Shown here: piece after piece, positions 1 through 38,102 of the stretch
Numbering within the stretch: the stretch's first letter is position 1
Layout: each line of letters starts with the position of its first letter
NCBI GenBank assembly: GCA_017552715.1
Contig: JAFZOW010000048.1
Coordinates: 1-38,102, forward strand
From: Lachnospiraceae bacterium
GTDB lineage: Bacteria; Bacillota; Clostridia; Lachnospirales; Lachnospiraceae
Length of the DNA stretch: 38,102 nt
Direction of reading: 5' to 3'
The notes under the pieces: generated by a model
Database searches by the model: none
What the model saw: only the letters and a program-made list of their open reading frames with translations
Told to the model about the DNA's origin: nothing
Position numbers and translations under genes: made by a program

Positions 1-977
1 TGGAGCTTTCCAACACCTATCATCTCCATGTAAGACCCGGAGATGAAGTTGTGAAGAAACTGGGCGGCCTGCATAAGTTTATGAGCTGGAACCGGCCCAT
101 TCTTACGGACTCCGGCGGCTTTCAGGTGTTTTCCCTGGCCGGGCTTCGTAAGATAAAGGAAGAGGGCGTGAGTTTTCAGTCCCATATCGACGGACATCGT
201 ATCTTCATGGGGCCGGAAGAGAGCATGCAGATCCAGTCCAACCTGGCTTCTACCATTGCCATGGCCTTTGATGAATGCCCGCCGGCTCTTGCGGAACGGG
301 AATATGTACAGCCTTCCGTGGAGCGTACAACCCGCTGGCTGGAACGCTGTATCGTAAAGATGAAGGAACTGAACGCACGGGAAGATACCATCAACCGTGA
401 ACAGCTTCTCTTCGGCATCAATCAGGGGGCCATATATGCGGATATCCGTATAGAGCACGCAAAGCGTATCTCGGAATTCGATCTGCCGGGCTATGCCATA
501 GGCGGACTTGCGGTAGGAGAGACGCACGAGCAGATGTATTACATACTGGACGAGGTGGTGCCTTATCTGCCCAAAGAAAAGCCCGTTTATCTCATGGGCG
601 TAGGCACTCCGGCAAATATACTGGAAGGCGTGGACCGCGGAGTGGATTTCTTTGACTGCGTATATCCCACCAGAAACGGCCGCCATGCCCATATGTACAC
701 AAATCGCGGGAAGCTGAACCTTATGAACGCCAAGTATGAGCGGGATGACAGACCCATAGAAGAAGGCTGTCAGTGCCCGGCCTGCCGGCGTTATTCCCGG
801 GCCTACATACGTCATCTTCTTAAGGCCAAAGAGATGCTGGGTATGCGCCTCGGAGTCCTTCACAATCTGTATTTCTATAATCATCTGATGGAAGAGATCC
901 GGGATGCCCTGGATGCGGGAAGCTTTGCTTCTTATAAGAAAGAGAAGCTGGCTGCCATATCAGAAGTTAAAGAATGA
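1..977 (+). CDS. tgt: Queuine tRNA-ribosyltransferase, 5' end outside window
   Basis: Tgt exchanges guanine-34 for a queuine precursor in GU(N) anticodon tRNAs. The reading frame is open from base 3, so the gene starts before the window. The visible part opens with the NTYHLHVRPGDE segment, followed by the DSGGFQVFSLAG loop that carries the conserved substrate-binding Asp. The nucleophile motif FDCVYPTRNGRHA and the zinc-site cluster CQCPACRRYSRAYIRHL are both present, and the protein ends with the usual HNLYFYNHLM helix. A GTG at 51 is an internal Val codon and not the start, because conserved Tgt sequence continues upstream of it. The next gene is yajC, which matches the common tgt-yajC order in Firmicutes. 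The family assignment is secure; only the N-terminal part cannot be judged. Confidence 0.97.
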   Translation, partial: ELSNTYHLHVRPGDEVVKKLGGLHKFMSWNRPILTDSGGFQVFSLAGLRKIKEEGVSFQSHIDGHRIFMGPEESMQIQSNLASTIAMAFDECPPALAEREYVQPSVERTTRWLERCIVKMKELNAREDTINREQLLFGINQGAIYADIRIEHAKRISEFDLPGYAIGGLAVGETHEQMYYILDEVVPYLPKEKPVYLMGVGTPANILEGVDRGVDFFDCVYPTRNGRHAHMYTNRGKLNLMNAKYERDDRPIEEGCQCPACRRYSRAYIRHLLKAKEMLGMRLGVLHNLYFYNHLMEEIRDALDAGSFASYKKEKLAAISEVKE

Positions 978-1010
978 GCATGGACCGTCATACAGGCAGC
1001 GCATTATCGC

Positions 1011-1039
1011 TTGCATAAGAAGGCGTTTTCCTGTATTAT
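1011..1039 (+). promoter_or_regulatory. Candidate sigma-A promoter for yajC
   Basis: TTGCAT (1011-1016) and TATTAT (1034-1039) are separated by 17 nt. The pair lies in the 96-nt gap after tgt and about 35 nt before the yajC start. It suggests that yajC can be transcribed on its own as well as by read-through from tgt. This is based on consensus matching only. Confidence 0.5.
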
Positions 1040-1073
1040 GGTAAAGCTGATATTTTATTAGGAGGATATATTT

Positions 1074-1397
1074 ATGATGCTTTTAACAATGCTTTTGGAG
1101 GCCGGTACCGAACCGACTGCAGGAGGACTCGGGATAACCTATCTGATCTCTATTGTAGCCATGATCGGCGTATTTTACTTCTTCCTGCTGCGTCCGCAGA
1201 AGAAGGAGCAGAAGAAGATCCAGGAAATGCTGCAGAGCATGGAAGTGGGCGACGTGGTCGTTACCACCAGCGGTTTTTACGGCGTGCTCATCGATATCAC
1301 CGAAGATGACGTGATCGTGGAATTCGGCAGCAACAAGAACTGCCGCATCCCCATGCGCAAGAGCGCCATTTCACAGGTAGAGAAAGCCGAGAAATAG
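1074..1397 (+). CDS. yajC: Preprotein translocase subunit YajC
   Basis: YajC is a small accessory membrane protein of the SecDF-YajC complex that assists Sec-dependent export. The 107-residue product fits the family length. It has one N-terminal membrane segment (about residues 20-42, ITYLISIVAMIGVFYFFLL), then the hallmark RPQKKEQKK and a cytosolic domain with GDVVVTTSGFYGVL, typical of YajC. An AGGAGG ribosome site at 1060-1065 precedes ATG 1074. A second ATG at 1077 is possible and would remove one residue. SecD and SecF are not downstream, so the usual cluster is broken after this gene. Confidence 0.95.
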   Translation: MMLLTMLLEAGTEPTAGGLGITYLISIVAMIGVFYFFLLRPQKKEQKKIQEMLQSMEVGDVVVTTSGFYGVLIDITEDDVIVEFGSNKNCRIPMRKSAISQVEKAEK

Positions 1398-1575
1398 ATC
1401 CGGCATAAGGCGTCTATGTGATCCGACGCAGGACTGTATTTCGCCGTCGGTGCTTAACGAAGCCGGTCCGGCGACGCGGTTTGGAGACGGACCTGTCCGG
1501 CGAGTTTAGCACCGCTACGAGCGAAATCCAAGCGGAAGCGTGTCCTGCGTGGATACATAGCGCCGTTGCCGGGAT
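1398..1575 (+). other. Long bulged hairpin element directly after yajC stop
   Basis: Starting at the base after the yajC stop, the sequence folds into one long nested hairpin. Paired arms are 1398-1404 with 1568-1575 (one bulge), 1409-1412 with 1561-1564, 1414-1419 with 1555-1560, 1421-1424 with 1551-1554, 1426-1434 with 1542-1550, 1438-1444 with 1521-1527, and 1448-1454 with 1508-1514. Several of the helices are separated by single-base bulges. No T-run follows, so it is not an ordinary terminator. Short translatable frames across it resemble no protein. It may be a structured RNA element, a leader for leuB or an inserted inverted-repeat element. Confidence 0.6.
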
Positions 1576-1627
1576 ACAAGTGAACAACCGGCGCAAATAC
1601 ATTCCGACGCAGGACTGCATTTCGCCG
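1422..1627 (+). repeat. 25-nt direct repeat flanking the hairpin, before leuB
   Basis: The 25 nt at 1422-1446 recur at 1603-1627 with one mismatch (T at 1437, C at 1618). The first copy is the 5' arm of the long hairpin after yajC. The second copy ends 27 nt before the leuB ATG. The hairpin's 3' strands (1521-1527 and 1542-1550) can pair with either copy, giving two exclusive folds. An additional small hairpin, 1561-1568 with 1585-1593, lies between them. Confidence 0.75.
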
Positions 1628-1654
1628 GGAGCGGATTGAATCTGGAGGGATCAT

Positions 1655-2740
1655 ATGACATTAAACATCTGCTGTATCCCCGGTGACGGGATAGGACCTG
1701 AGATCGTAACTCAGGCCAAAGCTGTTCTGAATAAGGTGGCGGAAATATACGGCCATGAAATGAAGTTCACGGATATCCTTATGGGCGGAGCAAGCATCGA
1801 TGCCTGCGGTGAGCCCCTTACGGATGAAGCTATCGCTACTGCGAAGTCTTCGGATGCCGTGCTCATGGGTTCCATCGGCGGCGATACCAATACCTCGCCC
1901 TGGTATAAGCTTCCTCCCGAAAAGCGTCCCGAAGCCGGACTCTTAAAGATAAGGAAGTCCTTAAATCTCTTTGCAAATCTGCGCCCGGCAGTGCTGTATC
2001 CCGAACTGCGGGGAGCCTGCCCTTTAAAGGAAGAGATCAGCGCAAAGGGCTTTGATATGCTGATCATGCGGGAACTCACCGGTGGACTGTACTTCGGCGA
2101 GAGAAAGACCGTGGAAGAAAACGGTAAAAAAAAGGCCATCGATACACTGACATATACGGAGGATGAGATCCGCCGTATTGCCATCAAGGGTTTCGAGATC
2201 GCCATGAAGCGCAGGAAGAAAGTCACCAGCGTGGACAAGGCCAATGTGCTGGATTCCTCAAGATTGTGGCGTGCTGTGGTCAATGAAGTGGCGTCATCCT
2301 ATCCGGATGTGACGGTAGAACATATGCTGGTGGATAACTGCGCCATGCAGCTGGTGAAGGATCCTTCCCAGTTTGATGTGATCCTCACAGAGAACATGTT
2401 CGGCGATATCCTTTCCGATGAAGCCAGCATGGTCACCGGTTCAATCGGTATGCTTTCCAGCGCTTCCCTGAATGATACGAAGTTCGGTCTTTACGAGCCC
2501 AGCCACGGTTCGGCGCCGGATATCGCAGGGAAGGATCTTGCCAATCCCATTGCCACGATCCTTTCGGCATCCATGATGCTGCGTTATTCCTTTGATCTGG
2601 ATAAGGAAGCGGATGCCATCGATGCTGCAGTGGATAAGGTTCTGAAGGACGGTTACCGCACCGGAGATATCTTCAGTGAGGGCTGTAAGAAAGTGGGCTG
2701 TAAGGAAATGGGCAGTCTCATCGCGGAGCGCATCGCATGA
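1655..2740 (+). CDS. leuB: 3-isopropylmalate dehydrogenase
   Basis: LeuB oxidises and decarboxylates 3-isopropylmalate with NAD, the third step of leucine synthesis. The 361-residue length is typical. The N-terminus has the [10 protein letters not shown] nucleotide/substrate motif. Residues [11 protein letters not shown] and [16 protein letters not shown] are the substrate and subunit-interface signatures. VDNCAMQL and [17 protein letters not shown] supply the metal-binding Asp residues, and [18 protein letters not shown] is the NAD-binding loop. The GGAGGG site at 1644-1649 supports ATG 1655. The gene heads a leuB-miniORF-ilvD-ilvB unit. LeuA and LeuCD are not in the window. Confidence 0.97.
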
Positions 2741-2847
2741 GTAAGGAAGTAAAGCTATTGCTGCTGCAGCTTGCCATTCTGCTCTTTGCCGTATATGTGG
2801 AAGCGAAGAGCGCCGGCAAAAAAAGAAAGAAGGGGAAGAAAAAATGA
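2737..2847 (+). CDS. 36-residue membrane mini-protein between leuB and ilvD
   Basis: This short frame starts with an ATG overlapping the leuB stop (ATGA at 2737-2740) and ends with a TGA overlapping the ilvD start (ATGA at 2844-2847), so it exactly fills the gap between two biosynthetic genes. A GGAG site at 2725-2728, 8 nt before its ATG, could serve it. The product has a polar MSKEVK start, one hydrophobic segment ([15 protein letters not shown]) and a very basic tail with runs of Lys and Arg. It would be a single-pass membrane peptide. The Lys-rich tail is encoded by the purine-rich ribosome site of ilvD, so part of it could be a by-product. No family is recognised. Translation is inferred from position and coupling. 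Confidence 0.55.
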
Positions 2848-4514
2848 GAAGTGACAGCGTTAAGAAGGGAACGGCACAGGCCCCTCACAGGAGCCTGTTC
2901 AATGCACTGGGCTATACAAAAGAGGAGCGGGAACGACCGATGATCGGTATCGTTTCCTCCTATAACGAGATCGTGCCCGGACATATGAACCTGGATAAGA
3001 TCACGGAGGCTGTAAAGCTGGGCGTGGCCATGGCCGGTGGTATGCCGGTAGTCTTTCCGGCCATTGCGGTATGTGACGGTATCGCCATGGGGCATGTGGG
3101 CATGAAGTATTCCCTGGTAACGAGGGATCTGATTGCGGATTCCACCGAATGTATGGCCATGGCTCACGGTTTTGACGGCCTGGTGATGATCCCCAACTGT
3201 GATAAGAACGTGCCTGGGCTGCTCATGGCTGCGGCAAGAGTAAATATCCCCACTGTTTTTGTGAGCGGCGGTCCCATGCTGGCCGGCCATGTGAAAGGGC
3301 GCAAGCGCAGCCTGTCTTCCATGTTCGAAGCTGTGGGCGAGCTGGCTGCAGGCAAGATCACCGAAGCGGATCTGGAAGAATTTGAGGAGAAGGTATGTCC
3401 CAGCTGCGGATCATGCTCCGGTATGTATACGGCAAATTCCATGAACTGCCTGACAGAGGCTCTGGGCATGGGGCTTCGTGGTAACGGCACCATTCCCGCT
3501 GTTTATTCCGAACGTATCCGCCTGGCAAAGCATGCAGGCATGAAGATCATGGAGCTTGTGGAGAAGGATATCCGTCCCCGTGATATCATGACAGAGAAGG
3601 CTTTCCTGAATGCGCTGACCATTGATATGGCACTTGGCTGCTCCACCAATTCCATGCTGCATCTGCCGGCCATCGCCCACGAGGCTGGAGTGGAGCTTAA
3701 CCTGGATATTGCCAACGAGCTTTCCGCAAAGACCCCGAACCTCTGCCATCTGGCACCGGCAGGCCCTACCTATATGGAGGATCTGAACGAGGCCGGCGGC
3801 GTATATGCTGTGATGAATGAGCTTTGCAAGAAAGATCTGCTCTATACGGATCTGATGACGGTGACGGGTAAGACCGTGGCCGAGAATATCAAGGGCTGCG
3901 TAAATATGGATCCCGAAGTGATCCGGCCCATCGATAATCCTTACAGCCAGACCGGCGGTATCGCCGTGCTGAAGGGGAATCTGGCTCCTGATTCCGGTGT
4001 GGTGAAGCGCTCTGCCGTGGTGCCCGAGATGATGGTGCATGAAGGGCCTGCCCGGGTATTTGACTGTGAAGAGGATGCAATTGCCGCCATCAAGGGCGGA
4101 AAGATCGTGGCGGGTGATGTGGTGGTGATCCGTTATGAGGGACCCAAGGGAGGTCCCGGCATGCATGAGATGCTCAATCCTACTTCTGCCATTGCGGGCA
4201 TGGGTCTGGGGAGCAGTGTGGCGCTGATCACCGACGGACGTTTTTCCGGTGCCAGCAGAGGTGCTTCCATCGGACACGTATCTCCCGAAGCTGCGGTGGG
4301 CGGACCTATCGCACTGGTGGAGGAAGGGGATATCATCTCCATCGATATCCCGAACAATAAGCTGGATATGAAGGTTTCGGATGAAGAGCTGGCAGCACGC
4401 CGTGCTAAGTGGCAGCCGAAGGAGCAGAAGCTCACGGGCTATCTGGCACGTTACCGTGAGCTGGTGACCAGCGGAAATCAGGGAGCTATCCTTAAGGTTC
4501 CGGGGAAAGGTTGA
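2844..4514 (+). CDS. ilvD: Dihydroxy-acid dehydratase
   Basis: IlvD is the Fe-S dehydratase that makes the 2-keto acid precursors of valine and isoleucine. The 556 residues match the family. Cluster ligands are visible in PNCDKNVPG and in [16 protein letters not shown]. The C-terminal [22 protein letters not shown] motif contains the catalytic Ser region. The start ATG overlaps the stop of the preceding mini-ORF, and an AAGGGGAAG-type ribosome site lies inside that ORF, so translation is likely coupled. Its end is 11 nt before the ilvB ATG. Confidence 0.97.
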
Positions 4515-4525
4515 GGAGTAAGACT

Positions 4526-6226
4526 ATGGCAGCGAAAAAGAAAGCAGAAGCAGTAAGGGAACTGTCCGGTTCAGAGATCGTGATCGAATGCCTGAAAGAG
4601 CAGGGAGTGGATACGGTCTTCGGCTATCCCGGAGGTACCATACTGAATATTTATGACGAATTATACCGGCATTCCAACGAGATCACCCATGTACTGACCA
4701 GTCACGAGCAGGGAGCCGCCCATGCGGCAGACGGCTATGCCAGATCCACCGGTAAGGTGGGTGTGTGCCTGGCAACTTCCGGTCCCGGAGCTACCAATCT
4801 GGTGACGGGTATCGCTACGGCATATATGGACAGTGTTCCCGTGGTGGCCATCACCTGTAATGTGACCCTGCCCTGGCTGGGAAAGGATACCTTCCAGGAA
4901 GTGGATATCGCCGGCATTACCATGCCTATCACCAAGCACAGCATCATCGTAAAGGATGTGACGAAGCTGGCGGATACCCTGCGACGTGCCTTCGCCATCG
5001 CAAAGAGCGGACGTCCCGGCCCTGTGCTTGTGGATATCACCAAGGATGTGACGGCTGCGAAGTGTGCTTATAAGAAAGAAAAACCTTATCTGCTTCCCGT
5101 TGAAAAACGTTACACGGATGAGGATATCGAAAAAGCCCTTGAGCTGATCCGTTCCGCCGAGCGTCCTTTTATCTATGTGGGCGGTGGTGCCATCATTTCC
5201 GGTGCTTCAAAGGAAGTGGCGGAATTTGCAAGAAAGATCGATGCACCGGTCTGTGACAGCCTTATGGGTAAAGGCGCCTATGACGGTACGGCTGCTGAAT
5301 ATACCGGCATGATCGGTATGCACGGTACAAAGACCACCAACATCGGCGTGAGCAAATGTGATCTGCTCATCGCTCTGGGTGCCCGTTTTTCCGACCGTGT
5401 GGTATCCAATCCCAAGACCTTTGCTCCCAAGGCGAAGATCCTGCACATCGATATCGATGCGGCCGAGATCAATAAGAACATCCGCACTACAGCTTCCGTT
5501 GTGGGAGACCTGAAGGAAGTGCTGACGATACTGAATAAGAAGCTGACGAAGCAGGAGCATAAGGAGTGGATGGATAAGATCAGGGATATGAAGGCCAAGA
5601 TGCCGCTGACCTATCCGCATTCCCGCCTGACCTGCCCTTATATCATCGAAACTCTTTATGATGTTACCAAGGGGAAGGCTGTGATCACCACGGATGTGGG
5701 ACAGCACCAGATCTGGGCGGCCCAGTTCTATAAATATACGGAACCCAGGACTTTCCTGTCCAGTGGCGGCCTTGGGACCATGGGCTACGGTCTTGGAGCC
5801 TGCATCGGTGCCAAATACGGCCGGCCGGATAAGATCTGCGTGAACATCGCAGGGGACGGCTGCTTCCGTATGAACATGCAGGAGCTGGCAACGGCTTCCC
5901 GTTATCATGTGCCCATCATCGAGATCATCGTGAACAACCATGTGCTGGGCATGGTAAGGCAGTGGCAGAATCTCTTCTATGGACAACGTTATTCCCAGAC
6001 TGTGCTGGAAGATGCGGTGGATTATGTTAAAGTTGCGGAAGGTCTGGGCTGCGAGGCTTACCGTGTGACAAAGAAGGAAGAGCTGGAAGCCGTTCTTAAG
6101 AAGGCTGTTAAAGCCAAGGGGCCTGTAGTCATCGATTGTATCATCAAGGAGGATGACAAGGTATTTCCCATGGTGCCCGGCGGCCAGCCTCTGGAAGCGG
6201 TGTTTGACGCCGACGACCTGAAATGA
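4526..6226 (+). CDS. ilvB: Acetolactate synthase, catalytic large subunit
   Basis: This TPP- and FAD-dependent enzyme condenses pyruvate (or pyruvate and 2-ketobutyrate) in branched-chain amino acid synthesis. The 566-residue product has the N-terminal FGYPGGTILNIYDEL motif, the catalytic Glu in SHEQGAAHAADGYAR, and the TPP/Mg motif GDGCFRMNMQELATA ending in NNHVLGMVRQWQ. The ATG at 4526 is chosen because GAGGAG at 4513-4518 lies 7 nt upstream. A TTG at 4511 would add five residues and overlap the ilvD stop, but has no better ribosome site. No small regulatory subunit gene (ilvN/ilvH) follows, so that subunit must be elsewhere or absent. The gene ends in a structured element. Confidence 0.96.
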   Translation: MAAKKKAEAVRELSGSEIVIECLKEQGVDTVFGYPGGTILNIYDELYRHSNEITHVLTSHEQGAAHAADGYARSTGKVGVCLATSGPGATNLVTGIATAYMDSVPVVAITCNVTLPWLGKDTFQEVDIAGITMPITKHSIIVKDVTKLADTLRRAFAIAKSGRPGPVLVDITKDVTAAKCAYKKEKPYLLPVEKRYTDEDIEKALELIRSAERPFIYVGGGAIISGASKEVAEFARKIDAPVCDSLMGKGAYDGTAAEYTGMIGMHGTKTTNIGVSKCDLLIALGARFSDRVVSNPKTFAPKAKILHIDIDAAEINKNIRTTASVVGDLKEVLTILNKKLTKQEHKEWMDKIRDMKAKMPLTYPHSRLTCPYIIETLYDVTKGKAVITTDVGQHQIWAAQFYKYTEPRTFLSSGGLGTMGYGLGACIGAKYGRPDKICVNIAGDGCFRMNMQELATASRYHVPIIEIIVNNHVLGMVRQWQNLFYGQRYSQTVLEDAVDYVKVAEGLGCEAYRVTKKEELEAVLKKAVKAKGPVVIDCIIKEDDKVFPMVPGGQPLEAVFDADDLK

Positions 6227-6413
6227 TATGATACAAGGCCACCAAGCTTCTGAGCCGTTCGTGCTTTCACGAAATGGCTCAGAAATTTGGTGGCCGAACG
6301 AACATGAGCAAGTAGCAAGATGCCCTGCTTTAGGGCATTGAAGCGGATTGCGAATGTTCGCAGGATTGCGGGAGCATCTAAAGATGCGAAGCAATCCTGG
6401 TATCATACATTTT
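6221..6413 (+). ncRNA. Structured stop-codon element, copy A (ilvB/tmcAL)
   Basis: This is a 193-nt folded element between the convergent genes ilvB and tmcAL. The closing stem is 6221-6234 with 6400-6413 and covers the stop codons of both genes. Inside are three hairpins. H1 is 6237-6245 with 6287-6295, extended by 6250-6256 with 6276-6282 and 6259-6263 with 6268-6272. H2 is 6299-6305 with 6354-6360, capped by 6320-6326 with 6332-6338. H3 is 6363-6369 with 6391-6397, capped by 6374-6379 with 6382-6387. The blocks CGAACATGAGCAAGTAGC (6299-6316), GCGGATTGCGAATG (6343-6356) and GCGGGAG (6368-6374) recur exactly in copy B after polC. I recognise no named RNA family. It might act as RNA (3'UTR element or processing signal) or be a small mobile repeat. 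Confidence 0.65.
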
Positions 6414-7554
6414 ACAGAACCACTACACCACGGCGGTATTCCGAAAGGAAGCCGCCGTTTTTTGATGCCGTACGGGAATACAGCTCGGAGCAGAAGACAT
6501 CCTTTTCGAAGCTTAAAAGAGCGGCGCCATCAAGGAGCTTCCCGGCATCGGCTGCCTTGGCTATAAGAGGCCGGTCGCAGTTTTTGCGGATACGCTTGAG
6601 CAGCGCCGAATCCTTTTTCAGCCCCAGTATGCGAAGATAGGGGCAGTAGCCGTATATGTCAATGAGTTTATGCACTTCATCATTCCGTATCTTTAAAAGT
6701 ATATGGAGCAGAGCACGGCGGATATGACTTAAGCTGATATCCTTGGATTTAAGGCTTTGGGCGAAGCTTTCCGCATCCGTGTATCCCTCCAGACGGGACA
6801 GAATCTTATCGGAGAGATCATCAAACACATCAAAATATGCACCGTATCCACTGTCTTTTCCGGAAAGAAGAGCATAGAAGAGAAGAGAGGAATAGCTTTT
6901 AAAACACATGGGATCTCTTGTGATAAGGCTTTCGTTCAGATATTTGACCGCCCCTTCGGGCATAAAATCGATACAGGCATCTTCGCCTGAAAGAATATAC
7001 TCGCGAAGAGCGGAAGCGGACAGAAAGCCATCGGAAGGCAGGAGGGAATCGTGACCGGGCCCAATACGCTTTATAGTATGAGTTTCCATGTCCGAACGGA
7101 AATGATCAAGTGCTTTTAAGTATTCTGCTGCCAGCAGATCGTTGGGACCGGGCCTTTCATCAAAAGGGGTGAAGCGGCCTTTTCCCGCTTCCGGATCGGC
7201 GATCACGGCTTCCGTCTTCTTAAGAGCTTCGATATCGCCGCTTTCGCTGCCGAAGAGCAGGGCATCGCAGGCGCCCGTATGCAGAAGAGCCGACACGGCT
7301 CCTCTTGCAAAATACTGTGCACTGCCTGTGGCAAAAGCAGAGGGCAGCTCCAGCACCAGGTCCGCACCGGCATCCAGCGCCATTCCGGCCCGGGCATATT
7401 TATCGATGATGGCAGCTTCGCCGCGCTGGACGTGATCACCGCTCATCACTACAAGCAAAGCATCTGCTCCGAGACGCTCTCTGGCATCCCGGAGCAGTGC
7501 GGCATGTGCATTATGCAAAGGATTGAATTCGGCGATGATACCTGCGGTCTTTAT
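6412..7554 (-). CDS. tmcAL: tRNA(Met) cytidine acetate ligase, apparent ATA start
   Basis: TmcAL (YlbM family) uses ATP and acetate to acetylate the wobble cytidine of elongator tRNA-Met. The product shows the nucleotidyltransferase N-terminus GIIAEFNPLHNAH, then VVMSGDHVQRGEAAIIDKYARA, DLVLELP and the later SASALREYI motif. Family members start about two residues before AGIIAEFNP. The only codons between the upstream in-frame TGA (7564-7566, the reductase stop) and that motif are GGA AAG ATC ATA AAG ACC GCA. ATA at 7552-7554 gives MKTAGIIAEFNP and sits 6 nt after GAGGA, so it is the best start, though non-canonical. The first standard start in frame is TTG at 7518, which would remove the conserved nucleotide-binding motif. 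The usual HxGH is HNAH here. With the ATA start the length is 380 residues, against about 415 for B. subtilis YlbM. Confidence 0.85.
   Translation of the reverse strand: MKTAGIIAEFNPLHNAHAALLRDARERLGADALLVVMSGDHVQRGEAAIIDKYARAGMALDAGADLVLELPSAFATGSAQYFARGAVSALLHTGACDALLFGSESGDIEALKKTEAVIADPEAGKGRFTPFDERPGPNDLLAAEYLKALDHFRSDMETHTIKRIGPGHDSLLPSDGFLSASALREYILSGEDACIDFMPEGAVKYLNESLITRDPMCFKSYSSLLFYALLSGKDSGYGAYFDVFDDLSDKILSRLEGYTDAESFAQSLKSKDISLSHIRRALLHILLKIRNDEVHKLIDIYGYCPYLRILGLKKDSALLKRIRKNCDRPLIAKAADAGKLLDGAALLSFEKDVFCSELYSRTASKNGGFLSEYRRGVVVL
6430..6463 (+). terminator. Intrinsic terminator for ilvB, inside tmcAL 3' end
   Basis: ACGGCGG (6430-6436) pairs with CCGCCGT (6452-6458), extended by TTCC/GGAA around a GAAA tetraloop. 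Six Ts follow at 6458-6463. On the plus strand this is a good Rho-independent terminator for the leuB-ilvD-ilvB unit. It lies inside the last codons of the convergent gene tmcAL, so the two transcripts must overlap at their 3' ends. Confidence 0.75.
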
Positions 7555-7563
7555 GATCTTTCC

Positions 7564-8694
7564 TCAGCCTAATACGGCCCAGGCCTCCTGAAGTTTATCG
7601 ATGATGGGCAGATGCTGGGGGCAGGCTCTCTCGCAGGCTCCGCATTTCAGGCACTTGTCGGGAGTGGCTTCCCGTCCTTTGAGCATGCGAAGCCCCCAGT
7701 CATCCTTGGGATCTACATTGTAGAGGGAGCAGTTGTTCCAGGCCGAGAATACCCCGGGAATGTCTACGCCGCCGGGACAGGGCATGCAGTAGCGGCAGCC
7801 GGTACAGGATACTTTTGTACGGCTTTTATAGGCGTCCTGCACATCCTTGATCAGACGGTGTTCTTCCTCACTCATGATGCCGGCTTCCACGGTATCAAAG
7901 ATCTTCAGGTTTTCGTCGATCTGTTCGGCTTCGTTGCAGCCGGAGAGGACAACGGATACCTCGGGGTGATCGCAGAGCCAGCGGAAGCCCCATTCCACGG
8001 CGGAGCGTTTCGTGGGGAATGCATCGTAGAGAGCCTGTACATTGTCGGGAGCTTTGGCCAGACGTCCGCCCAAAAGGCCTTCCATGATCACAACGGGGAT
8101 CCCCAGACTGCCGGCCAGTTCAAGGCCTTTGGTTCCGGCCTGATTCTCGGTATCCATATAGTTGTACTGGATCTGTACCATATCCCAGTCCCAGTCTTTG
8201 ATGATATATTCGTAATCTTCGTATGGGCCGTGGAAAGAGAAGCATTTGTAGCGTATCTTTCCTTCGCGTTTCATATCGTCAAAGAATTCCGGAGCGCCCA
8301 TTTCCTTGAAGCGTTCCCATTTTTCCTTGTTGATGCCATGCATAAGATAAAAGTCGATATGATCCGTCTGAAGCTTGCCCAGTTCCTCGGCAAGGAGTTT
8401 TTCCATATCCTCCCGGTTCTTGACGGCTTCGATGGGCATTTTGGTAGCAATACGTACCTTATCCCGGTAACCGTCCAGCAGAGCTTTTCCCAGAACGATC
8501 TCGGAAGTCTTGTCCAGATATACATATGCCGTATCCAGATAAGTGACGCCCCCGTCAATGGCCCGGCGGATCAGACCGATGGCCTTTTCCTCGTCAATGG
8601 TACTGTCGCCGGAAGCGGCACCGTTAAAACGCATGCAGCCCAGTCCGAAGGCGGAGCTTTCAATCCCCAATTTACCCATTTTACGGTATTTCAT
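7564..8694 (-). CDS. Aldo/keto reductase with C-terminal 4Fe-4S ferredoxin domain
   Basis: The first 280 or so residues form an aldo/keto reductase barrel. They begin MKYRKMGKLGIESSAFGLGCMRFNG, and the catalytic tetrad is suggested by DTAYVYLDKTSEIVLGKAL (Asp/Tyr), the IATKMP Lys and the FYLMHGINK His. The C-terminal 90 residues carry two Cys clusters, CTGCRYCMPCPGGVDIP and CLKCGACERACPQHLPI, typical of reductases with iron-sulfur clusters (COG1453-like). The substrate is unknown. AAGGAGGAAAAA precedes ATG 8694. The stop codon is 9 nt before the tmcAL start and overlaps its ribosome site, so the two form an operon. A long plus-strand frame over the same DNA is an antisense shadow. Confidence 0.92.
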   Translation of the reverse strand: MKYRKMGKLGIESSAFGLGCMRFNGAASGDSTIDEEKAIGLIRRAIDGGVTYLDTAYVYLDKTSEIVLGKALLDGYRDKVRIATKMPIEAVKNREDMEKLLAEELGKLQTDHIDFYLMHGINKEKWERFKEMGAPEFFDDMKREGKIRYKCFSFHGPYEDYEYIIKDWDWDMVQIQYNYMDTENQAGTKGLELAGSLGIPVVIMEGLLGGRLAKAPDNVQALYDAFPTKRSAVEWGFRWLCDHPEVSVVLSGCNEAEQIDENLKIFDTVEAGIMSEEEHRLIKDVQDAYKSRTKVSCTGCRYCMPCPGGVDIPGVFSAWNNCSLYNVDPKDDWGLRMLKGREATPDKCLKCGACERACPQHLPIIDKLQEAWAVLG

Positions 8695-8764
8695 TTTTTC
8701 CTCCTTTTGAAACGCCTGTTGAACTGTGGTTAAAGTCCGGTCTCATGCAGGATGTCTGATTTCA

Positions 8765-8793
8765 AATAAAACATAAATCGGAGACTTAGTCAA
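8765..8793 (-). promoter_or_regulatory. Candidate promoter for the reductase-tmcAL operon
   Basis: On the minus strand TTGACT (8793-8788) and TTTATT (8770-8765) are 17 nt apart, about 70 nt upstream of the reductase start. It is divergent from the serC promoter in the same 237-nt gap. Confidence 0.55.
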
Positions 8794-8855
8794 TAGAAGA
8801 AAGGGAAAGCCTCACAGAAGGCAGGAGGAAGCCTTGAGCTTATTCAAAAAATGAT

Positions 8856-8884
8856 TTGACGGAATCGATATTTGAGTATAAAAT
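8856..8884 (+). promoter_or_regulatory. Candidate sigma-A promoter for serC-serA
   Basis: TTGACG (8856-8861) and TAAAAT (8879-8884) are 17 nt apart, giving a leader of roughly 40 nt before serC. The leader contains no visible riboswitch or T-box. Confidence 0.65.
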
Positions 8885-8931
8885 TATGAAGTCTTTTACA
8901 GACCATAATAGTTTTTCGGGAGGAAGAAAAA

Positions 8932-10014
8932 ATGAGCAGAGTTTACAATTTCTCGGCAGGTCCCGCAGTGCTTCCGGAGGAGGTCCTGAAAGAAGCGGCG
9001 GATGAGATGATGGATTACCGCGGATGCGGCATGTCCGTGATGGAGATGAGTCATCGATCTAAAGTGTATGATGAGATCATCAAAACGGCGGAAGCGGATC
9101 TGCGATCTTTGCTTTCAATTCCCGATGATTACGAAGTGATGTTTTTACAGGGTGGGGCCAGCCAGCAGTTCGCCATGATCCCCATGAACCTGATGAAGAA
9201 TAAGGTGGCTGATTATATCGTTACAGGTCAGTGGGCTAAGAAGGCTTACCAGGAGGCTCAGATCTACGGTAAGGCCAACAAGATCGCATCCTCCGAGGAT
9301 AAGACCTTTTCCTATATCCCCGATTGCTCCGATCTGCCCATCAGCCCCGATGCGGATTACGTTTACATCTGCGAGAACAACACGATCTACGGGACCAAGT
9401 TCAAGACCCTTCCCAATACCAAGGGCAAGGAACTGGTCAGTGACGTGAGCAGCTGCTTCTTAAGCGAGCCCGTGGATATCACAAAGTACGGCGTGATGTA
9501 CGGCGGTGTTCAGAAGAACATCGGTCCGGCCGGTGTAGTGATCGTGATCATGAAGAAGAGCCTGATCACCGAGGATGTGCTTCCGGGCACTCCTACCATG
9601 CTGAAGTACAAGACGCATGCGGATGCTCAGAGCCTGTACAATACGCCCCCCGCATACGGCATCTACATCTGCGGCAAAGTTTTCAAGTGGATCCAGAAGA
9701 TGGGCGGCCTGGAGGCTATGAAGAAGCACAATGAGGAGAAGGCAAAGATCCTCTACGACTTCCTGGATGAGAGCAGCCTTTTCAAGGGCACCGTGGTTCC
9801 CAAGGACCGCTCCCTTATGAACGTTCCTTTCATTACCGGCAATGAAGAACTGGATGCCAAGTTCGTGAAGGAATCCAAGGCGGCCGGGCTGGAGAACCTT
9901 AAGGGTCACCGCAGCGTAGGCGGTATGCGTGCTTCCATCTATAACGCTATGCCCATCGAAGGCGTGAAGGCACTGGTAGAGTTCATGAAGAAGTTTGAGA
10001 CGGAGAATAAGTAA
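8932..10014 (+). CDS. serC: Phosphoserine aminotransferase
   Basis: SerC transaminates 3-phosphohydroxypyruvate to phosphoserine. The 360-residue product starts MSRVYNFSAGPAVLPEEVLKEA, the family hallmark. It has the phosphate-site segment FLQGGASQQFAMIPMNL and the PLP Lys within YGGVQKNIGPAG, and it ends with GHRSVGGMRASIYNAMPIEGV. GGGAGGA precedes the ATG. serA starts 14 nt downstream, so the first two enzymes of serine synthesis are co-transcribed; a serB-type phosphatase is not present here. Confidence 0.97.
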   Translation: MSRVYNFSAGPAVLPEEVLKEAADEMMDYRGCGMSVMEMSHRSKVYDEIIKTAEADLRSLLSIPDDYEVMFLQGGASQQFAMIPMNLMKNKVADYIVTGQWAKKAYQEAQIYGKANKIASSEDKTFSYIPDCSDLPISPDADYVYICENNTIYGTKFKTLPNTKGKELVSDVSSCFLSEPVDITKYGVMYGGVQKNIGPAGVVIVIMKKSLITEDVLPGTPTMLKYKTHADAQSLYNTPPAYGIYICGKVFKWIQKMGGLEAMKKHNEEKAKILYDFLDESSLFKGTVVPKDRSLMNVPFITGNEELDAKFVKESKAAGLENLKGHRSVGGMRASIYNAMPIEGVKALVEFMKKFETENK

Positions 10015-10028
10015 GGGAGGATAAGAGA

Positions 10029-11195
10029 ATGGCTTATAAATATCATTGCCTGAATCCCATTGCAAAAGTGGGACTGGATAATTTTGATGCACAGTACGAA
10101 AAGTGCGAGGATGTGAACGAGGCGGATGCCATCCTGGTGCGCAGCGCGGTCATGCACGAGATGGAGCTGCCTGCAAATCTCAAGGCAGTAGCCCGTGCAG
10201 GTGCCGGCGTGAACAATATCCCTCTGGATAAATGCGCGGAAAAAGGTATCGTGGTATTCAATACTCCCGGTGCTAATGCCAATGCCGTTAAGGAGCTGGT
10301 CTTCGCAGGTATGCTCATCGCTGCCCGTGATATCGTTGGCGGAATCGAGTGGGCCAGAAGCGATGCCGGGGATGAGAATATCGCCAAGGCAGCGGAAAAG
10401 GAAAAGAAGAAGTTCGCAGGTACCGAGATCGCAGGCAAGAAGCTGGGTATCATCGGTCTGGGAGCCATCGGTGTGCTGGTTGCCAATGCAGCCAAGCATA
10501 TGGGTATGGAAGTATACGGTTACGATCCCTATGTGTCCGTAAAGGCTGCCTGGAACCTGAGCCGCGACGTAAAGCATGTAACGGATGTGAATGATATCTA
10601 TCGTGAATGTGATTATATCACCATTCATGTTCCCCTGATGGATGAGACCAAGGGCATGATCGGTAAGGATGCCATCGCTCTTATGAAAGAGGGCGTGATC
10701 CTTCTGAACTTTGCACGTGACCTGCTGGTGGATGAGGCTGCCGTGCTGGAGGGCATCAAGGCCGGTAAGATCCGCAAGTACGTATCCGACTTTGCAAATA
10801 CCACTACTGCGGGTCAGGAGGGAGTGATCCTGCTTCCTCATCTGGGAGCTTCCACCGAAGAGGCCGAGGACAACTGCGCCGTTATGGCAGTTGAGGAAGT
10901 GCGGGAATTCCTGGAGAACGGAAATATCCGCAATTCCGTGAACTATCCCAATGCGGATGCGGGAGTCTGCCAGACTGTCGGACGTGTGGCCATCTGCCAC
11001 AAGAACGTAGCCAACATGATCACCCAGTTTACGGCCGTGCTTGGTGCGGAGGGTATCAATATCGATAACATGCTCAATAAGTCCAAAGGGGAGTATGCAT
11101 ACACCCTGCTGGATGTGGACAGTGCCGTTACGGAAGAGACCATAAAGAAGCTGGAGAATGCTGAAGGCGTGATCCGTGTGCGTGTAGTGAAGTAA
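10029..11195 (+). CDS. serA: D-3-phosphoglycerate dehydrogenase, short ACT type
   Basis: SerA oxidises 3-phosphoglycerate at the entry to serine synthesis. The 388-residue product has a catalytic domain with VARAGAGVNNIPLDKC, a Rossmann motif GKKLGIIGLGAIGVLVANAA near residue 135, NFARDLLVDE with the active-site Arg, and LPHLGASTEEAEDN with the catalytic His. Roughly the last 70 residues (NMITQFTAVLGAEGINIDNM and onward) form one ACT domain, which in other SerA proteins binds serine for feedback control. It lacks the long intervening domain of B. subtilis-type SerA. It pairs with serC and ends before a strong terminator. Confidence 0.95.
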   Translation: MAYKYHCLNPIAKVGLDNFDAQYEKCEDVNEADAILVRSAVMHEMELPANLKAVARAGAGVNNIPLDKCAEKGIVVFNTPGANANAVKELVFAGMLIAARDIVGGIEWARSDAGDENIAKAAEKEKKKFAGTEIAGKKLGIIGLGAIGVLVANAAKHMGMEVYGYDPYVSVKAAWNLSRDVKHVTDVNDIYRECDYITIHVPLMDETKGMIGKDAIALMKEGVILLNFARDLLVDEAAVLEGIKAGKIRKYVSDFANTTTAGQEGVILLPHLGASTEEAEDNCAVMAVEEVREFLENGNIRNSVNYPNADAGVCQTVGRVAICHKNVANMITQFTAVLGAEGINIDNMLNKSKGEYAYTLLDVDSAVTEETIKKLENAEGVIRVRVVK

Positions 11196-11218
11196 TAAGA
11201 TTTTTACAGATGATAATG

Positions 11219-11247
11219 AAAAACCGGGGAAAATCCCCGGTTTTTTT
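11219..11247. terminator. Bidirectional intrinsic terminator after serA
   Basis: AAACCGGGGA pairs with TCCCCGG plus Ts, followed by seven Ts on the plus strand; the minus strand has five Ts after the same hairpin. It can end both serC-serA and the convergent small gene at 11271-11540. Confidence 0.9.
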
Positions 11248-11270
11248 GTTCCCTGTTCAGATAAGGATCC

Positions 11271-11540
11271 TCAGCTCATGATATCGCCGTAGCTGTTCAT
11301 ATTCCCCATGGTGCTCTGGAACTTGCGCTCCAGTGTGACGCTGCGCTCGCTGGCCAGATCCATGTAGCGGATGAAGATGCTTTCGACAGTGCTTCCTTCT
11401 TCGGCTGCGATCTCTTCCATGACGGGCTTGAGCTTTTCCAGCTGAAAGCTCACCTGGGTCTTCTGCGGGTCGATGCCGTCCAGTACTTCGTCGGCGAATT
11501 TGTTGATCCTTTCCAGAAATTCTTCATCTTCTCTGTTCAT
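11271..11540 (-). CDS. Small acidic protein of unknown function (89 aa)
   Basis: The 89-residue product starts MNREDEEFLERINKFADEVL and is rich in Glu and Asp. It has predicted helical character and no membrane segment, Cys cluster or recognisable domain. A GGGAGG site precedes the ATG on the minus strand. It is a single gene between the serA terminator and the divergent phosphatase-kinase pair, so the context gives no function. The pattern QLEKLKPVMEEIAAEEG and the Met-rich tail are not diagnostic. I accept it as a real gene from the ribosome site, start and shared terminator. Confidence 0.7.
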   Translation of the reverse strand: MNREDEEFLERINKFADEVLDGIDPQKTQVSFQLEKLKPVMEEIAAEEGSTVESIFIRYMDLASERSVTLERKFQSTMGNMNSYGDIMS

Positions 11541-11606
11541 AAGGGCCTCCCTGATATGATCTACCGGAATATCCTAACACAGTTTCTGCCTTTTGGAAAG
11601 TTCTCC

Positions 11607-11635
11607 TTGATTTTTATATGTTTAAGATGTATTAT
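11607..11635 (+). promoter_or_regulatory. Candidate promoter for the phosphatase-kinase pair
   Basis: TTGATT (11607-11612) and TATTAT (11630-11635) have a 17-nt spacer. The transcript would have a leader of about 100 nt before ATG 11745. The leader contains a small stem, GCTCCG/CGGAGC, around 11694-11709. Confidence 0.6.
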
Positions 11636-11744
11636 ATGTGTTATTCGGAGAGTCACACATCTTCGAAAGCCTTGGATATTTCTTTTGGTTCTATGCTCCG
11701 TTGCGGAGCCAATCCCCTTTAACTGCCGGAAAGGAGATCTTTTT

Positions 11745-12449
11745 ATGGTGCTTTATTATGCTGCGCTTCACGAAAAGGGGAGGCGCGAAAACAATGAGGA
11801 TTCCATGGCTGTTCACAAGATGGAGACTAAGGCCGGAGAGCTGACCATGGCCCTGGTATGTGACGGTATGGGCGGGGAAGAGGCAGGCGAACTGGCCAGC
11901 GGACATGTGGTGGAAAGGCTCAGTGTCTGGTTTTATGATGAACTGCCCGAACTGCTGAGAGGATCCTTCAGTAAGGGACGCATACGAAAAGGGCTTCAGA
12001 GGGAGCTTTTTCGCGTACATGAGGAATTGAGGCAGTATGGACATGAACATATGCTCCGCTGCGGAACCACCATGACACTTCTGCTTATGGTGGGGCGCAG
12101 ATATCTGCTCTTTCAGTGCGGGGATTCCCTGGCTTATTGTATACGCAGAAAGATCCGGCTGCTGGCTCCGGGCCAGGGGAATGCAAGGGGAGTCGAGAGG
12201 TGCATAGGTATCGGACGTTTTGTAAAACCGCAGATGAACAGCGGGATCGTACCTGCCAGCGGATCTTTTCTGCTTTTGAGTGACGGTCTGACACATTTTG
12301 TTGGGGAAGAGGATTACCGTGTGGCGCTGTCACCCAAAAAGCTGGATGGAAGGGAAGAGGCACAGAGAGCTTTGAGGGAGCTGGCCAAGGCAGCCCTTCG
12401 TCGGGGAGAGACGGATAATATGTCGGCTTTATATCTGAAATGCGGATGA
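11745..12449 (+). CDS. PP2C-family protein serine/threonine phosphatase
   Basis: This metal-dependent phosphatase would reverse the action of the kinase encoded next to it. The 234-residue product begins MVLYYAALHEKGRRENNEDS. The metal-binding acids are seen in NED (residues 17-19), CDGMGG (Asp40), SDGLTH (Asp180) and TDNMS (Asp224), in the family order. No membrane segment is present. ATG 11745 is chosen over upstream in-frame starts because the PP2C domain begins there and AAGGAG lies about 10 nt before it. It is 31 nt upstream of the kinase, so they share an mRNA. It is not in the usual Clostridia stp-prkC neighbourhood. Confidence 0.92.
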   Translation: MVLYYAALHEKGRRENNEDSMAVHKMETKAGELTMALVCDGMGGEEAGELASGHVVERLSVWFYDELPELLRGSFSKGRIRKGLQRELFRVHEELRQYGHEHMLRCGTTMTLLLMVGRRYLLFQCGDSLAYCIRRKIRLLAPGQGNARGVERCIGIGRFVKPQMNSGIVPASGSFLLLSDGLTHFVGEEDYRVALSPKKLDGREEAQRALRELAKAALRRGETDNMSALYLKCG

Positions 12450-12480
12450 AGACAGGCGGAGAAGCTGAAAGGAGGAAGGG

Positions 12481-13536
12481 ATGACGAAGGACGATGAAAG
12501 AAAAGGCCTGCTGATAGGAAGCTACCGTCTGGAGCGAAAACTGGGTGAAGGGGGCATGGGTTCCGTATGGCTGGCAGAGCACCGGCGCCTGCGTTCCCGC
12601 TTTGCCATGAAGCTGGCATACGGAATGAGGGATTCCGGGGAAAGAGTGCAGCTGAAGACGGAAGCAGAGCGCATGAAAGCATTGGACGACCGGCGTATAC
12701 CCTATCTCGTTGATTATCTGGATGAGGAGGATTTTGCCGCACTGGTGATGGAATATGTGGATGGCATCACGCTGGAAGAGTATATACGGGGAGCGGCGCC
12801 CATGGAAGAGGAGCATGTTCTGAGTATCATGAAGGGGCTCTGTTCTATTGTGGCCTTTCTTCATGATTGCCGCCCTCAGATACTTTACCGCGATATCAAA
12901 CCTTCCAATTTCATGATATCGGAAAGCGGGGAGCTTCGGCTGCTGGACTTCGGTACGGCCCTGACGGATGAAGGAAGACTGAAAGGGTCTGCAGGGGCCG
13001 GGACTCCGGGCTATGCTCCGCCGGAGCAGCTTAAGGGAATGAGTTTAAGGGCGGATGCGGATGTTTATGCGCTTGGGGCTGTATGGTCTTATATGCTGAC
13101 GGGCCAGGATCCTTCAAGACCGCCCTTTCATCCCCTGAAGGGGGCGGAATGCGGACGAATGGTAGGCCGGGGCAGCAAAAAGCTTTTGGATGAATGCCTG
13201 TCGGCCGATCCGGATAAGCGCCCTGCGGATGCTTCGGTATTACTGGAAGAACTGGATAAGATACGGCCGGGAAAAGAGGCGTTTTTAAGCAGGCTGGAGG
13301 ATCATGCCTACCGTCTGAGTCTCATCCTTTCTCTTCTGTGTTCCTGTGTTCTTCTTTTCGGCCGTTATAACGGCAGGGCTTCGGAAGAGGCAGAGCTGAT
13401 ACTTCTGTGCATCGATCTGCTGGTACTTCTCTGGTGCATCCTAAGGGACAGTCTTTATACGGGAGGGAGCTTTATACTGGCCCGCAGCTGGAACAGGATC
13501 TATACCGAAAAAAGAGGCCATGGGCTGCCTAAATAA
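12481..13536 (+). CDS. Membrane-anchored Ser/Thr protein kinase without PASTA domains
   Basis: The 351-residue product has an N-terminal Hanks-type kinase domain: glycine loop GEGGMG (22-27), Lys44 in FAMK, catalytic YRDIKPSN (136-143), DFGTA (156-160) and GTPGYAPPEQ. A Tyr replaces the His of HRD, as in many active kinases. After the kinase domain come two hydrophobic segments, about residues 278-298 and 304-322, and a short basic tail. There is no extracellular sensor domain. This differs from PrkC/PknB, which have a single membrane span and external PASTA repeats. AAAGGAGG at 12468-12475 supports the start. The signal and targets are unknown; the neighbouring PP2C is the probable antagonist. 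Confidence 0.92.
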   Translation: MTKDDERKGLLIGSYRLERKLGEGGMGSVWLAEHRRLRSRFAMKLAYGMRDSGERVQLKTEAERMKALDDRRIPYLVDYLDEEDFAALVMEYVDGITLEEYIRGAAPMEEEHVLSIMKGLCSIVAFLHDCRPQILYRDIKPSNFMISESGELRLLDFGTALTDEGRLKGSAGAGTPGYAPPEQLKGMSLRADADVYALGAVWSYMLTGQDPSRPPFHPLKGAECGRMVGRGSKKLLDECLSADPDKRPADASVLLEELDKIRPGKEAFLSRLEDHAYRLSLILSLLCSCVLLFGRYNGRASEEAELILLCIDLLVLLWCILRDSLYTGGSFILARSWNRIYTEKRGHGLPK

Positions 13537-13574
13537 TTATATCCTGTTTTTACCTTTCGTAATGCCACAATATA

Positions 13575-13583
13575 TGGTATGAT
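13575..13583 (+). promoter_or_regulatory. Possible extended -10 promoter for ispG-polC
   Basis: TGGTATGAT (13575-13583) is an extended -10 box about 33 nt before the ispG start. No convincing -35 box is present at the right distance. Read-through from the kinase gene is equally possible, as the gap is short and has no terminator. Confidence 0.35.
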
Positions 13584-13615
13584 TCTTGTGCTGCGGCAAA
13601 ACGGAGGGAAACACC

Positions 13616-14698
13616 ATGGCATATCGTGACAATACCAAAAAGATACGTATCGGGGAGCGGCTGATCGGCGGCGGAGAACCCATAGCCATTCAGTCCATGA
13701 CAAATACACCCACCGAAGATGTGGAAGCAACGGTGGCCCAGATCCTGGCGCTGGAAGAGGCGGGCTGCGAGATCATACGTTCCACCGTGCCGACTCCGGA
13801 AGCTGCAGAGGCCCTCGGAAAGATCAAAAAGCGTATTCACATTCCTATTGTTGCGAATATCCATTTCGATCACCGCTGCGCTCTGGCGGCCATTGCCGCA
13901 GGGGCGGATAAGATACGTATCAATCCCGGTAATATCGGCGGCGAAGAAAAACTGAAGGAAGTTGTCCGGGCTGCAAAGGAAAGGATGATTCCCATACGCG
14001 TTGGCGTGAATTCCGGATCCCTGGAAGCCGGACTGGTGGAGAAATATCACGGAGTGACGGCGGAAGGGCTCGTGGAGAGCGCTCTGGATAAAGTGCGAAT
14101 GATCGAGGAGGCGGGTTACGACAATATCGTTATCAGCATCAAATCTTCGGATGTGCGTATGAGCATTGATGCACACAGCCTCATTGCCGGTAAAAGCCCC
14201 TACCCCCTGCATGTGGGTATTACCGAAGCGGGTGGTCTGATCTCGGGAAATATCAAGAGCTCTGTAGGACTCGGGGTGATACTTGACAGAGGCATAGGAG
14301 ATACCATACGCGTTTCCCTTACAGGGGATCCGTTGGAGGAAGTGAAGAGCGCAAAACTGATACTGAGGAGCCTGGGGCTGCGTTCCGGCGGCATAGAAGT
14401 GGTAAGCTGCCCTACCTGCGGCCGTACGAAGATCGACCTGATCGGTCTGGCGGGACAGGTGGAGGACATGGTGCAGACTATAAAGCTGCCTGCGGGAAAA
14501 TCTTTGCGGGTGGCGGTAATGGGCTGTGCGGTGAACGGCCCCGGGGAAGCCAGAGAGGCAGATATAGGCATAGCCGGCGGGAACGGGGAAGGACTGCTCA
14601 TCAAAAAGGGCGAGATCGTAAGAAAACTCCCCGAAAGCGAGCTTCTGGGGGCTTTGCGTTATGAGCTGGAACACTGGGGGGCGGCGGATAATGCCTAA
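13616..14698 (+). CDS. ispG: 4-hydroxy-3-methylbut-2-enyl diphosphate synthase
   Basis: IspG (GcpE) is the Fe-S enzyme that converts methylerythritol cyclodiphosphate to HMBPP in the MEP isoprenoid pathway. The 360-residue product has the N-terminal GGGEPIAIQSMTNTPTEDV, the VANIHFDHRCAL motif and RINPGNIGG. The C-terminal cluster ligands are in SCPTCGRTKIDL and MGCAVNGPGEA. ATG 13616 is preferred over an in-frame upstream TTG at 13586, because GGAGGG (13603-13608) lies 7 nt before it and the family starts there. Its end overlaps the start of polC by 8 nt. Confidence 0.96.
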   Translation: MAYRDNTKKIRIGERLIGGGEPIAIQSMTNTPTEDVEATVAQILALEEAGCEIIRSTVPTPEAAEALGKIKKRIHIPIVANIHFDHRCALAAIAAGADKIRINPGNIGGEEKLKEVVRAAKERMIPIRVGVNSGSLEAGLVEKYHGVTAEGLVESALDKVRMIEEAGYDNIVISIKSSDVRMSIDAHSLIAGKSPYPLHVGITEAGGLISGNIKSSVGLGVILDRGIGDTIRVSLTGDPLEEVKSAKLILRSLGLRSGGIEVVSCPTCGRTKIDLIGLAGQVEDMVQTIKLPAGKSLRVAVMGCAVNGPGEAREADIGIAGGNGEGLLIKKGEIVRKLPESELLGALRYELEHWGAADNA

Positions 14699-17600
14699 AA
14701 CTTTTCGGGAAACCTTCGGGGAAGTGAATATCCGCGAGGATCTTATGCGCCTTTTTGAGGACGTGACCGTAGACCGTCTGGTGCTGAAAAAGTCCGAGCA
14801 GACGGTGAAGCTCTGCATTTCCTATGACCGTCTGATCAAAAGGGATCATATCCGGGCGTTGGAACGGGAATTGCAGGATAAGCTCTTTTCCGACAGGGGT
14901 TTGAAATTAAAGGTGCTGGAGGATTATCATCTTACGGAACAGTACAGTGATGAATATCTGGTGGAGAATTATTTCGACAGCCTGCTGGAGGAGCTCTCGG
15001 AGCGGGACCGCCTGATCCATACGGTACTCAGGAACTGCATTCCACGCCTGGAGGAGGACCGGCTTATCCTGCCACTTGCAGATGATTTTGTTGCGCATCA
15101 GAAGGAGAAGGAGATCGTAAAACTCTGCGATCATATCTTTCAGGACCGTTTTCACCGTTCCCTCCATACACAGATCGAATACTGCGAGAAGGGTGAGAAT
15201 GTACACCGCAAAGAGAGCGAGCTGAAGAGCCGCCGTATGGTGGAGAGCATACTGGAGGAAAGCGCGGCGCGTATGGCCCAGATCCGTTCCGATGAAGCGG
15301 CGGATCCCGGTGAAGAACTCCTGGGGGCGTCCGGCGGGGCGTCAAAGAAGGAAGCACCGTCTGCGGTGCCGATGCAGGCACCCAAAGCGGAAGCGGCCGG
15401 CAGAAAAAAGAATACGAAAAAAACGGCTGCTACGGTAAAACGCCTGAAAATGGGAGACGATCCGGATCTGCTCTACGGAAGGAATTTCGAGGGCGATGCG
15501 GAGGAGATCGTGAGCCTTACTGACGGCATGGGAGCAGTGATCGTCCGCGGGGAAGTGCTCAGGGTGGATGAGATCTGCTTTAAAAAGACAGGAAACTTTC
15601 TATTCAAATACACGATCTCGGATTATACGGATGCCCTGCGTTTCAAGCTTTTTGCGGATGCGGAACAGGCGGATGAGGTAAGAAGTCTGATAAAGCAGGG
15701 GGATTTTGTGCGCATCAAGGGCATGCCCCAGTATGACGATTTCGATAAAGAACTGGAACTGGGGAATGTGTACGGTGTAAAGAAGATCCCGGACTTCCGT
15801 GTAAAGCGGGAGGATCTGGCCCTGCGAAAGCGGGTGGAGCTTCACTGTCATACCAAGATGAGCGATATGGATGCCTGCGGCGACGCGGCGGATCTTCTGA
15901 AGTGTGCCAAACGCTTCGGCCATACAGCCATGGCCCTTACGGATCACGGAAACGTACAGGGCTTTACAATAGCCAGTCATGCCCTGGATAAGGGAGACAG
16001 CTTTAAGCTCCTCTACGGCCTGGAGGCCTATGTGGTGGATGATACGCGCCTGCCTGTAGTGAACGACCGTGGGCAGAGCCTGGATGATGATTATGTGGTC
16101 TTCGATATCGAAACCACGGGTTTTGTGCCGGGATACAGCCGTATCATCGAAATAGGTGCCGTAAAGGTTCAGCAGGGTGTCATCACCGATCGTTTTTCCG
16201 AATTCATCAATCCCGGGGTTCCCATCCCTCTGGAAATAGAAAAACTCACCAGTATCTCGGATGCCACGGTGGCGGATGCTCCTCCCGTGGAGGAGATACT
16301 GCCCCGTTTTCTGGATTTTTGCAAAGGCTGTGTGCTGGTGGCCCATAATGCCAAATTCGACACTTCCTTCATACGGCATTTTGCAGGAAGTCTTGGGCTT
16401 GAATATGATTTCACCCATACGGACACCATCGATCTGGCACGCATCCTTTTACGCAAACTCGGGAAATATACCCTGGATCATCTGGCCAAAGAGCTGAACA
16501 TCCCGGCCTTTCATCATCACCGTGCTGTGGACGACGCCGAGGCAACGGCCCAGATCTTTGTGAAGTTTCTTTCCATGCTGAAGGAACGGAAGATCTTTAC
16601 TCTTACGCAGATCAACGAGAGCAGCCGTTTGAGTCCGGAAAAGATCGCGGATCTTTACCCGCATCATACTGTACTGCTGGCGAAAAACGAACTGGGACGC
16701 CGTAACCTGTACAGACTTGTGAGCCTTTCTCATCTGAAGTATTACGGGCGTACGCCCCGTATCCCCAAGAGTGAACTTATCGCTCACCGGGAAGGTCTGA
16801 TCGTCGGCAGCGGCTGTGCTTCGGGTGAACTTTACCAGGCCATCGTAAACGGCCGTACGGATGAGGAGATCGCAGGTATCGTAGATTTTTACGATTATCT
16901 GGAGATACAGCCCATAGGCAACTGTGAGTATCTGATCGAGAGGGAAAAGCTTCCCACCATAACAAGCCGGGAAGATCTGATCAATGTTAACCGGCGTATA
17001 GTGGAACTGGGGGAACTGCATCGTAAGCCTGTCTGTGCCACCGGGGATGTGCATTATATCGAGCCTGAGGATTCCATATACCGTACCATCGCCATAAGCG
17101 ACCGTAAACTGGATAAGGTCTATAATTACTCCGACAGCATGTACTTCCATACCACGGAGGAGATGCTGGAGGAATTTGCCTACCTTGGTTCCGATAAGGC
17201 AGAAGAGGTGGTGGTGACCAATACCAACCGCATCGCGGACATGTGCGATCATATCAGCCCCGTGCGGCCGGATAAATGCCCGCCGGTGATACCGGATTCC
17301 GACAAGACCCTTCGGCGAATCTGTTATGATAAAGCTCACGAGCTGTATGGCGATCCCCTGCCGCCCATCGTGGAGGCCAGGCTGGAGAAGGAGCTTAAGT
17401 CCATCATAGGCAACGGCTTCGCCGTGATGTATATCATAGCCCAGAAGCTGGTGTGGAAATCCGTGGAGGACGGTTATCTGGTAGGAAGCCGTGGTTCCGT
17501 AGGCTCTTCCTTTGTAGCCACCATGGCCGGCATCACGGAGGTAAACCCGCTGCCGCCGCATTATTATTGCACGGAATGCCATTACAATGATTTTGATTCA

Positions 17601-19193
17601 GAAGAAGTGAAGGCTTTTGCGGGTACAGCGGGCTGCGATATGCCCCGGAAGAAATGCCCGAAATGCGGCGCAGATCTTAAGAAGGACGGCTTTGACATCC
17701 CCTTCGAGACTTTCCTGGGCTTTAAGGGCGATAAGGAACCGGATATCGACCTGAACTTCTCCGGAGAATACCAGTCCAAAGCCCATAAATATACGGAAGT
17801 GATCTTCGGGGCCGGTCAGACCTTCCGGGCAGGGACCATAGGTACCCTGGCGGATAAGACGGCCTTCGGCATCATCTCCAAATATTTCCGGGAGCATGAG
17901 ATAAACAAAAAACCGGCGGAGGTGGACCGCATGGTGCCGAACCTGGTGGGCATACGCCGTACTACGGGCCAGCACCCCGGCGGTATCGTGGTGCTGCCGG
18001 TGGGGGAGGATATCGATACCTTCACGCCCGTGCAGCATCCGCCTGCAGATGATACCACCATAACCACACATTTTGATTACCACTCCATCGATCATAACCT
18101 GCTGAAGCTGGATATACTGGGACACGATGATCCCACCATGATACGTATGCTGCAGGATCTTACCGGAGTGGATCCCCTTACCATCCCCCTGGATGATCCT
18201 GAGGTGATGAGCCTCTTCCAGGATACCCATGCCCTGGGCATCATGCCCGAGGATATCGGAGGCACAAGGCTGGGAGCCCTGGGGATACCGGAATTCGGTA
18301 CGGATTTCGCCATGCAGATGCTTATCGACGCACAGCCCAAGAGCTTCGCGGATCTGGTGCGTATCTCCGGTCTTTCCCACGGGACGGATGTGTGGCTGGG
18401 GAATGCAAAGGACCTGATCTTAAGCGGGGTTGCTACCATCTCAACCGCGGTATGTACCCGCGACGACATCATGACCTATTTGATCCAGATGGGAGTGGAG
18501 AGCTCGGAAGCCTTCAGTATCATGGAGGCCGTGCGTAAAGGCATGGTGGCCAAACACAAGGTGGACGAGAAGTGGGCAAAGTGGACCGAGGATATGCGGG
18601 CCTGCAATGTGCCGGAATGGTATATAGGATCCTGTGCAAAGATCAAATACATGTTCCCGAAAGCACATGCGGCGGCTTATGTTATGATGGCCTGGCGTAT
18701 CGCCTGGTGCAAGATCAATTATCCGCTGGCCTATTATTGTGCCTATTTCTCCATCCGTGCTTCGGCTTTTGATTATGAGCTGATGTGCCTTGGGCAGGCA
18801 AGGCTGGAAGAACAGATGGCGATCCTGAAAAAAAGCATTGCTGATAAGACCGCCAAACCCAAGGATGCCGCAACCTATGATGATATGCGTCTGGTGCAGG
18901 AAATGTATGCCAGAGGCTTTGATTTCACGCCCATCGATCTATACAAGGCAAAAGCCAGTTCATTTCAGATCGTGGACGGGAAGCTGATGCCTTCCTTTGC
19001 CTGCATCTCCGGTGTGGGTCCCAGTGTGGCGGAGCTCATAGAGGATGCTGCAGCCCGGGGCGAATTCCTTTCCAAGGATGATTTTATGCATCGCACAAAA
19101 GCCTCCCAGACCATCGTGGACACCCTGGACCGTCTGGGGATCCTGGGAAATATGACAAGTTCTAATCAGATTTCGTTGTTCGACATGCTGTAA
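14691..19193 (+). CDS. polC: DNA polymerase III alpha subunit, Gram-positive PolC type
   Basis: PolC is the main replicative polymerase with built-in proofreading. The product is 1500 residues, close to family size. Domains in order are: an N-terminal region; an OB-fold (about 280-370); a PHP domain opening with ELHCHTKMSDMDACG near residue 383; a DnaQ-like 3'-5' exonuclease inserted in it, with FDIETTG at 471, HNAKFD and HRAVDDAEAT; a four-Cys zinc site, CTEC (960) and CPKC; and the palm motif DIDLNFSGEYQ (catalytic Asp near 1018-1020). A duplex-binding HhH region and a C-terminal beta-clamp-type ending, NQISLFDML, follow. ATG 14691 is preferred to the in-frame ATG 14661, which would overlap ispG by 38 nt. 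Confidence 0.98.
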   Translation: MPKTFRETFGEVNIREDLMRLFEDVTVDRLVLKKSEQTVKLCISYDRLIKRDHIRALERELQDKLFSDRGLKLKVLEDYHLTEQYSDEYLVENYFDSLLEELSERDRLIHTVLRNCIPRLEEDRLILPLADDFVAHQKEKEIVKLCDHIFQDRFHRSLHTQIEYCEKGENVHRKESELKSRRMVESILEESAARMAQIRSDEAADPGEELLGASGGASKKEAPSAVPMQAPKAEAAGRKKNTKKTAATVKRLKMGDDPDLLYGRNFEGDAEEIVSLTDGMGAVIVRGEVLRVDEICFKKTGNFLFKYTISDYTDALRFKLFADAEQADEVRSLIKQGDFVRIKGMPQYDDFDKELELGNVYGVKKIPDFRVKREDLALRKRVELHCHTKMSDMDACGDAADLLKCAKRFGHTAMALTDHGNVQGFTIASHALDKGDSFKLLYGLEAYVVDDTRLPVVNDRGQSLDDDYVVFDIETTGFVPGYSRIIEIGAVKVQQGVITDRFSEFINPGVPIPLEIEKLTSISDATVADAPPVEEILPRFLDFCKGCVLVAHNAKFDTSFIRHFAGSLGLEYDFTHTDTIDLARILLRKLGKYTLDHLAKELNIPAFHHHRAVDDAEATAQIFVKFLSMLKERKIFTLTQINESSRLSPEKIADLYPHHTVLLAKNELGRRNLYRLVSLSHLKYYGRTPRIPKSELIAHREGLIVGSGCASGELYQAIVNGRTDEEIAGIVDFYDYLEIQPIGNCEYLIEREKLPTITSREDLINVNRRIVELGELHRKPVCATGDVHYIEPEDSIYRTIAISDRKLDKVYNYSDSMYFHTTEEMLEEFAYLGSDKAEEVVVTNTNRIADMCDHISPVRPDKCPPVIPDSDKTLRRICYDKAHELYGDPLPPIVEARLEKELKSIIGNGFAVMYIIAQKLVWKSVEDGYLVGSRGSVGSSFVATMAGITEVNPLPPHYYCTECHYNDFDSEEVKAFAGTAGCDMPRKKCPKCGADLKKDGFDIPFETFLGFKGDKEPDIDLNFSGEYQSKAHKYTEVIFGAGQTFRAGTIGTLADKTAFGIISKYFREHEINKKPAEVDRMVPNLVGIRRTTGQHPGGIVVLPVGEDIDTFTPVQHPPADDTTITTHFDYHSIDHNLLKLDILGHDDPTMIRMLQDLTGVDPLTIPLDDPEVMSLFQDTHALGIMPEDIGGTRLGALGIPEFGTDFAMQMLIDAQPKSFADLVRISGLSHGTDVWLGNAKDLILSGVATISTAVCTRDDIMTYLIQMGVESSEAFSIMEAVRKGMVAKHKVDEKWAKWTEDMRACNVPEWYIGSCAKIKYMFPKAHAAAYVMMAWRIAWCKINYPLAYYCAYFSIRASAFDYELMCLGQARLEEQMAILKKSIADKTAKPKDAATYDDMRLVQEMYARGFDFTPIDLYKAKASSFQIVDGKLMPSFACISGVGPSVAELIEDAAARGEFLSKDDFMHRTKASQTIVDTLDRLGILGNMTSSNQISLFDML

Positions 19194-19372
19194 CAGGGTG
19201 CAATGTTCCGGCATCGGTCATGCTTGCATGAAGCGATGCCGGAATTTGGCACCCGCCCCGAACATGAGCAAGTAGCGAGGGCTGCTTTTTTTTCGGGCAG
19301 CCCCGCGGATTGCGAATGCTCGGCGGGATCGCGGGAGTGCGAAGCACGGAGCGATCCCGCTTACAGCATGTC
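19182..19372 (+). ncRNA. Structured stop-codon element, copy B (after polC)
   Basis: This 191-nt element has the same layout as the copy after ilvB. Its closing stem is 12 perfect pairs, 19182-19193 with 19361-19372, so the 3' arm is the reverse complement of the last 12 bases of polC, stop codon included. H1 is 19196-19201 with 19249-19254 plus 19206-19216 with 19234-19244. H2 carries the conserved CGAACATGAGCAAGTAGC (19259-19276) and GCGGATTGCGAATG (19305-19318) around a cap, 19279-19285 with 19297-19303. H3 is 19325-19332 with 19351-19358, capped by GTGC/GCAC. It explains about half of the 375-nt gap after polC; the remainder (19373-19568) is AT-rich and holds the pilus promoter. Confidence 0.65.
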
Positions 19373-19447
19373 TTTTACTCACTATTCTAATTATCAAAAA
19401 CATTCAAATCTCGCGTTTTATAACATGTAAATTCTCCGTAAAAAAAA

Positions 19448-19477
19448 TTGCTATATTCTCCCGTGCTGTGATATAAT
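19448..19477 (+). promoter_or_regulatory. Candidate promoter of the type IV pilus operon
   Basis: TTGCTA (19448-19453) and a perfect TATAAT (19472-19477) are 18 nt apart in an AT-rich stretch. The leader to the first prepilin gene would be about 85 nt. No promoter of similar quality was found between the next ten closely packed genes, so it may drive all of them to pilB. Confidence 0.6.
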
Positions 19478-19568
19478 AGATATGATAAACTTGCTCAGAT
19501 TATGTAAAGTACAAATAACAATCAGCCGATATAAGATATAGTTGCAGAATGCCTGGCGGAGAGGACGG

Positions 19569-20168
19569 ATGAGAAAAGGACAGCATAAAAACCGGGGATT
19601 TACACTGGTAGAACTGGTCGTGGTTATCACGATCCTTGGTATGCTGCTTGCTATTTTGGTTCCTCAGCTGCTGGGTTACGTGGATGAGTCCAGGCTGAAG
19701 GCGGAGTTCTCCGCCGGAGAATGCTGCCGGCAGGCGGCGCAGGCAAAGCTGAATGCGCTGGCTTACCGGGAAACACAGCCGAATTATAATAACCGTGGCG
19801 TTGCTGTCTCGTCCAATTCCATAGAGCTCTGGCATCCCGTGTTTGCGGATCCCGTGATCGAGATGTCCGGGCAGGAGGTTCGGAATCTTTTTATCGCCAT
19901 GGGGCGTTATGATCATTATGAGGCGATCCATAATACGAATCCGGTATATAAAGTCTACTATGTGGCATACCAGCGGAACGAGGATTCGCCTGTAGTGTTT
20001 TATGACGGATCGGACTGGATGACGGAATGCCCCTTTGGTAACACGGAAGTGGCAACAATTAACGGTGAATCGGTAGCCATACAGTTTTTCTGTCTAAAGT
20101 TTGACGGAAAAGGTGTATACTCCGATCCTGCGCAGGTGTTTAACGCGCTGAAGAGCGGGACGTACTGA
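19569..20168 (+). CDS. Type IV prepilin-like protein 1
   Basis: The 199-residue product has a short basic leader ending in Gly (MRKGQHKNRG), then FTLVELVVVITILGMLLAIL with Phe+1 and Glu+5, the class III prepilin signal cleaved by prepilin peptidase. The sequence continues VPQLLGYVDESRLKAEF, a helical stem, and then a soluble domain of about 140 residues without recognisable fold. ATG 19569 has GGAGAGG a few bases upstream; an in-frame TTG at 19542 would give an extra nine residues and is less likely. It is the first gene of the pilus operon and is followed after 2 nt by another prepilin. Confidence 0.9.
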   Translation: MRKGQHKNRGFTLVELVVVITILGMLLAILVPQLLGYVDESRLKAEFSAGECCRQAAQAKLNALAYRETQPNYNNRGVAVSSNSIELWHPVFADPVIEMSGQEVRNLFIAMGRYDHYEAIHNTNPVYKVYYVAYQRNEDSPVVFYDGSDWMTECPFGNTEVATINGESVAIQFFCLKFDGKGVYSDPAQVFNALKSGTY

Positions 20169-20170
20169 TT

Positions 20171-20650
20171 ATGAGCAGCGGAAAGAAAGACAACAACCGG
20201 GGTTTTACGCTGATCGAGCTGGTAGTGGTGCTGGTCGTTCTGGGGATACTTTCGGCACTTATCATGCCCGGACTTTTAGGCTATGTGGACGGTGTTAACG
20301 AAAAATCCTGCTTAAATAACGCTAAGGCTGCCGTTACTGCTGCACAGAGCGAGCTTTCCATGCTCTATCAGTCCGGGAAAAAAGTATTAAAAGGTTCGGA
20401 ACGGCAGAAGTGGGCAGAAAGTATGGAATTTGTTGAGGGTTCCTCTCTTTCCGTCCGCTGCGGGAACTATACGGAAGAAAACCGGAGAGCTGCATATACC
20501 ATCGTAGAAGCAGTGTATACGGAAAGCGGAATGAGCGTTCATTTTGACGGGAAAGAATACAAGGTAGTGGATGCCTGCAGTCCTTTGGCTCTTAAGATGT
20601 ATGGCGATGGTGTTTACGGGGATCTGACTGTTGTGGCTTCGAATGAATAA
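20171..20650 (+). CDS. Type IV prepilin-like protein 2
   Basis: The 159-residue product has the prepilin leader MSSGKKDNNRG followed by FTLIELVVVLVVLGILSALI with Glu+5. The stem continues MPGLLGYVDG and AAVTAAQSELSMLYQSGK, closely resembling the downstream major-pilin-like genes, and a small C-terminal domain follows. The start is 2 nt after the previous stop. Its stop overlaps the start of the giant GLUG prepilin. It is likely a minor pilin or an initiation-complex subunit, but which one cannot be told from sequence alone. Confidence 0.9.
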   Translation: MSSGKKDNNRGFTLIELVVVLVVLGILSALIMPGLLGYVDGVNEKSCLNNAKAAVTAAQSELSMLYQSGKKVLKGSERQKWAESMEFVEGSSLSVRCGNYTEENRRAAYTIVEAVYTESGMSVHFDGKEYKVVDACSPLALKMYGDGVYGDLTVVASNE

Positions 20651-23600
20651 GGAAAGGATACGAAAACTGAATGATGCTGGATTTACCCTGGTTGAACTGG
20701 TCGTGGTGCTGGTGCTGATCACGATCCTTCTTGGCGTGGGTGCAGCCGGCATCGTCGCTTACCAGGATCAGGCCCACAGGATCATGCTGGACGATACTGC
20801 CGAAAATCTTTTCACTGCGGCACAGAGCCGGCTCACACGCATGTATTCCTCCGGAGACCTTCCTCACTGGCAGAAAATGCTGAAGAATGACGGGGCATAT
20901 CGTGATGATCTGGCGGTCCCGGTGATCGATCTTGCGGATACGTCTTTTTCTCCGGATTCCAATTATATCACACGTTCGCAGATGCTTTCCGATGACACTT
21001 TTAATACCCAGGGGATGCTGCAGGACAGCTATTCCATCTGGCAGGATAATGAAGAAGGACATGTGCTGCTCGCCTTAAGAGCAGCGGCGGGGGATTACGA
21101 TAAATATATGAACAATCCCGGGGAACTGGGGAAGGATACCCTTTTCCTCTTTGCTCTCCTTACGGAGGAAGTGACGGATCCCGAGGTGCTCAATTCCGCT
21201 ATCTGCATTGAGATCGCTCCTGAGGATGCACAGATCTTCTCTGTTTTCTTCAGCACGGATGCAGAAAGCTTCGGCTATCTGGGACGTGAGGAAGGTGTTA
21301 CGGGGCAGGTAGATATCTCAAGGCGTGAATATACCAGCCGCGAGAAAAAATCCATCGGGTATTTTGGTGTGGAAAGACTGACACATGTATGTGTTCAGCC
21401 CCCGGAGGATCTGGATCTCGGCAGCCTGGTAGTGGAAAACGGGGATACGCTGAACTATCATCTGTATTTTGACGGGGAGGTAGAGGAAGATGCGCCCAGC
21501 CGTCTGGACTATACCCTGACGATATACGATCAGTCCGGGAAAAAATTACTGGTCTTTACCTTCAGCGGAGGGGAGATCGATGGCAAAAAACAGAAGATCA
21601 CGGAAAACTACGTTTATTGTGATACCGTGCGTTATGATTTTGACCAGAATGAAACGGAGTTGGGTAAATATCCTCTTCCGATCTACTGGGAAAGAAAGGG
21701 GACCGAAACGGTCCCGGGGCTCAGTTTTATCCTGGATGCGGCTGACGCCACAGCTGCCACCGCTTTGCTGGACGGGACGGAAGCGGAAGCCAAGGATATA
21801 CGTTACGGCGGTCAGCAGAACGGTTCTTTTGTAAACAGTCTTTCCTTCTTCCGTTTCGGGACCTGGACGGAAATGGAGGCTACTTTCTGGACAGACAGTA
21901 TTTATGCCGAGATAACCACTGTGGATTCCGGAGACGGGCTTAGCGGTCTGGAAGGGGAGGCGACGGCAACCAGTGATGCTACCAATCCATATTTTGAGGA
22001 GCTTGTAAGCACCGGTTCGGATGAAGACAGAAACAATAAGGAGATCCCCAAAAGCGCGCTGATCTCCAACCCCAGACATTTATATAATATCCGGTATTTT
22101 GAAGATCTTGAATGGGGAAAACTCGGTGTGACGGGGAATGACAGCGGAAGTGAGTTTCATAACCGCATGACCTACCGCCTCGGCTCAAACATTGACTGGG
22201 CAGATTTTGCTAAAAGGTCATACTATGCCACTCCGTCAACAAAGATCCAGGGTATACAGGGTATAAACGATAAGGCGACGGATTTCTCCTTCCCTTCCAT
22301 AAGGCAGTTGCGCCGTCATAAGCTTCCGGGAAATAACCGCTGGTCTTATGATCTTCTGAGCGGTGATAACGGTACGGATAAGAGCTTTGCCGTAAGCGGT
22401 CTGACCATTAAAAAGAGGGATAATACCGCCGTCAGGGATTACGAGGGATATGCTCCGGATGAATTCCGGCCTACCGGGCTTTTCCTTGTGAACAACGGCA
22501 TCATCGAGCATTTTGCGATGGATCGTTTTTATGTAGAAGGAGAGTACCGGGTAGGTGCTATTTGCGGAGTAAATAACGGTACCCTGAGCTATTGTGAGAC
22601 ACGTTCTACCCGGGATGCCGACCATACGGATGCATCTCTTGTGGCAGGCATTGAGGATGTGGGAGGTGTGTTCGGCCTGAGTGGACGTACCGGGGATGTA
22701 TATTACACTCAGCTTAAGAATGAAGCCAGAGTTTCGGGTAAGCTGTATGTGGGCGGGATCACCGGCCGCCTTGTTAACGGTTCGGGTGTTAATCTCATAG
22801 GCTTTGAAGCCTGCAACAACTCCGGCCAGATCCTGGCTTCGGAGGCGGATGCGGCATATATCGGCGGTATAGTCGGTTATATCAAAAATGACGGCAGAAC
22901 GGTCACTTCCTGTTATCTGAAGGACTGTCATTCCCTTCCCGAATACAGCAATGTATACGATAAAGATATCTATGATATGGTTCATGCGATATTTGGGGAG
23001 AAACATTCGGAATTGACTTATGAACAGACGGTTTCTGCCAACATGCTGAATGCCGGAGATTATGTGGGAGGTATCGCGGGCTTTGCCAAAGACGTATACT
23101 TTGTAAGCTGCAGCTCTACAGCGCCGGCGGACCAGTCGGTCTGCGGGGTTATATTCGGCAGGGATTATGTGGGCGGCATCGTCGGACTCTGTGCCGGCAG
23201 ATTTGATGAGAACAACAAGACAAGCAATAATCTGGCTGTTTGCGGGACGCGTTATGTGGGCGGTATCGCCGGCTGCACGGCTTCCGTCAGCATGAGCGGT
23301 AATCGCGCCATACCTGTGGAAAGTGCAACAGATGTAAAAGTCATCAATATCTACGGAGCATCCAATCTTGCTTCGGTATTTGCTCTGAAGGATTATGCCG
23401 GTGGTCTGGTCGGCCTTAGCTATGGCGGTGTGAAATCCAATTCCGTCGGTGTTGAGGGTACGGCTGTAAAGATCAGCGGACGGAATTATGTGGGGAGCAT
23501 ATGCGGAAGACACCGGGGCAATCAGGAAATGGGTTATCCCACGCGCTTTGAGTGTAATGTTGATGGCGAAAATTATGTGGGTGGTCTTGTCGGCTTTATA

Positions 23601-25790
23601 GGAGCCGAGGATCAGCGGCCTTATAATACAAGGGGGACATATCAGGGTCAGACGCCTTTTGTGGACTTTTACGGAACGGTGTACGGTAACGGCTGCTATG
23701 TGGGAGGCCTCTTTGGCGCGATAGCAAATTCGGACTTGCTGGATCAGGGGAAATACAGATGCCGTGCGGATGAGGTGTCCGGGAATTATTATGTGGGCGG
23801 AGCTGTCGGTGCGGTTGTGATCAATGAAAGCGATACTGTTAATATGAAATATGATGTGAGAAACCTGAAGAGCGGGGAGGATCGCCTGAAGATAAGAGCG
23901 ACCGCTTTCGCCGGAGGTTATGCCGGCTTTACTGCCACCTCGGCTGCATCAGGTATAGCACTTGATCAATTGCTTGACGGAATGGGAAATACAGGGATGA
24001 ATGATGCACTTACCCTTACTATTGCGCAGAGCGAACAGCTGGAAAGACATAAAGCTTTCCAGGGGAACTGGATCGAGAGCGGTACCATCAAGCTCAACGG
24101 TCTGTACACTGATAATATGTACGGTTTGCAGGTGGCTTCCATAAGCCCTCTTGACGAGCAGAAGGGGCTGGTGCATGTTGGGGGGCTCATCGGAGCTAAC
24201 GGAGAAAACAGCATTCTGCTCATTGAAGGTATCAATATGACCAGAGCTAATAACGGCTTCATCGTGGAAGATAAGGTTTACTCGGTGGGAACGATCAAGC
24301 CGGGGCATATTATGGAAAGCTTTGCTGTTTTCAACGAAGATGTGCATCATTATGAATATCAGTCAGTTGGCTTTTCCTATGCCGGCCCGCTGATCGGTGT
24401 TAATACGGAGAATTCTGTGATACGCAGCAGCTACATGGACTGTGTGATGGATACTCCGCAGGAAACCTATTACCACGGCGGTATGTGCGAGATCAACGAT
24501 GGTTATATCGAATGGAAGACGGATTATACAGGTCTTGCGCTTGACTTCCTGGGGTGGCAGGCTTATTTTGCTCCGGATCTGACGAAGGTCGATCATGTGG
24601 GCGGCCTGTGCGGGCTGAATCGCGGAACGATACAGCTGAACCATTCGCCCCGTCTGGTCGTAAGCGGAAGGGATGTGGTAGGCGGCCTGGCCGCGGAAAA
24701 TATGGAAGGTGCGACCATCAAACTGTCGGTGGGTCAAACAGTGATCCTCAAACAATGTGTGGTCACGGCCGAAGGCAGTATTGCCGGCGGAGTTGTAGGC
24801 AGAAACTGCGGAGATGTAGTGTGCACTGATACAAGGGATATAAAACTCTGCAGAGGTGTGAAGATCAAAGGGAAGAGCCTGGTAGGAGGATATATAGGAG
24901 AGCAGATCGGCGGACTGGATTTCAGCAGACTCCATATCGGACATAACGATGCAACAGATAAAGGGGCTGAGGTTTATGCCACCGGCTCGGATGACGGGGT
25001 TGCAGGCGGTATCATAGGGCGCCTTGTAGTCCTTCCCACCAATGAACCTTTCAAGCTTCATAACTGTGATTATACCCAGGGTGATGATCTGGCCATCGTT
25101 CACGGGAAATATGCAGGCGGCCTGATCGGAGAGGTTCAGATCGAAAGCGAATGGGAAAATGAACAGATCGTGCAGATCTATAACTGCAAAATATATGGAA
25201 AAGTGGTTTCGGAGGGCACAGGAGGGGCTGCCGGAGGCATCATAGGGCGCGTTGTTACAGGACCCAATTCCAAAGGTGAGATCGAGGTAACGGACTGCCG
25301 CATAAGTGCCACCCTTTCCCAGACCAACGGGAATACCGCCGGCATCGTCTGTGACGGAGGAAGCTGGGTAGCGGTCGATAAATGCCGGGTTTATTCGGCC
25401 AGCGCAAAGTATGCCATAACGGCCAAGAATGCAAGAGCTGTAACAAACTGTCTGGCTAAACATACGTATGAGGATTTTGCCGGATTGGATACGGCCGGGA
25501 GAGCTTATAATGATTATTATCGGAATAATTATTGCATCAGTGGATCACTCAGTACAGCACCCACCAATCTGCAGGAGCCTTCCGGGACCATGCATATAAC
25601 GGACATAGATCTTTATATCGTAAAGAATAAGGGAAACGATCATTATGCCTATTGGACGGATACGAATGCCGATACCTTAAAGGTCTTTAAGATGATGAAC
25701 AGCGGGACTTCAGATAATGATGTCGATTCAAAGTTTTTGACTTATCTGGGCGGACAATATCATTATTACGACAGCCCTTATGTCAGATAG
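20643..25790 (+). CDS. Giant prepilin with GLUG-repeat ectodomain (1715 aa)
   Basis: The N-terminus is a full prepilin signal: MNKERIRKLNDAG, then FTLVELVVVLVLITILLGVG with Glu+5, at residues 14-35. Most prepilins have 120-250 residues; this one has 1715. Residues 36-470 form an unassigned region. A block opening with ISNPRHLYNIRY lies near 475. From about 635 to 1600 there are roughly twenty degenerate units of the form Y-V-G-G-(I/L)-(V/A)-G followed by a short variable loop, the pattern of GLUG repeats, which occur in bacterial surface and adhesin proteins. The ATG overlaps the previous stop by 8 nt, so synthesis is coupled. It would be anchored in, or at the tip of, the pilus. The adhesive role is inferred. 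Confidence 0.88.
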   Translation: MNKERIRKLNDAGFTLVELVVVLVLITILLGVGAAGIVAYQDQAHRIMLDDTAENLFTAAQSRLTRMYSSGDLPHWQKMLKNDGAYRDDLAVPVIDLADTSFSPDSNYITRSQMLSDDTFNTQGMLQDSYSIWQDNEEGHVLLALRAAAGDYDKYMNNPGELGKDTLFLFALLTEEVTDPEVLNSAICIEIAPEDAQIFSVFFSTDAESFGYLGREEGVTGQVDISRREYTSREKKSIGYFGVERLTHVCVQPPEDLDLGSLVVENGDTLNYHLYFDGEVEEDAPSRLDYTLTIYDQSGKKLLVFTFSGGEIDGKKQKITENYVYCDTVRYDFDQNETELGKYPLPIYWERKGTETVPGLSFILDAADATAATALLDGTEAEAKDIRYGGQQNGSFVNSLSFFRFGTWTEMEATFWTDSIYAEITTVDSGDGLSGLEGEATATSDATNPYFEELVSTGSDEDRNNKEIPKSALISNPRHLYNIRYFEDLEWGKLGVTGNDSGSEFHNRMTYRLGSNIDWADFAKRSYYATPSTKIQGIQGINDKATDFSFPSIRQLRRHKLPGNNRWSYDLLSGDNGTDKSFAVSGLTIKKRDNTAVRDYEGYAPDEFRPTGLFLVNNGIIEHFAMDRFYVEGEYRVGAICGVNNGTLSYCETRSTRDADHTDASLVAGIEDVGGVFGLSGRTGDVYYTQLKNEARVSGKLYVGGITGRLVNGSGVNLIGFEACNNSGQILASEADAAYIGGIVGYIKNDGRTVTSCYLKDCHSLPEYSNVYDKDIYDMVHAIFGEKHSELTYEQTVSANMLNAGDYVGGIAGFAKDVYFVSCSSTAPADQSVCGVIFGRDYVGGIVGLCAGRFDENNKTSNNLAVCGTRYVGGIAGCTASVSMSGNRAIPVESATDVKVINIYGASNLASVFALKDYAGGLVGLSYGGVKSNSVGVEGTAVKISGRNYVGSICGRHRGNQEMGYPTRFECNVDGENYVGGLVGFIGAEDQRPYNTRGTYQGQTPFVDFYGTVYGNGCYVGGLFGAIANSDLLDQGKYRCRADEVSGNYYVGGAVGAVVINESDTVNMKYDVRNLKSGEDRLKIRATAFAGGYAGFTATSAASGIALDQLLDGMGNTGMNDALTLTIAQSEQLERHKAFQGNWIESGTIKLNGLYTDNMYGLQVASISPLDEQKGLVHVGGLIGANGENSILLIEGINMTRANNGFIVEDKVYSVGTIKPGHIMESFAVFNEDVHHYEYQSVGFSYAGPLIGVNTENSVIRSSYMDCVMDTPQETYYHGGMCEINDGYIEWKTDYTGLALDFLGWQAYFAPDLTKVDHVGGLCGLNRGTIQLNHSPRLVVSGRDVVGGLAAENMEGATIKLSVGQTVILKQCVVTAEGSIAGGVVGRNCGDVVCTDTRDIKLCRGVKIKGKSLVGGYIGEQIGGLDFSRLHIGHNDATDKGAEVYATGSDDGVAGGIIGRLVVLPTNEPFKLHNCDYTQGDDLAIVHGKYAGGLIGEVQIESEWENEQIVQIYNCKIYGKVVSEGTGGAAGGIIGRVVTGPNSKGEIEVTDCRISATLSQTNGNTAGIVCDGGSWVAVDKCRVYSASAKYAITAKNARAVTNCLAKHTYEDFAGLDTAGRAYNDYYRNNYCISGSLSTAPTNLQEPSGTMHITDIDLYIVKNKGNDHYAYWTDTNADTLKVFKMMNSGTSDNDVDSKFLTYLGGQYHYYDSPYVR

Positions 25791-25814
25791 TTGCCGTAAA
25801 AGCGGGGAAGGAAC

Positions 25815-26498
25815 TTGAAGAAAAAACTTACGGGTAAACAGAATAAGGGTTCCGCCCTGATCACCGTTCTTGCTGTGATCACCATCCTCATGGTCGTGGT
25901 GCTGTCTGTGCTGGCCATGTCTTATCGTTATTTCACCTCGGAGTCGGGGAGTATCTACCGGCAGAAGGGGGATGAGGCGGCAAGGAGTCTTTCTCAGGAA
26001 CTGGGGGACGAACTTACCAAGCCCGCTTTCGAGAATGCGGCAATGGCTGAGTCCGAAGGCAGCGGGCTGTGGAAATATGTCCGCACAAATCTCGGGCCGG
26101 GCTGGAGCTATTACGACAGCGGAAGCTTCGATCGGGCTTTTTACAACGGAAACAGCGATTATTTTACCGTGAGTCTGAATAAGGCCTCCGATAAGGCATC
26201 CGCCAGCCGTACTTTTGTTGTGGAAAGCGCAGGCGGGGATGATACCCTGAAGGAAGAGCTGCCTGAAACGGAAGTGGTACTCTACTGGGAACCGGGAAGA
26301 TATATCGACCGGCTGAATGAAAGCCGCCTGTATATCGAAGTGAGCTGCCGCATGGGGGATCATGTCACACAGATCACCAAACGTTATAAGCTCTCAACGC
26401 TGCCTTATGCGGAAGGTTTCGGGAATCTGCTGGAGATGACAGAGGATGGTCATTATAAGTATCAGAACTGGATCTGGACCTATGACGGAGAAATGTAG
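25815..26498 (+). CDS. PilX/GspK-like minor pseudopilin
   Basis: The 227-residue product has a basic leader (MKKKLTGKQNKG) and a hydrophobic segment SALITVLAVITILMVVVLSV, then AMSYRYF. Position +5 is Thr and not Glu, as in GspK/PilX-type subunits, which need no Glu5. It starts at TTG 25815, which is forced: a TAA lies in frame at 25797 and no other start precedes the leader. The ribosome site is GGGGAAGGAA just upstream. The remaining 180 residues are unassigned. It overlaps the next gene by 17 nt. Confidence 0.78.
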   Translation: MKKKLTGKQNKGSALITVLAVITILMVVVLSVLAMSYRYFTSESGSIYRQKGDEAARSLSQELGDELTKPAFENAAMAESEGSGLWKYVRTNLGPGWSYYDSGSFDRAFYNGNSDYFTVSLNKASDKASASRTFVVESAGGDDTLKEELPETEVVLYWEPGRYIDRLNESRLYIEVSCRMGDHVTQITKRYKLSTLPYAEGFGNLLEMTEDGHYKYQNWIWTYDGEM

Positions 26499-26838
26499 GG
26501 ATAATAAAAAAAGAAATACAGGCATGACCATGGTGGAGACCACGGTGGCTTTTACTTTGCTGATCATCATAAGCCTTTCGTTTCTTGCCATACTGCATTT
26601 TTCATCGAAGATGACCATGGAGGCAGATGACCGTCGCGCCATGGCAGAGGAACTGGACGAAAAGCTTGCGCATGCGAATGATGAGGGCTTCTCTCCGCTG
26701 GGAAGCAGCCTGGTGCTTAAAGAGAAAGAGACCGGAGGTACGGTCGAACTTGCCAATTGTAAGATATACAGTCTGAACTGGCCGGCCACGGGGGATGTCT
26801 CCGTTACCGTGCTGCGTTTTCATTACAGGGATAATTAA
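26482..26838 (+). CDS. Minor prepilin-like protein (118 aa)
   Basis: Leader MTEKCRDNKKRNTG is followed by MTMVETTVAFTLLIIISLSF, a prepilin membrane segment with Glu+5 and a Met at +1. The rest is a short stem and a small beta-rich tail. ATG 26482 lies inside the end of the preceding gene, and no strong ribosome site is seen, so coupled translation is likely. The longer ATG at 26446 is unlikely, because it would put 26 residues before the cleavage site. Its size and position are similar to PilV/GspI-type minor pilins. Confidence 0.78.
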   Translation: MTEKCRDNKKRNTGMTMVETTVAFTLLIIISLSFLAILHFSSKMTMEADDRRAMAEELDEKLAHANDEGFSPLGSSLVLKEKETGGTVELANCKIYSLNWPATGDVSVTVLRFHYRDN

Positions 26839-26843
26839 CGGGA

Positions 26844-27422
26844 ATGAAGAAAGCTGCTTTGGCTAAAGTCCATAAAAACACAGGGGCCACCATCGTGGAG
26901 ATGCTGGTCTGTTTTGTGCTGCTGGGGATATTGATGGTGGCTGCGGGACAGTTCCTTGCCAGCTCCATGCGTACCTATACTACGGCGAAGCGTGGCATAG
27001 CGGGCCGTGAAGCGGCGGATGTGGTAGCGGATCATATCGAGGGGCTGTTGGAGAGCGCCTGTATCAAAAAATCCATGAAACCTTTCACGGTTTCCAATAA
27101 GGAGCTTACCTTCTGGGATAAGCAAAGGAGAAAGGCTACCATCTGCTGTGATGAAAACGGTTATCTGGATGTGATCTATGCAAACGGGAAGAACGAGCCT
27201 TCCCACTGGCGCTTTGATAAGGGTGTATATAAGGGATATACCATCTCCGAGATGCGTTTTGTCCTTTCCGCTCCGGCAGAGATAGAGGTTGGAGACGAAG
27301 AGGAATATCTTGATAGCGGGGTATATGAAAAGAATTCGCTTAAGCTGGAACTGACTTTGGAGAGCCCTCAGAACGGAAAGTACGAAACAGTACGTTACAT
27401 ACGTTTCGGGAATGTGAAATAA
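26844..27422 (+). CDS. PilW/GspJ-like minor prepilin (192 aa)
   Basis: The leader MKKAALAKVHKNTG is followed by ATIVEMLVCFVLLGILMVAA with Glu+5, a typical minor pilin signal with Ala at +1. The 160-residue C-terminal domain is unassigned. It begins 5 nt after the previous stop. Three consecutive minor-pilin genes (PilX-, PilV- and PilW-like) match the composition of the priming complexes known in other type IV pili and type II secretion systems, although the individual names are inferred from order and not from similarity. Confidence 0.8.
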   Translation: MKKAALAKVHKNTGATIVEMLVCFVLLGILMVAAGQFLASSMRTYTTAKRGIAGREAADVVADHIEGLLESACIKKSMKPFTVSNKELTFWDKQRRKATICCDENGYLDVIYANGKNEPSHWRFDKGVYKGYTISEMRFVLSAPAEIEVGDEEEYLDSGVYEKNSLKLELTLESPQNGKYETVRYIRFGNVK

Positions 27423-27435
27423 CGGGAATTCGGCC

Positions 27436-27867
27436 ATGAGAGAAGAACGCAGATGGTTGGTCATAATATGGAAGATCTTTCGGGCAATACTGGTGGGCCT
27501 TGCGCTTGCGGGCCTGATCTTTGGTGCGTTTTTCTGGTTCCGCATAAAGTCGGATGGGCACTTTGCCCTGCGTAATGCCAAGAATGTACGCTTTGCCATT
27601 GAAACGGTGGGGATCGAATATTACGGCGACGGCCGCAGCATCTACTCCGCTGATTCGCCCGACGGCATGAGACGGGGGGCAAAGGAAAAGGTGCAGCGCC
27701 TGGCCGGTGAACAGGGCGATTTCATTCTCGAAGGCTATGATGCACCGGGTAACATGGTGCTTCAGATGAAATATACGGAAGGTAATTATGTGGTGATCTT
27801 TGGGATGGACGAGAGCGGGAATGAAAGCTGGAGTCTTAAGTATCTCCTGGATCTGGATCTGCTGTAA
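27436..27867 (+). CDS. Single-pass membrane protein in pilus operon (143 aa)
   Basis: The product has a basic N-terminus (MREERRWLVIIWKIFR), one hydrophobic span of about 20 residues (AILVGLALAGLIFGAFFWF, residues 17-35) and an extracytoplasmic domain of about 108 residues. There is no prepilin cleavage site. The domain resembles no family I know. The gene sits between the minor pilins and pilC in a continuous operon, so a role in pilus assembly is plausible but not shown. Confidence 0.75.
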   Translation: MREERRWLVIIWKIFRAILVGLALAGLIFGAFFWFRIKSDGHFALRNAKNVRFAIETVGIEYYGDGRSIYSADSPDGMRRGAKEKVQRLAGEQGDFILEGYDAPGNMVLQMKYTEGNYVVIFGMDESGNESWSLKYLLDLDLL

Positions 27868-27887
27868 ACAAAGGTGCGAGGGAAAAG

Positions 27888-29090
27888 ATGGCAATATACA
27901 AATATACAGCGGTAGATGATGCGGGGAAGCAACTGAGGGGAGTAGTAAATGCCCAGTCGGAAGCGGAACTGCAGGAAAAACTGAGAGCTGACGGGAAATA
28001 TCTGCAGGAGTGTCAGGAGCTGGAGCGGAATCTGCGGTCCAAAAGGCTGCGTTCGGATCATCTGGCGGATTTTGCCTTAAGCATGAGTAAACTCCTGAAA
28101 GCCGGTGTGACCATGGTGCGTGCACTGGATATCGTTGCGGAAGATGAGGCAACGGCTGAAAAGGAACGTGAGATCTACCGTGATCTTTTAAAGATCGTTA
28201 AACAGGGTCGACCGCTTTCATCGGCCATGGCAGACCAGGGGGATACCTTCCCTCCTCTGTTCATCAACATGATGCACAGTGCCGAAAATTCCGGCGGTAT
28301 GGAAGAGACCATGCTCCAGCTTTCCGACTACTATGCCAAAGAGTACCGTCTGAACCAGAAGATCAAGAGCGCCATGACCTATCCGAAGATCCTCAGTGTG
28401 ATGATCGTTATCGTTGTGGCTATCATAGTCGGTTTCGTCATACCGCAGTTTAAGGATCTGTTTGATGCCATGGGACAGCTGCCGCTGGCCACTACCATAC
28501 TGCTGGCTGTCAGTGATTTTGTGGCCCATAAATGGTATGTTATCATCTTTATCGCGGCAGTCGTCGTCCTCTTTTTAAAGCTTCTGTTTTCGATACCGAA
28601 GCTGAAGATCTGGAAGTCCAAGGTGGAAGTGCATCTGCCTGTGATCGGAAATCTTCGCAAAGTGGTCTATACGGCCCGTTTTGCCAGAACTCTGGCCAGC
28701 CTTTATTCGGCGGGGATGCCGATCCTGAACTGCTTAAGTATTGCCCGGACCACCATAGGTAATGCCTATATCGAGAAGCAGTTCGATCAGGTCATTGCCT
28801 CCATCAGTGCCGGAGAAAACTTAAGTGTATCCTTAAACCGTGTGGACGGCTTTACGAAGAAACTGACCTCGATCATCATGGTCGGTGAAGAGACGGGTGC
28901 ATTGAATTCCATGCTGGTCTCCATGGCGGATCAGCTGGATTATGAAAGCGAGATGGCTACGCAGCGGCTTGTCACGATGCTTGAGCCGGTGATGATCGTT
29001 GTGATGGCAGTCATCGTTGGCTTTATCATGATCGCCGTAATACAGCCTATCTACGGTTCTTATCAGACTATCGCAAACAGCGGGCATTAG
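27888..29090 (+). CDS. pilC: Type IV pilus/type II secretion inner-membrane platform PilC/GspF
   Basis: The 400-residue product is a duplicated-domain GspF/PilC protein. The N-terminus MAIYKYTAVDDAGKQLRGVV is characteristic. Domain 1 contains ADFALSMSKLLKAGVTMVRALDI, GDTFPPLFINMMHSAENSGGMEE and a membrane segment near YPKILSVMIVIVVAIIVGFV. A second span (YVIIFIAAVVVLFLKLLF) and domain 2, with FARTLASLYSAGMPILNCL and MVGEETGALNSML, follow. The last span is MIVVMAVIVGFIMIAVIQPI. This platform couples the ATPase to pilin assembly. It is co-directional with the PilM-N, PilO and PilB genes downstream. Confidence 0.95.
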   Translation: MAIYKYTAVDDAGKQLRGVVNAQSEAELQEKLRADGKYLQECQELERNLRSKRLRSDHLADFALSMSKLLKAGVTMVRALDIVAEDEATAEKEREIYRDLLKIVKQGRPLSSAMADQGDTFPPLFINMMHSAENSGGMEETMLQLSDYYAKEYRLNQKIKSAMTYPKILSVMIVIVVAIIVGFVIPQFKDLFDAMGQLPLATTILLAVSDFVAHKWYVIIFIAAVVVLFLKLLFSIPKLKIWKSKVEVHLPVIGNLRKVVYTARFARTLASLYSAGMPILNCLSIARTTIGNAYIEKQFDQVIASISAGENLSVSLNRVDGFTKKLTSIIMVGEETGALNSMLVSMADQLDYESEMATQRLVTMLEPVMIVVMAVIVGFIMIAVIQPIYGSYQTIANSGH

Positions 29091-29104
29091 AGGAGGGTAT
29101 AACG

Positions 29105-30568
29105 TTGAGTGTGATCATCTACATATCGGGACATCAGCTGCAGATCCTGCAGGCATCCGGCAGCGGTATCTCAACAAAGATACAAAGGAGCTTTGTTGTA
29201 CCTGCGCCGGAGGGCAGCGTGATCAACGGCACGGTCATGGACGACGAGAGCTTTCTGACTTTTATCAGAGAGTTCTTTAAGGAAAACCGTCTTCCGACCA
29301 ATGATGTAAACTTGGTTGTAAACAGCAGCAAGCTGGCAGGTAAAGCCATGGAACTTCCTGTCATGAGCACGGCCAAGACCTTATCCTATATCGCAAGGGA
29401 ATTTGCGGATCTGGACCGTGATGAATCCATGGATGTATGCTGCTATACCGAACTTAAGAATGATCCGGAGAGCAAGCTCAGGCGTATATACGGCGAGACG
29501 GTGAGCAGGGATTTCCTTCAGGCCTATGTAGAGCTTTTTGAGACCATAGGGATAAAGCTTAAAGGGATCTACAGTTCGGAAGGACTTCTGATGAAGTTGG
29601 TGGAAAAAACCGCGGCCGCAGCCAGAAGGACCTTTCTGGTGCAGATCGCGGACGACAATCTGCTGGCCAGTGTGCTTTGGGTGAACGGGGTCTTCTACTA
29701 TTACAATTCGCAGCGCTGCTTCCAGACCATCGGTACGGAAGAGTATTTTGAGGAATGCCGCCGTACCGTTGACCAGATCGGCCAGTTCATGAAAGCAAAT
29801 CAGATCACGGAACCCATCGAGACGATCTATATTGGCGGCATGGAGCGCAACGGGGCGGAATACTATATGAGTAAACTCCGGGACAGCGGTATCAGTGCTG
29901 CTATAGATGTGTTCGATTTCGGACTGTCAAGAAAGCTCAGCATCGATGAGGTGCAGGGCGCGCTTATGGCCATCTGCGGAGCGGTGGGCCGCGAGAGCAC
30001 CAATAATCTGCTGAAGTTTTATTCCAAGCCGAAGGAAGTGAACGACCAGCAGACCAGGATGCGTATCGCCATTATCGCCTGTGTATTTGTATTGATGCTG
30101 ATAGGCGTTATTGCTGCCGTAAGCTATCGCCTGAAGGTGGAAAAAGAACTGCAGGCTTTGCGGGATTATAACAGTTCCCTTCTTATGCAGGCGGATCTGA
30201 TGGATTATGAACTGTGCCGTTATGAGGCTGCCAGTTCTTCGGAAGATGTGAATTCCATGAAATATATACGCTCAGCCAGGGATACCTACCCGGTACAGAC
30301 CAGCCCGGTGATCAAGGAGCTGGAGGATACGGCAAAGGGCTATGCCAGTATAGAGGTTGGCAGCTTTGATGCGGCCAGCGGTACCATGAGCTTTACGGTA
30401 TCGGCGGAAAAGGTGGAAGATATAAACCGCTTCATAGCAGAACTTTTGAAGATCGATCTGTTCATGAGCGTGGATTATACGGGATACAGCTTTGATGAAG
30501 GTAGCGAACTCTGGGATGTGCACGTAAGCTGCATAATGGCAGAGAGCGCGGGAAGAGTGGTGGACTGA
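29105..30568 (+). CDS. PilM-PilN fusion protein (GspL-like)
   Basis: Residues 1-310 resemble the actin-like cytosolic PilM, including NRLPTNDVNLVVNSSK and YIAREF-type motifs. A membrane segment lies at about 320-341 (IAIIACVFVLMLIGVIAAV), followed by a periplasmic-type helix and a small ferredoxin-like domain (345-487), as in PilN. In many pilus systems PilM and PilN are separate proteins; a single chain of this form resembles GspL of type II secretion. TTG 29105 has GGAGGG 7 nt upstream and is the likely start; GTG 29111 is also possible. PilO follows after 1 nt. Confidence 0.85.
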   Translation: MSVIIYISGHQLQILQASGSGISTKIQRSFVVPAPEGSVINGTVMDDESFLTFIREFFKENRLPTNDVNLVVNSSKLAGKAMELPVMSTAKTLSYIAREFADLDRDESMDVCCYTELKNDPESKLRRIYGETVSRDFLQAYVELFETIGIKLKGIYSSEGLLMKLVEKTAAAARRTFLVQIADDNLLASVLWVNGVFYYYNSQRCFQTIGTEEYFEECRRTVDQIGQFMKANQITEPIETIYIGGMERNGAEYYMSKLRDSGISAAIDVFDFGLSRKLSIDEVQGALMAICGAVGRESTNNLLKFYSKPKEVNDQQTRMRIAIIACVFVLMLIGVIAAVSYRLKVEKELQALRDYNSSLLMQADLMDYELCRYEAASSSEDVNSMKYIRSARDTYPVQTSPVIKELEDTAKGYASIEVGSFDAASGTMSFTVSAEKVEDINRFIAELLKIDLFMSVDYTGYSFDEGSELWDVHVSCIMAESAGRVVD

Positions 30569-30569
30569 T

Positions 30570-31418
30570 ATGCAGATGGTATTAACTGAAAAAGACAAAA
30601 AGCTCATCGTATTTCTTTCGATCTTTGTGATCGTTGTCGCCCTTGGCTGGTGGGGGATACGCCCTGCATTAAAGGCGGCGAATGAGGCAAAGAAGGATAT
30701 CGCCAGGGAAGAAGAGCTGAAACAAGAAAACGATATGAAGATCGCAAGGATCCCCATACTGGAAGAAAGGACCCGGACGAATCTGGAAAAGATCGAGGAA
30801 ATGAAAGGGGATTATTTCCCCATGATGAACAGCGATCAGATCGACAAATTCTTCACGGGACTGGTACTGGAGCGAGGTTTCTTTGCTTTTGATCTGAATA
30901 TCCATATCGACGGAACCCCCATGGCCATGTCCCCCTACCGTTATTCCCGTATGGCGACCGATCCCTATTACGATTACGGAGCAGAGGAAGCCGGGGATTT
31001 CGAGGATAACGGGGATGAAGAAGAGGCGCCGGAGGAAAGCGAGAAGCCGAATGTCAACGAACACGTATACCGGGGACATGTCAGTTTTCGTATCGGCGGA
31101 AACCGTGACGAGCTGCAGCGGCTGATCGACGATCTTGCGGCATATGAGCCCATGCTTCTGATAAGCGGCTACAGCTGGAGCGAATCTTCTTATGTACAGA
31201 CTTACGAACCGGCACATACGGAGGAGGAAGAAGAGGATACCGGCTGGGGCTGGGTAGATGAAACGCAGCAGGAGGAGCCGGAGGAAGTTATCCCGGAGGA
31301 TCTGCCGGAAGGTGCGCATCTGGAGGAAGACGCCAGCGGCACCTATCTGGTGATCGTCCGCCAGGTGCTGCAGCTGGATCTGGATATCTTTATGTATAAA
31401 GACGACAGCGCGGAATAA
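30570..31418 (+). CDS. PilO-like pilus assembly protein
   Basis: The 282-residue product has a cytosolic tip, one membrane span (LIVFLSIFVIVVALGWWGI, about residues 12-30), and a long helix (KAANEAKKDIAREEELKQEN) leading to a folded domain, the PilO/GspM layout. Two very acidic stretches, about residues 140-160 and 215-235, interrupt the domain and are unusual. It starts 1 nt after the previous stop, consistent with coupled synthesis of the PilM-N/PilO alignment complex. The assignment rests on topology and gene order. Confidence 0.82.
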   Translation: MQMVLTEKDKKLIVFLSIFVIVVALGWWGIRPALKAANEAKKDIAREEELKQENDMKIARIPILEERTRTNLEKIEEMKGDYFPMMNSDQIDKFFTGLVLERGFFAFDLNIHIDGTPMAMSPYRYSRMATDPYYDYGAEEAGDFEDNGDEEEAPEESEKPNVNEHVYRGHVSFRIGGNRDELQRLIDDLAAYEPMLLISGYSWSESSYVQTYEPAHTEEEEEDTGWGWVDETQQEEPEEVIPEDLPEGAHLEEDASGTYLVIVRQVLQLDLDIFMYKDDSAE

Positions 31419-31435
31419 GGGAAGGAGAGACGACT

Positions 31436-33118
31436 GTGGATTTCAGAAAGTCTAATACGATCCGTATCGGTGATGTGCTGAAGGAGTTCGGATATGTTAC
31501 CGATGAACAGATAGGACAGGCCATCGCATATCAGAAGGAGCATAAGGGAGTTCTGATGGGCGGAGCCCTGATCGAGCTGGGATTTATCAATGAACGCCAG
31601 ATGCTGGATGCCATAGGTAAACGTCTGGACCATCCTGTGGTCAATGTTTCTGATGTGACGGTGGATATCACCGCAGTGGAAATGCTTCCGAAGGCGCTGG
31701 CTGAGAAATACTGCATCCTTCCCTATGCCAGGGATGAGCATGCGCTTTACCTTTTGCTGAACGATCCCCTGAATTTCTACGGGATAGAGGATGTGCGCCA
31801 GATCACGGGTATGCATGTGGAGATCAGCCTGGCGGAAAAGGCACAGCTGGAAAATGCGATACAGTATTATTATTCTGATGTGGCAGCACGTAAGGCCGCA
31901 GGCCGCGCAGCAAAGAACACACAGTTTACGGAAGAGATCGTGGAGCTGAACCTGGAGGACGGTGATGAAACACCCATCATCAACCTCTTGAACAGCCTCA
32001 TCATACGTGCATACAATTCCAACGTTTCGGATATACATATTGAGCCTTTTGAGAATCATACCTCGGTACGTATGCGTATGGACGGTGTGATCACGGATAT
32101 CATGACGCTGCAGAAAAACATCCACAGCTCCCTGATCGCCCGTATCAAGATCATGGGCGATCTGGATATCGCCGAGCGCCGTGTGCCTCAGGACGGACAT
32201 TTCAGGACCAGCTTTGAAGGAACGGCGTTAAACGTCCGTGTTTCCGTGATCCCTACGGTCTTCGGGGAAAAGGCTGTACTGCGTATCCTTGCTTCGGCTG
32301 CGACCATCGATCATTCCGAGACCTTCGGTATGAAGGATAAGAACTATGCCCTGGTGAGCGGCATGCTGCAATCGCCTAACGGCATCATCTATGTTACCGG
32401 ACCCACAGGTTCCGGTAAGTCCACTACACTGTATATGATACTGGAGGAGCTTTCCAAGCGTTCCGTGAACATTTCCACCATAGAGGATCCCGTGGAGAAA
32501 AATATCCCCAGGCTGAACCAGATGCAGGTGAACAATGTGGCGGGGCTTACCTTTGAGCTGGGGCTCCGGGCACTTTTGCGACAGGATCCGGATATCATCA
32601 TGGTCGGTGAGACCCGTGATAACGAGACGGCCTCCATCGCCGTACGTGCAGCCATCACCGGTCACCTGGTGCTCTCTACCCTGCATACGAATGATGCGGC
32701 ATCTTCGGTGGTGCGACTGCTGGATATGAATGTTGAACCCTATATGCTGGCCAGCTCTCTGGTGGGCATTATCGCGCAACGCCTTGTCCGTAAGGTCTGC
32801 CCCTTCTGTTCCGTATGGGAGGGTATGACGGAGCAGGAGATGACGGTTTCTGGTGTGCGTCTGCAGCAGGTGAAGCATGCAAGGGGCTGCGCAAAGTGCA
32901 ATAACACCGGCTATAAAGGGCGCATAAGTATACACGAGATATTGCCTGTGGATAAGATGGTGCGGCAGATGGTCTCGAAGGGAAATACCGCCGAAGAGAT
33001 AAAAGATTATGCCAGAACCTATCTCGGGATGCAGACTTTGAAAGAAAGTGCCCTGGAACTGGTACAGGAAGGTACAACAACTGTTGACGAACTGGTAAAA
33101 GTAGCTTATTATGATTGA
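31436..33118 (+). CDS. pilB: Type IV pilus assembly ATPase PilB/GspE
   Basis: This 560-residue hexameric ATPase powers pilin assembly. It has an N-terminal domain (FGYVTDEQIGQAIAYQKEH), then IIMVGETRDNETA and the secretion ATPase core. Walker A is GPTGSGKSTT at residues 322-331, with the catalytic Lys at 328. The Asp box is DIIMVGETRDNETA and the His box region is AAITGHLVLSTLHTNDA. A tetracysteine zinc motif, CPFC (455) and CAKC (485), marks PilB/GspE and is usually absent from the retraction ATPase PilT. The GTG 31436 start has GAAGGAGAG upstream. It is the last gene before the major pilins. Confidence 0.97.
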   Translation: MDFRKSNTIRIGDVLKEFGYVTDEQIGQAIAYQKEHKGVLMGGALIELGFINERQMLDAIGKRLDHPVVNVSDVTVDITAVEMLPKALAEKYCILPYARDEHALYLLLNDPLNFYGIEDVRQITGMHVEISLAEKAQLENAIQYYYSDVAARKAAGRAAKNTQFTEEIVELNLEDGDETPIINLLNSLIIRAYNSNVSDIHIEPFENHTSVRMRMDGVITDIMTLQKNIHSSLIARIKIMGDLDIAERRVPQDGHFRTSFEGTALNVRVSVIPTVFGEKAVLRILASAATIDHSETFGMKDKNYALVSGMLQSPNGIIYVTGPTGSGKSTTLYMILEELSKRSVNISTIEDPVEKNIPRLNQMQVNNVAGLTFELGLRALLRQDPDIIMVGETRDNETASIAVRAAITGHLVLSTLHTNDAASSVVRLLDMNVEPYMLASSLVGIIAQRLVRKVCPFCSVWEGMTEQEMTVSGVRLQQVKHARGCAKCNNTGYKGRISIHEILPVDKMVRQMVSKGNTAEEIKDYARTYLGMQTLKESALELVQEGTTTVDELVKVAYYD

Positions 33119-33122
33119 TAGA

Positions 33123-33145
33123 TAAACATAAAAGGATTATGTTTA
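33123..33145 (+). repeat. Perfect 9-bp inverted repeat between pilB and pilin
   Basis: TAAACATAA (33123-33131) and TTATGTTTA (33137-33145) are separated by 5 nt, immediately after the pilB stop. There is no T-run, so it is not a standard terminator. It may be an operator, or an mRNA processing or stabilising hairpin between pilB and the major pilin. Confidence 0.5.
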
Positions 33146-33203
33146 CTATAAAAAACTAAAGAAATACCCGGATGCTGACGATATATATAACAGGATACGG
33201 GTG

Positions 33204-33212
33204 TGCTAGAAT
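33204..33212 (+). promoter_or_regulatory. Possible extended -10 promoter for the first major pilin
   Basis: TGCTAGAAT is an extended -10 box about 30 nt before the pilin ATG at 33243, without a -35 box. An independent promoter would fit the higher demand for pilin, but this is inference. Confidence 0.35.
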
Positions 33213-33242
33213 GCACGACGACTGGAAAAGGAGGACATCAAA

Positions 33243-33758
33243 ATGAAAAAACAGGAAGTTATGAAGGGGAACAAAGGTTTTACTCTTGTTGAGCTGATCG
33301 TAGTGCTGGTCATCCTGGCCATCCTGGCAGCCATCCTGGTACCGGCTCTGCTGGGATATATCGACAGCGCCCGCAATAAGCAGACCCTGCTGAATGCGAG
33401 AAGCGCCATGACCGCAGCACAGGCTGAGCTGTCGGCGGTTTACGGTGCGAATACCGTTTCTCCGAACGCGATCGCGACTGCAAATGATTCTCACCAGAAA
33501 AATCTTATCGCAACAGCGGATCTGGAAAAGCTTACACCCGCTTGTACTATATTTGAAGTGGCCTGCAAGGAAGATTATGATGCCACGAAGACCAGAAAAG
33601 AACAGCATGATGCATTTACGGTCTACTGGGTACATTATAAGGACGCTTCTGCTGAGGTTTGGTACAGAGGAGATACCGGAGAGTGGTCTGATACTAAAGT
33701 GGAAACCACTAAGCAGATTTATAAGGTATATCAGGCTTCCGGAAGCAATGGCGGCTGA
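33243..33758 (+). CDS. Major pilin-like protein A1 (171 aa)
   Basis: The product has the prepilin signal MKKQEVMKGNKG, then FTLVELIVVLVILAILAAIL with Glu+5, followed by VPALLGYIDSARNKQTLLNARSAM, the standard pilin helix. The compact C-terminal domain of about 120 residues ends without a Cys pair. AGGAGG lies 8-10 nt before the ATG. It is separated from pilB by a 124-nt gap and is followed by a strong terminator, so it can be expressed to a higher level. Position and length make it the best candidate for the major pilin, though this is not proven. Confidence 0.92.
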   Translation: MKKQEVMKGNKGFTLVELIVVLVILAILAAILVPALLGYIDSARNKQTLLNARSAMTAAQAELSAVYGANTVSPNAIATANDSHQKNLIATADLEKLTPACTIFEVACKEDYDATKTRKEQHDAFTVYWVHYKDASAEVWYRGDTGEWSDTKVETTKQIYKVYQASGSNGG

Positions 33759-33782
33759 TCGTTTTTAGATTGAAACAGTAAG

Positions 33783-33812
33783 AAAGAGGCGGGGATCTCC
33801 CGCCTCTTTTAA
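33783..33812 (+). terminator. Intrinsic terminator after major pilin A1
   Basis: AAAGAGGCGGG pairs with CCCGCCTCTTT over a short loop and continues into TTTT. It ends the pilin mRNA before the next pilin gene. Confidence 0.9.
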
Positions 33813-33847
33813 TTCCCTGTCCTAAAGGGGAAACAGGTATTAAACCC

Positions 33848-33876
33848 TTGTTATTCCTTGATTATTGTAGTAAAAT
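33848..33876 (+). promoter_or_regulatory. Candidate promoter for second pilin and LRR gene
   Basis: TTGTTA (33848-33853) and TAAAAT (33871-33876) have a 17-nt spacer. Being just after a terminator, it would provide an independent transcript for pilin A2 and possibly the LRR gene 60 nt after it. Confidence 0.6.
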
Positions 33877-33943
33877 AAAAGTTGTTTTCTGTAGAGAATT
33901 GTAGCTTGTATTATGAAGAAAACTGACAAGACAAGAGGGGAAA

Positions 33944-34678
33944 ATGAAAAAGAATAAGCGGAATAACAAAAAAGGCTTTACCTTAGTCGAACTGATCGTG
34001 GTGCTGGTGATACTCGCCATACTGGCTGCGGTACTTGTACCTGCGCTGCTCGGGTGGATAGAAAGAGCGAAAAGCGGGCAGGACATCGTTAATGCCAGGG
34101 CTCTTATGAATGCGGTACAGGGGCAGATGACCGAAGAATACGGCCTGCGTTGCAAAAGCTTCAGCGGATTTGATGACAGCCATCAGGAATATGATGATGT
34201 GTTTATGAAAGGCAATCCCGATTTTTCGGGGTTTACGGAAAAGGCGTTGGAGCTTACAGGGGTGGAAGAACCTTTTGTTTTTCTGGTCTACACCAAAAAG
34301 ATCAGCGCTGAAGATATTGAGAGGGATGGAACTGCGGCTCTTCATGATGCTTACAAGGTGATATCCGCGGTATATTGGGCAGATAAAGACAGTACACCCG
34401 TCTTCTATGATTTTATCAATGACAGCTGGGAAGAGGGCTCACCTTACAGTGCGGACCTTATAAAGAGAGGCACGAATGAAATACAGAGCGGACCGCTTGC
34501 GAGAGTAAAAGTGCGGGTGTGTATAGTGGGAGGCACTTCAATAAATGCAAAACACCATACCAACAGGCAAACCAGAGTAAATAGGATCACAAATATCAAC
34601 AATATGATTCTGAAGGTTATGAAATACAAGGGAACGCTTAACTATAAGAGCGCAATTGATACAGTAACGATCGAATAG
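33944..34678 (+). CDS. Pilin-like protein A2 with unusual tail (244 aa)
   Basis: The signal MKKNKRNNKKG, then FTLVELIVVLVILAILAAVL, is almost the same as in pilin A1, and the stem (VPALLGWIERAKSGQDIVNARAL) is similar. The remainder diverges. Residues beyond about 190 are basic, rich in Asn and Thr, and do not look like pilin core (for example INAKHHTNRQTRVNR), and the matching DNA is AT-richer than the rest of the gene. This may be a variable domain, a recombination junction or a shifted reading frame. GAGGGG precedes the ATG. Confidence 0.85.
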   Translation: MKKNKRNNKKGFTLVELIVVLVILAILAAVLVPALLGWIERAKSGQDIVNARALMNAVQGQMTEEYGLRCKSFSGFDDSHQEYDDVFMKGNPDFSGFTEKALELTGVEEPFVFLVYTKKISAEDIERDGTAALHDAYKVISAVYWADKDSTPVFYDFINDSWEEGSPYSADLIKRGTNEIQSGPLARVKVRVCIVGGTSINAKHHTNRQTRVNRITNINNMILKVMKYKGTLNYKSAIDTVTIE

Positions 34679-34738
34679 GAAAAGTGGCTGCCGCTTTAGA
34701 TGAATGGTTAATTTTTTTACAACACAAGGAGGCATGAA

Positions 34739-37700
34739 ATGAAGGCAAAAAGAGTATTATCACTGGCACTGGCTGCAATGCTGGAGCTTTCGAGCATTGC
34801 GGGGACCGGATTTACGGTGCTTGCTGCTGCACCGGAAGATGAGGCGGTGCTTGAAGCGCAGGAGGCAGATGCTGTCGAAGAGGCTGATGAAGCGACACCG
34901 GAGAAAGCATCCCCCGCCGAAGCGGATGCGGAAGAAGAGGATCCGGTGGCTGAGGAAGGTCCGCTTGCAGCGACGGATATCTCCGAATATCTGACAGTCA
35001 ATGATAATGGCGTGATCACGGCCTATTCATACACGGGAGAAGATATAACCGATATCATTATCCCTTCGATTGTCGGGGGAAAAACAGTAACAGGGATCGG
35101 AAATGATGTTTTCAGCGGACACAGAGAACTGATCTCCGTTCAGTTTCCTTCCACCCTCACATGGATAGGCAACGGCGCTTTCAAAAATGCAAGTCTCGGT
35201 TCCAGCAGAAGGGATGGTCACCTGGTCATTCCGGCAAGTGTTGAAAAGATCGGATATAATGCATTCGAGGGCTGTAATGCACTTGAAACGGTAACGTTTG
35301 AAGAGGGGAGCGGAAAGATCGAATTTGATCTGTATTGGGGAAACGGTACGACCTTCGCATCCTGCCAGGCCCTCACTACGATCAACCTTTCGAACCGGAT
35401 AGATGTTCTTCCTTCTAATTTTGCAAAGAACTGCCCGTTGCTTCACGCGGTAAACTGGAGTGCAACGGTAAAGCAGATCGGCGCTTCTGCATTCGAAAGT
35501 GATCCCGTGCTGGACAGTACGGATCTGAGCGCCACGGTGATTGAGAGTATCGGTGATAATGCATTTAACGGATGTACGGGATTTGGTCTCGCCGTATTCC
35601 CTGAGACTTTAAAAAGCATAGGCCACGGAGCGTTTGCAGGAACTCTGATGGGCAAGAGATCTGCGGCCGGGCATCTGGTGATACCGGCCAGTGTTGAATT
35701 TATCGGATATAATGCTTTTGATGGCTGTGTGTATCTTGAGCAGCTTACTTTCAATGACTATACAGGTGCTGAGCCCACTCCGGTCACTTTTGATAGTTAT
35801 TGGGGGAATGCCTGTACTTTTCAGAATTGTCCGGAATTAAAGACGGTCACTTTATCTAACAGAATATCGAGCCTTCCTTCCAAATTTGCTATAAATTGCT
35901 CGAAACTGAGCACGGTTAACTGGGGAAGAACGGTAAAAGAAATAGGTACCAGCGCCTTCGAGAGTGATGTGCTTTTTAACAGCTATGATATGTCCTCTAC
36001 TTCGATTGAAACTATCGGCGACAATGCTTTTTTGGGATGCAGCGCATTAGAACTGGTAAAGCTTCCGCATACTTTAAAGTCGATCGGACACGGTGCCTTT
36101 AATGGGACCGCTATGGGAAAGAGCGAGTCGCACGGGAAACTGGTGATCCCCTCTTCCGTCTTAAGTATCGGATATAACGCATTTGAAGCATGCGAATATC
36201 TGGAAAGCGTTACATTCGAGTCATATACGGGAGAAGCTGCACTCGAACCGATATCTTTCGGGACATACTGGGGAAATGGATGCACCTTCCAGAATTGCAA
36301 AGAGCTTAAAAGCATTACCCTTTCTAACAGGGTGTCTGTTATCCCGTCCCTTTTTACCAAAGGCTGTGAAGCTTTGAAAACCGTAAAATGGAGCGAAAGC
36401 ATAACGGTGATCGGAGCCAGTGCATTTGCAGGAAACACACTTTTTAACAGTCCCGATCTTTCTGCTACGCGGCTTACAACGATCGAGGATGGTGCATTCA
36501 GCGGTTGTACATCCTTGGGCCTGGTCATTTTCCCCGAAACGCTGAAGACTATAGGTAATTCTGCTTTCGAGAATACTGCGATGGGAGATAGAAACAGCGG
36601 CGGGGTTGTGGTCATTTCCGAAGAAGTAACTACCGTCGGTCATAACGCTTTCGCTAAATGTGCCTATCTGACCGAAGTGATCGTTGAGGATTATACCGGA
36701 GACGGAGCCCTTCCCGTGCTTACATTCGGCACATACTGGGGGTCTTCGAATGCGTTTTCGGAATGCCCCATGCTTGAGGAAATAATCATTGGGGATCGTG
36801 TAAAAGTACTGCCTGAAGCATTTGCGAAGAACGATCCGGAACTGACTATGCTTACGATCCCGGCAAGCGTGGAGACCATTCAGCAGAGTGCATTTTATGT
36901 TGCCACAGAGAATGGCAGGAAGATAAACACCTATCTGACAACGGAAAATCAGGTCGCAAAAGATTATGATTGGGCGACGGATAACAGAGTGATCACTACC
37001 GGCACGAGAGTACCGGTTGAGAGTGTAACGCTTGATAAGACTGAGCTGGAAGTGGGTACCGGGAGAAGTGCGATCCTTAAAGCGACCGTAAAGCCGGATA
37101 ACGCTACCAGCAAAAGAGTGATCTTCAGGAGCGAGGATCCGACAATTGCTTCCGTAGACGGCAGCGGTAAGGTCACTGGTGTGGCTGTCGGTCAGACACG
37201 GATCACTGTTGCCACCGTTGACGGCGGGAAGATTGCCAGCTGTGTGGTAAAGGTTGTAGAAAGTGCTTCTACCGGCGGGGATGAAGAGCAGGAGATCCGG
37301 CTGATCGGGAAAAAGAACAGCGAAGTTATCGCGACTCTTGTGTTTATAACAAATGATGCAGACGATGTGGAGAGCTTCTTTACCATCTCGAAGAACGGAA
37401 AGAAAGCCAAGCTCACAAAGATGCATAAGAAAGGATATGACTTCAAGGGCTGGTATCTTACTTACAAGGATAAAAAAGGTAAAGACAGGACTAAGAAGAT
37501 CAGCACGCTGACAGCCGGCGCCCTGAGCAAGTATTCTGTAGACGGTGCATTGACTCTGGAGGCGCGCTTTTCACCCATCAAGTATACCATCAAGTATAAG
37601 GTGACCAGGCCGGCGAAGAAAGTCAAAGTAAAGGGACGGATCCGCTTGAGCAAAGCTGAGAAGAAGATCCTTTATAAGGATGGAGAAAAGGACGGTGAGC

Positions 37701-37882
37701 TTACCGCAAAAGGTGCTGAACTCAGTGCCAAGGGATATACCCTTTCGGGCTGGACAAATGTGAAGAACGGAACGGAAGTGGTGATCGGGATCGGAGAGAC
37801 TCTGCCGCTCAGTGAACTGGTTCCTGAAAAAGGGAAGACCATCACTCTTTATCCTATCTGGAAAGCAGCGGAAGCGGAGTGA
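34739..37882 (+). CDS. Secreted BspA-like LRR protein with Big_2 and C-terminal repeats
   Basis: A Sec signal peptide (MKAKRVLSLALAAML to about residue 30) is followed by a strongly acidic linker (31-80). Residues 85-745 are leucine-rich repeats of the BspA/LRR_5 type (IGDNAFNGC, IGYNAFEGC), arranged as four super-repeats of 151-156 residues starting near 160, 311, 466 and 622. A Big_2 immunoglobulin-like domain follows (about 760-845, VTLDKTELEVGTGRSAILKA), then two Listeria-Bacteroides-type repeats (GYDFKGWY, GYTLSGWT) to the end. There is no LPXTG sorting signal or membrane anchor, so it is secreted or held by other means. AGGAGG precedes the ATG. It follows the pilin genes by 60 nt and may be a pilus-associated adhesin. 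Confidence 0.93.
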   Translation: MKAKRVLSLALAAMLELSSIAGTGFTVLAAAPEDEAVLEAQEADAVEEADEATPEKASPAEADAEEEDPVAEEGPLAATDISEYLTVNDNGVITAYSYTGEDITDIIIPSIVGGKTVTGIGNDVFSGHRELISVQFPSTLTWIGNGAFKNASLGSSRRDGHLVIPASVEKIGYNAFEGCNALETVTFEEGSGKIEFDLYWGNGTTFASCQALTTINLSNRIDVLPSNFAKNCPLLHAVNWSATVKQIGASAFESDPVLDSTDLSATVIESIGDNAFNGCTGFGLAVFPETLKSIGHGAFAGTLMGKRSAAGHLVIPASVEFIGYNAFDGCVYLEQLTFNDYTGAEPTPVTFDSYWGNACTFQNCPELKTVTLSNRISSLPSKFAINCSKLSTVNWGRTVKEIGTSAFESDVLFNSYDMSSTSIETIGDNAFLGCSALELVKLPHTLKSIGHGAFNGTAMGKSESHGKLVIPSSVLSIGYNAFEACEYLESVTFESYTGEAALEPISFGTYWGNGCTFQNCKELKSITLSNRVSVIPSLFTKGCEALKTVKWSESITVIGASAFAGNTLFNSPDLSATRLTTIEDGAFSGCTSLGLVIFPETLKTIGNSAFENTAMGDRNSGGVVVISEEVTTVGHNAFAKCAYLTEVIVEDYTGDGALPVLTFGTYWGSSNAFSECPMLEEIIIGDRVKVLPEAFAKNDPELTMLTIPASVETIQQSAFYVATENGRKINTYLTTENQVAKDYDWATDNRVITTGTRVPVESVTLDKTELEVGTGRSAILKATVKPDNATSKRVIFRSEDPTIASVDGSGKVTGVAVGQTRITVATVDGGKIASCVVKVVESASTGGDEEQEIRLIGKKNSEVIATLVFITNDADDVESFFTISKNGKKAKLTKMHKKGYDFKGWYLTYKDKKGKDRTKKISTLTAGALSKYSVDGALTLEARFSPIKYTIKYKVTRPAKKVKVKGRIRLSKAEKKILYKDGEKDGELTAKGAELSAKGYTLSGWTNVKNGTEVVIGIGETLPLSELVPEKGKTITLYPIWKAAEAE

Positions 37883-37965
37883 TCCATATAGGGATTGAAA
37901 CGTTAAATGAAAGGGCCTCTGCAAAGCAATGTCATTAAGTTAACATTGTGATAACGCTCGGCCCT

Positions 37966-38006
37966 AAAAAAGGAAGCCTATACGCTGGTATATGGCTTCC
38001 TTTTTT
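37966..38006 (+). terminator. Intrinsic terminator after the LRR gene
   Basis: AGGAAGCC and the following TATAC pair with GTATA and GGCTTCCT, followed by six Ts. It is preceded by a separate hairpin, AGGGCC (37912-37917) with GGCCCT (37960-37965), enclosing CAATGT/ACATTG. The rest of the gap to 38102 has only a small inverted repeat, AGGCAGA/TCTGCCT (around 38028-38049), and no gene. Confidence 0.88.
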
Positions 38007-38102
38007 GCGTGTTTGGAACACGTCAAGTAGGCAGACCCTATAATCTGCCTCAAAAAACGTATTCATTTTTTCTTGGATTATGCTACTCTATATAAGAATC
38101 CA

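Follow-up and report, generated by a model that had tools for sequence, protein, structure and literature searches.

RF01699, the RNA family named Clostridiales-1, appears to be the body of a small, non-autonomous, MITE-like DNA transposon, since beyond the limits of the Rfam model its full units carry terminal inverted repeats and are flanked by a 5-bp TWWWA target duplication; the family also reaches a high copy number. Two copies, here called A and B, lie in the window, by which we mean the whole stretch of DNA analysed (Lachnospiraceae bacterium, assembly GCA_017552715.1, contig JAFZOW010000048.1, positions 1-38,102 of the forward strand). Both belong to a class of copies which lack the right transposon end, are sense-oriented and are locked onto the stop codon of a gene.

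Two RF01699 copies in the window

Copies A and B have in common, in the same order, the blocks CGAACATGAGCAAGTAGC (18 nt), GCGGATTGCGAATG (14 nt) and GCGGGAG (7 nt), and in each the closing stem P1 encloses three hairpins: the long P2, a central one and P5 on the 3′ side. Direct repeats and folds confirmed these shared blocks and this common layout, which the initial annotation had reported for 6221-6413 and 19182-19372. The folds reached -106.8 kcal/mol for A (z -13.7) and -117.5 kcal/mol for B (z -10.5), and none of 200 dinucleotide shuffles of either copy was as good. As annotated, the closing stem takes in the upstream stop codon in both copies: the 13-bp P1 of A encloses TGA at 6224-6226, with the A of the stop bulged, and the 12-bp P1 of B, GACATGCTGTAA/TTACAGCATGTC, encloses TAA at 19191-19193. 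The two loci comprise the following features, the stems and hairpins being assigned by folding:

4511 to 6226, forward strand: upstream gene of A, a thiamine-pyrophosphate enzyme, which we take to be acetolactate-synthase-like
6221 to 6413, forward strand: copy A, RF01699 element with extended closing stem (Rfam match 6229-6405)
6221 to 6234, forward strand: A, P1 5′ arm, holding the stop TGA (6224-6226) of the upstream gene (sequence and fold)
6237 to 6295, forward strand: A, P2 long hairpin
6299 to 6360, forward strand: A, central hairpin with internal loops GA/GA and GUA/GGA (shared blocks)
6361 to 6399, forward strand: A, P5 3′ hairpin
6400 to 6412, forward strand: A, P1 3′ arm, complementary to the gene end
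6412 to 7518, reverse strand: convergent gene 3′ of A, HIGH_NTase1 family
14661 to 19193, forward strand: upstream gene of B, PolC-type DNA polymerase III alpha
19182 to 19372, forward strand: copy B, RF01699 element with extended closing stem (Rfam match 19186-19368)
19182 to 19193, forward strand: B, P1 5′ arm, native end of the polC-type gene, its final codons plus the stop TAA at 19191-19193 (orthologues and fold)
19196 to 19254, forward strand: B, P2 long hairpin
19259 to 19322, forward strand: B, central hairpin with internal loops GA/GA and GUA/GGA (shared blocks)
19323 to 19360, forward strand: B, P5 3′ hairpin
19361 to 19372, forward strand: B, P1 3′ arm, a perfect inverted copy of the gene end (inverted repeat and fold)
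19542 to 20168, forward strand: downstream gene of B, a protein with a prokaryotic N-terminal methylation motif

Both copies match RF01699 over the whole model (1-166), at 109.8 bits for A and 119.9 bits for B with a gathering cut-off of 48 bits, and the earlier statement that no named family could be recognised was therefore wrong. Table 1 of Weinberg et al. 2010 (PMC2864571) rates Clostridiales-1 as probably an RNA, probably not cis-regulatory and probably not a switch, and gives its occurrence as Clostridiales and human gut. Full-text searches of both names found no reading of RF01699 or Clostridiales-1 as a mobile element, most papers being judged by their listing, and literature on miniature inverted repeat transposable elements in Lachnospiraceae, also judged by listing, held nothing on an RF01699-type unit.

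Copy A fills the gap between the stop codons of two convergent genes. Its upstream gene may have been shortened at the end, as the seven closest orthologues (L142-L148) run 3-5 residues longer. We rejected intrinsic terminators as an identity for the copies, since a consensus scan reported no terminator for A, and for B a single one that falls within the element's central hairpin; a terminator-like T run is absent from the 3′ ends of A and B. Visual inspection shows a hairpin resembling a terminator, with its T run, 3′ of A at 6430-6463; it lies outside the element and is not reported by the terminator scan.

Transposon ends, copy number and empty sites

The initial annotation had counted two copies; the window's own genome holds 22 RF01699 matches, 14 of them above the Rfam cut-off. 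Within the genus, matches occur in 20 of 35 genomes, at 0-35 per genome, and some of the 15 genomes without a match are incomplete. In a sample of the order, RF01699 was found in 111 of 392 genomes and 54 of 173 genera, and in 0 of 14 control genomes. Three amplified genomes hold at least 111 (G415), 70 (G144) and 93 (G384) matches, 150 of 169-177 first-look candidates having been scored in each. The surveyed genomes are often fragmented, and open frames were called by length, not homology. For the genus we used a set of 78 copies, made up of 18 of the 22 own-genome matches (four omitted) and 60 genus matches picked by score.

In G415, G144 and part of G384, full units extend beyond the 3′ end of the Rfam model to a right terminal repeat which mirrors the left, giving terminal inverted repeats of the TGATRYNRGGGTCAAAAG type (left, TGATRCYAGGGTCAAAAG; right, read inwards, TGATGTNGGGGTCAAAAG). 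Scanning 86 loci from these three genomes for two-ended units, with up to four mismatches per end, gave 70 units. A perfect 5-bp target duplication flanks 47 of them and a four-of-five match flanks 8 more (shuffled flanks, mean 3.1, maximum 10 in 2000 shuffles), with the consensus TWWWA (T first in 42/47, A last in 40/47). Duplications were also present in 20 of 27 tailed copies from other genera when one base of slack was allowed (shuffled mean 1.3, maximum 5 in 500 shuffles). Within the genus, 10 of the 78 copies were classed as tailed and 7 of these 10 have a perfect duplication, a figure which is not independent because the class was set by score and eye with the duplications visible. In the 18-nt comparison with the right end, two copies classed as tailed fall short of 12 matches; seven others, which reach 12-13, were left out of the class, as what matched was part of a second 3′ module or of unrelated sequence. 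A tailed copy in the window's own genome (L007) is flanked on both sides by TAATC, and much shorter relatives with the same ends, of 38 bp (L261) and 71 bp (L258, L267), have short repeats on both sides. At A and B the match to the right terminal repeat does not rise above that of swapped flanks (8 and 9 of 18 positions, null median 9), and no target duplication was seen at A (L010) or B (L006).

Together with the terminal repeats and target duplications, empty orthologous sites support the mobility which the initial annotation had raised as one possibility. Empty or remnant sites were found in close relatives at L098, L067, L066, L060 and L102. At L098, genome G006 is empty (CCTATT-TGACGATATTAG), G031 retains a remnant of the element's 3′ part, and in G002 the element is present and follows TGACGATA; L102 is empty in G031 and G006, with ATG-TAA-TT common to empty and occupied sites. 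At L066, AAA-TAA is replaced by AAA-TGA, the stop being supplied by the element's own TGA. In close relatives of G006 the gene upstream of L067 ends with GAG-AGA-TAA and the occupied site reads GAG-CGA-TAA-CAGGG...GTGTTATCG, which by this comparison is a native gene end followed by a complementary 3′ arm, as at polC.

Fifteen polC orthologues besides that of the window were read in the genus, and the 14 readable ones, with ends such as ...SNQISLFDML, -DMMD and -DLL, all lack an element behind the stop. Among 80 named relatives, the best of 262 found, none has the core motif within 260 nt of the polC stop and 77 retain an FD-type end; most of these 80 are labelled Lachnospiraceae. Because these relatives lack the element and 77 of the 80 keep the FD-type end, the 5′ arm of B (19182-19193) is read as native: judging from the orthologues, GACATGCTG-TAA was part of the gene before the element arrived, and TTACAGCATGTC arose as its match. 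The proposal that the closing stem is locally made thus holds at polC and at L067, where the 5′ arm is the native gene end and the 3′ arm is matched to it.

As to what moves the unit, Y1_Tnp was the candidate enzyme examined, and it was rejected as the mover, being found in 9 of the 20 genomes with RF01699 matches and in 6 of the 15 without, and absent from the window's own genome with its 22 matches. In the search for an autonomous element, the nine rows of end pairs spaced 260-6000 nt apart among the examined loci were read as nested or neighbouring short copies or as unmatched ends. Solo 3′ hairpins were rejected as the mobile unit, with only 9 strict matches in the genome, 7 inside listed elements and 2 beside one. 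Viral spread was dismissed too, the 14-nt core occurring in 107 stretches of viral contigs, at about chance level by estimate, with no RF01699 match in the 9 of 80 listed loci that were scanned. In genome G013, which has no RF01699 match, the same terminal repeat, TGATGTTGGGGTCAAATGGACCCC, occurs at three contig ends. In two of these ends an ATG lies about 120 nt inside, followed by about five codons up to the contig end, so that the interior is unassembled and no protein is readable; this is the pattern expected of an insertion sequence that is present in several copies and was split in assembly. This candidate element had no match in plasmids, and its inner end had 0 exact matches in viral contigs. 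The 16-nt end of the G013-type repeat was seen in 34 viral stretches.

The stop-codon lock and the pairing of the stems

Copies were called tail-less from an 18-nt match score, by which decayed tails are missed, and locked when a stop lies within -4..+3 of the element start, using frames of at least 100 codons that end within 150 nt. Among 56 independent tail-less copies of the genus, 33 of 43 same-strand frames on the 5′ side are locked, against 1 of 25 opposite-strand frames on the 3′ side (Fisher p 3e-9). The 3′ side serves as a built-in control, because the TGAT...ATCA ends both start with TGA when read inwards and a chance stop is equally likely on either side. Three of the remaining stops lie at -6, -8 and -11 and none at +4 to +33. 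With 80-codon frames the contrast is weaker and in the same direction (33/44 against 5/36). An even spread over free intergenic space predicts 11 of 55 tail-less copies to be locked, and 42 were observed (60-codon frames, kin copies included). The annotated picture of a repeat that sits at stop codons stands for the tail-less class of the genus.

Outside the genus, the set scored as tail-less numbers 57 copies, which come from fewer genomes than the 35 sampled; here 12 of 35 cases are locked on the 5′ side and 0 of 13 on the 3′ side (p 0.02). On inspection a right end is visible in four of these copies, and leaving out the four together with kin copies gives counts of 12/34 and 0/10. Full units of the amplified genomes have no strand bias (5/20 against 5/27 with 100-codon frames, 6/29 against 6/32 with 80-codon frames), and tailed copies in other genera are locked in 1/9 against 1/7. 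The ten tailed copies of the genus lean to the left (4/7 against 1/3) and are too few to tell. The tail-less class is probably older than the full units.

The 56 tail-less copies have 36 different P1 5′ arms, and on average 6.5 of the 7 outer pairs form, compared with 3.9 when arms are swapped (maximum 4.5 in 2000 shuffles), a pairing inflated by the covariance model, which places the outer ends and favours paired ones. In a fixed register, P1 of these copies has 360 Watson-Crick, 5 G-U, 5 A-C and 22 other pairs, and the corresponding P1 counts in other genera are 548, 4, 9 and 13, over 82 copies with and without tails. Counts for the inner stems come from an alignment which treats G-U and A-C alike and cover the genus copies in which anchors were found: 323 Watson-Crick, 3 G-U and 1 A-C in P4 (38/66 copies), 377, 4 and 1 in P5 (44/66), and 1310, 41 and 25 in P2 (54/66). 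A consensus alignment of 50 tail-less copies gave 49 G-U against 31 A-C. A tRNA control gave 44 Watson-Crick, 5 G-U and 0 A-C; it is small, with 13 distinct tRNAs, restricted to those in which 6 of the 7 acceptor pairs are present. Measured against the strong G-U preference expected under RNA selection, P1 shows none and the other figures are mild. In young G415 copies, G-U exceeds A-C by 40 to 19 cells, but in events by only 18 to 14 (p 0.60), and we therefore rejected the G-U excess in these copies as a sign of RNA-level selection.

Since G-U has no excess over A-C, the covariation of P1 looks like copying of one arm onto the other at the DNA level. The copying process may be template switching during replication, by analogy with arm-onto-arm copying that yields fully paired changes in one step (reported by Monttinen & Loytynoja 2022, PMC8794818). 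The initial claim that covarying helices mark a selected RNA is thereby weakened: it loses P1, where G-U is no commoner than A-C (5 and 5; 4 and 9), and keeps some footing in P2, where G-U exceeds A-C. Selection at the RNA level is suggested instead by the sense-only stop lock and by the internal-loop architecture that many copies have in common.

Origin of the stop-locked copies

We consider it probable that the window copies are stop-locked derivatives of the RF01699 transposon. A transposase acting in trans would have set the unit beside a gene end, the right end of the unit would have been lost later, and template switching between the hairpin arms would have remade the 3′ arm as the complement of the native 5′ arm. 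Copies lying in sense at stops would then be retained, the transcribed hairpin being tolerated or useful in the mRNA. Against this account stand the lack of a target duplication at A and B and the presence of Y1 transposases irrespective of the element. We also observed that tailed genus copies lean to the sense stop, that the 3′ side rises to 5/36 with 80-codon frames, and that the empty interval from +4 to +33 makes the lock tighter than tolerance alone would lead us to expect; the G-U figures of P2, of the 50-copy alignment and of the G415 cells make some RNA-level selection on stems possible.

The likeliest role in the mRNA would be that of a REP-like 3′-end or intercistronic structure which starts at the stop codon, REPs being by analogy the nearest functional precedent. 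We favour such a structure over a terminator because the element 3′ ends lack a T run and some copies lie between same-strand genes. Examples of the latter were seen around L085 and L091, where the genes are presumably EtfB and EtfA. A more far-reaching proposal, which we put forward tentatively, is that a transposon-borne RNA fuses to a host gene: on the sense strand at a stop, fold-back copying would turn the last codons and the stop into one strand of the closing stem, and in each genome many unrelated genes would have translation termination physically tied to RNA folding.

Another explanation, to which we assign a rather low probability, is that tail-less copies are a separate mobile form with an RNA or single-strand intermediate, which joins sense stops and whose 3′ end, by folding back, uses the gene end as a template, so that the stem is made at insertion. 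A sense-only lock alongside strand-neutral full units in the amplified genomes would fit this, as would the native 5′ arm with its inverted 3′ copy at polC and L067. Pairing beyond the model ends also speaks for it, 8 of 66 copies pairing at least four more Watson-Crick bases when 0.86 are expected (0 of 5000 permutations reach the mean), but the excess becomes weak when wobble and one mismatch are allowed (12 against 8.5 expected; 330 of 5000 permutations). Moreover, the closest within-genome pairs of the genus include tailed copies: L058 and L065 are both tailed, and L053/L059 and L054/L077 each combine a tailed copy with one scored tail-less. The enzymes considered as candidates amount to Y1_Tnp alone.

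Less probable still is a cis-acting 3′-UTR RNA under selection which was spread by duplication and whose transposon-like ends are a later capture by a MITE. An arrangement of GA/GA and GUA/GGA loops with a variable 4-bp helix between them is present in 57 of 66 copies from the genus and in 67 of 82 from other genera, a constancy partly built in because the search required GA loops and helix pairing. Orthologous copies are kept between species (for example L094/L099, L102/L106 and L085/L091). The sense-only stop lock and the G-U figures of P2 agree with this reading. Against it speak the sporadic presence per gene, with no element at the stop in any of the best 80 of 262 polC relatives and no match in 15 of 35 genus genomes, some of them incomplete, and P1 and the events in young G415 copies, neither of which favours G-U over A-C. 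REP/BIME-type palindromes mobilised by a RAYT (Y1, HUH) transposase would likewise be short hairpin repeats, many per genome and behind stop codons, but are very improbable here, given 22 matches in a genome without Y1_Tnp and terminal inverted repeats with target duplications, which to our knowledge are not features of REPs.

If the stop-locked copies are transposon derivatives, as we favour, this would explain where an RNA family first described in 2010 comes from: the covariation that marked it as structured would partly have been made at the DNA level by a mobile palindrome. It also cautions that where G-U intermediates are missing, covariation need not be a sign of selection on the RNA. 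With its empty sites and its young and old copies, the family provides a natural system for studying how template switches build stems and how transposons become fixed in mRNA 3′ ends.

MITEs and bacterial non-autonomous DNA transposons are short and non-coding, with terminal inverted repeats, target duplications and high copy numbers. RF01699 units share these traits, but differ in having a large structured interior with common internal loops, and in that one class without the right end is still folded and is locked to stops in sense. Compared with RF01699 as described in the 2010 table (PMC2864571), both window copies match the whole model far over the cut-off; the difference is that here the full unit is bounded by terminal repeats and target duplications and is mobile, with a closing stem rebuilt from the adjoining gene.

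E. coli REP/BIME elements likewise place hairpins directly behind stop codons, whereas the RF01699 unit is about 190 nt long, is not a single palindrome and has no link to Y1/RAYT. For E. coli, RepRanger is reported to count 446 REPs, out of 4,072, no further than 15 nt from a stop (PMC12306157); of the scored tail-less RF01699 copies of the genus, 33 of 43 lie within -4..+3. According to earlier work cited there, only REPs less than 16 nt from the stop lower translation, which is a point in favour of the very improbable REP/RAYT reading. The hairpins described for template switching (PMC8794818) share with the present ones arm changes of several bases that are perfectly paired, one event copying a neighbouring stretch as its reverse complement; those described there concern RNA genes, whereas here the same process would join a transposon to the stop codon of a host gene.

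Ends of a multi-copy element in a genome with no RF01699 match

At three contig ends of G013 (L638, L648 and L654), a genome in which RF01699 has no match, we found the end of a multi-copy element whose terminal repeat is identical to that of the RF01699 units. In two of these three loci an ATG lies approximately 120 nt inside the element, and the element is a candidate autonomous insertion sequence.

Minimal copies and tandem modules

In G415, one of the RF01699-amplified genomes, some copies (L261, L258 and L267) are minimal, with lengths of 38 and 71 bp; they consist of the terminal repeats alone or with one hairpin, and are flanked by short direct repeats. The 3' hairpin module, P5, is tandemly repeated in L009 (1500-1860), L005, L067, L083 and L100; in L009, L067, L083 and L100 the module repeat includes the local arm of the closing stem.

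Other features of the window

1422-1446 and 1603-1627: 25-nt direct repeat, 24/25 identical, spacing 181 nt
6430-6463: hairpin and T run resembling a terminator, found by eye

The direct repeat falls between the open frames 1074-1397 and 1655-2740. The hairpin, which was not among the reports of a consensus terminator scan, is located immediately past copy A (the RF01699 element at 6221..6413), where it overlaps the HIGH_NTase1 frame of the minus strand, inside that frame's 3' end.

A different insert at an RF01699 site

A structured-looking insert of approximately 270 nt, for which no Rfam match was found at L312, lies directly 3' of a stop codon in G006 and G031 (L312 and L317), upstream of a gene which we take to encode a D-aminoacyl-tRNA deacylase. 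The insert differs from RF01699, which occupies the same site in G002 and G020.
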